In this document: piece by piece, positions 1 to 34,035 of the stretch | Layout of the letters: the number at the start of each line of letters is the position of its first letter | How positions within the stretch are numbered: position 1 is the first letter of the stretch | Source of the DNA: a virus | Length of the DNA: 34,035 bases | IMG/VR virus record: IMGVR_UViG_3300042922_000570 | Coordinates: 1-34,035 of that record | Reading direction: 5' to 3' (one strand) | Made by a program: the position numbers and the translations under genes | The notes under the pieces: model-generated | Database searches by the model: none | What the model was told of the DNA's origin: nothing | Seen by the model: the letters and a program-made list of their open reading frames with translations, nothing else

Positions 1-127
1 ACAAAGAAATGCCTTGATGGCAGAAATTGAAACTTTACTTGCAGATGGTAAAGTTGAAGATGCTAATGCAAAGATGAAAGAAGTTGAAGCGTTAGACAGT
101 AAATGGGAAGAAGCAAAACTTGCGAAT
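1..127. repeat. 127-bp exact terminal repeat, left copy
   Basis: These 127 bases are identical to 33909-34035. They lie inside the major capsid gene, which reads continuously through the join. An overlap of exactly 127 is a common maximum k-mer size in short-read assemblers. The simplest reading is an unresolved overlap of a circular assembly rather than a biological terminal repeat. Unit length is then 33,908 bp. Confidence 0.95.
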
Positions 128-1141
128 GCAAACTTAAACGCATTAAAAGATAACACAACTGTAACTAATTTAGAAAACAAATCAGTAGAAATTAAAGGAG
201 GAATACAAATGGCAGCACAGAATATTGAAATAAACAAAGAAAATGTAATTGCAACACCTGAATACAGAAACAGCTATCTAAAAAAATTACAAGGCAAAGA
301 TCTAACAATACAAGAAAATGCTTTAATGACAGCAACACCAGCAATTCCACAACAAACACAAAATGAAATTTTAAGAAAAGTAAAGCAATACGCTCCTTTA
401 CTAAATGAAATAACATTGTTGCAAGTTGAAGGTAATGTTAAATATGTAGTTGAAGGAACAATTAATGATGCAGCTTTACATACACCTGGAGCAACTATAA
501 CAGCATCTGTTGATACATTAATTGAAGTTATATTGACAGGGTATGAAATCAACAAACTTGTTACAATATCAAAATCTGTTTCCACTATGTCTATTGACGC
601 ATTTGAAAATTGGTTAACTGACATGTTAGCACAATCAATTTCTAATAAAATAAGCTCATACATAATAACAGGAACTGGTACAAATGAACCTCAAGGCATA
701 GAGAAAGCTCAAACATGGGGCGCAACAAATTCAGTAACGGTTGCTTTAGCAGCTTCATTGACAGCAGCAAATGTACAAGCATTAGTCGGTTTACTTCCTG
801 GTGGATATGATGCAGGAGCAAAATTCACAATGTCTAAAAAGACTTTATTCACTGATTTTATGCCTTTACAAGATACAAGCAAACATGATCTTGTTAGATT
901 GGTTGGTGACACTTATTACATTTATGGTTACCCAGTGCTATTTGATGAAAGAGTTACCTTCCATGAAGCATTCCTTGGCAACTTAAAAAGAGCCGTTGTC
1001 GGTAATTTACCTGAAAGTGTTAATGTTGTATCAGCATTTGACATTAAAACAAACAGCTTTGATTATTTAGGTTCAGCAATATTTGACAGTAAAGTTGCTA
1101 TTGGTGAAGCAGTAGTTAAATTAATAAAGGCAACAGCATAA
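1..1141 (+). CDS. HK97-family major capsid protein (main part, gene wraps the ends)
   Basis: Phage major capsid protein of the HK97 fold, which builds the icosahedral head. The gene starts at 33886 and continues here; position 1 is the third base of its eighth codon. The joined protein is 387 residues. Residues 1-77 are a charged, Glu/Lys/Ala-rich, coiled-coil-like segment, as expected for the scaffolding delta domain. The shell domain follows, with typical stretches such as TGTGTNEPQGI and FDIKTNSFDY. The gene directly follows the portal and ClpP-type protease, the usual HK97 order. That protease is expected to remove the delta domain. Oddity: an in-frame ATG at 209 (Met78) sits 7 nt behind a consensus ribosome binding site, at the delta/shell boundary. 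Confidence 0.95.
   Translation, partial: QRNALMAEIETLLADGKVEDANAKMKEVEALDSKWEEAKLANANLNALKDNTTVTNLENKSVEIKGGIQMAAQNIEINKENVIATPEYRNSYLKKLQGKDLTIQENALMTATPAIPQQTQNEILRKVKQYAPLLNEITLLQVEGNVKYVVEGTINDAALHTPGATITASVDTLIEVILTGYEINKLVTISKSVSTMSIDAFENWLTDMLAQSISNKISSYIITGTGTNEPQGIEKAQTWGATNSVTVALAASLTAANVQALVGLLPGGYDAGAKFTMSKKTLFTDFMPLQDTSKHDLVRLVGDTYYIYGYPVLFDERVTFHEAFLGNLKRAVVGNLPESVNVVSAFDIKTNSFDYLGSAIFDSKVAIGEAVVKLIKATA
194..211 (+). promoter_or_regulatory. Internal ribosome binding site and ATG inside the capsid gene
   Basis: AAAGGAGGA (194-202) followed by ATG at 209, in the capsid frame, with 7 nt between GGAGG and the start. This is as strong as any ribosome binding site in the genome. Initiation here would make a 310-residue protein starting MAAQNIEI, which lacks the 77-residue delta segment. 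The codons spell KGGIQM, so the match could also be chance. Confidence 0.6.
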
Positions 1142-1144
1142 TTG

Positions 1145-1178
1145 GAGGAGCAGTGCTCCTCTTCTCTTTATAAAGAGA
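1145..1178 (+). promoter_or_regulatory. Two stem-loops between capsid and connector genes
   Basis: GAGGAG (1145-1150) pairs with CTCCTC (1156-1161) around a 5-nt loop. It is followed by the 16-bp palindrome TCTCTTTATAAAGAGA at 1163-1178. There is no T-run, so these are not classical terminators. The second hairpin partly hides the AGAGGTGA ribosome binding site of the next gene. Likely role (inference): keep capsid synthesis high relative to connectors, by protecting the capsid mRNA 3' end or damping downstream translation. Confidence 0.5.
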
Positions 1179-1187
1179 GGTGATTAA

Positions 1188-1487
1188 ATGGCTTTATTAG
1201 ATGATGTTAAAAAATTTATAGGTGTATCAACAACAGTTAAAGATACAGAAATATTAGACCTTATAGAATCAGCAAAAGCAGAATTGAGTAATGTTGGGAT
1301 AAATGTAGATAAGTTTACTGATTTAGGAGAAATAGATCCCTTAATTAAACGAGCAATAAAATTATATTGCAAGCCTGACTTTGTGAACGATAATAACGAA
1401 GCACAGAGATATATCAAGAGTTATGAGATGTTAAAAATTCATTTAGCTCTATCAGCTGATTATCAGGTGGTGGTTACTGATGTTTAA
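1188..1487 (+). CDS. Head-tail connector protein (gp6-like)
   Basis: 99-residue small helical protein, directly downstream of the capsid gene. It begins MALLDDVKKFIGVSTTVKD and contains LIESAKAELSNVGI, the pattern of phage gp6-like head-tail connectors (DNA packaging family). These form the ring under the portal. The ATG at 1188 follows AGAGGTGATTAA. It overlaps the next gene by 8 nt. Assignment rests on sequence pattern plus position. Confidence 0.8.
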   Translation: MALLDDVKKFIGVSTTVKDTEILDLIESAKAELSNVGINVDKFTDLGEIDPLIKRAIKLYCKPDFVNDNNEAQRYIKSYEMLKIHLALSADYQVVVTDV

Positions 1488-1770
1488 GGATGTTATTAAT
1501 ATAATATCAATTGTTAATACAGTTGATGAAGGTGGAGACACTGTCCAAGTTGAAACACCAAGACAGGTATTTGCAAATAAGAAGTCCATAAAGCAAAGTG
1601 AATATTATCAAGCTCTTTCTGTTGGATTAAAGCCAGAAGTGACATTTGAGATATATTCTTTTGAATATGAAGATGAAAGAAAGCTTACTTATGAAACTAA
1701 GCCATACAATATCATCAGGACATTTGAAAAAGGTGATTTTGTAGAGCTAATTTGTGAGGCGGTGGTTTAA
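1480..1770 (+). CDS. Head closure / head-tail joining protein
   Basis: 96 residues, beta-rich, with the SPP1 gp16-like pattern: QVFANKKSIKQSEYYQA, then SVGLKPEVTFEIYSFEYEDE. It plugs the connector and provides the tail docking interface. Start ATG at 1480 lies inside the end of the connector gene and behind CAGGTGGTGG, suggesting translational coupling. It ends directly at the TTG start of the next gene. Confidence 0.8.
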   Translation: MFKDVINIISIVNTVDEGGDTVQVETPRQVFANKKSIKQSEYYQALSVGLKPEVTFEIYSFEYEDERKLTYETKPYNIIRTFEKGDFVELICEAVV

Positions 1771-2226
1771 TTGCCAATGCCAAAATCGGTTACTAAGTAT
1801 AGTAATAAAAACGGAGTTACATTTACATCCGGAGTTGACAGAGCTAATTATACAATTCAGGAACTTTCAAGAGCTGCATTAAAGGATGTTGCAAAGGCAA
1901 TCAGAAAAAAGATGATAGCTAAACTGAAAGAACTTCCTGGTATGAAAAAGAATAGAAGAATTTACAGCTCTACTCAATATTGGGTTAGGAAAAAAGAAAC
2001 AGATCTGCAAGTTGGTTTTAAACATAATACTTGGTATGGAGAGCTTCAGGAATTAGGTGGTAAAAATCAACCTAAGAGAAGTATTCTAAGAGACACAGTG
2101 TTTGAAAGTATTGATGATATACAAAAGATAGAAGCTCAATATCTTTCAGCTGTAGAAGACGAAATGAGGGCTCAACAACTAATTGATGAAGCAGAGGAGG
2201 TAGGAGATGAAGACGTGGACACTTAG
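1771..2226 (+). CDS. HK97 gp10-like head-tail / tail component
   Basis: 151 residues. The basic central part (KAIRKKMIAKLKELPGMKKN) and the WYGELQELGGKNQPKR segment match HK97 gp10-like proteins, which act at the neck or in tail completion. The start is TTG at 1771, behind GAGGCGGTGG and immediately after the preceding stop. The C-terminus is acidic (EEVGDEDVDT) and overlaps the next gene by 20 nt. Confidence 0.8.
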   Translation: MPMPKSVTKYSNKNGVTFTSGVDRANYTIQELSRAALKDVAKAIRKKMIAKLKELPGMKKNRRIYSSTQYWVRKKETDLQVGFKHNTWYGELQELGGKNQPKRSILRDTVFESIDDIQKIEAQYLSAVEDEMRAQQLIDEAEEVGDEDVDT

Positions 2227-2581
2227 GGTTGAGTTACAAAGATTATTTAAAACACTTACAACTAATGTTTATTATGAAGGCAATCAAGATCCTGGCGCTT
2301 ATCCACGGATTGTTTTTGAATTAAGCGAAGTCTCTTATAATTCCGGCAAGACTTTATATCAGTTAGAAGTCAATATAATTGATTATGGTACAAGCACAAG
2401 AGTAGTTGAAGACTTGGCTGATACGGTCCAAAGTGCATTAAATAAATATTATTTTATAAATAGTGAAATACAGTTTTCAGTATACAGAGGATTGAGGCAA
2501 AAAGTCGAAGAAGAAGACAAACTAATAGTAAGACGTAGACTATTGTTTGAAATACATTTACATGAATTGAAAGGAGAATAA
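2207..2581 (+). CDS. Tail completion / tail terminator-like protein
   Basis: 124 residues, located where siphoviruses encode the tail terminator or completion protein. Residues such as YPRIVFELSEVSYNSGKTLYQ followed by DYGTSTRVVEDLADTVQSAL resemble the SPP1 gp17/DUF3168-like group, which caps the tail tube before head joining. ATG at 2207 follows GAGGAGGTAGGAG. Function is inferred mainly from gene order. Confidence 0.68.
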   Translation: MKTWTLRVELQRLFKTLTTNVYYEGNQDPGAYPRIVFELSEVSYNSGKTLYQLEVNIIDYGTSTRVVEDLADTVQSALNKYYFINSEIQFSVYRGLRQKVEEEDKLIVRRRLLFEIHLHELKGE

Positions 2582-2583
2582 TT

Positions 2584-3174
2584 ATGCCAAAGGTATTTAG
2601 TGGATTTACTGCAACTACAGCTGAAAACTTGTTGTTAGATGCGGGAGCATTCTTTAAAAATTTTGTTGTTGGTACAGATACATTTGATACTGCAGTTGCA
2701 GCAAATAAATTATTAGGAGCAACTCAAGGTGGTGGAACTTTTTCAGCTGTACCGACCATTAGGCCAGTTGAAATAGATGGGGTAAAAGGGAATGCTAAAG
2801 GATTAGCAGTAATCGATTCGTGGTTAGTAACTTTAATGGCAAACATAAAAGAAGTTACTCAAGAATCAATAAAGAATGCATTAGGGGCTGCTGTTATTGC
2901 AGATGGTCCAACGGGATATAAGAAAATAACAGCTAACAACTATATCCAATTAACTGATTATATTGACAATGTAGTTTGGGTAGGTAAGCTTGCTAAAACT
3001 GATACTCCAGTTATTATAGTTGTTAAAAACGCTATTTCATTGGGTGGATTAGCTCTCAATATGGCCGACAAAAGCGAAGGTTTGATACCTACTACATTTA
3101 CAGGTCATTATGATGCTTCAGCTTTAGACACTCCACCATTTGAAATCTATTATCCTGATAGTTCAGTAGCATAG
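2584..3174 (+). CDS. Major tail (tube) protein
   Basis: 196 residues. Composition and layout fit a tail tube protein: Gly/Ala/Thr-rich beta segments, VPTIRPVEIDGVKGNAKGL near the N-terminus and TTFTGHYDASALDTPPFEIY near the C-terminus. It lies between tail completion and the gpG chaperone, the standard place. ATG at 2584 follows AAAGGAGAATAATT. It is expected to polymerise around the tape measure. Confidence 0.85.
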   Translation: MPKVFSGFTATTAENLLLDAGAFFKNFVVGTDTFDTAVAANKLLGATQGGGTFSAVPTIRPVEIDGVKGNAKGLAVIDSWLVTLMANIKEVTQESIKNALGAAVIADGPTGYKKITANNYIQLTDYIDNVVWVGKLAKTDTPVIIVVKNAISLGGLALNMADKSEGLIPTTFTGHYDASALDTPPFEIYYPDSSVA

Positions 3175-3185
3175 GGAGTGATCAG

Positions 3186-3530
3186 ATGAGAAAGTTACAA
3201 ACACAAGACGTATTTGCAGCTATGAGAGCAATTTCAAAAGCTAACTTAAAAGAAGAAATAAAACCATTGTTGAAAAAAGCTAGTGATGGAGAAACAAATA
3301 TTGAGGATGTTGGAATAGAAGGCATCCTTGGTATGATTGAAATATTTTCACAAAAGAAATCAGAACAGGCAATATACGAAGTGCTCGCTGGTCCTTTTGA
3401 GGTTACTGCGAAAGAAATTGAAACAATGGACTTTGTAACACTTGCTGAAAATCTTGAAACGCTTGGAAAGGAGAACGACCTTAAGCGTTTTTTTACTTTA
3501 TTGGCAGGTTTGATTACAAAGAAACAATAG
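3186..3530 (+). CDS. Tail assembly chaperone gpG-like
   Basis: 114 residues, helical (FAAMRAISKANLKEEIKPLL and IEGILGMIEIFSQKKSEQA), preceding the tape measure as in lambda G. It binds the tape measure and tube subunits during tail assembly. Start ATG at 3186, behind GGGAGTGATCAG. A seven-T run near its end (3488-3494) lets ribosomes shift to -1 and add the gpT domain. Confidence 0.88.
   Translation: MRKLQTQDVFAAMRAISKANLKEEIKPLLKKASDGETNIEDVGIEGILGMIEIFSQKKSEQAIYEVLAGPFEVTAKEIETMDFVTLAENLETLGKENDLKRFFTLLAGLITKKQ
3488..3494 (+). other. Programmed -1 frameshift site (T TTT TTT)
   Basis: In the gpG frame the codons read CGT TTT TTT ACT. The seven-T run allows both tRNAs to slip back one base with full re-pairing. 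The -1 frame is then open from TAC at 3494 to the stop at 3784, just before the tape measure start. Lambda-type tail operons use the same arrangement. No strong downstream pseudoknot was seen. Confidence 0.85.
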
Positions 3531-3784
3531 ACCTGCTTCTAAAGAGATATGGCTCTTTAGATTATGTATTTAAATTAGATATAGAAGAAGCTCTTTCGTT
3601 TATTGATTATGCATTTGAAAAACAAACGGAAGAGCTTATTTTTCAACGTTGGATTCCTTATCAACATATTAGTTATGATGAGTTTAAAGCACAAATAAAG
3701 CCTCCTGTAATTAAAAGTGATGAGGAAATTTTGAAAGATGTAAAAGATATTATAACCCTATTTAATGCAGGAAGGGGTGAGTAA
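3494..3784 (+). CDS. gpT domain, made as gpG-T fusion by -1 frameshift
   Basis: 96 codons with no good start of their own, in the -1 frame relative to gpG. The translation contains DYKETIDLLLKRYGSLDYV and FQRWIPYQHISYDEFK, a signature of gpGT extensions in Gram-positive siphoviruses. The fusion is about 199 residues (103 from gpG plus 96). The T domain recruits tube protein to the tape measure. It ends TAA at 3782-3784, abutting the tape measure ATG. Confidence 0.88.
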   Translation, partial: YFIGRFDYKETIDLLLKRYGSLDYVFKLDIEEALSFIDYAFEKQTEELIFQRWIPYQHISYDEFKAQIKPPVIKSDEEILKDVKDIITLFNAGRGE

Positions 3785-5128
3785 ATGGAAATATTTAAGT
3801 TGTTTGGTACAATACTAGTTGATAGTGCTAAAGCAGAAGAAAGCATATCTAAAACCGAGAAGAAAGCAGATGGCCTAGGAACAAAGTTAGGCAATGGAAT
3901 TAAAACAGCAGGAAAGTGGGCTGCTGGTATAGGTACTGCAGCTGGTGTTGTAGGCGGTGCAATGCTAGGTGTTGCTACTAAGGCTGCTGATGCAGCAGGA
4001 GAAATTGATGACATGGCACAGCGTACCGGTGTTACCGCTGAAGAGTTTCAGAAATATGCTTATGCGGCTAAACTATCAGGTATGGAAACTGCAACTTTAG
4101 AAAAAGCAATGATTAAAAGTCAGACAGCTTTTGCTGATGCAAAAAATGGCAGCAAGAAAATGTCGGAGGCTTATAAGGCTTTAGGTGTTGATATAGAAAA
4201 TATTGGTTCAAGTAGTGAAGCATTTGATGAAGTTATAATGCGACTAGCTGACATGGAAGATGAAACACAACGTAACGCAATAGCAAATGATATCTTTGGT
4301 AAGTCATACGCAGAATTGTCTCCTATGCTAAATAGCGGTTCAGCAGGAATAAAAGCATTAAAAGACGAAGCTGTTGCGTTAGGTGGGGTAATGTCAAATG
4401 AAGCTGTATCAGCAGGAGCAGAGTTTGGTGATGCAATGGACAAAGCTAAAACTATGGCTAATGGTTTGTTTATGCAATTAGGCACAGCATTAATGCCTAT
4501 ATTAATGAATTTGTTAACTTGGGTAACAGAACACATGCCTGAGATACAAGAATTTTCAAAAGAAGCTTTTGAAACCATTAGTGATGTAGTAAGTACAGCT
4601 TGGAAATTATTTAGTAAATACCTTTCACCTGCACTTGAAGATTTATGGAATTTTATTTCTCCAACATTCCCATTAATTTCAGAAGCTATTGAAATTGCTT
4701 TTATAGCGATAAGTACAGCAGTGCAAACTGGGATTGATATATTTAATGGCGTTGCTGATGCAATACAAAAAGCTATTAATTTATTAAACGAATGGAATGG
4801 TACAGAAGTAAAAAGAAAACAAACAGAATTAGAAAATGGCAGAACTACAGGAGGTAGCTCTGGTAAAGGTGAACGTGGAGTTAATGGAAGCCATGCAGCA
4901 GGACTTGCTTATGTGCCCTTTGATGGATATATAGCAGAAGCACATGAGGGTGAAGGAATACTGACCAAAGAAGAAAATAAAAGATATAGAAATGCTGAAA
5001 GCAGAACTGGTGATGTAATAATAACTGGCAATAGTTTTGTTGTACGTGAAGAAGCTGACATTAAAAAGATTGCAAGAGAATTATACAATTTGCAAAGGAC
5101 AAAAGAAAGAGGTACAGCACTAGCATAG
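3785..5128 (+). CDS. Tape measure protein (short)
   Basis: 447 residues, which sets tail length. The N-terminal part has an Ala/Gly-rich hydrophobic stretch (AAGIGTAAGVVGGAMLGVAT). DDMAQRTGVTAEEFQKYAYA follows, a common tape-measure motif, and then a further hydrophobic helix. The C-terminus carries SHAAGLAYVPFDGYIAEAHE and GEGILTKEE, the conserved closing motif. At about 0.15 nm per residue this predicts a tail of roughly 65-70 nm, short for a siphovirus (inference). Start ATG at 3785 follows AGGGGTGAGTAA. Confidence 0.92.
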   Translation: MEIFKLFGTILVDSAKAEESISKTEKKADGLGTKLGNGIKTAGKWAAGIGTAAGVVGGAMLGVATKAADAAGEIDDMAQRTGVTAEEFQKYAYAAKLSGMETATLEKAMIKSQTAFADAKNGSKKMSEAYKALGVDIENIGSSSEAFDEVIMRLADMEDETQRNAIANDIFGKSYAELSPMLNSGSAGIKALKDEAVALGGVMSNEAVSAGAEFGDAMDKAKTMANGLFMQLGTALMPILMNLLTWVTEHMPEIQEFSKEAFETISDVVSTAWKLFSKYLSPALEDLWNFISPTFPLISEAIEIAFIAISTAVQTGIDIFNGVADAIQKAINLLNEWNGTEVKRKQTELENGRTTGGSSGKGERGVNGSHAAGLAYVPFDGYIAEAHEGEGILTKEENKRYRNAESRTGDVIITGNSFVVREEADIKKIARELYNLQRTKERGTALA

Positions 5129-5143
5129 AAAGGAGTTGCATAT

Positions 5144-5989
5144 ATGGCTAAATTAACAAGAGTTAGAGGATTTGCTTTTAATGATGTTGTAGTAGATAAT
5201 CATAAGTTTGATTTACTTAACAACATTTATTTGATTGACGTTGTAAGAAATGCAGCTCCTTTAAAGACTAGGTTTGACTTCATTGTACCGAAAAGACACG
5301 GAAGTCGGACCTTTGACAATAGGTATGAAGATAATTTTATTGATGTTAAAGTTGGAATTTATGATACAAACATAGAAACAAGAAGAACTAGGCAGAGAGC
5401 ATTTCTTAAAAGTTTCATAGGAATCAATTCAATGTTAATATTTTTGGATGAGCCAACACTGTATTATAATGCTGAGGTTATTGATGGTATTGAAACAGTA
5501 GAAGGTGAAATCTTTACAGAGATAACAATACATTTTAAAGCTAGTTTCTGTAAGTATGAGCTGCTAGACGATTTAAATGATGTTATAACTGACAATTTAT
5601 TGACTATCACTGATGATTTGACTGTGATTACTAATAGTTTAGAATGGGCAGCTATAAGCTCTACAACATTAAAAACCATATCTAATGATGGAAACTTTGA
5701 AGCAAGTCCTATTATTGAAATTTTAGCAAATACTGCATGTACTAGTGTAACCATTGACAATGGAATAAACAGCTTTACTCTATCGAATTTGATTGCCGGT
5801 GAGACTGTTTATATTGACACTGAAAAGATGATTGTATATACGATTGTAAATAATGCTAAAGTCAGTGCAATGACAAGATTTACAGGTCAATTCATAACTA
5901 TACCTATTGGTGACAGCACAATCACAATTCAGGGAACCAGTTTTAATATTAACGTAAGTGTTGAATTTAGAAACACTTACATTGTTTAA
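5144..5989 (+). CDS. Distal tail protein (Dit)
   Basis: 281 residues. The N-terminal domain (RGFAFNDVVVDNHKFDLL, then KTRFDFIVPKRHGSRTFDN) matches the siphovirus distal tail family. This family forms the hub ring between tube and tip. A second beta-rich domain from about residue 150 (SPIIEILANTACTSVTIDN) resembles the galectin-like part. ATG at 5144 follows GAAAGGAGTTGCATAT. Confidence 0.87.
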   Translation: MAKLTRVRGFAFNDVVVDNHKFDLLNNIYLIDVVRNAAPLKTRFDFIVPKRHGSRTFDNRYEDNFIDVKVGIYDTNIETRRTRQRAFLKSFIGINSMLIFLDEPTLYYNAEVIDGIETVEGEIFTEITIHFKASFCKYELLDDLNDVITDNLLTITDDLTVITNSLEWAAISSTTLKTISNDGNFEASPIIEILANTACTSVTIDNGINSFTLSNLIAGETVYIDTEKMIVYTIVNNAKVSAMTRFTGQFITIPIGDSTITIQGTSFNINVSVEFRNTYIV

Positions 5990-5999
5990 GGAGGTTTAA

Positions 6000-6578
6000 A
6001 TGATTACATTAGAAAAGATTTTAGGAGCCTTGACAGGCAGAGAAAACCTCTATAGAAGTGGAAGAAATTTCAATGTAATAGAAACAGAAGTAAATTCACT
6101 TAGGGAACAAACTAACTCTTTCGCTCCCCATTTATCTGATTTAGTTACTGATGCAGACGGAGCTCATGGATTGAAAATTGAAGAAGGTACTTTTACACCT
6201 ACATTAGCTGGCGGAACGGTGGTAGGAAATCACACGTATACCATTCGAGAAGGTAGATATATAAAAATTGGGAATAGGCTTTTTTATGATATTTCTATTT
6301 TTTTAAGCGCCAAAGATGCAGCCATGTCGGGCATCGCAGTCATCACAGGGTTACCATTCGCAAGCAAGGTTCAAGGGAATATTAGATACGCAGGCTCAAT
6401 CGCTAATATGGGTAATATTAGCTTCAGCGCAGGTACTCTTAATTTAGGTGCAAGAGTTGACGGCGGTGCGACAAGGGTTATACTTGCGGAATTTAAAACA
6501 ACATCATCAACAACATTGGATAGTGGAGCTATAACAGCAAGCTCTATGTTATATTTAAGCGGTAGTTATTCAATTTAA
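6000..6578 (+). CDS. Putative tail fibre / receptor-binding-like protein
   Basis: 192 residues. A short N-terminal helix (about 1-45) precedes a beta-sandwich-like region with EEGTFTPTLAGG and TYTIREGRYIKIGNRLFYDI. That pattern is common at the C-termini of phage fibre and receptor-binding proteins. The N-terminus could attach to the tail tip, and the C-terminus may contact the cell surface. It sits between Dit and Tal, whereas fibres normally follow Tal. Start ATG at 6000 behind AAGGAGGTTTAA. Role is inferred. Confidence 0.65.
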   Translation: MITLEKILGALTGRENLYRSGRNFNVIETEVNSLREQTNSFAPHLSDLVTDADGAHGLKIEEGTFTPTLAGGTVVGNHTYTIREGRYIKIGNRLFYDISIFLSAKDAAMSGIAVITGLPFASKVQGNIRYAGSIANMGNISFSAGTLNLGARVDGGATRVILAEFKTTSSTTLDSGAITASSMLYLSGSYSI

Positions 6579-6591
6579 AGGAGAGAAAAAA

Positions 6592-6816
6592 ATGATAGAA
6601 AAATACACATTAGATATGCTTACGCAAGACAGTGTAAGCGTGAAGAAACAAACATATATTGAATATATGGGGCAACAATATCCAATAGGCGAGCCGTGGC
6701 GTAGAGCATACATGAACAGTATACAAGGCAGACAACAAATAATTAACGAATTGCCACAGGCACAAGTAAATGCCATCATGGCAGTTTGGGGAGATGCACC
6801 TACAGTTACAGAATAA
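6592..6816 (+). CDS. Small tail-associated hypothetical protein
   Basis: 74 residues: IEYMGQQYPIGEPWRRAYMN, then helices, ending VWGDAPTVTE. Small proteins of this look commonly accompany fibre genes in Gram-positive prophages; no biochemical role is known to me. ATG at 6592 follows AAAGGAGAGAAAAA. It is the last gene before an intrinsic terminator, so it and 6000-6578 form a closed unit inside the tail operon. Confidence 0.6.
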   Translation: MIEKYTLDMLTQDSVSVKKQTYIEYMGQQYPIGEPWRRAYMNSIQGRQQIINELPQAQVNAIMAVWGDAPTVTE

Positions 6817-6842
6817 GCAACAAAAGAAAAATTTAGTGGCGC

Positions 6843-6870
6843 AAAAGGATCTCTTTAAGAGGTCTTTTTT
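6843..6870 (+). terminator. Intrinsic terminator inside the tail operon
   Basis: GATCTCT (6848-6854), loop TTA, AGAGGTC (6858-6864), then six T (6865-6870). The stem extends outward through A-T pairs. It lies after the fibre-like pair and before Tal. Transcription of Tal, lysis and accessory genes must therefore read through it, be antiterminated, or start downstream. Confidence 0.75.
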
Positions 6871-6882
6871 ATATGAAAGTAG

Positions 6883-8697
6883 GTGAGTAATATACTTACA
6901 ATAATCAATCAAGCTGGTGTTATTTTAGCTTATTTAAACAATTTAGAAAGTGCTAGCATCCATAAGGTTATCAATGGAGAGTATGTTTTAAACTTTGTAG
7001 CATTGATTGAACCATTAAAAACAGAATTTCTATATGATGAAGATAATCTGATTGTATATGACAATGACTATTTCAAAGTTATAACTCTGGATGATGAGCA
7101 TGATGATAATAACATGCTGAAGGTAACTGTTAGCTGTGAACATATAAGCTATGACCTTATAAATCAAACTAAGCTAACATTTACACACAATAATAGAGCT
7201 GCCATTTATGTGATGAATGATTTGCTTTTGGATAGTGGATTTACTTTTACAGGGACAGATGTAACAACAACAGCATCTATTGATATACAACGGGAAACAG
7301 ATATAAAGAGTTTATTATATCAGGTCGCAACCATATGGCAAGGTGAAATTGAATACTTCAGGAAAGACATAGCATTAAAGCAGCACCTCGGCCAGAATAG
7401 AGGTACAGATTTCCGTTTTGGAAAAAACATCGAAAATATAAGAAGATCTATTGACAAAGTTGAGGGAACTGTAAGCTATGAGATTGACATTGTACAAGGC
7501 AGTGAACTTGAAGAATTAGGCTTTTTCGATTTAGGTGATACAGTAAGAGTAGTTGATGATGCCTTAAATATAGAGATTGATATTAGAATAATCGACCTGG
7601 AGCGTGACATTGTTACAGGTATGAACGGAAAAGTAGTCTTAGGAGAACCAATAAAAGACCTTAGCACCAATTTTACAAGCATAAAAAAGACTGTGAATGC
7701 AACTTCGGACAAAGTAAATAGTGTTGTTGATGAACATGGAAAATTGATAGCAGAGAAGTTATCAGGTACATTAAATAATGCAATTGAAACTGTAGTAGGT
7801 CAAACAGGATATGTCACATTTGATAGCAGAGGTGTCTCAATACATAATCAACCTACTGAAGCAGAAAGCACATGGGTAATATTACTAACAAGTGGCGGTA
7901 TATTAATTTCTAATGCTAAAGATATTCAAGGTCAATGGGTATGGCGAACTGCAGTAACAGGCGAGAGTATTTCAGCAGATGCAATTACAACAGGAACATT
8001 AACGGCAATAAATATAAACGGTGTTACAATAACTGGCTCAACTATTGTCAGTGAAAGTGCAACTAATAAAATCACTATCGACGATGGTACTATTGTAATT
8101 TATGACAAGGTTAATGTAAAAAACCTTTTAGAAGCATCAAGCGGAAATCTTGTAGTTAACGGTTTTTTAAGGACAGGTTATACAGTAAATGCGACATCGA
8201 TTGATGATAATGGTATATCGTTTCATGATGGTTCTAATTGGGCATCGTCAATTAGTGGCGGGGTTAATATGTCGATTGATTCAGTGGGTGGTCTTAGCCT
8301 TTCAAGTGGTTTAGGAATTACCTTAAGTTCTGCTTTTATAAACGTTAGCGGAAATTTCAGCGTTAGCGGAATGAAAAATTGCAGAATTGAGACCGAACAA
8401 TTCGGCGATGTTGATTTTTCAGCCTACGAAACAGCAGAAATATATTTGGGTGACATAGGTGAAAGCGAAGTCCTGAATGGCAAATGCATTATAAATCTTG
8501 ATGAAAAGCTATTGGCGTGTACTAATACCGATATGCCTTATCAAGTGTTTTTACAGGCATATGGTGACGGTAGAGTGTACGTTACAGAACGTAACAAGAC
8601 AAGTTTTACAGTTAAAGGTGACAATATTAAATTTGGCTGGGAAGTAAAAGCAAAACGTAAAGGTTACGAAAATATTAGGTTTGGTCAACCTAAATAA
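6883..8697 (+). CDS. Tail-associated protein Tal (prophage endopeptidase-tail family)
   Basis: 604 residues. The first ~270 residues fit the Tal/endopeptidase-tail family at the tail tip, with SASIHKVINGEYVLNF near the start and FDLGDTVRVVDDALNIEID near the end of the domain. The rest is repetitive beta structure (SADAITTGTLTAININGVT; Ser/Gly-rich 450-500), like a short side fibre. The start is unclear. GTG at 6883 lies inside the AGGTGA motif and lacks its own ribosome binding site. The codon optimally spaced from that motif is ATA at 6892. Confidence 0.82.
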   Translation: MSNILTIINQAGVILAYLNNLESASIHKVINGEYVLNFVALIEPLKTEFLYDEDNLIVYDNDYFKVITLDDEHDDNNMLKVTVSCEHISYDLINQTKLTFTHNNRAAIYVMNDLLLDSGFTFTGTDVTTTASIDIQRETDIKSLLYQVATIWQGEIEYFRKDIALKQHLGQNRGTDFRFGKNIENIRRSIDKVEGTVSYEIDIVQGSELEELGFFDLGDTVRVVDDALNIEIDIRIIDLERDIVTGMNGKVVLGEPIKDLSTNFTSIKKTVNATSDKVNSVVDEHGKLIAEKLSGTLNNAIETVVGQTGYVTFDSRGVSIHNQPTEAESTWVILLTSGGILISNAKDIQGQWVWRTAVTGESISADAITTGTLTAININGVTITGSTIVSESATNKITIDDGTIVIYDKVNVKNLLEASSGNLVVNGFLRTGYTVNATSIDDNGISFHDGSNWASSISGGVNMSIDSVGGLSLSSGLGITLSSAFINVSGNFSVSGMKNCRIETEQFGDVDFSAYETAEIYLGDIGESEVLNGKCIINLDEKLLACTNTDMPYQVFLQAYGDGRVYVTERNKTSFTVKGDNIKFGWEVKAKRKGYENIRFGQPK

Positions 8698-8712
8698 TTA
8701 ATGAGGTGATTG

Positions 8713-8934
8713 ATGAATCAAGAAATTATAGTAGCTCTAATAGCTTTATTTGGAACAGCTTTGGGAACTGGCGGAGGAATAGTTGTATCAAGTAAATTAA
8801 CTAATTTCAGATTAGAACAGCTTGAAAAAAAAGTTGACAAGCATAACAGTGTGATTGAAAGAACTTATAGACTTGAGGAACAAGTGAAAGTTGCAAATCA
8901 CAGAATATCTGATTTAGAAGAAAAGGAGAAATAA
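8713..8934 (+). CDS. XhlA-like small membrane protein (lysis-associated)
   Basis: 73 residues from ATG at 8713, which is better spaced (6 nt from GAGG) than the TTG three bases earlier. One N-terminal membrane segment (IIVALIALFGTALGTGGGIVV) is followed by a coiled coil (LEQLEKKVDKHNSVIERTYR). Gram-positive phages commonly place such XhlA-like proteins just before the holin. A role in host lysis is inferred. Confidence 0.7.
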   Translation: MNQEIIVALIALFGTALGTGGGIVVSSKLTNFRLEQLEKKVDKHNSVIERTYRLEEQVKVANHRISDLEEKEK

Positions 8935-8935
8935 C

Positions 8936-9172
8936 ATGGAAGAAATAAAAGAAGGAACATTAGAAATGCTGCAACCAATTACTTTAGAACGAGAATTAAC
9001 ATTCTTACAAAGGCTTGCAAGGTTATTGAGTGTTAAAAGTTTAGTAACATTAATATTAACAGGTGTATTTGCTTATTTATCAATGACCGGTGTTATAGTA
9101 GCCGAACAGTTTCAAACAATTTTTACGGTAATAATAAGCTTTTATTTTGGAACTCAAGCAAAGAAGGAGTGA
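8936..9172 (+). CDS. Holin-like protein
   Basis: 78 residues with an amphipathic N-terminus and two hydrophobic segments (VKSLVTLILTGVFAYLSMTG and FQTIFTVIISFYFGTQ), ending in a short charged tail. It sits directly upstream of the endolysin. It probably forms the membrane lesion that releases the endolysin. ATG at 8936 follows AAAAGGAGAAATAAC. Confidence 0.72.
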   Translation: MEEIKEGTLEMLQPITLERELTFLQRLARLLSVKSLVTLILTGVFAYLSMTGVIVAEQFQTIFTVIISFYFGTQAKKE

Positions 9173-9176
9173 TGCT

Positions 9177-10442
9177 ATGACTTATTTAGTCATATTAGAT
9201 CCTGGACATGGATTGGACACTGCCGGTAAAAGAACACCATTATTTGATGATGGTACATTCATGCATGAAAATGAATTTAATCGGTCTGTAGTCAGAAAAA
9301 TTGATTATATATTAGAACAATATGAAAACATAGATGTTGTTTATACTACCACTGAAAAAAGAGAAATAGTACTTCCTGAAAGGATAGCCAGAGTTAATGA
9401 GCTTTATGAAAAAGTAAAAGGGTTATATGATAAGATTGTTTTAGTTAGCGTACATGCCAATGCTTTAACAGGTGAATGGGGCAGTCAAAACGGTACAGAA
9501 ACATATTACTATCCTACAAATCCAGTAGACAAAGCATTTGCTGAGACTATACATAAGCATTTAGTACAAGCTACAAATTTAAAGGACAGAGGAGTAATAG
9601 GAGAAAAATTCTATATAATAAAGAATGCTAAAATGACCGCCTGTCTTTGTGAATGTGCTTTCATGGACAATTTCGATGAAGCTAAATTATTAATGACTGA
9701 TGAATTTAGACAAGCTTGTGCAGCTGGTATCGTAAACGGACTAAAGGAGTATTTTGAAATTGAAATAAATGCAGAAGCAACTTATCAAGCTTACAATGAA
9801 AACATACATGAAATAGTCGGTAGTCCTGAAAAATTTGGAAGTAAGATAGTTAAAAAATCAAATAGAAAAATTGAAGAACCATTTTGTATTAATGGTAGTT
9901 TTCAATGGTGGGAAGATGCAGCAAGACAAAATCCTTATCCTACTTCAATTTTAATACAGGATGGTGTGATTTTAAGGAATGAAGCTAACCATTTGGATGA
10001 TTCTGATTCACCACAATCTGTTTATATCGTTTATAAAAACGGTGATGTTGATATGAAATTAGTTAAGTACGCAACAGATCTTGATTATAAAAATATTAAG
10101 TGTGCTGTTGGAGGAATGGGGCTAGTAAATACAGAAGATTCTAATTTCCGTTACAGTCCTGTCACAGAAGGTTTCTTTGGTAAATATGCAGATGTTTTAA
10201 GACGTTCCGATAAAACAGTGTATGGCTATAACATAAAAACTAAACAAGTTTATCTATTAGTAGTTAAAAACTGTACTATGACAGAGTTAATGAAAATTAT
10301 AACTAATAATAGTTCAGGTACTGCTTATAATTATGGTGTTATGGGCGATGGTGGAGGTTCTGTTTTTCTTAACAATGCAACTGACATGGTTGTTTATGGT
10401 GATGGTAGAACCATATATGCAATATTAGGCTTTGGACTTTAG
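9177..10442 (+). CDS. Endolysin: N-acetylmuramoyl-L-alanine amidase fused to NAGPA-like domain
   Basis: 421 residues from ATG 9177, behind AAGAAGGAG. Residues 1-195 are an Amidase_3 domain that cleaves the MurNAc-L-Ala bond of peptidoglycan. Zinc ligands are His11 (DPGHG), Glu33 (NEFNR) and His93 (SVHAN); the likely catalytic Glu159 is in CECAFMDN. Residues ~200-421 resemble the phosphodiester glycosidase (NAGPA) family: FCINGSF, ILIQDGVILRNEAN, GDGGGSVFLNN and GRTIYAILGF. This domain replaces the usual SH3b or LysM wall-binding repeats. It may cut or bind a phosphodiester-linked wall sugar (inference). Confidence 0.88.
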   Translation: MTYLVILDPGHGLDTAGKRTPLFDDGTFMHENEFNRSVVRKIDYILEQYENIDVVYTTTEKREIVLPERIARVNELYEKVKGLYDKIVLVSVHANALTGEWGSQNGTETYYYPTNPVDKAFAETIHKHLVQATNLKDRGVIGEKFYIIKNAKMTACLCECAFMDNFDEAKLLMTDEFRQACAAGIVNGLKEYFEIEINAEATYQAYNENIHEIVGSPEKFGSKIVKKSNRKIEEPFCINGSFQWWEDAARQNPYPTSILIQDGVILRNEANHLDDSDSPQSVYIVYKNGDVDMKLVKYATDLDYKNIKCAVGGMGLVNTEDSNFRYSPVTEGFFGKYADVLRRSDKTVYGYNIKTKQVYLLVVKNCTMTELMKIITNNSSGTAYNYGVMGDGGGSVFLNNATDMVVYGDGRTIYAILGFGL

Positions 10443-10484
10443 GAGGTGATCCTACATCTGTTATGCTGATGACGGCATAAATAA

Positions 10485-10511
10485 ACCGGACATTCGTGTC
10501 CGGTATTTTTT
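10485..10511 (+). terminator. Intrinsic terminator after the lysis operon
   Basis: ACCGGACA (10485-10492), TTCG loop, TGTCCGGT (10497-10504), then ATTTTTTATTTTTT. Eight perfect pairs with a stable tetraloop. It ends the rightward late transcript and overlaps the stop of the leftward gene at 10510. Confidence 0.9.
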
Positions 10512-10746
10512 ATTTTTTGTACATGTACCAGGTATTACTTTTTATTTCATATTTTAATTCGTAAATGGAACTTCCTTTGTGTTGGCACACAAAAATGAGA
10601 TTATTGTTTCCAAAACTCTTGTCTTCATAAATTTTGAGAATTTTTTCAACCATGACAGCCTGATCTTCATACCAAAATTTCACAGGCTCTATTTTTCCTT
10701 TTTCAAAAATAGCCATAACCTTAATAGGTTCATTTAAAATTTTCAT
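10510..10746 (-). CDS. Conserved hypothetical protein
   Basis: 78 residues from the ATG at 10746 (MKILNEPIKVMAIFEKGK), chosen because AGGTG lies 6 nt upstream; three further upstream codons are in frame. The pattern (IKV-A-F-KG-I-P--F--ED, then a Cys/Gln/Tyr-rich end LKYEIKSNTWYMYKK) recalls a small uncharacterised family found widely in Clostridia. A TATAAT box lies close upstream on the minus strand. Function unknown; as a leftward gene after the lysis cassette it may be expressed in the lysogen. Confidence 0.65.
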   Translation of the reverse strand: MKILNEPIKVMAIFEKGKIEPVKFWYEDQAVMVEKILKIYEDKSFGNNNLIFVCQHKGSSIYELKYEIKSNTWYMYKK

Positions 10747-10803
10747 TATCATCACCTGGTATTATAATATCATAAAATTAGAAAAATACTAGGTTTTTTT
10801 GAA

Positions 10804-10822
10804 CCTTTAAAATGCGATTTAA
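10804..10822. repeat. 19-nt exact direct repeat, copy 1 (intergenic)
   Basis: CCTTTAAAATGCGATTTAA here recurs exactly at 12308-12326 inside the FtsK-like gene; one mismatch extends the match to 22 nt. This copy lies in the 131-bp gap between two leftward genes. It could be a leftover fragment of an FtsK-like gene, or a leftward 3'-UTR segment complementary to the FtsK-like mRNA. Confidence 0.9.
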
Positions 10823-10826
10823 ACAA

Positions 10827-10880
10827 AGTTATTTTGCTTGTCGAGTGTTTATACCTGTTGATTTTTCAAAGAAAATAACT
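10827..10880 (-). other. Inverted repeat at the end of the YdjM-like gene
   Basis: AGTTATTTT (10827-10835) and AAAATAACT (10872-10880) form 9-bp arms with a 36-nt loop, overlapping the stop of the leftward gene. Possibly a 3' mRNA structure. It has no clear T-run, so termination is not certain. Confidence 0.4.
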
Positions 10881-11280
10881 AATGCAACTTATATCGTTTA
10901 TTACTAAAAGGATAAGCTAAAGGAACTCCACTTGGAGTTGTCATGTCAAAAAATATGTGAATAACGCATCCCACCATTAGACCTACTGAAATGATATTAA
11001 AACCAAAAGCAATTATTGAAGAGTAAAACAAAACTGTAATGAAAAATATACTATGTGTTAAAGTTCTATGTCCTACTTTTTTATTAATAAAATTAGAAAT
11101 TGGTTTAACCTTTTTTCCTAATTTAGATTTAGGCATATCAATATCAGGCAGCAGTCCACCAACAGGAATACACATGAAATAAACAATACTCTCAGCTAAT
11201 GTAAAATCTAACAAAACATAAATCCACCAACCTACAAATAAAGCAAATATAGTATGTTCTAACCAGTCTAGGATAATCAC
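10879..11280 (-). CDS. YdjM-like integral membrane metal-dependent hydrolase
   Basis: 133 residues with several membrane segments. Motifs typical of the YdjM/LexA-regulated membrane hydrolase family are GGLLPDIDMPKS, GHRTLTHSIFF and HIFFDMTTPSGVPLAYPF, whose Asp/His residues should bind metal. Family substrates are unknown. The usual N-terminal Thr-His motif is replaced by WLEHTIFA. The start is doubtful: GTG at 11280 lies within the AAGAAGGTG motif itself, and a stop lies just upstream, so a non-standard or later start is possible. Confidence 0.75.
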   Translation of the reverse strand: MIILDWLEHTIFALFVGWWIYVLLDFTLAESIVYFMCIPVGGLLPDIDMPKSKLGKKVKPISNFINKKVGHRTLTHSIFFITVLFYSSIIAFGFNIISVGLMVGCVIHIFFDMTTPSGVPLAYPFSNKRYKLH

Positions 11281-11391
11281 CTTCTTTTTTTAAATTAATA
11301 TGCTCATATTTGAAAAAATTTATGCACATTTTTAAAACACATTCATATATTGTGGTATGAATGAATATAAATTAAGCAAGGAGGTGTAAAA

Positions 11392-11574
11392 GTGAGAAAT
11401 TCAATTAATTTGACATTTAAAAATAATAGAGAAGAAACAGAACTATATGAATGGCTCTGTAAAAGAACTACAAATAAAAGTGGTTTTATAAAGGATTTGC
11501 TTATGAGAGAAAAAGCAAAAGAGGAAATAAAAGAAACGAAGATCATGAAAGGTTTTATAACATTAGAACAATAA
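11392..11574 (+). CDS. Ribbon-helix-helix-like DNA-binding protein
   Basis: 60 residues from GTG at 11392, behind AAGGAGGTG. The N-terminal strand NSINLTFK followed by two helices (REETELYEWLC and NKSGFIKDLLMRE) has the layout of CopG/Arc-type regulators. It is the first gene of a rightward set including a hypothetical protein, an FtsK-like ATPase and a replication-relaxation protein. It may autoregulate the set or act at the repeats upstream of the FtsK-like gene (inference). Confidence 0.6.
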   Translation: MRNSINLTFKNNREETELYEWLCKRTTNKSGFIKDLLMREKAKEEIKETKIMKGFITLEQ

Positions 11575-11577
11575 AAA

Positions 11578-11629
11578 GCTCCCCCGTCGCCGGCAAGCTA
11601 GAGGAGGAGCAAACACAGAAGTGTTTTTT
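11578..11629 (+). terminator. Stem-loop followed by weak terminator
   Basis: A GC-rich stem pairs GCTCC (11578-11582) with GGAGC (11606-11610), continued by CC/GG after one mismatch, around a GC-rich loop. Directly behind it AACAC-agaa-GTGTT (11612-11625) runs into TTTT. Together they could terminate or attenuate transcription after the ribbon-helix-helix gene. Confidence 0.55.
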
Positions 11630-11679
11630 ATATTGTAACAAAATGCCGGTAATACTTTTGTCGAATGAAGGAGGCAGAT

Positions 11680-11919
11680 ATGGGCTTATTATATAAAGCA
11701 TACCAACATATTAGTTATGATGCATTAGAGATTGCAAGAGAAAAAGGTAAAGAAGTTGTTAAACAAATGCAGAAAGAAAAACAAAATAAGAAATATCAGG
11801 AAGCAAGAGAAGGCATTGACTATAAAGCATTAGACAAACACTGGGATGATATGCTTCAGGAATGCCATGATAAGTTCAATGGTAAAATTGGAAATAAAAG
11901 CCGTACGTCACTTCGTTGA
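11680..11919 (+). CDS. Hypothetical protein
   Basis: 79 residues from ATG 11680, 5 nt behind AAGGAGG. Highly charged and helical (AREKGKEVVKQMQKEKQNKK), with no recognised domain. The last codons (SRTSLR) run into a compositionally distinct hairpin-rich stretch at about 11905-11970, so the true C-terminus may have been replaced. It lies between the ribbon-helix-helix and FtsK-like genes. Confidence 0.6.
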   Translation: MGLLYKAYQHISYDALEIAREKGKEVVKQMQKEKQNKKYQEAREGIDYKALDKHWDDMLQECHDKFNGKIGNKSRTSLR

Positions 11920-11969
11920 GCTCGCTAACGCTCACTCACTTCGTTCCTACAAGTTATAAAATAACTTGT
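11905..11969. repeat. Hairpin-rich, GC-shifted junction sequence
   Basis: TCACTTCGTT occurs twice around GAGC-tcgctaac-GCTC, then the perfect stem ACAAGTTAT-aaa-ATAACTTGT (11949-11969). Composition differs from the flanks and resembles sequences often found at plasmid or conjugative-element junctions. The strong 9-bp stem could act as a terminator or structural site. Confidence 0.55.
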
Positions 11970-11990
11970 CCTATAGTTATCATATATCGC

Positions 11991-12040
11991 AAGAACATGT
12001 TCTTTGGCCATGAACAAATCAAGGAACAAATTGCGGAACA
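11991..12040. promoter_or_regulatory. 14-bp palindrome and GAACA iterons upstream of FtsK-like gene
   Basis: AAGAACATGTTCTT (11991-12004) is a perfect palindrome. GAACA then recurs at 12012, 12024 and 12036, with an exact 12-bp period in the last three and GAACAAAT shared by two. Phased short repeats in front of a DNA-transfer gene suggest a binding array for the ribbon-helix-helix or replication-relaxation protein. Not a LexA box: the GAAC/GTTC spacing is 2, not 4. Confidence 0.55.
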
Positions 12041-12058
12041 CTTTTAAGGAGGTTTATT

Positions 12059-13255
12059 ATGTTAGAATTAATAACAATGGCTGCAGTAAGTCTTGGAGCC
12101 GGATACATTATAGATGATTATTTAAGTAGAAGAAATTGGATAGCAATTTTTAAAAGCACTGGATTAAAGATTGAAGAAAAATATCCTGAACTTAAAAAAA
12201 CAGAAAACAATAAAATCGGTAAAAGGTACATTTTTAAGGTTCCTTATGGTTTATGTTTATCAGATTTTGAAAAACGCAAAGAAGAATTAGAAATGGCTTT
12301 GCATGAGCCTTTAAAATGCGATTTAACGCACGAATACAATATAGCTATCCAAATATACCACCTAGCATATAAAAAGATTTACAAACTCATAAATAACTTG
12401 CTTAAGACTAATGATTTAGTATTTCCTATTGGCGCAACTTTAACCACAGAAGGAGAAGAAAATGTTAGTTTAGAATTTAATAGATCCAATAGTCATATGT
12501 TAGTTTGCGGAGGAACTGGAAAAGGTAAAACAGCCTTCATGCAAAATATAACAGCACAAGCAATGCTAAAGAGAAATATTGAAGTTTATATCTGCGACCT
12601 AAAGGCAACAGGATCATACAATTTATTTAAACAATGCTTAAATCTAAAGGAACTTGTTAAAAGTGATATAGAGACCATTAGGATATTAAAGAAAATTAAG
12701 AGTATCATGGAAAAACGATATAAAATATTGGATGAACATAACTTAAATGACGTTGGAGAATACAATGAAAAATTTAAAAATGGTAGAATGAACAGCATTA
12801 TATTGATTGTAGAAGAGTTTGTTATTCTAAGTAAGAATTCAATTGTTATAGATTTACTTAATATACTCTTAGCTCAGGCATCCGGTGCAGGCATTCATAT
12901 ATTTTTAACAGTTCAACGTCCTGATGCAAAGACACTAGATACCAGATTAAAAAACAACCTATCATATACAGTAGCATTCAAAGCTAAAAACTCAAGCAGT
13001 TCAGAAACCTATCTTGATAAAGGTGACTACAGAGCAGCAACAGATCTTCGCAAGCCAGGTGAAGCAATCCTGGTAAAAGATGATGAAGATATCTATTTCA
13101 AATCCTATTATTCCACCAATGAAGAAATATTAGAAATGGTAAGAAAAACATATGTAACAAAGAAAACAGAAAACAATGTTATTGAGTTAAAGCCAACTTT
13201 TCAACTTCCAAAAGTAGAGCATGTAAAAGAAGAGTTGGAGGATGATGTTTTATGA
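12059..13255 (+). CDS. FtsK/SpoIIIE-type DNA translocase (TcpA-like)
   Basis: 398 residues. P-loop ATPase with Walker A GGTGKGKT (151-158) and Walker B-like ILIVEEF (about 249-255). LAQASGAGIHIFLTVQRPDA follows, characteristic of FtsK/SpoIIIE motors and plasmid or ICE coupling proteins. One hydrophobic N-terminal segment (residues 2-18) may anchor it to the membrane. There is no C-terminal gamma domain for KOPS reading. ATG at 12059 follows AAGGAGGTTTATT. It overlaps the next gene by 4 nt (ATGA). Probably pumps double-stranded DNA; its role in a phage is unclear. Confidence 0.88.
   Translation: MLELITMAAVSLGAGYIIDDYLSRRNWIAIFKSTGLKIEEKYPELKKTENNKIGKRYIFKVPYGLCLSDFEKRKEELEMALHEPLKCDLTHEYNIAIQIYHLAYKKIYKLINNLLKTNDLVFPIGATLTTEGEENVSLEFNRSNSHMLVCGGTGKGKTAFMQNITAQAMLKRNIEVYICDLKATGSYNLFKQCLNLKELVKSDIETIRILKKIKSIMEKRYKILDEHNLNDVGEYNEKFKNGRMNSIILIVEEFVILSKNSIVIDLLNILLAQASGAGIHIFLTVQRPDAKTLDTRLKNNLSYTVAFKAKNSSSSETYLDKGDYRAATDLRKPGEAILVKDDEDIYFKSYYSTNEEILEMVRKTYVTKKTENNVIELKPTFQLPKVEHVKEELEDDVL
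12308..12326. repeat. 19-nt exact direct repeat, copy 2 (in FtsK-like gene)
   Basis: Same 19 bases as 10804-10822. Here they encode EPLKCDL (about residues 83-89) of the FtsK-like protein, upstream of its Walker A motif. Confidence 0.9.
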
Positions 13256-13764
13256 CAGAACGTGATTTGTTTATTGTAGACTTTATAGAAAAATGCCCTT
13301 GCAGCTCTGCAACGATTCATAAGTTATTTTTTAAAGGAAAAACTATGAGAATGGCAAACAAAAGGCTACATAAACTATTTGATTACGGTTACATAAACCG
13401 AACCAGAAATTCATCTTGGGAGAATTACACTTACTATCTAAACAGAAAACCGGCACAGCTCATACACTCTGATTGTATTGCAAGGTCCTATTTATGGCTA
13501 TTGGAAAAAGGTTATATAATTCATAGCTATGAAATACAAAAGCAATATAATAAAGTACGGCCAGACTTATCAGCTGACATTGAAAAGAATGGCAAAAGAG
13601 GAATGGTTGCTATTGAAGTTGAACTCTCCAATAATGATATTAAAAAGAAAATAAAACAATATGAAGAACAGGATTTATTTAAGAGTTTAATCTTAGTTAG
13701 TAATTATATAAGGACCAGTGAGATTATAAAAATATCAAATGTAAACATAAAAGAGCTGCCATAA
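13252..13764 (+). CDS. Replication-relaxation family protein
   Basis: 170 residues. An N-terminal winged-helix-like region (DLFIVDFIEKCPCSSATIHK ... RLHKLFDYGYINRTRNSS) is followed by a nuclease-like alpha/beta part (VRPDLSADIEKNGKRGMVAIEVEL). This matches the replication-relaxation family seen on Gram-positive plasmids and integrated elements, usually next to FtsK-like genes as here. Translationally coupled to the FtsK-like gene (ATGA). The stop lies inside the terminator hairpin at 13752-13778. Confidence 0.75.
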   Translation: MTERDLFIVDFIEKCPCSSATIHKLFFKGKTMRMANKRLHKLFDYGYINRTRNSSWENYTYYLNRKPAQLIHSDCIARSYLWLLEKGYIIHSYEIQKQYNKVRPDLSADIEKNGKRGMVAIEVELSNNDIKKKIKQYEEQDLFKSLILVSNYIRTSEIIKISNVNIKELP

Positions 13765-13778
13765 ATGACAGCTTTTTT
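13752..13778 (+). terminator. Intrinsic terminator, copy 1 (upstream of MBL cassette)
   Basis: AGCTGCCA (13754-13761), loop TAAA region, TGACAGCT (13766-13773), then a run of T. Eight positions pair with one C-A mismatch. It overlaps the last codons of the replication-relaxation gene. An almost identical hairpin lies at 15257-15289. Confidence 0.85.
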
Positions 13779-13788
13779 CTAATAAAAT

Positions 13789-13817
13789 TTGAAATATTTG
13801 GCATTGTAATATATAAT
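13789..13817 (+). promoter_or_regulatory. Promoter of the MBL gene
   Basis: TTGAAA (13789-13794), 17-bp spacer, TATAAT (13812-13817). Near-consensus housekeeping promoter right after a terminator, so the MBL gene has its own transcription unit, as expected for a gene expressed from the lysogen. Confidence 0.82.
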
Positions 13818-13850
13818 ATAGTCAATTTAATATTGGGAGGATATTTTCAA

Positions 13851-15251
13851 ATGAAAAAGAGGGTTTTAAGTTTTGTACTAGTCTTTATGCTTATAATATC
13901 GACTGCAGCATACGCAGTTAATATTAGTATTGACGGCAATAATGTAAGTTTTACAGAGCAATCAGGAGCTCCTTTTGTAGATGGAAACAACAGAACTCAG
14001 GTACCATTAAGAGTAACTATGGAGAGCTTTGGCGCAACTGTAGGATGGAATAATGACACCAGGACAGCAATTGTTGAGAAGGATGGAGTAAAAGTAGAAG
14101 TTCCAGTTGGTCAGTCCTACATAATTAAGAACGAACAGCAAATTAAAAATGATACTGCTGCAATTATAAAAGACGGCAAAACATATCTGCCCATTAGAGC
14201 AGTTCTTGAAGCTTTTGGAGCTAATGTTGGTTGGGATAATTCAACTCAGACCGTTACTGTTTCTAAATCATCATTAGCAGATTTAAAGATACATTTCATA
14301 GACGTTGGCCAGGCTGACAGCATATTAATAGAGTTGCCTACAAATGAAGAAATTCTAATTGATGCAGGAAATAAGGGAGATAATAATACAATTATTAACT
14401 ATATAAACGGTCTAGGTATTGATGATATAGAATATTTTATATTAACACATTTTCATGAAGATCATATTGGTTCAGCTCAGGATGTGCTAGCAGCTTATGA
14501 TGTTGATAGAGTTTATATTCCTGACACTACTGCAGATACACAAATATACAAAGACACAATGCAGGCAATAAAGGATAATGGTTCAGAATTAATTAAAGCT
14601 ATAGCTGGCACAAATATTATTGATACAGCTAACTTGGATTTTGAAGTTTTGGCACCTAATTCAATGTGGTATTCTGAAATGAATGAATATTCCTTAGTTA
14701 CAAAGTTGCTTTATGGTGATACATCATTCCTGTTTACTGGAGATGCTGAATCAGTTTCAGAATTAGAAATGGTCCGTGCCGGTTATGATCTTGATGTTGA
14801 TTTATTAAAAGTAGGACATCATGGAGGAGAAACAAGTACATCTCAAACATTCCTAGATGCTGTCAGCCCAGAGTACGCTGTAATTTCTGTTGGAGAAGGT
14901 AATACATATGGTCATCCACATGATAAAACTCTAAGTCGATTAAACATCATTGGAGCAAAAATTTACAGGACTGACAAGCAGGGAATAATAATTGCCACAT
15001 CAGATGGAACTAATATTAAAATTGATAAGGCAGCAACAATCTATACTCCAGAGCCAGTTAAAGAAGAACCAGTAACAACCCCAACTCAAGACAATAATCA
15101 AAGCTATATTGGCAATAGTAACTCATTAAAATTCCATTATCCGACTTGTAGCTCAGTAGCTACTATGAGCGAAAGTAATAAGGTGTTTTTTAATAGTAGG
15201 ACCGAAGCTGTTAATAAAAGTTATGAGCCATGTGGCAGATGTAATCCGTAA
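13851..15251 (+). CDS. Secreted MBL-fold hydrolase with copper-amine-oxidase-N and Ada-like domains
   Basis: 466 residues from ATG 13851, 10 nt behind GGGAGG. A signal peptide (residues 1-22, ending STAAYA) is followed by two copper amine oxidase N-terminal type repeats (PLRVTMESFGATVGWNNDT and PIRAVLEAFGANVGWDN, ~23-140). Next comes a ComEC-like metallo-beta-lactamase domain (~145-345) with HFIDVGQAD, H200-F-H202-E-D204-H205 and KVGHHGG. A C-terminal module (KFHYPTCSSV ... PCGRCNP) resembles Ada-type zinc-binding. Related exported proteins occur in Clostridia; substrate unknown, possibly nucleic acid or a phosphodiester. Looks like cargo (moron) DNA with its own promoter and terminator. Confidence 0.88.
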   Translation: MKKRVLSFVLVFMLIISTAAYAVNISIDGNNVSFTEQSGAPFVDGNNRTQVPLRVTMESFGATVGWNNDTRTAIVEKDGVKVEVPVGQSYIIKNEQQIKNDTAAIIKDGKTYLPIRAVLEAFGANVGWDNSTQTVTVSKSSLADLKIHFIDVGQADSILIELPTNEEILIDAGNKGDNNTIINYINGLGIDDIEYFILTHFHEDHIGSAQDVLAAYDVDRVYIPDTTADTQIYKDTMQAIKDNGSELIKAIAGTNIIDTANLDFEVLAPNSMWYSEMNEYSLVTKLLYGDTSFLFTGDAESVSELEMVRAGYDLDVDLLKVGHHGGETSTSQTFLDAVSPEYAVISVGEGNTYGHPHDKTLSRLNIIGAKIYRTDKQGIIIATSDGTNIKIDKAATIYTPEPVKEEPVTTPTQDNNQSYIGNSNSLKFHYPTCSSVATMSESNKVFFNSRTEAVNKSYEPCGRCNP

Positions 15252-15256
15252 AAGAC

Positions 15257-15289
15257 AAAAAAGAGCTGCCATAATTGACAGCTCTTTTC
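15257..15289 (+). terminator. Intrinsic terminator, copy 2 (downstream of MBL cassette)
   Basis: AAAAGAGCTGCCA pairs with TGACAGCTCTTTT around TAAT, with one C-A mismatch, then T-rich sequence. It shares AAGAGCTGCCATAA and TGACAGCT with the terminator at 13752-13778, including the bases that encode the end of the upstream gene there. This implies a duplication around the MBL cassette. Confidence 0.85.
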
Positions 15290-15525
15290 TTTGACGACAA
15301 AAAAACGGCAAAAATATATTTCATATCGTTTCATATCTGTTCAATAATTTATTTTATAAAAAAATACAAATCATGTATTTTTCAATTAAATTCGTATATA
15401 ATACAAAATGTCTATATTATTCTTGATTTCTATTGTAAATTAATATTATGCAGTAATAACGTTGTAATTTCAATAATATTAATCAAAACGACAACAAAAA
15501 CGGCAAAAATTTTTTTTAAAAAAAA
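15290..15525. other. Probable attP region with direct repeats
   Basis: AT-rich 236-bp stretch between the MBL terminator and the integrase stop. It holds a direct repeat CGACAA(C)AAAAACGGCAAAAAT at 15295-15315 and 15489-15510, starts 194 bp apart and differing by one inserted base. It also has a tandem TTTCATATC pair (15319-15327, 15329-15337). No convincing gene is present. Position next to the integrase makes it the likely attachment site; which element is the core and which are arm sites cannot be told from the window. Confidence 0.6.
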
Positions 15526-16608
15526 TTAGAAGATTAAATTAACTACATTTTTTGCTTTAGTCATCATGTCTGTTGTAAAATGCGAATAAGTTTTTATAGT
15601 CATATTTACACTGTGACCTAACAATTCAGCTATTGTTTTGAAATCTAAACCACTAGCAACTAAGGTTGTTGCATAGGTGTGTCGCAGATCATGTATTGAT
15701 ATATTAAAACCTAATTTTTTATATACAGAATTCAATGATGAATTAGAACCAAATATATTTTTATAAGGGAATAATCTGTTGCTTATATCTATAGGATTTT
15801 GTTTTTTATACTCCTTTAATTCATGCATTGTTTTTGATGGAATAGGAACAATTCTATTAGAATTTCTGCTCTTTACTGTTCCAAATCCAAATTCCATAGG
15901 TTTTCTTTTAATCAACTTCCACTGCTTATTGATTGTCATAGTAGAATCTTTTTCATTAATACAATCCCAAGTTAATCCTAAAATTTCACCAAATCTTAAT
16001 CCACAGGTAGCAGCTATCAATGAAATAAGATAATGCTTTTTATTTTTAATTATGCTTAATAATTCATTAACTTCTGTTTTATTAAGTGCTTTAATTTTTT
16101 CCTGTTGTATTGTTTTGTCCTTAGGTATTTTAATATTATTAGTTGGATTATTTTTAATGATTTTATGGTCAACAGCATAATTAAAAACAACCTTTAACTT
16201 GGCTGTATATTCAGAAATTGAACTTGGATTTAATTTTTTCTTTACTAAATCATCAACACACTCTTGCACTTCAATTGATGTAATTTTTCTTGCCTGAAGG
16301 TCAAGAAGTTTTTCAAAATGATTTTCAACATTAGTAAATACTCTTAATGAATTTTGTTCAATGTATAATTCTGCATGTTCTAAATACATTTTAAATAATT
16401 CATTAAGTGTAATGTTGTTAAAAACAGGATCAATAAATTTAATACTATCCTCTAATTCTTGAATTGCATCTTCTATCCAAGGTTTAGCAGCCTTTTGAGT
16501 TTTAAAACCTTGTTTACTCTTTTGTTTCCATCTGCCGGTACTGTCTTTATAACTTATAATTGCCTGCACAGTTCCGTTTTTTTCTCTATACGTTACATTA
16601 TAATCCAT
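15526..16608 (-). CDS. int: Tyrosine-recombinase integrase
   Basis: 360 residues, full-length phage integrase. The N-terminal arm-binding domain (YREKNGTVQAIISYKDSTGR) and SAM-like core-binding domain are followed by the catalytic domain. Catalytic residues visible are Arg204 (CGLRFGEIL), His306 and Arg309 (HDLRHTYAT), His332 (LLGHS) and Tyr341 (TYSHF). It should integrate and, with an excisionase, excise the phage at attP just downstream. ATG at 16608 follows AAAGGAATGATGTT on the minus strand. Its promoter region contains an operator-like site shared with the immunity region. Confidence 0.95.
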   Translation of the reverse strand: MDYNVTYREKNGTVQAIISYKDSTGRWKQKSKQGFKTQKAAKPWIEDAIQELEDSIKFIDPVFNNITLNELFKMYLEHAELYIEQNSLRVFTNVENHFEKLLDLQARKITSIEVQECVDDLVKKKLNPSSISEYTAKLKVVFNYAVDHKIIKNNPTNNIKIPKDKTIQQEKIKALNKTEVNELLSIIKNKKHYLISLIAATCGLRFGEILGLTWDCINEKDSTMTINKQWKLIKRKPMEFGFGTVKSRNSNRIVPIPSKTMHELKEYKKQNPIDISNRLFPYKNIFGSNSSLNSVYKKLGFNISIHDLRHTYATTLVASGLDFKTIAELLGHSVNMTIKTYSHFTTDMMTKAKNVVNLIF

Positions 16609-16638
16609 AACATCATTCCTTTACTTTTTTTCTTATTG

Positions 16639-16653
16639 TTCACATAGCGTGTA
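16639..16653. promoter_or_regulatory. Operator-like site in the integrase promoter
   Basis: TTCACATAGCGTGTA fits the 15-bp pattern TWCACAT-n3-GTGWA seen in the immunity region at 17843-17857, 17887-17901 and 18139-18153. It overlaps the expected transcription start of int. Binding by the repressor or Cro-like protein here would tie integrase expression to the lysogeny decision. Confidence 0.6.
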
Positions 16654-16656
16654 TTT

Positions 16657-16685
16657 ATTATACACAATTATAGAAAAAATAGCAA
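16657..16685 (-). promoter_or_regulatory. Leftward integrase promoter
   Basis: On the minus strand TTGCTA (16685-16680), 17-bp spacer, TATAAT (16662-16657), about 50 nt upstream of the integrase start. The operator-like site at 16639-16653 lies just downstream. Confidence 0.68.
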
Positions 16686-16686
16686 T

Positions 16687-16710
16687 AAAAAAAGGTAACC
16701 TAAGTTACCT
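16687..16710 (-). terminator. Terminator of the second XRE repressor gene
   Basis: On the minus strand AGGTAAC-ttag-GTTACCT followed by seven T. Seven perfect pairs, overlapping the stop codon of the repressor gene. It insulates the integrase promoter immediately downstream. Confidence 0.85.
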
Positions 16711-16998
16711 ATCAATATATTTTTCTAATTCGGTAATTTTACTTTTTAAAATTTCCAATTCTCTTAATACTTTATCCTTATTTATGTAATAATTTTTATT
16801 AATTCCAAGCAAATAATCTAAAGATACATCATAAAATTTTGCAATTTTAATTATTGTTTTAAGCCCTGGCATCCTATAATTTAATTCATATGAATTAAGG
16901 GTAGACAGACTTTTTAACCCAATTCCATCAGCAGCTTCCTTAAGTGTTAATTTTTTTTCTTCCCTTGCTTTTTTAAGTTTTTCCCCAAACGTATTCAT
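16705..16998 (-). CDS. XRE-family repressor (second immunity-type regulator)
   Basis: 97 residues from the ATG at 16998 (MNTFGEKLKKAREEKKLTLK). An N-terminal helix-turn-helix (LKEAADGIGLKSLSTLNSYE, ~19-38) is followed by DVSLDYLLGIN and a C-terminal coiled coil (LRELEILKSKITELEKYI). No peptidase or large oligomerisation domain. There is no ribosome binding site: the -10 box TATAAT ends 9 nt before the ATG, so the mRNA is probably leaderless, as for lambda cI from PRM. It faces its own operator region (16999-17100). Confidence 0.85.
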   Translation of the reverse strand: MNTFGEKLKKAREEKKLTLKEAADGIGLKSLSTLNSYELNYRMPGLKTIIKIAKFYDVSLDYLLGINKNYYINKDKVLRELEILKSKITELEKYIDR

Positions 16999-17007
16999 AA
17001 TAAATTC

Positions 17008-17036
17008 ATTATAATACAATAAATGGAATTTCACAA
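17008..17036 (-). promoter_or_regulatory. Leaderless promoter of the second XRE gene
   Basis: Minus strand: TTGTGA (17036-17031), 17-bp spacer, TATAAT (17013-17008), then 9 nt to the ATG. Transcription would start at or within a base or two of the start codon. The TTTCACAAA half-site (17029-17037) overlaps the -35, consistent with autoregulation. Confidence 0.68.
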
Positions 17037-17052
17037 ATAGTAAAACTTATTA

Positions 17053-17095
17053 GTGTAAATATAGTCTTGACTTTACACAAATCGCAGAGTAAACT
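17053..17095 (+). promoter_or_regulatory. Rightward promoter with inverted TTTAC-type operator arms
   Basis: TTGACT (17067-17072), 17-bp spacer, TAAACT (17090-17095). GTGTAAA (17053-17059) and TTTACAC (17072-17078) form inverted arms around the -35, and GAGTAAA overlaps the -10. These half-sites differ from the TWCACAT-n3-GTGWA sites, so they likely belong to the second XRE repressor. No convincing gene lies between this promoter and the LexA-linked promoter at 17183. Confidence 0.5.
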
Positions 17096-17182
17096 ATATA
17101 CAAAGAAACCGTTTCGACAAGAAATGATAAAATTTTTATTGTACCTTAGTTTTAAAAATCTTATATAGAAATTAATTAATAA

Positions 17183-17211
17183 TTGACTTGCGTCTACTTT
17201 TATTGTAATAT
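17183..17211 (+). promoter_or_regulatory. Promoter of the LexA-linked 50-aa gene
   Basis: TTGACT (17183-17188), 17-bp spacer, TAATAT (17206-17211). A second possible -10, TATAAT, lies at 17217-17222. The LexA box begins at 17223, so either start site would be covered by LexA. Confidence 0.6.
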
Positions 17212-17222
17212 GATATTATAAT

Positions 17223-17236
17223 CGAACAAACGTTCT
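17223..17236. promoter_or_regulatory. LexA (DinR-type SOS) box
   Basis: CGAACAAACGTTCT matches 13 of 14 positions of the Bacillus/Firmicute LexA consensus CGAACRNRYGTTYC; the GAAC-n4-GTTC core is intact. It lies between a promoter and the ribosome binding site of a 50-aa gene. LexA cleavage on DNA damage should derepress that gene. I saw no other good LexA box in the window. Confidence 0.8.
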
Positions 17237-17256
17237 ACTAAATGACGAGGTGCGTA

Positions 17257-17409
17257 ATGGGGGAATCAGAATTTGAAAGGGAATTAAAAAAATTAAATGA
17301 ACTTCTAATAAAAGTCAATAATATTGAAGTTATTAAAAACATTGAATTGTTAGTCATTGAATGTTTAGATGATGAACCAAATGAAAAAAGAACAACTTCC
17401 AAACATTAA
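17257..17409 (+). CDS. SOS-controlled 50-aa protein, candidate antirepressor
   Basis: ATG at 17257, 5 nt behind GAGGTG, ends TAA at 17409. Protein begins MGESEFERELKKLNELLIKV and is acidic and predicted helical, with a hydrophobic LLVIECL segment and a basic tail. No family recognised. It lies between two leftward XRE repressors, points at the 3' end of one of them (tail overlap of 3 bp) and sits behind the LexA box. Small LexA-controlled antirepressors are known in coliphage 186 (Tum) and Salmonella prophages; the analogy is inference. Strong signals argue that the gene is real despite its size. Confidence 0.7.
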   Translation: MGESEFERELKKLNELLIKVNNIEVIKNIELLVIECLDDEPNEKRTTSKH

Positions 17410-17424
17410 AGGAGGTTGCTCTTT
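17387..17424 (-). terminator. Terminator between the repressor and the SOS gene
   Basis: AAAGAACAACTTCC (17387-17400) pairs with GGAGGTTGCTCTTT (17411-17424) around a 10-nt loop, with one mismatch and one G-U pair. On the minus strand it is followed by a T-run, so it ends the repressor transcript. It may also limit rightward transcription from the SOS promoter. Confidence 0.75.
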
Positions 17425-17768
17425 ATCAATTTTATAATAGGTTTTAATTTATCTCTTTGTTCTAATGACATACTTTTTATGTCTCTAAACATTTCAAGTA
17501 TTGATTCATCATCTTTATCAGGATTCAATAATGCTTTACCTAATCCTTCATAAGGATTTTTTCTTTTTATATCTGACTTTCCTTTTAAATAATCCATATC
17601 AACATTAAAAAAATCTGCCAAAGCCTCAAATGTTTCTATTTCAGGCAGTCTATTATTATTCTCATACATACTAATTGAACTCTTGGAAATTTTAATAGCT
17701 GAAGCTAATTCTTGTTGACTTAATTTGCATTCTAATCTTAATTCTTTGATTCTATCTCCAAATTCCAT
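17406..17768 (-). CDS. XRE-family phage repressor (cI-like)
   Basis: 120 residues. N-terminal helix-turn-helix at ~6-60 (LSQQELASAIKISKSSISMY, then ENNNRLPEIETFEALADFF). The C-terminal ~55 residues (YEGLGKALLNPDKDD ... LEQRDKLKPIIKLIKSNLL) probably mediate oligomerisation. No LexA-type self-cleavage domain is present, so induction cannot rest on RecA-stimulated autoproteolysis. Start at 17768 behind GGGGAGGTT. Divergent from the Cro-like gene across three operator-like sites: the main immunity switch. Confidence 0.9.
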   Translation of the reverse strand: MEFGDRIKELRLECKLSQQELASAIKISKSSISMYENNNRLPEIETFEALADFFNVDMDYLKGKSDIKRKNPYEGLGKALLNPDKDDESILEMFRDIKSMSLEQRDKLKPIIKLIKSNLL

Positions 17769-17806
17769 TGGAACCTCCCCTTAATCGTTAATTGCTCACT
17801 TAATAT

Positions 17807-17834
17807 ATTATACACATATTGTATTCATTTGCAA
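17807..17834 (-). promoter_or_regulatory. Repressor promoter (PRM/PRE-like)
   Basis: Minus strand: TTGCAA (17834-17829), 16-bp spacer, TATAAT (17812-17807). The operator-like site TACACATATTGTATT (17811-17825) overlaps the -10, fitting autorepression at high repressor levels. Confidence 0.62.
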
Positions 17835-17857
17835 GAAAAAAATACACATCATGTGAA
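17811..17857. promoter_or_regulatory. Operator-like sites O1 and O2
   Basis: O1 TACACATATTGTATT (17811-17825) is the weaker match; O2 TACACATCATGTGAA (17843-17857) is a good 15-bp dyad. Both sit between the divergent repressor and cro promoters. Their centres are 32 bp apart, about three helical turns. Confidence 0.6.
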
Positions 17858-17876
17858 AAAATATTTTAAAACACTA

Positions 17877-17905
17877 TTGACAAAAGTACACATAAGGTGT
17901 ATGTT
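17877..17905 (+). promoter_or_regulatory. Rightward cro promoter (PR-like) containing operator O3
   Basis: TTGACA (17877-17882, perfect -35), 17-bp spacer, TATGTT (17900-17905). The best dyad, TACACATAAGGTGTA (17887-17901), fills the spacer. Repressor bound there would block polymerase directly. Confidence 0.75.
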
Positions 17906-17936
17906 AATATTACATTAAATTATAAAGGAGGGGAAA

Positions 17937-18134
17937 ATGGACAAACTAAAGATAGCAGAGACTCTTAAGAGATTAAGAGGAAACAAAACACAAGAGGAAG
18001 TGTCTAAAGCATGTAATATAAGTATTTCTTCTTTATCTATGTACGAACAAGGTGAACGTGTACCAAGAGATGAAGTAAAAACGAAACTTGCTGATTATTA
18101 TGGTAAGACAGTACAATACATTTTTTTTAAATAA
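17937..18134 (+). CDS. Cro-like XRE regulator
   Basis: 65 residues, essentially one helix-turn-helix domain (MDKLKIAETLKRLRGNKTQE, then SISSLSMYEQGERVPRDEVK). First gene of the rightward early operon, divergent from the repressor, as for Cro. ATG at 17937 behind AAAGGAGGGGAAA. It probably competes for the same TWCACAT-n3-GTGWA sites. Confidence 0.85.
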   Translation: MDKLKIAETLKRLRGNKTQEEVSKACNISISSLSMYEQGERVPRDEVKTKLADYYGKTVQYIFFK

Positions 18135-18138
18135 AAAG

Positions 18139-18153
18139 TACACATGAGGTGAA
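18139..18153. promoter_or_regulatory. Operator-like site O4 over a ribosome binding site
   Basis: TACACATGAGGTGAA, 15-bp match to the immunity-site pattern. Its GAGGTGA part is also the ribosome binding site of the gene starting at 18157. It may be a roadblock operator for read-through from the cro promoter, or the similarity may be partly due to the ribosome binding site itself. Confidence 0.5.
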
Positions 18154-18156
18154 CTT

Positions 18157-18456
18157 ATGGATAAACTGCTTACAAAAAAAGACCTTGCAGCTCGTTGGCA
18201 AGTGACAGAAAGAACCATTGATAATTACATAAGTGACAAAATAGTACAACCAGTCAAGGATCTACCAATAATCAGATTTACTGAGCAACATATTGCAGAG
18301 TTGGAAGGAGTGAAGCTTGATAGGATGTCTCCTTTAGAAAGGAGGAGGATGGAACAGAAGATAGAAAAACTTGAAAAGCAAAATGAACAGTTAAAAGGAA
18401 TAATCAGCAAGGTTTTAGCAGAAACATCTCAAATAATAAATATGGAGGCGAGTTAA
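18157..18456 (+). CDS. Small HTH (MerR/excisionase-like) protein with coiled coil
   Basis: 99 residues. An N-terminal winged-helix-type segment (LLTKKDLAARWQVTERTIDN, then PVKDLPIIRFTEQHIAELEG) resembles phage excisionase or HTH_17 proteins. The C-terminal coiled coil (ERRRMEQKIEKLEKQNEQLK) should dimerise it. Second gene of the early operon behind Cro; early regulator or excisionase are both possible. ATG at 18157. Confidence 0.72.
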   Translation: MDKLLTKKDLAARWQVTERTIDNYISDKIVQPVKDLPIIRFTEQHIAELEGVKLDRMSPLERRRMEQKIEKLEKQNEQLKGIISKVLAETSQIINMEAS

Positions 18457-18714
18457 ATGCTTATAACCAAGAATCCATTAGATGAAAAAATAATTGATGT
18501 TACAGAGCTTAAAAAGAAGGTAGTTATTTATGTTAAAAAGGACGGACTATCTATTCTTGATTTTCGTTTTGACAATATAACAAATTTTGAAAATATTATA
18601 TATTTTTATAGAGAATATACTAATGTGGTAGCCATAAATTCAAGCATAATAAAACACAAATTAAAATTTGATTTTCAAGATGAAAACTCTAAATTTTACA
18701 CCTTATCAATATAG
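18457..18714 (+). CDS. Hypothetical early protein
   Basis: 85 residues, start adjoining the previous stop (TAAATG) behind TGGAGG. Mixed alpha/beta composition with KKKVVIYVKKDGLSILDFRF; no family recognised. Last gene before the terminator at 18737, so it closes the cro operon. Confidence 0.6.
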   Translation: MLITKNPLDEKIIDVTELKKKVVIYVKKDGLSILDFRFDNITNFENIIYFYREYTNVVAINSSIIKHKLKFDFQDENSKFYTLSI

Positions 18715-18736
18715 CAGAATAACTTTAATGACAAGT

Positions 18737-18759
18737 AAAGAGCAGAACACGCTCTTTTT
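18737..18759 (+). terminator. Terminator of the early cro operon
   Basis: AAAGAGC (18737-18743), 7-nt loop, GCTCTTT (18751-18757), then T. Delayed-early genes from 18841 need another promoter or antitermination. A smaller hairpin, AGGAC-aag-GTCCT, follows at about 18774-18786. Confidence 0.75.
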
Positions 18760-18840
18760 AAAAACACTTTAATAGGACAAGGTCCTTAACCTACCAATAT
18801 ATGTACAAATAAAAATTATAGAACTAAGGAGGAAAAAGAT

Positions 18841-19566
18841 TTGAACGAATTAAGAATTTTCAACAACCAAGAATTTGGAGAAGTAAGAACAAGAGAAGAA
18901 AATGGGAATGTTTTGTTTTGCGGAGTTGACATAGCGAGGGCATTAGGATTTAAAAATACTAATGATGCGTTATTAAGACATTGCAAAAACGATGGGGTCG
19001 TGTTTCGCGAGGTCATAGATACATTGGGTAGAACACAGAAAACTAAGTTTATAAATGAAAGTAATATGTATAGACTTATCGTTAACAGTGAACTACCATC
19101 TGCTGAAAAATTTGAAAAGTGGGTATTTGAAGAAGTTCTTCCATCAATAAGAAAAACCGGTGCATATAAGTTACCTCTTTCAAAAAAAGAAGAAATGAAG
19201 CTTTACCTTGAAGTTTTAGAAGAACAGGATGCAAAAATTGAAGAAGTTAAGAAAGACTTGCAAGAATTCAAACTTGACCTTCCTGTTCTGGGTGTGGAAT
19301 GTGAAAAGATTACATTTGCAGTAAAGAAAAAAGGTGTTGAATGCTTGGGAGGTAAAGAATCACTGGCATATATAGATAAGTCATTGAGAGGAAAAGTATA
19401 TTCTGATATCCATGGTCAGATTAAAAGAGAATTTGCTGTTACTACATACAAGGCAATAAAGAGAAGTCAGGTAGATTTAGCAGTAAAAATTATTGGTGAA
19501 TATAAAGTTCCTTTTGTTCTGAAAAATGAGATTGAACAGTGTAACAATCAGATAAAAATTGCATAG
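18841..19566 (+). CDS. BRO-N / ORF6C phage antirepressor
   Basis: 241 residues. BRO-N domain at ~1-110: FNNQEFGEVRTREENG, CGVDIARALGFKNTNDAL, SNMYRLIVNSELPSAEKFEK, FEEVLPSIRKTGAY. A coiled linker then leads to an ORF6C-type C-terminal domain (~135-235). Such proteins act as antirepressors or early DNA-binding regulators in Gram-positive phages. TTG start at 18841 behind AAGGAGGAAAAAGA. Confidence 0.9.
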   Translation: MNELRIFNNQEFGEVRTREENGNVLFCGVDIARALGFKNTNDALLRHCKNDGVVFREVIDTLGRTQKTKFINESNMYRLIVNSELPSAEKFEKWVFEEVLPSIRKTGAYKLPLSKKEEMKLYLEVLEEQDAKIEEVKKDLQEFKLDLPVLGVECEKITFAVKKKGVECLGGKESLAYIDKSLRGKVYSDIHGQIKREFAVTTYKAIKRSQVDLAVKIIGEYKVPFVLKNEIEQCNNQIKIA

Positions 19567-19576
19567 GAGGTAACTA

Positions 19577-19699
19577 ATGATTAAACAATTTTGGGACAAG
19601 TTCACAAATGACCAGGAGTATATAAGATTTAAATTAGCAGTAGTAACAATTCTGATAATTATTGGAATAGCTTTGGATAGTATATTAAAAATCAAATAA
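19577..19699 (+). CDS. Small single-span membrane protein
   Basis: 40 residues: MIKQFWDKFTNDQEYIRFKL, then a hydrophobic helix (AVVTILIIIGIALDSIL) and a Lys end. ATG at 19577 behind AGGAGGTAACTA. No family recognised. Strong ribosome binding site and tight operon position support it. Confidence 0.6.
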   Translation: MIKQFWDKFTNDQEYIRFKLAVVTILIIIGIALDSILKIK

Positions 19700-19715
19700 T
19701 GAGGAGAAAAAGAAA

Positions 19716-19832
19716 ATGAAGGGAATTAAATATTTTTTTCAATGTGCAAAGTGGCTATGGAAGAACAGAAATTGGACAGGCAGCAGACAAAAATACAGAG
19801 CAATGGAAAGGGAGTTGAAAAGATATGAATAA
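19716..19832 (+). CDS. Small basic hypothetical protein
   Basis: 38 residues, rich in Trp, Arg and Lys (CAKWLWKNRNWTGSRQKYRA), ATG at 19716 behind GAGGAGAAAAAGAAA. It overlaps the next gene by 8 nt. No family recognised. Confidence 0.5.
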   Translation: MKGIKYFFQCAKWLWKNRNWTGSRQKYRAMERELKRYE

Positions 19833-19989
19833 CGACATCTTACATACTTATGATTTGGATAAAATTGATTTTGAAATGAAAGCTTGCCCAAAAACAAAGG
19901 TTAGAATTCCAAGAAAGCAATTAACTCCGAAGCAAAAGAAAGTTAAAAGAAAAGCAAAGCAAGAAAGTCAAAGAAAAAACAGGAGGTAA
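19825..19989 (+). CDS. Small very basic hypothetical protein
   Basis: 54 residues with a neutral N-terminal half and a Lys/Arg-rich C-terminal half (LTPKQKKVKRKAKQESQRKN), suggesting nucleic-acid contact. ATG at 19825 inside the previous gene, behind GGGAGTTGAAAAGAT. Its final codons (AGG AGG) also serve as the ribosome binding site of the next gene. Confidence 0.55.
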   Translation: MNNDILHTYDLDKIDFEMKACPKTKVRIPRKQLTPKQKKVKRKAKQESQRKNRR

Positions 19990-19993
19990 TAAT

Positions 19994-21145
19994 GTGGAGA
20001 ATCAATTCAATCTATTTGATGAAATAATGGATGATTTAGAAGATGATTTGCTTGATGGTGAAAACAGTAATTGGACAAAAGAAGAAGCAAAAGCATTTCA
20101 AACTTATATAGATGAGCAACGTAGTAAAACAAATGCATTCATTATAAAACAGCAACTTCCATATGAACAAAAGTTAATACATGCAAAAGCAAGGGCTTGG
20201 GAATTTAACGATAAATTAGGTGGAAACTGCTTTATATCAGTAGGTGGATTAGACAGCATTACACTTTTAATATTTTTAAGGTCAATAGGAATTGATGTTC
20301 CTGCAGTTTCTGTTTCTTCTCTGGAAGATAAAAGCATTCAGGAAATACATAAACAGTTAGGTGTTAAAGCATTGAAACCATACAAAACAAAAGTTGAAGT
20401 AGTAAAAGAATGTGGTTATCCAATAATCAGTAAGGAGAAAGCAGGAAAAATACAACTTTTGCAAAATCCAACTGAAAAGAACAAGACTGTAAGGCATGCG
20501 ATAATGACAGGTGAATGTGGCAAACAAGGTGGGTATAGAAAAGGAACCAAGATGAAACTTCCACAAATATGGCTTGAATTATTCGGAGGTCCTGAAAATG
20601 AAGCTTACGGCACAAATTACAAGACAGCTCCTTTCAAGGTATCAAATGATTGTTGTTATTACATGAAGGAAAAACCGTGTGATGATTATGCAAAAGAAAC
20701 AGGCTGTCATCCATACCTAGGACTAATGGCATCAGAAGGAGGACAAAGGGAAAAAGCCTTAATGAAAAATGGTTGCAATTATTATGGAAAGTCAGTAACA
20801 AGGAGTTGTCCTTTTGCGATATTTTCTAGACAGGATTTATTACAACTAGCATTAGATTTAAAAGTACCAGTACCAAGAATTTATGGTGAAATTGTTAGAG
20901 ATAAAGACGGAACTTTAAGAACAACTAGAGCTCAGCGAACAGGCTGTAGCATGTGTGGCTTCGGTATTCATATGGAGAAAAGACCACACAGATTTGACAG
21001 ATTAAGAGAAGATAACCCAAAGGAATGGCATTTCTGGATGTATGACATGGGCTGGGGAAAAGTTCTAGACTACATAGGAGTACCGTGGCAGAAATATGGG
21101 GATGAAGTCAATGGTCAATTATCTATGTTTCAAGGAGATGATTAA
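19994..21145 (+). CDS. Phage PAPS-reductase / ATP-pyrophosphatase-like protein
   Basis: 383 residues from GTG 19994, 7 nt behind AGGAGG. Family traits: IISKEKAGKIQLLQNPT, FKVSNDCCYYMKEKPCDDYA, GLMASEGGQREKAL, SRQDLLQLALDLKVPVPRIY, RTGCSMCGFGIHMEKRPHRF and VLDYIGVPW. Cysteines in the CCYYMK and CSMCGFG motifs may hold an iron-sulfur cluster. The PP-loop reads SVGGLDS instead of SGGKDS, losing the usual Ser and Lys. Phage members of this family have no settled function; nucleic-acid sulfur or other adenylation chemistry is possible. The N-terminal ~50 residues are acidic. Confidence 0.82.
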   Translation: MENQFNLFDEIMDDLEDDLLDGENSNWTKEEAKAFQTYIDEQRSKTNAFIIKQQLPYEQKLIHAKARAWEFNDKLGGNCFISVGGLDSITLLIFLRSIGIDVPAVSVSSLEDKSIQEIHKQLGVKALKPYKTKVEVVKECGYPIISKEKAGKIQLLQNPTEKNKTVRHAIMTGECGKQGGYRKGTKMKLPQIWLELFGGPENEAYGTNYKTAPFKVSNDCCYYMKEKPCDDYAKETGCHPYLGLMASEGGQREKALMKNGCNYYGKSVTRSCPFAIFSRQDLLQLALDLKVPVPRIYGEIVRDKDGTLRTTRAQRTGCSMCGFGIHMEKRPHRFDRLREDNPKEWHFWMYDMGWGKVLDYIGVPWQKYGDEVNGQLSMFQGDD

Positions 21146-21180
21146 TTTAAAATATTCAATTCAAATTATAGGAGGTAACT

Positions 21181-21612
21181 ATGGACAAGACAAGGACCTG
21201 TAAAACTTGCTTTTACGGAAAAGGTGCAGACTGTGCTGTATTAACACAGAAAATTGAACATAATTGTTTTGCATGGGCTGATGAGGTGGAAGCAAAGAAA
21301 AGAGCTGCAGCTTGTAAAAAATATAAAGATGAGTTTAGTGGAGATATTCATTATACATTATCTGATGCTGTAATACAGGACAGGTCAATCATCAACAAAG
21401 AAAATAGAATTAAAAGAGGTGGTAAATCAGTTAAAGAGGTACTTGATGTAGGGTTTATGAAACTCTATAAAAAGGGTTTGAATGATGATGAAATAGGTAA
21501 AAAATTGACTGTCGGTAAATGCTATGTTGGTGAATACAGGCGAAATTTAGGGCTTGAAACCAATAAAAAAGACCGCCCAGAATACAGGCGGAAATATAAA
21601 AAAATTAATTAA
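21181..21612 (+). CDS. Cys-rich N-terminus plus HTH-like hypothetical protein
   Basis: 143 residues. The N-terminus has cysteine pairs (CKTCFYGKGADCAVLTQ ... CFAW) that may bind zinc. The C-terminus looks like a helix-turn-helix (LNDDEIGKKLTVGKCYVGEY, then RRNLGL), and the extreme end is basic. It directly follows the PAPS-reductase-like gene. ATG at 21181 behind AGGAGGTAACT. Likely DNA-binding; no named family. Confidence 0.6.
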   Translation: MDKTRTCKTCFYGKGADCAVLTQKIEHNCFAWADEVEAKKRAAACKKYKDEFSGDIHYTLSDAVIQDRSIINKENRIKRGGKSVKEVLDVGFMKLYKKGLNDDEIGKKLTVGKCYVGEYRRNLGLETNKKDRPEYRRKYKKIN

Positions 21613-21653
21613 CCTAAGTAATTATAACAAATATTAAAAGTAATGTAAAGAAG

Positions 21654-21824
21654 GTGTTTGCTTTCAGAGAATATAAATGTCCTAATTGCGGATATGAAGC
21701 TTGGGCAATGGATCATCTAATGATTGTTGAATGTCATATATGTGGTGCAAAAGTTGAAACAAAGAAAATTGATTTGACTATAGATCATTTAAGAAAGGAA
21801 TCAAAAGAAGTGAACAGCAGCTAA
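21654..21824 (+). CDS. Small zinc-ribbon protein
   Basis: 56 residues: YKCPNCGYEAWAMDHL then ECHICGAKVETK, a four-cysteine zinc ribbon. The only standard start is GTG at 21654, which lies inside the AAAGAAGGTG motif and so has no separate ribosome binding site. The open frame and knuckle spacing support a real gene. Confidence 0.6.
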   Translation: MFAFREYKCPNCGYEAWAMDHLMIVECHICGAKVETKKIDLTIDHLRKESKEVNSS

Positions 21825-21854
21825 AAATTGAAGTAATTAAATAACTATTTTTTA

Positions 21855-21880
21855 GGATAATGATACAAAAAATCATTACC
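21855..21880. other. Stem-loop upstream of the replisome organiser
   Basis: GG(A)TAATGAT pairs with ATCATTACC around a 7-nt loop; only weak T-content follows. It may be a weak terminator or a leader structure. The rest of 21825-21939 shows only the ribosome binding site GGTGGTGG. Confidence 0.4.
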
Positions 21881-21939
21881 CTTTAATAAATATACTCTAA
21901 AACAGCTTTGAAAATAAATATTTATAAGGTGGTGGAAAC

Positions 21940-22836
21940 TTGGCAGAAGAAGTTAAATGGATAAAAATTTACATAGACATAATAAGTAATACCAAGATTA
22001 AGAGAATAAGGAAGATGCCAGAAGGTAATAGCATTATCTTAATATGGGTATTCATGATTGTTGAAGCTGGAAAATGTAATAGGAATGGAGGACTTTACAT
22101 TACTGATTTGATACCATTTAGTGTTGAAGACTTTGCAATTGAATTCGACTTTGAGCCAGATACTATAAGATTAGCACTAACAATCCTAGAAAAGTATGAA
22201 ATGATACATGTATTTGATGATGTGATCTTCATTAAGAACTGGGAAAAATATCAGAACATTGACGGTATGGAAAAAATCAGAGAGCAGACTAGAATGAGAG
22301 TGCAAAATTATAGGCAAAAACAATTATGTAACGTTACATGTAACGCTACAGTAACGGACTGTAACGCAACAGAATTAGAATTAGAAATAGATAAAGAAAA
22401 AGATATAAATAATATTCCTTTAAAAAAGGAATCGAAAGTTTTTTCTAATAAAGATAACGAGTATTTATTAGCTGAATATTTATCAAAACAAATATCAGAA
22501 CGCTTAAGTAAGCCTTTACAAACAGAGAAAATATTACAGCAATGGGCTTATGAATTCAATAAATTGATTCGTTTAGATAAATATGATATTGATGAGATTA
22601 AGAAAGTCCTGGTATTCAGTCAGAAAAACAACTTTTGGCAATCAAATATATTATCAGCCGGTAAATTCAGGAAACAGTATTTAGTTTTACTATCACAAAT
22701 GAGGCATGATAATTATAAAAAAGGTGGCGGTAACAATGGAACCAATTCAAACGCAATTAAATTCACTGTCCCAAAGACTGAAGTTGATTCAGGAGAGGAC
22801 CTCAATAGAACAGCAGAAGAGCTCGGAATTATATAA
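21940..22836 (+). CDS. Phage replisome organiser (origin-binding protein)
   Basis: 298 residues from TTG 21940. The N-terminal ~120 residues match the phage replisome-organiser domain: VKWIKIYIDIISNTKIKRIR, MPEGNSIILIWVFMIVEAGK, and EKYEMIHVFDDVIFIKNWEK. REQTRMRVQNYRQKQ and a repeat-encoded linker follow. The C-terminal part (~165-260) is helical, probably contacting the loader or helicase. It overlaps the DnaC-like gene by 101 bp. Expected to bind iterons located in its own gene (22327-22366) and open the origin. Confidence 0.9.
   Translation: MAEEVKWIKIYIDIISNTKIKRIRKMPEGNSIILIWVFMIVEAGKCNRNGGLYITDLIPFSVEDFAIEFDFEPDTIRLALTILEKYEMIHVFDDVIFIKNWEKYQNIDGMEKIREQTRMRVQNYRQKQLCNVTCNATVTDCNATELELEIDKEKDINNIPLKKESKVFSNKDNEYLLAEYLSKQISERLSKPLQTEKILQQWAYEFNKLIRLDKYDIDEIKKVLVFSQKNNFWQSNILSAGKFRKQYLVLLSQMRHDNYKKGGGNNGTNSNAIKFTVPKTEVDSGEDLNRTAEELGII
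22327..22366. other. Probable replication origin iterons
   Basis: GTAACG occurs at 22328, 22340, 22351 and 22361, with 10-12 bp spacing. TGTAACGTTACA (22327-22338) is a perfect palindrome, and TGTAACGCTACA (22339-22350) a near copy. AT-rich sequence follows. Gram-positive phages with this type of organiser keep the origin inside or beside the organiser gene. Confidence 0.7.
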
Positions 22837-23497
22837 ATGTTCTAAGTGCAAAGATACTTATTGGATCGTTGAAGGCAATGACTGTAAAAGATGTGAATGT
22901 TTTGAACTGAATGAAGCTGAAAGAATGTTCTATAAAAGCGGAATAAAGGATGACAGTTATACCTTTACAAACTTTCAAGAGTGGAATGACAGCTCGAGAA
23001 AACTAAAACTTGTTGCACTAGAATATTTTAAATGCTTTGACAGAATCAAGAATGAAAAACAAAACTCAATAGCTTTTTTAGGACAAGTAGGCAGTGGAAA
23101 AACTCATTTAACCGTAGCCCTGGGATTGAATATATTAAAAAGTAAAAGGATATCGGTTGTTTATTTTAATTACAGGGAAGTTGTTACAGAGCTGAAGCAA
23201 AACATGCTAGATGAAGAGTTTTATAAGAAACAATTAAGCAAGTATCAAAATGCTAAGGTGCTGCTGATTGATGATTTGTTAAAAGGCAAGACAACGGATT
23301 CTGATAAAAACATCATGTTTGAAATAATTAACTTTAGATACATCAATCATCTGCCAATCATTGTTTCAAGTGAATATGATGTAAATGCTCTCTTGAATTT
23401 TGATGAAGCAATAGGCAGCAGAATTTATGAAATGTGTAAAAATTACTTAGTTGAAATTCCGAAAGAAATAGCCAATAACTTTAGGCTGAAACAGTAG
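22736..23497 (+). CDS. DnaC/IstB-like helicase loader ATPase
   Basis: 253 residues from ATG 22736; upstream in-frame codons lack a ribosome binding site. An N-terminal zinc knuckle (CSKC ... CKRCEC, ~35-55) is followed by an AAA+ ATPase with Walker A GQVGSGKT (~116-123), Walker B VLLIDDL and SSEYDVNALL (sensor region). It loads the host replicative helicase together with the organiser encoded just upstream. Confidence 0.9.
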   Translation: MEPIQTQLNSLSQRLKLIQERTSIEQQKSSELYKCSKCKDTYWIVEGNDCKRCECFELNEAERMFYKSGIKDDSYTFTNFQEWNDSSRKLKLVALEYFKCFDRIKNEKQNSIAFLGQVGSGKTHLTVALGLNILKSKRISVVYFNYREVVTELKQNMLDEEFYKKQLSKYQNAKVLLIDDLLKGKTTDSDKNIMFEIINFRYINHLPIIVSSEYDVNALLNFDEAIGSRIYEMCKNYLVEIPKEIANNFRLKQ

Positions 23498-23503
23498 GTG
23501 ATT

Positions 23504-23674
23504 ATGAAGACATGTATGAATTGTAAAGATAGATTTGTTGGTTGTCATGGAAGTTGTGAAGTTTACCTAAAGGAAAAGGCTAAACTTGAAAAGGCAAGGG
23601 AAAAGAAAAAGGAATATAACAGCAGTGCCGGTTGGGATGGTTATTTGAGAATCAAAGAGAGAAACAGGAGATAA
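23504..23674 (+). CDS. Small Cys-rich protein
   Basis: 56 residues: MKTCMNCKDRFVGCHGSC, a compact four-cysteine motif with a histidine, then a Lys/Glu helix. ATG at 23504 behind TAGGTGATT. Proteins of this form are common in clostridial phages; role unknown. Confidence 0.6.
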   Translation: MKTCMNCKDRFVGCHGSCEVYLKEKAKLEKAREKKKEYNSSAGWDGYLRIKERNRR

Positions 23675-23676
23675 TA

Positions 23677-23775
23677 ATGAATGCAATTGGAATGACATGC
23701 ACATTTATACTTGGCTTGTTTGTAGGTGCTGGAATACTGGGATTGATTGTTTTAATAGGGGAGAAAAAAAGATGA
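23677..23775 (+). CDS. Tiny membrane protein
   Basis: 32 residues, almost entirely one hydrophobic helix (CTFILGLFVGAGILGLIVLI) with a short basic end. ATG at 23677 behind CAGGAGATAATA. It overlaps the next gene by 4 nt (ATGA). No family recognised. Confidence 0.5.
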   Translation: MNAIGMTCTFILGLFVGAGILGLIVLIGEKKR

Positions 23776-23924
23776 ATTACAATGCTGATAGAAGATGCAG
23801 TGAGTGTAAGAAAAAGGAAACTGGATGCACAACATGGGATAACAAAGAAGAGAAGACTGTAAGCGGTTGGGATAAAAATAGATTTGCAACAAGCTGTAAA
23901 GAGTTTGAAGGGAAGGTGAAATAA
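23772..23924 (+). CDS. Small Cys-rich protein
   Basis: 50 residues starting MNYNADRRCSECKKKETGCT, with a late cysteine in ATSCKEFEG. Possible zinc site. ATG at 23772 overlaps the stop of the membrane peptide gene; GGGGAGAAAAAA lies upstream. Role unknown. Confidence 0.55.
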   Translation: MNYNADRRCSECKKKETGCTTWDNKEEKTVSGWDKNRFATSCKEFEGKVK

Positions 23925-23925
23925 C

Positions 23926-24150
23926 TTGGTGATAATTCAAATAATTAAAAAGAAAAAGACTTTAAGAGATAAAATCACAGAATCAATAAATCATTATGAA
24001 GAACGATTGGAAGAAGAGTTGGCATATAAGAGAGCAATGACTAATGAAATCAGTCGTTGCGAAGGCAGAATAGAAATGGCAAGAGATATCATTGATGATT
24101 TGAAACATGATCTAATGGATGCTGTGGAGGTAGAGGATGAATTATATTGA
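23926..24150 (+). CDS. Coiled-coil hypothetical protein
   Basis: 74 residues, heptad-like throughout (LRDKITESINHYEERLEEEL and CEGRIEMARDIIDDLKHDLM). TTG at 23926 or GTG at 23929 could start it; the AAGGTG upstream suits the TTG. It overlaps the next gene by 14 nt. Confidence 0.55.
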   Translation: MVIIQIIKKKKTLRDKITESINHYEERLEEELAYKRAMTNEISRCEGRIEMARDIIDDLKHDLMDAVEVEDELY

Positions 24151-24358
24151 AAAAGCTTTAGAAAGAGTAAACAAATTAATTGAGCAATCAGAAGAAAATT
24201 TAGATGAACAAATTGATTATATTGTTATGAAGCAGGCATGTGAAAAGCAAATAGCTGTATCAAGAAACATTGTAAGTGGAAAGTATTATTGTCCTAAGTG
24301 TGATGCAAAAATGAAAACAAGTGGTTTTTGCCAAGAATGCGGTCAAAAATTATATTGA
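24137..24358 (+). CDS. Zinc-ribbon hypothetical protein
   Basis: 73 residues: an N-terminal helical half (IEKALERVNKLIEQSEENLD) and a C-terminal zinc ribbon (YYCPKCDAKMKTSGFCQECG). ATG at 24137 behind TGGAGGTAGAGG. Role unknown. Confidence 0.6.
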   Translation: MNYIEKALERVNKLIEQSEENLDEQIDYIVMKQACEKQIAVSRNIVSGKYYCPKCDAKMKTSGFCQECGQKLY

Positions 24359-24373
24359 TAGGAGGCTTGAAAA

Positions 24374-24733
24374 ATGAACGATATTGAAAGAGCAATAAAA
24401 TATATGAAAAATAGGTTAAGATATGCACTTGTCGCAACAACAATCGATGTAGAATATGTTAAATTAGCAATACAAGCACTTGAAAAACAATTAAATGACG
24501 GTTGGATTCCTGTAAGTGAGAGATTGCCAACGAGAGAAGATTTCTTAAAAAACGACGGTAGATTTATAGTTACAGATGGTCAAAGAGTTTACCAGTCTTT
24601 GTATGATACTTACGAAAACAAGGGTTTTGTAGACATACATTATATAGGGAATTGCAAATTTAATGAAACTGTTGATAACTGTGTTGTAGCATGGCAGCCA
24701 TTACCTGAGTCGTTTAAGGGGGTAGAACAATGA
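24374..24733 (+). CDS. DUF551-domain protein
   Basis: 119 residues. The N-terminal helix is followed by GWIPVSERLPTREDF and later VVAWQPLPESFKG, the signature ends of DUF551, widespread in phages and of unknown function. ATG at 24374 behind AGGAGGCTTGAAAA; overlaps the next gene by 4 nt. Confidence 0.8.
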   Translation: MNDIERAIKYMKNRLRYALVATTIDVEYVKLAIQALEKQLNDGWIPVSERLPTREDFLKNDGRFIVTDGQRVYQSLYDTYENKGFVDIHYIGNCKFNETVDNCVVAWQPLPESFKGVEQ

Positions 24734-24963
24734 AACGATTGAATCGTGATAGACTTGAAAGATTATATAAAAATTACGGAATGATTCGTTTCGGAAAAAT
24801 AGCTGTGATAAAAAAATACAGTTATAAGTACATGCTGCAAGAATTATTGTTTGGAATAGCAGGTATTCCTATAAACCTAGTCTTAAATATAATCGCTGTT
24901 ATCAGTTGGATGATGAACTTAATACCGAGAATATATATTGAAAGTGAGAAAGATGATGAATAG
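24730..24963 (+). CDS. Hypothetical membrane protein
   Basis: 77 residues: basic N-terminus (MKRLNRDRLERLYKNYGMIR), one long or two short hydrophobic segments (LQELLFGIAGIPINLVLNII), acidic end. ATGA-type overlap with the preceding DUF551 gene. No family recognised. Confidence 0.55.
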   Translation: MKRLNRDRLERLYKNYGMIRFGKIAVIKKYSYKYMLQELLFGIAGIPINLVLNIIAVISWMMNLIPRIYIESEKDDE

Positions 24964-25636
24964 AGAAGAACTATTGAAAAATGCAAAACCAATACTATTT
25001 AACACAGAAATGGTACAGGCAATACTTGACGGAAGAAAGAGAGTTACAAGGAGAGTTGTAAAGCCACAACCAAATGGAATGTTGCAATGTGTAATAGAAC
25101 ATGAATGTGACGGCGGAGCATATTGGTCAGATGATAATAATATTCTTACCGATACAACGCTTTACAAATCATTTGAAGTTGGAAATATTCTCTATGTTAG
25201 GGAAACATGGAGTATTCAATCAATGAAAAGATTTGATAATAAGGTTAAATTCATTTACAAAGCATGTGGATTGCAAGATACACATGAAATAGCTGTAAAT
25301 GATGATAAATATATTGGCTTACTAAAATATGTAAGCAGAAGAGGATGGCAACCATCGTTGTTTATGCCAAAAGAAGCAGCAAGGATATTTCTGAAAGTAA
25401 CAGATGTTAAGGTTGAGAGGTTGCAGGATATAACCGAGGAACAGGCGATTGCAGAAGGATTTATTGATAACAGAGGTTTTATTCATTCTTATGATGATGA
25501 ATATAGCAACTTGCATTCAGCAAAAGAAGCATTTATAGAAACATTTTTAAAAATATATCCTGAATGTACAGAAGAATGCTGGTTTTGGGTTATAGAGTTT
25601 GAAAGGTGCGAAAAGCCGGAGATGGAAAATGATTGA
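24953..25636 (+). CDS. Phage ASCH/PUA-like hypothetical protein
   Basis: 227 residues from the first of two adjacent ATGs (24953, 24956). Conserved stretches: KPILFNTEMVQAILDGRKRV, TRRVVKPQP, VGNILYVRETWSIQ, WQPSLFMPKEAARIFLKVTD and VERLQDITEEQAIAEGF. This is a widespread phage protein with an ASCH-like fold signature, possibly nucleic-acid or modified-base binding. Overlaps both neighbours. Function not established. Confidence 0.7.
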   Translation: MMNREELLKNAKPILFNTEMVQAILDGRKRVTRRVVKPQPNGMLQCVIEHECDGGAYWSDDNNILTDTTLYKSFEVGNILYVRETWSIQSMKRFDNKVKFIYKACGLQDTHEIAVNDDKYIGLLKYVSRRGWQPSLFMPKEAARIFLKVTDVKVERLQDITEEQAIAEGFIDNRGFIHSYDDEYSNLHSAKEAFIETFLKIYPECTEECWFWVIEFERCEKPEMEND

Positions 25637-26057
25637 AACTTTAAAAACAGTAGAACGAAAAGCAAGAAAGAATCATGTGTGTGATTTATGCAACAACGAT
25701 ATCAACAAAGGTGAAATTTATATACATCAAACAAATAAGTATGATGGTTCAGTTTATGATTTTAAAATGCACGAAAAATGCAGATTTATTTTAAATGCTT
25801 TATGGAACTATGCAGACCCAGATGATGAAGGCATGAGTGCAGAGTATTTTCAAGAAACAGTTGATACATATTGCTTTAATTATGTTTGTCCACATTGTAA
25901 TCAAGATATTAAAGATGTTGATGATGGATGCTTAGATAATAAATGCGGTATGGATTGTATAGAAAAGGTTTATGATAGACTACAAAAGTATAGCCTTAAA
26001 AGAGTAAAAAAAGAAGGCGATTGGATGTATAAATTTGTGGAGGTAGAAAATGAATAG
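25629..26057 (+). CDS. Zinc-finger hypothetical protein
   Basis: 142 residues from ATG 25629, 7 nt behind GGAG. Cys pairs at the N-terminus (HVCDLCNNDINKGE, then MHEKCRFILN) and a second set (YVCPHCNQDIKD ... CLDNKCGMDC) suggest two zinc sites. Role unknown. It overlaps both neighbours by 8 nt. Confidence 0.62.
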   Translation: MIETLKTVERKARKNHVCDLCNNDINKGEIYIHQTNKYDGSVYDFKMHEKCRFILNALWNYADPDDEGMSAEYFQETVDTYCFNYVCPHCNQDIKDVDDGCLDNKCGMDCIEKVYDRLQKYSLKRVKKEGDWMYKFVEVENE

Positions 26058-26547
26058 GTTAACTGAAAAATTCATGGATAAAGTTGTGTTACCAAATATT
26101 CCAATGAAAATAAAAAATAAGAAAGATTTAGAAGAATATCACGAAGTAAGAAGGGATATTGAAAATAAAATAATTAAGCTTGCAGCTTATGAAGATACAG
26201 AATTAACACCTGAGGAATTTATTGATTTACAAGTGTGCTTGGAAGATGAAGGTGATGTTGGCGGTACTATAAGAGACTTAATCGAATTAATGCAATATAG
26301 AAAGCTAGAAGAACAAGGATTATTAATAAAATTGCCTTGTAAGGTTGGAGAGACAGTATATGTATTACGTCCTGATGTTCAAATAATTGAAATAGGAAAA
26401 GTTTATTGTTTTGCCAAACATAAAGATTCCTTAATGATGAAAATATTAATGGATGAACAAAGAATTACAGTGGTAAATATTAACGAACTTGGCCATATCG
26501 TATTTCTAACACAAGAAGAAGCTGAAAAAGCATTGAAAGAAATTTAA
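26050..26547 (+). CDS. Hypothetical phage protein
   Basis: 165 residues. Contains LAAYEDTELTPEEFIDLQ and IKLPCKVGETVYVLRPDV, a pairing frequent in Gram-positive phage hypothetical proteins of unknown function. ATG at 26050 behind TGGAGGTAGAAA. Last gene before the hairpin leading to the methyltransferase. Confidence 0.68.
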   Translation: MNRLTEKFMDKVVLPNIPMKIKNKKDLEEYHEVRRDIENKIIKLAAYEDTELTPEEFIDLQVCLEDEGDVGGTIRDLIELMQYRKLEEQGLLIKLPCKVGETVYVLRPDVQIIEIGKVYCFAKHKDSLMMKILMDEQRITVVNINELGHIVFLTQEEAEKALKEI

Positions 26548-26556
26548 TGGATTAAA

Positions 26557-26572
26557 GGGAGCTTCGGCTCCC
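26557..26572 (+). promoter_or_regulatory. cTTCGg hairpin abutting a ribosome binding site
   Basis: GGGAGC-TTCG-GCTCCC, a hyperstable tetraloop hairpin, directly joined to the AAAGGAGG of the methyltransferase gene. No T-run follows, so termination is unlikely. It may block upstream ribosomes or RNases, or hold the ribosome binding site open. Confidence 0.65.
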
Positions 26573-26584
26573 AAAGGAGGCACA

Positions 26585-27928
26585 ATGAGAGAATTAGTAG
26601 TTGATAACTTTGCCGGTGGTGGTGGAGCATCAGAAGGAATAGAACAAGCAATAGGCAGAGCTGTAGATATAGCAATTAACCATGATGAAAAAGCAATTGA
26701 AATGCATAAGGTTAATCATCCTAATACAAAACATTATATTGAGGATGTTTGGAAGGTAGATCCTTTAGAAGCAACACAGGGACAACCTGTAGGACTTGCA
26801 TGGTTTAGTCCTGATTGCAAACACTTTTCAAAGGCAAAAGGTGGTAAGCCGGTTGACAAAAACATCAGAGGTCTTGCTTGGGTAGCTGTCAAGTGGGCTA
26901 AGTTAGTTCATCCAAGAATTATAATATTAGAGAATGTTGAAGAGTTTAGGACATGGGGACCATTGGTTAAAGATGAACAAGGAAACCTATATCCTGACCC
27001 TACTAAAAAGGGACAAACATTTGATTTGTTTATTAAGGCATTAGAAAGACAGGGCTACAAGGTAGAATTCAGAGAGTTAAGGGCTTGCGACTATGGAGCT
27101 CCAACAACTAGAAAAAGATTCTTCATGATTGCTAGGTGTGACGGTAAACCAATAATATGGCCAGAACCAACTCATGCAGATCCTGAACAAATAGAAGTAA
27201 AATGTGGGTTATTAAATCCATGGCGAACAGCAGCAGAATGTATTGATTGGAGCATTCCTATTACAAGCATATTTGACCGTAAAAAGCCATTAGCTGAAAA
27301 TACCTTGAGGAGAATTGCAATAGGCATAGACAAGTTCATTATTAATAATCCTGAACCTTATATACTAAATAATGCAGCATCATTTTTAATACAGTATCAT
27401 ACAGAAACAAGCAAGAATGAAGCAAGAGGTCAAGGATTAAATAAACCCCTTAACACTATTGACACAAACCCAAGATATGCTCTTGTAAGTGCTTTTATAA
27501 CAAAGTTTTATAAAACATGTATAGGACAAAGTTTAATAGAACCTCTTCATACTATTACAACAAGTCCAGGACACTTTGGATTAGTACAAGCATTCTTGAT
27601 TAGCTATTACGGAAACAAAGAAGACATAGGACAATCACTAAGAGAACCATTAAGAACAATAACAACGAAAGACAGATTTAGCCTTGTAACCATAATGGGG
27701 AAAAAATACCAAATAGCAGACATTGGTATGAGAATGTTGCAACCACACGAATCATGCAAAGCACAAGGCTTTCCAGATAACTACATAATTGATAGAGACA
27801 GTAAAGGAAAGAGATATCCATTATCAGAGCAAACAGCTAAAATAGGCAATAGCGTATGTCCGCCATTAGCAAAAGCATTGGTTAGTGCTAATTATCAAGA
27901 AATAACATATGAAAATGTCGCAGGTTAG
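26585..27928 (+). CDS. Orphan C5-cytosine DNA methyltransferase
   Basis: 447 residues. AdoMet motif I is FAGGGG (9-14). The catalytic cysteine is in SPDCKHFSKAKGG (Cys78, a phage-type variant of PC). Other motifs are ENV (LENVEEF, ~116-118), GAPTTRKRFF (motif VIII-like) and GNSVCPPLAKAL (motif X). The region ~280-385 has three related units each ending GQ-L--PL-TI-T, probably part of target recognition. No restriction partner is nearby, so the likely role is protection from host restriction. ATG at 26585 behind AAAGGAGG. Confidence 0.93.
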   Translation: MRELVVDNFAGGGGASEGIEQAIGRAVDIAINHDEKAIEMHKVNHPNTKHYIEDVWKVDPLEATQGQPVGLAWFSPDCKHFSKAKGGKPVDKNIRGLAWVAVKWAKLVHPRIIILENVEEFRTWGPLVKDEQGNLYPDPTKKGQTFDLFIKALERQGYKVEFRELRACDYGAPTTRKRFFMIARCDGKPIIWPEPTHADPEQIEVKCGLLNPWRTAAECIDWSIPITSIFDRKKPLAENTLRRIAIGIDKFIINNPEPYILNNAASFLIQYHTETSKNEARGQGLNKPLNTIDTNPRYALVSAFITKFYKTCIGQSLIEPLHTITTSPGHFGLVQAFLISYYGNKEDIGQSLREPLRTITTKDRFSLVTIMGKKYQIADIGMRMLQPHESCKAQGFPDNYIIDRDSKGKRYPLSEQTAKIGNSVCPPLAKALVSANYQEITYENVAG

Positions 27929-27939
27929 GAGATGATTAA

Positions 27940-28368
27940 TTGAATAAAACAACAAAAGAATATCTAAAACAGACTTTTAAACTAGACGTTGAGATAAATA
28001 CTTTGATTGAAACAGTTGAATCTCTAGAAGCTAGTGCAACAAAAGTAACAACAATTTTAGATCCTAATAAGGTTGGCAGTGGAAGTTTTAATATCGATAG
28101 CAGAGAACAGACAATTGTTAAAATGTGCGATTTAAAAAACAAAATAAATCAAAAAATTGATGAGTTGGTTGATTTAAAAAGCAATGTATATGAACAGATT
28201 GCAAAGATTGATAATTCAGATTACAGGCTTCTTCTGACATTGAGGTATGTAAATTTAAAGTCTTTTGAAGAGATAGCTGTTTTAATGAATTATACATATA
28301 GACACATTACTAGACTGCATGGGAATGCATTACAGTATTTTGAAAAGATGTCCTATGATGTCCTATAA
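27940..28368 (+). CDS. DUF1492 / sigma-region-4-like late regulator
   Basis: 142 residues. A helical N-terminal part is followed by a sigma-70 region 4-like helix-turn-helix (LLTLRYVNLKSFEEIAVLMN, then YTYRHITRLHGNAL). DUF1492/RinA/ArpU-type proteins sit just before packaging genes and activate late transcription, the position seen here. TTG start at 27940 behind GGAGATGATTAA. Followed by a terminator. Confidence 0.82.
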   Translation: MNKTTKEYLKQTFKLDVEINTLIETVESLEASATKVTTILDPNKVGSGSFNIDSREQTIVKMCDLKNKINQKIDELVDLKSNVYEQIAKIDNSDYRLLLTLRYVNLKSFEEIAVLMNYTYRHITRLHGNALQYFEKMSYDVL

Positions 28369-28411
28369 ATATGTGATATTATGCTACTGTAAGAAAATAT
28401 AAAATTTTAGC

Positions 28412-28446
28412 AAAAGCATCCGGCTGTCATTAGAGGGTGCTTTTTT
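28412..28446 (+). terminator. Terminator ending the early/middle operon
   Basis: AAAAGCATCC (28412-28421) pairs with GGGTGCTTTT, ten pairs with one G-U, around a 13-nt loop, then T-rich sequence. It separates the replication genes from the late genes. The 28447-28591 gap holds a small dyad ATACG-ttaat-CGTAT (near 28513-28527), a possible late regulatory site, but no clear promoter. Confidence 0.85.
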
Positions 28447-28591
28447 ATTGAAAATTCATTTGAGTGTGAAACCTCCTACAAAAAAATGATCGCTCAATTT
28501 CAGTTTGGTTGATACGTTAATCGTATAGGGTGCATGTCCTAATGAAGCAGGGTTGGGGAGCTTGGACATAAAAAATAAGTGGGTGAGGGTA

Positions 28592-29194
28592 ATGAAGAAA
28601 AGACCGGCTAATCCAATTAAACAGCCGAGTAAAGTTTTAGACATTCAAGATTATTTGAGAGAGCAAAATGAAAGGGATTATGTTTTGTTTGTGCTTGGAG
28701 TTGCTACTGGATATAGAGCAGGTGATCTTGTTTCTCTTCAAATAAGAGATGTCAAAGAAGCTTTGAGAGCTGGTTATTTTAGAATTATGGAAGGCAAAAA
28801 ACTTAATAGTAAAAATATTAGGAAGAGCAATATGAAGCCAAGAGAAGTAGTTATAGTGTCAAAGCTGGAGAAGGTTTTGAAAAACTATATCAAAGGCAAG
28901 AATGATTATGAGTATATGTTCCCAAGTAGAAAAGGGAGCTATGATCATATAGGTGTTGCCAGGGTATCAACTATACTCAAGGAAGCTGGTGAAGCTTTTG
29001 GGCTTGATAATATATCAGCTCACAGTATGAGAAAGACTTATGCATATTGCATCTTTATTGAATGTGACAGGGACATATTAGTTGTAAAAGAAATGCTTGG
29101 ACATAGCAGCATAGAAGAAACTAAACGCTATTTAGGATTAAATCGTCAAGACTTTGATAATTATAGTAAAAGTCTTAATGCTTTAATCCTTTAA
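28592..29194 (+). CDS. Short tyrosine recombinase (catalytic domain)
   Basis: 200 residues from ATG 28592, behind GTGAGGG. Only the catalytic domain is present: Arg42 (GYRAGDL), Lys in MEGKKLN, His154 and Arg157 (HSMRKTY), His181 (LGHSS) and Tyr190 (RYLGL). No arm-binding domain. A second recombinase besides Int; such short enzymes occur upstream of terS in Gram-positive phages. Possible roles are resolution of circular multimers or control of packaging and late genes. Not proven by sequence. Confidence 0.85.
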   Translation: MKKRPANPIKQPSKVLDIQDYLREQNERDYVLFVLGVATGYRAGDLVSLQIRDVKEALRAGYFRIMEGKKLNSKNIRKSNMKPREVVIVSKLEKVLKNYIKGKNDYEYMFPSRKGSYDHIGVARVSTILKEAGEAFGLDNISAHSMRKTYAYCIFIECDRDILVVKEMLGHSSIEETKRYLGLNRQDFDNYSKSLNALIL

Positions 29195-29219
29195 CTTTTT
29201 ATATTGAATGTTTTATATT

Positions 29220-29247
29220 TTGGCTTATTAACATTAAGGCATATAAT
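29220..29247 (+). promoter_or_regulatory. Promoter before the packaging genes
   Basis: TTGGCT (29220-29225), 16-bp spacer, TATAAT (29242-29247). Transcripts would meet the hairpin at 29327-29373 after about 75-120 nt, giving a short RNA unless antiterminated. Confidence 0.55.
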
Positions 29248-29326
29248 TTTAAAAATATATATTGATAGAAGAGATAAGAATTATGTGAAAGAATGATTCT
29301 CTAAGAAAACCAAACATTCAAAAGAG

Positions 29327-29373
29327 AAAACACGAATGATAATTTTTAATTATAAAATAATGTTCGTGTTTTT
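29327..29373 (+). terminator. Long-loop terminator upstream of the packaging operon
   Basis: AAAACACGAA (29327-29336) pairs perfectly with TTCGTGTTTT (29363-29372); the loop contains a weaker inner ATTTT/AAAAT pairing. T-rich sequence follows. It ends the recombinase transcript or attenuates late transcription. Confidence 0.72.
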
Positions 29374-29411
29374 ATTATATAAAAATGGATTAGCAAAAAG
29401 AGGTGATACCT

Positions 29412-29564
29412 ATGAAGAAAACAAAGATGCCAAACCCAACATGTAATAAGTGTGGTAAAGAAGCACCTGTTAATAAAGAAATGAGTAATGAAAATTGGAA
29501 AGTTTATGATGTTAAAGAACCATGTAAATGTGGTGGGCAATTTAAAATGAATTTTAGTAAATAG
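29412..29564 (+). CDS. Small zinc-ribbon protein before HNH
   Basis: 50 residues: PNPTCNKCGKEAPVN and EPCKCGGQFKM give a four-cysteine ribbon. ATG at 29412 behind AGAGGTGATACC. Located before the HNH nuclease at the packaging cluster. Role unknown. Confidence 0.6.
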   Translation: MKKTKMPNPTCNKCGKEAPVNKEMSNENWKVYDVKEPCKCGGQFKMNFSK

Positions 29565-29573
29565 GTTTGATGT

Positions 29574-29891
29574 ATGGCTAAAGAGTTTGCAAAGAAGTTT
29601 TATAACAGTAAAGCATGGAAGGAATGTAGGCAGTCATTCATTGATAAGAGGATTGCAATAGATGGTGGAATGTGTGAGTACTGTAAGAATGAGTTAGGTT
29701 ATATAGTCGACCACAAAGAAGAGCTTACACCTGAGAACATAGACAATCCATACATAGCATTAAACCATGATAACTTTCAATACCTTGGCTTAGTCTGTCA
29801 CAATAAAAAAACATTTAGTAAAGTAAAAGAAGAACCAAGATACTATTTTGATGAGGAGGGACAGATACATCCACTCCCCCCTATTCAATAA
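29574..29891 (+). CDS. HNH endonuclease (packaging-associated)
   Basis: 105 residues. FYNSKAWKECRQSFIDKR, CEYCKNELGYIVDHKEEL (HNH His/Asp pair), then LNHDNFQYLGLVCHNKKT: a zinc-bound HNH domain of the type encoded beside terS in cos-type HK97-like phages. There it works with terminase in cos cleavage. ATG at 29574, with a weak AGGTTTGA motif upstream. Confidence 0.9.
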   Translation: MAKEFAKKFYNSKAWKECRQSFIDKRIAIDGGMCEYCKNELGYIVDHKEELTPENIDNPYIALNHDNFQYLGLVCHNKKTFSKVKEEPRYYFDEEGQIHPLPPIQ

Positions 29892-29982
29892 AAGTATAGC
29901 CTAAAAACTAAGACCGAAGGGGAACGTTCAAAAAATACACAGGTCTCACGCGTGACCCCCCTACCGAAAAGAGGTGATATAT
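29892..29982. other. Candidate cos region
   Basis: 91 bp with no gene between HNH and TerS. It contains the 10-bp palindrome TCACGCGTGA (29946-29955) followed by a C6 run, GC-richer than its flanks, then the terS ribosome binding site GAGGTG. In HNH-encoding cos phages the cohesive-end site lies here. The exact nicks cannot be read from sequence alone. Confidence 0.5.
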
Positions 29983-30357
29983 GTGGCGATTAATGCAAAA
30001 ATATCTAAGAATGAAAGAATTTTCAAAGAAGAAAAAAGACTTAGACGTATTTACAAAAAAGTAGATAAAGATAAAAAGGCAATCATTGATGGATTGATTC
30101 AAAGAGCTGCATATATGAGAATTACGCTTGAAGATTATGAAAAGGACCTTGATGATAAAGGTTATGTTGAAATGTTTACTCAATCTGAGAAAATGGATCC
30201 ATATGAAAGAGAAAGACCTGTTGCTAGACTTTACAATACTATGAATAAAAATTATCAAAGCATAATTAAGCAACTTACTGATTTGGTACCTAAAAAAGAA
30301 CCTATTCCTGAAAAAGATGACTTTGATGACTTTGTTGATGGAAGGGAAGATGTCTGA
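29983..30357 (+). CDS. Terminase small subunit
   Basis: 124 residues from GTG 29983, 6 nt behind GAGGTG; an earlier in-frame GTG at 29974 lies within that motif. Helical and charged (SKNERIFKEEKRLRRIYKKV, then AIIDGLIQRAAYMRITLEDY and PVARLYNTMNKNYQSIIKQL), as in HK97-type P27-like small terminases. It recognises the packaging site and hands DNA to the large subunit. Overlaps terL by 3 nt. Confidence 0.85.
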   Translation: MAINAKISKNERIFKEEKRLRRIYKKVDKDKKAIIDGLIQRAAYMRITLEDYEKDLDDKGYVEMFTQSEKMDPYERERPVARLYNTMNKNYQSIIKQLTDLVPKKEPIPEKDDFDDFVDGREDV

Positions 30358-32039
30358 TGGTTAAATACCCAAAAGACTATAACCCTATATTAGAATATTG
30401 GGATGAAATAGAAAGTGGCAAGGAAGTTGTACCTGATAAGGTATATAGAACATATAAGAAAGTTGTATATGACATAAATAATCCAAGTGAATATTTCTAT
30501 TCTAATCAAAGAGCAAATCATATAATAGAGTTTGCTGAAAATTATTGTAAACACTCCAAAGGCAAATTCGGTGGTAAGCCTGTTGTATTAGAGTTGTGGG
30601 AAAAAGCACATCTTGCAACTGTATTTGGCTTTATAGATATAAACGGAAACAGAAAATATAGAAAATCAAAGTTAATAGTAGGTAAGAAAAACGGCAAATC
30701 GCTCCTTGCTTCAATAGTAGGATTGTATATGCAAGTTGGTGACAGCGAACCAGGTCCAGAAGTTTATGCTGTAGCAACTAAACGAGATCAAGCTAAAATT
30801 ATTTGGTTTGAAGCTAAACGAATGGTCCGTAAATCAAAGTCTTTGCTTAAGAGAATTAAGACATTAGTTGCTGAATTAATAAGTGATTTTAATGATGGTG
30901 TTTTTAAACCTCTTGCTTCTGATTCAGATACTTTAGATGGACTTAATATACACTGTGCATTGATGGATGAAATTCATCAGTGGAAAAATGGTAAAGCATT
31001 ATATGATATTATAGCTGATGGTGTAAGTGCTAGAGAGCAACCTTTAATTTATATAACATCAACAGCTGGAACAATCAGAGAAGATATATATGATGCAGAA
31101 TACGAAGATTCAGAAAGAATTATAAACGGTTACTTTGATCCAGATGGCTACCATGATGAGGAAACCATCTCTTTTATTTATGAGCTTGATAATCGAAAAG
31201 AATGGACAAATCCAAATTGCTGGAAAAAAGCAAATCCAGGATTAGGAACAATAAAAAACCTTGAAACTTTGAGAAGAAAGGTTGAAAAAGCAAAAAAAAA
31301 TCCTGCACTTGTAAAAAATCTAGTTTGCAAAGAATTTAATATCAGAGAAACATCTTCAGAAGCTTGGCTGACATTTGAGCAGTTAAATAATACAGCAACC
31401 TATGAACTAGAAAAATTAAAGCCAAGGTATTGTATAGGTGGGTTGGATTTATCTAATACGACTGACTTAACATGTGCAACAATTATATTTAAGATACCCG
31501 GTGATGTAACCTTATATGTAAGACAAATGTATTGGTTGCCAGCTGATATATTAGAACAGCGCGTAAATGATGATAAGATACCTTACGACATATGGCAAGA
31601 ACAGGGACTATTAAGACTATCAGAAGGCAATAAGATAAATTACAAGGATGTTACAAATTGGTTTTTAGAAGTTCAGAACGAACTTGATATTTATATATTC
31701 AAAATTGGATATGATAGCTGGAATAGTCAATACATTGTTGATGAGCTTCAACAAAATTTTGGAAAAGTATCAACTGAAGCTGTTATTCAAGGCAAAAAAA
31801 CAATGTCAAGTCCAATGAAGATATTTGCAGCTGATTTAGAAGCTAAAAGAATTAATTATAACAATAACCCAATTCTTAAATGGAATCTCTCAAATGCTGC
31901 TATAGATGTTGATAAAAATGACAATATTTCCTTAATTAAGACAAGCAATCAAAGAAGAAGAATTGATGGTGTGGCAAGTTTATTAGATGCGTATATAGCT
32001 TTAGATAGGCATTATGAAGATTACAAAAATTTAATTTAA
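30357..32039 (+). CDS. Terminase large subunit
   Basis: 560 residues. The N-terminal ATPase has Walker A GKKNGKS (109-115) and Walker B ALMDEIHQ (Asp204-Glu205). The C-terminal RNase H-like nuclease shows GGLDLSNTTDLT, GYDSWNSQYIVDEL and RRIDGVASLLDAYIA. It packages and cuts the DNA; the HK97-like grouping with an HNH partner points to cos packaging. ATG at 30357 overlaps the terS stop. Confidence 0.95.
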   Translation: MVKYPKDYNPILEYWDEIESGKEVVPDKVYRTYKKVVYDINNPSEYFYSNQRANHIIEFAENYCKHSKGKFGGKPVVLELWEKAHLATVFGFIDINGNRKYRKSKLIVGKKNGKSLLASIVGLYMQVGDSEPGPEVYAVATKRDQAKIIWFEAKRMVRKSKSLLKRIKTLVAELISDFNDGVFKPLASDSDTLDGLNIHCALMDEIHQWKNGKALYDIIADGVSAREQPLIYITSTAGTIREDIYDAEYEDSERIINGYFDPDGYHDEETISFIYELDNRKEWTNPNCWKKANPGLGTIKNLETLRRKVEKAKKNPALVKNLVCKEFNIRETSSEAWLTFEQLNNTATYELEKLKPRYCIGGLDLSNTTDLTCATIIFKIPGDVTLYVRQMYWLPADILEQRVNDDKIPYDIWQEQGLLRLSEGNKINYKDVTNWFLEVQNELDIYIFKIGYDSWNSQYIVDELQQNFGKVSTEAVIQGKKTMSSPMKIFAADLEAKRINYNNNPILKWNLSNAAIDVDKNDNISLIKTSNQRRRIDGVASLLDAYIALDRHYEDYKNLI

Positions 32040-32052
32040 AGGTGGTGAGAAA

Positions 32053-33201
32053 TTGCGTCTATTTGATAGATTTAAAAATAAAGCAGTAACAGTTACAAAA
32101 TATGAACTTATAACCGACAATGGTGGCGGTTATTACTCTTACAATGGTAATTTATATCAGTCGGATATAGTAAGAGCCACTATAAGACCTAAAGTGCAAG
32201 CAATCGGAAAAACAATAGCTAAGCACATCAGGAAAGACCAAAACGGTTTAAAAATTAATCCTGATGCTTATATGAGGTTTTTATTAGAAGAACCTAATCC
32301 ATATATGACAGGGCAAATGTTACAAGAAAAACTTGCTGTACAGTTGGAGCTTAATAATAATGCATTTGCTTATATTAACCGTGATGAATTTGGTTATCCT
32401 ACAGAAATATATCCTATAACAGCATTAAGCAGCGAAGCTATACAAAATGATCAAGGTGATTTGTTCTTAAAGTTTACTCTTAGAAATGGAAGAATAGCAA
32501 CATTTAGATACACTGATATTATCCACTTAAGAAAAGATTTTAATAACAATGAGATATTTGGTGATTCACCAGCTCCGGCATTAACACCATTAATGGAAAT
32601 AGTAACAACAACAGATCAAGGCATAGTAAAAGCAATTAAAAATTCAAATATAATCAAATGGTTGCTCAAATTTAATCAAGCAATAAGGCCTGAAGATATT
32701 AAAAAGCAAACAAAAGAATTTGTTGACAGCTTTTTAAACACAGAAACATCAGAATCAGTAGGGGCTGCTGCAACAGATTCCAAAATGGATGCGCAACAAG
32801 TAGAACCTAAAGATTATGTACCAAACGCCGCTCAAATGGATAGAACCGTTAATAGGATCTATTCATTTTTTAATACAAATGATGATATTGTTCAAGGCAA
32901 GTATGATGAAAACAAATGGATTTCTTATTACGAATCAGCTATTGAACCTGTAATAGTTCAGTTGAGCGGTGAATACACAAGAAAATTATTTTCAAGAAGG
33001 GAGAGAGGCTTTGGAAATAAAATAATATTTGAGAGTTCAAACTTATCATTTGCAAGTATGCAAACTAAATTAAATTTAGTCCAGTATGTTGATAGAGGAA
33101 TTATGACACCAAACGAAGTTAGAGACATATTGAGCTTAGCACCAATAGAAGGTGGAGATACACCAATACGAAGACTTGATACAAGACCAACCACAGAATA
33201 G
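32053..33201 (+). CDS. Portal protein (HK97 family)
   Basis: 382 residues from TTG 32053 behind AAAGGTGGTGAGAAA. Portal-family features: MRFLLEEPNPYMTGQMLQEK, LELNNNAFAYINRD, DIIHLRKDF, FGDSPAPALTPLMEIVTTTD and ISYYESAIEPVIVQLSGEYT. Forms the dodecameric vertex ring through which DNA passes. Confidence 0.94.
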   Translation: MRLFDRFKNKAVTVTKYELITDNGGGYYSYNGNLYQSDIVRATIRPKVQAIGKTIAKHIRKDQNGLKINPDAYMRFLLEEPNPYMTGQMLQEKLAVQLELNNNAFAYINRDEFGYPTEIYPITALSSEAIQNDQGDLFLKFTLRNGRIATFRYTDIIHLRKDFNNNEIFGDSPAPALTPLMEIVTTTDQGIVKAIKNSNIIKWLLKFNQAIRPEDIKKQTKEFVDSFLNTETSESVGAAATDSKMDAQQVEPKDYVPNAAQMDRTVNRIYSFFNTNDDIVQGKYDENKWISYYESAIEPVIVQLSGEYTRKLFSRRERGFGNKIIFESSNLSFASMQTKLNLVQYVDRGIMTPNEVRDILSLAPIEGGDTPIRRLDTRPTTE

Positions 33202-33212
33202 GAGGTGATTAA

Positions 33213-33893
33213 GTGGCAAAGAAAGTAAACATTAAAGGTCCTATTATTTCAAGTGATGATGCTTGGATTTATGATTGGTTTGGAATTGAAAATACGAGTC
33301 CAAAATCAGTCAATAAGGCAATTGAAGAAGCTAATGGAGATGAGCTTGAGGTTGAGATTAACTCAGGTGGTGGAAGTGTATTTGCAGGAAGTGAAATTTA
33401 TACTGCATTAAGATCATACAAGGGAAATGTAACTGTAAAAATTGTAGGTTTAGCTGCAAGTGCTGCAAGTGTAATAGCTATGGCGGGTAAAAAAATAATG
33501 ATGTCTCCTACAGCTCAAATGATGATTCATAATGTATCAACTTATGCATCAGGAGATTATAGAGACATGGAACACACTGCAGAAATTTTGAAAAATGCTA
33601 ATGATACTATTGCAAATGCCTACAGAATAAAAAGCGGTATGACACAAAAGGATTTATTATCAATGATGGATAATGAAACTTGGATGACTGCAGAAAAAGC
33701 CAAGGGATATGGCTTGATTGATGAAGTAATGTTTGAAAATGAAATTCAAATCGTAGCAAGTACAAGCTATTCAGGTTTATTACCATTGGAAGTTATAAAT
33801 AAGATGAGAAACAAATTGCAAAATGAAAATGCCGTAAAAGAAACACAGGCAAAATTAAACTATTTAAAATTGAAGGGAGAAACAAATGAATAA
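33213..33893 (+). CDS. ClpP-type (S14) prohead protease
   Basis: 226 residues from GTG 33213 behind AGGAGGTGATTAA. ClpP-like fold with EVEINSGGGSVFAGSEIYTA, the nucleophile motif GLAASAASVIAMAG (likely Ser83), QMMIHNVS (His106) and MTAEKAKGYGLIDEV. Lies between portal and capsid genes and should remove the capsid delta domain during head maturation. Overlaps the capsid start by 8 nt. Confidence 0.94.
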   Translation: MAKKVNIKGPIISSDDAWIYDWFGIENTSPKSVNKAIEEANGDELEVEINSGGGSVFAGSEIYTALRSYKGNVTVKIVGLAASAASVIAMAGKKIMMSPTAQMMIHNVSTYASGDYRDMEHTAEILKNANDTIANAYRIKSGMTQKDLLSMMDNETWMTAEKAKGYGLIDEVMFENEIQIVASTSYSGLLPLEVINKMRNKLQNENAVKETQAKLNYLKLKGETNE

Positions 33894-34035
33894 AGAACAA
33901 TATTTAAAACAAAGAAATGCCTTGATGGCAGAAATTGAAACTTTACTTGCAGATGGTAAAGTTGAAGATGCTAATGCAAAGATGAAAGAAGTTGAAGCGT
34001 TAGACAGTAAATGGGAAGAAGCAAAACTTGCGAAT
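33886..34035 (+). CDS. HK97-family major capsid protein, 5' end
   Basis: True start of the capsid gene. ATG at 33886 follows the ribosome binding site GGGAGA and overlaps the last codons of the protease gene, which stops at 33893. The first residues are MNKEQYLKQRNALMAEIETL. From 33909 onwards this duplicates 1-127, and the frame continues at position 1. A start chosen within 1-127 alone would truncate the delta domain by about 12 residues. Confidence 0.93.
   Translation, partial: MNKEQYLKQRNALMAEIETLLADGKVEDANAKMKEVEALDSKWEEAKLAN
33909..34035. repeat. 127-bp exact terminal repeat, right copy
   Basis: Exact duplicate of 1-127. It carries the codons that follow the start of the major capsid gene (ATG at 33886). 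Trimming one copy restores a single open reading frame across the join. Confidence 0.95.

Follow-up and report, generated by a model that had tools for sequence, protein, structure and literature searches.

The genes that lie between the lysis genes and the integrase side of this virus form a real, intact member of a cassette that is widespread in phages and plasmids, and do not form a complete transfer system. Its core is a TcpA/FtsK-like ATPase followed by a Replic_Relax-like protein, which may itself be the DNA-nicking enzyme. The window, that is, the whole stretch of 34,035 nucleotides that was analyzed, is an entire virus record, and the exact 127-base repeat at its ends (1–127 = 33909–34035) indicates a circular assembly of about 33.9 kb. 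Its genes follow the order head, tail, lysis, cassette, metallo-beta-lactamase-fold protein, tyrosine integrase and repressor (the last two leftward), beyond which come excisionase, antirepressor, DnaD/DnaC-type replication genes, methyltransferase, and terminase; this content is that of a temperate siphophage. Among the window ORFs scanned, we recognized no type IV secretion system (T4SS), VirB4, mating-pore, or pilin-like gene and no ParA or ParM; integrase, repressor, and excisionase are present. The scan thus recognized neither the VirB4/mating-pore genes of a conjugative element nor the partition or plasmid replication genes that replace the integrase in a phage-plasmid. Three other genes deserve mention: the one in the cassette–integrase interval (13833–15251; phrog_14556, E = 5e-102) combines copper-amine-oxidase N1, ComEC-like metallo-beta-lactamase, and Ada-type zinc domains; a PAPS-reductase-like protein, of a family type frequent in phages, is encoded at 19994–21145 (phrog_424, E = 6e-28); and a second, short tyrosine-recombinase-like protein (213 aa) is encoded close to the terminase genes (28553–29194).

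The first-pass annotation had described four rightward genes after the lysis genes, at 11392–13764, and these are indeed there (table 1), the start of the Replic_Relax gene overlapping the end of FtsK by 4 bp. The linked block is larger than it stated, as it includes two leftward genes in both related loci L004 and L005. For the set overall, proteins of the relatives are 85–93% identical to those of the window, with dN/dS of about 0.06–0.15; in two viral contigs (one metagenome), identity is 85–86% for FtsK and 79–93% for Replic_Relax, and dN/dS against L004 is about 0.08 and 0.06, respectively. Because the genes are kept at high protein identity and low dN/dS, the set is not a chance association: the cassette is intact and under purifying selection. 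It is co-inherited in L004 despite a lysin and an integrase unlike those of the window, and a tyrosine recombinase is located inside the block in L005. Absence from close relatives accompanied by decay, which would have spoken against the first-pass reading, was not what we found: the distribution is patchy (FtsK in 4 of 26 terminase-relative records, many of which are fragments), yet there is no decay. Even in G002 and G330 (loci L098 and L105, 1216–2533), where a pair of overlapping genes encodes FtsK, divided at the border between its N-domain and its motor, both halves are under purifying selection. In these two loci, inspection by eye also places a uracil-DNA-glycosylase-like gene (1–627) directly past Replic_Relax at the contig end, possibly in host DNA flanking the attachment site.

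Table 1. Features of the cassette and its immediate surroundings (window coordinates)
Feature	Coordinates	Strand	Remarks
Amidase endolysin	9147–10442		Precedes the cassette
Small protein	10510–10755	−	Travels with the cassette; 79% identity in both L004 and L005
YdjM-family membrane protein (PF04307)	10879–11280	−	Pfam E = 9.4e-27; 76% / 40% identity in L004 / L005
RHH-like DNA-binding protein, 60 aa	11392–11574	+	phrog_4223, E = 2e-8; homologs in L005, L098, and L105
Conserved leader	11577–11660	+	Kept in five loci
Small protein	11665–11919	+	85% identical in L004; other small genes at this place in L005/L098
Noncoding block, candidate operator or oriT-like site	11943–12058		Upstream of FtsK
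TcpA/FtsK-like ATPase, 398 aa	12059–13255	+	PF01580; best solved relative TcpA (6o1w/6o1z)
Replic_Relax-like protein, 170 aa	13252–13764	+	Predicted winged HTH and PD-(D/E)XK-like domain; a candidate relaxase or nickase of the MOB_C type

The ATPase matches PF01580 (E = 1.2e-10) and phrog_1358 (6e-53), and carries a Walker A motif (GGTGKGKT, residues 151–158) and an EE Walker-B-like motif. Its best solved relative is TcpA (E = 9e-17 with the single sequence and 6.5e-57 with the family profile), which is FtsK-like and serves as coupling protein in the FA-type conjugation system of plasmid pCW3. As in TcpA-type proteins, there is one PF01580 motor and it is nearer to FtsK than to VirD4, but the FA-type T4SS with which such proteins are encoded is not found among the window ORFs scanned. 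Its N-terminal hydrophobic segment is only borderline (Kyte–Doolittle maximum of 1.46, vs. 1.6–2.1 in several relatives), and its predicted structure is too poor for use (pLDDT 58).

Replic_Relax is more divergent: its match to PF13814 (E = 3.7e-4, 21.1 bits) falls below the Pfam cut-off of 25.3, and it also matches phrog_9996 (4e-14), while a profile–profile comparison links it to clear PF13814 members (93.7%, E = 1.9e-7). The AlphaFold model (mean pLDDT 81, pTM 0.57) predicts a winged HTH (HHH plus wing) followed by an alpha-beta-beta-beta-alpha-beta arrangement, and Foldseek returned weak matches, none with E ≤ 0.001, to winged HTH regulators as well as to FokI, Hjc, SwaI, and tRNA endonuclease. 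Across 81 homologs, six columns (E, D, E, D/E, K, and Y) are invariant or nearly so, their equivalents in the window being E94, D105, E122, E124, K133, and Y137. The predicted structure thus has the winged HTH and PD-(D/E)XK-type domain of MOB_C relaxases, and the sequence has their acidic/lysine site as a putative active site. In the record of CloDF13, which is the source of MobC, a MOB_C prototype, and in which the mob region is hard to read, the PF13814 profile matched nothing, so that no direct link to this prototype emerged. The fold of MOB_C relaxases is PD-(D/E)XK, to which TraX adds an N-terminal winged HTH (PMC12857230), and PF13814 has been classed as the MobC superfamily of relaxases (PMC5357655) and treated as that superfamily or as a relaxase elsewhere (PMC12479173; PMC11104534). 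The predicted domains, the invariant site, and this literature together make it doubtful that the cassette is devoid of a relaxase, as the first-pass annotation had asserted; Replic_Relax is a MOB_C-like candidate and that assertion is probably wrong.

The 5′ part of the cassette contains the RHH-like gene, the conserved leader, and the noncoding block upstream of FtsK. The first gene had been called a ribbon-helix-helix (RHH) protein, a call that finds no significant Pfam match (phrog_4223, which it does match, is a family of unknown function) and is supported indirectly, by its replacement in L004. The protein in that slot is a different one of 48 residues, which by eye has a classical CopG-type RHH appearance, suggesting that RHH function was kept there; auxiliary proteins of relaxosomes usually have the RHH fold (PMC12857230). 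The leader that follows can form a hairpin (CUCCC..GGGAG) and a second one (AACAC-AGAA-GUGUU) followed by a T run, and it includes conserved GGCGG/GCCGG and TGTCGAA motifs in the window, L004, L005, L098, and L105. We make no claim for pairing between its loop and GGCGG/GCCGG, as this pairing is broken in L004, and a search of Rfam for a riboswitch or other known RNA gave no match. In the five loci, TGTCGAA, which is identical to the Spo0A-box core, lies just 5′ of the next ribosome-binding site, before the small gene after RHH. Control of the cassette by Spo0A was nevertheless rejected, as the regions upstream of FtsK in 80 loci of Bacilli show no enrichment of the motif (0.125 vs. 0.102 per kb). 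The 116-bp noncoding block contains an inverted repeat (ACAAGTTA..TAACTTGT) and a palindrome (AAGAACATGTTCTT), and is 90–97% identical in L005 and L004, against 81–84% nucleotide identity for FtsK. This conservation is not at the protein level: a 43-aa ORF (11916–12047) was rejected as a gene, its start being missing in L005 and the differences being mostly amino-acid-changing. By sequence, the block is a candidate operator or oriT-like target site, although no oriT was identified for the cassette.

A reading of such a set as typical of plasmids and not of phages did not hold. Because the window Replic_Relax has diverged, tblastn with it matched few records (0 phages and 2 plasmids), and we used a Geobacillus member instead; this one query returned 57 phage records versus 12 plasmids. 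Annotation places FtsK on or against the match in 37 of 40 phage rows among the matches listed and in 11 of 12 plasmid rows; two of the other three listed phage rows were inspected, and FtsK was adjacent in both. The plasmid label itself covers different situations, pGspE55-2 carrying the head, tail, and lysis genes of a phage as a complete set and pBEH5 being a plasmid with ParA and MOBP typing. A genome scan with a Bacilli-only FtsK alignment yielded 80 loci (L115–L194), in 74 of which Replic_Relax lies directly downstream within 100 bp; when the FtsK alignment was a mixed one, the genome scan gave nothing, and a viral scan with Replic_Relax gave only two already known relatives. The co-occurrence of the two genes is already known, and a plasmid origin has been proposed for the ParM, RHH, T4SS-like, and replication-relaxation genes of tyroviruses (PMC9703825).

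The pair also occurs in Andromeda, Page, and similar phages, in whose records no integrase is listed, so that a role confined to lysogens cannot be general. This occurrence, together with the DNA-injection role suggested for such genes in phage Pony, is consistent with a lytic-cycle function in which infecting DNA is pulled in, replicated, or processed. We consider this improbable, because the genes are dispensable: between the Bacillus subtilis phages 268TH002 and 268TH007, which share 96% identity, the main difference is a 2,525-bp segment that carries the pair (PMC9476937). The patchiness of FtsK among the terminase relatives and the presence of the genes on plasmids argue in the same direction.

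The neighbors of the pair point to other possible roles. G006 (L099, 1–14000), a terminase relative with phage head genes, has FtsK–Replic_Relax preceded by a small resolvase, ParA, and an RHH-like protein; no tyrosine integrase was found in it and the contig lacks an end repeat, but its layout is that of a phage-plasmid, for which it is a candidate. In 56 of the 80 Bacilli loci, FtsK or FtsK–Replic_Relax is followed by a small membrane protein similar to T4SS pilin/TrbC (Pfam E-values from 3e-6 to 0.013, one sequence being above the cut-off), and in the six Bacilli loci without Replic_Relax the pilin-like protein comes directly after FtsK. An AimR-type regulator is encoded near one of the loci with a pilin-like protein, that of Shouchella. 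On plasmid pMU3262, a SpoIIIAC-family protein is encoded two genes upstream of FtsK. The window has neither a T4SS-pilin/TrbC-like nor a SpoIIIAC-family protein. The surroundings in G006 and pMU3262, and the ParM and RHH protein near the equivalent genes of tyroviruses (PMC9703825), would fit a device for segregation or inheritance of the phage DNA, acting in a plasmid-like phase, in dimer handling, or in trapping DNA in the forespore. A link with sporulation also appears in the presence of Replic_Relax in 55 of 249 Spo0A-positive versus 0 of 52 Spo0A-negative genomes of the sampled class, but this is confounded by phylogeny, and the Spo0A-box count given above does not add to it. As an integrase is encoded in the window, without a recognized ParA/ParM, and as phages without an annotated integrase carry the pair too, we regard such a device as quite unlikely here.

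Another terminase relative, the phage contig G008 (L100, 177–2645), has FtsK followed by a Rep_1 protein (PF01446, E = 7e-23) in the Replic_Relax slot, Rep_1 being a family of rolling-circle initiators. This substitution bears on the possibility that the pair is a prophage defense or exclusion cassette, in which an FtsK/HerA-type ATPase and a PD-(D/E)XK nuclease would destroy incoming DNA. The interval between lysis genes and attP, near the integrase, is a classic site of accessory genes, and the pair behaves as an accessory block in that only one of the two nearly identical B. subtilis phages has it. The ATPase domain matches the SspH and mad8 defense models (E = 2e-21 and 1.6e-16), and the adjacent metallo-beta-lactamase protein matches defense MBL models. 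However, the SspH and mad8 matches are confined to the generic ATPase core, Replic_Relax has no PADLOC match, the slot of the nuclease is occupied by an initiator in G008, and elsewhere the pair lies close to ParA on plasmids and next to T4SS-pilin-like genes; we hold a defensive role to be unlikely.

The reading we favor, tentatively and at slightly less than an even chance, is that the cassette is a nick-and-pump DNA-processing module. Replic_Relax would bind a site on the circular phage DNA, for which the noncoding block upstream of FtsK is the candidate, through its winged helix and would cut one strand with its PD-(D/E)XK-type active site; the TcpA/FtsK-like ATPase would then be recruited and pump that DNA at the membrane, with the RHH protein as an autoregulator or relaxosome helper. 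The most likely use of the module would be to treat the extrachromosomal circle of the phage in the manner of a plasmid, either by mobilization through a borrowed pore or in initiation/segregation. What the analysis itself shows is gene order, near-obligate pairing, conserved motifs, purifying selection, and the slot replacements by Rep_1 in G008 and by the other RHH-like protein in L004. In favor of the reading are also the TcpA match of the ATPase, the predicted fold and invariant site of Replic_Relax, the MOB_C literature, the pilin-like gene of many Bacilli loci, and the neighbors of the pair in G006. Counting against it are the VirB4, mating-pore, and pilin-like genes not recognized in the window, the phages without an annotated integrase, where conjugative mobilization is hard to motivate, the weak Pfam and Foldseek matches of Replic_Relax, the borderline N-terminal segment of FtsK, the CloDF13 and oriT results, and a survey of streptococcal integrative and mobilizable elements (IMEs), in which PF13814 relaxases are paired with VirD4 and never with TcpA (PMC5357655). 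In a broader version, which we think unlikely, the temperate phages that infect spore-forming Firmicutes would possess a functional relaxase of MOB_C-like type and a TcpA-like coupling ATPase, with a VirB2-like membrane protein as an added component in many Bacilli, so that the circle moves or is inherited like a mobilizable plasmid, independently of the virion.

Dozens of phages have annotated FtsK and "replication-relaxation" genes, and guesses at their role run from DNA injection through to the SOS response. Read as a coupling ATPase with a MOB_C-like nuclease, often followed by a T4SS-pilin-like third gene, they come under a single hypothesis that can be tested at named active-site residues and that, if true, would give phages a second path of DNA movement or inheritance, one that needs no virion. 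New here are TcpA as the closest relative of the ATPase and the prediction that its partner follows the MOB_C design, a winged HTH and a PD-(D/E)XK-like domain with an invariant acidic/lysine site. The resemblance to transfer genes seen in the first-pass annotation was right, TcpA being the best solved relative of the ATPase.

Compared with known systems, the ATPase resembles TcpA of pCW3, its best PDB match, in its FtsK-type motor, and differs from it by the borderline N-terminal segment and by a setting without recognized FA-type T4SS genes. Replic_Relax has the winged HTH and PD-(D/E)XK-like design of the MOB_C relaxases (TraX of pAD1, MobC of CloDF13, and PF13814 proteins of streptococcal IMEs), as well as the conserved acidic/lysine residues and an adjacent coupling-type ATPase; unlike them, it lies below the Pfam cut-off, its nicking activity is predicted, and its partner is a TcpA/FtsK-type ATPase where the streptococcal PF13814 proteins have VirD4. 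The same two genes, adjacent or overlapping, are found in vB_BhaS-171, PK5.1, 268TH007, Andromeda, Page, and tyrovirus Thrax (gp17–gp18), and vB_BhaS-171 shares the order lysin, FtsK, Replic_Relax, leftward integrase, and leftward repressor. The window proteins are far diverged from these, FtsK being only 22–26% identical to the FtsKs of Bacillus/Geobacillus phages, whose pairs also differ from that of the window, which has no pilin-like gene after the pair and has the RHH-like protein and conserved leader upstream. Some streptococcal IMEs have a TcpA gene upstream of a relaxase of the rolling-circle-replication initiator type (PMC5357655); they share with the window an ATPase gene directly 5′ of a DNA-processing gene, an arrangement that FtsK and Rep_1 repeat in G008, whereas the setting here is a full tailed-phage genome.
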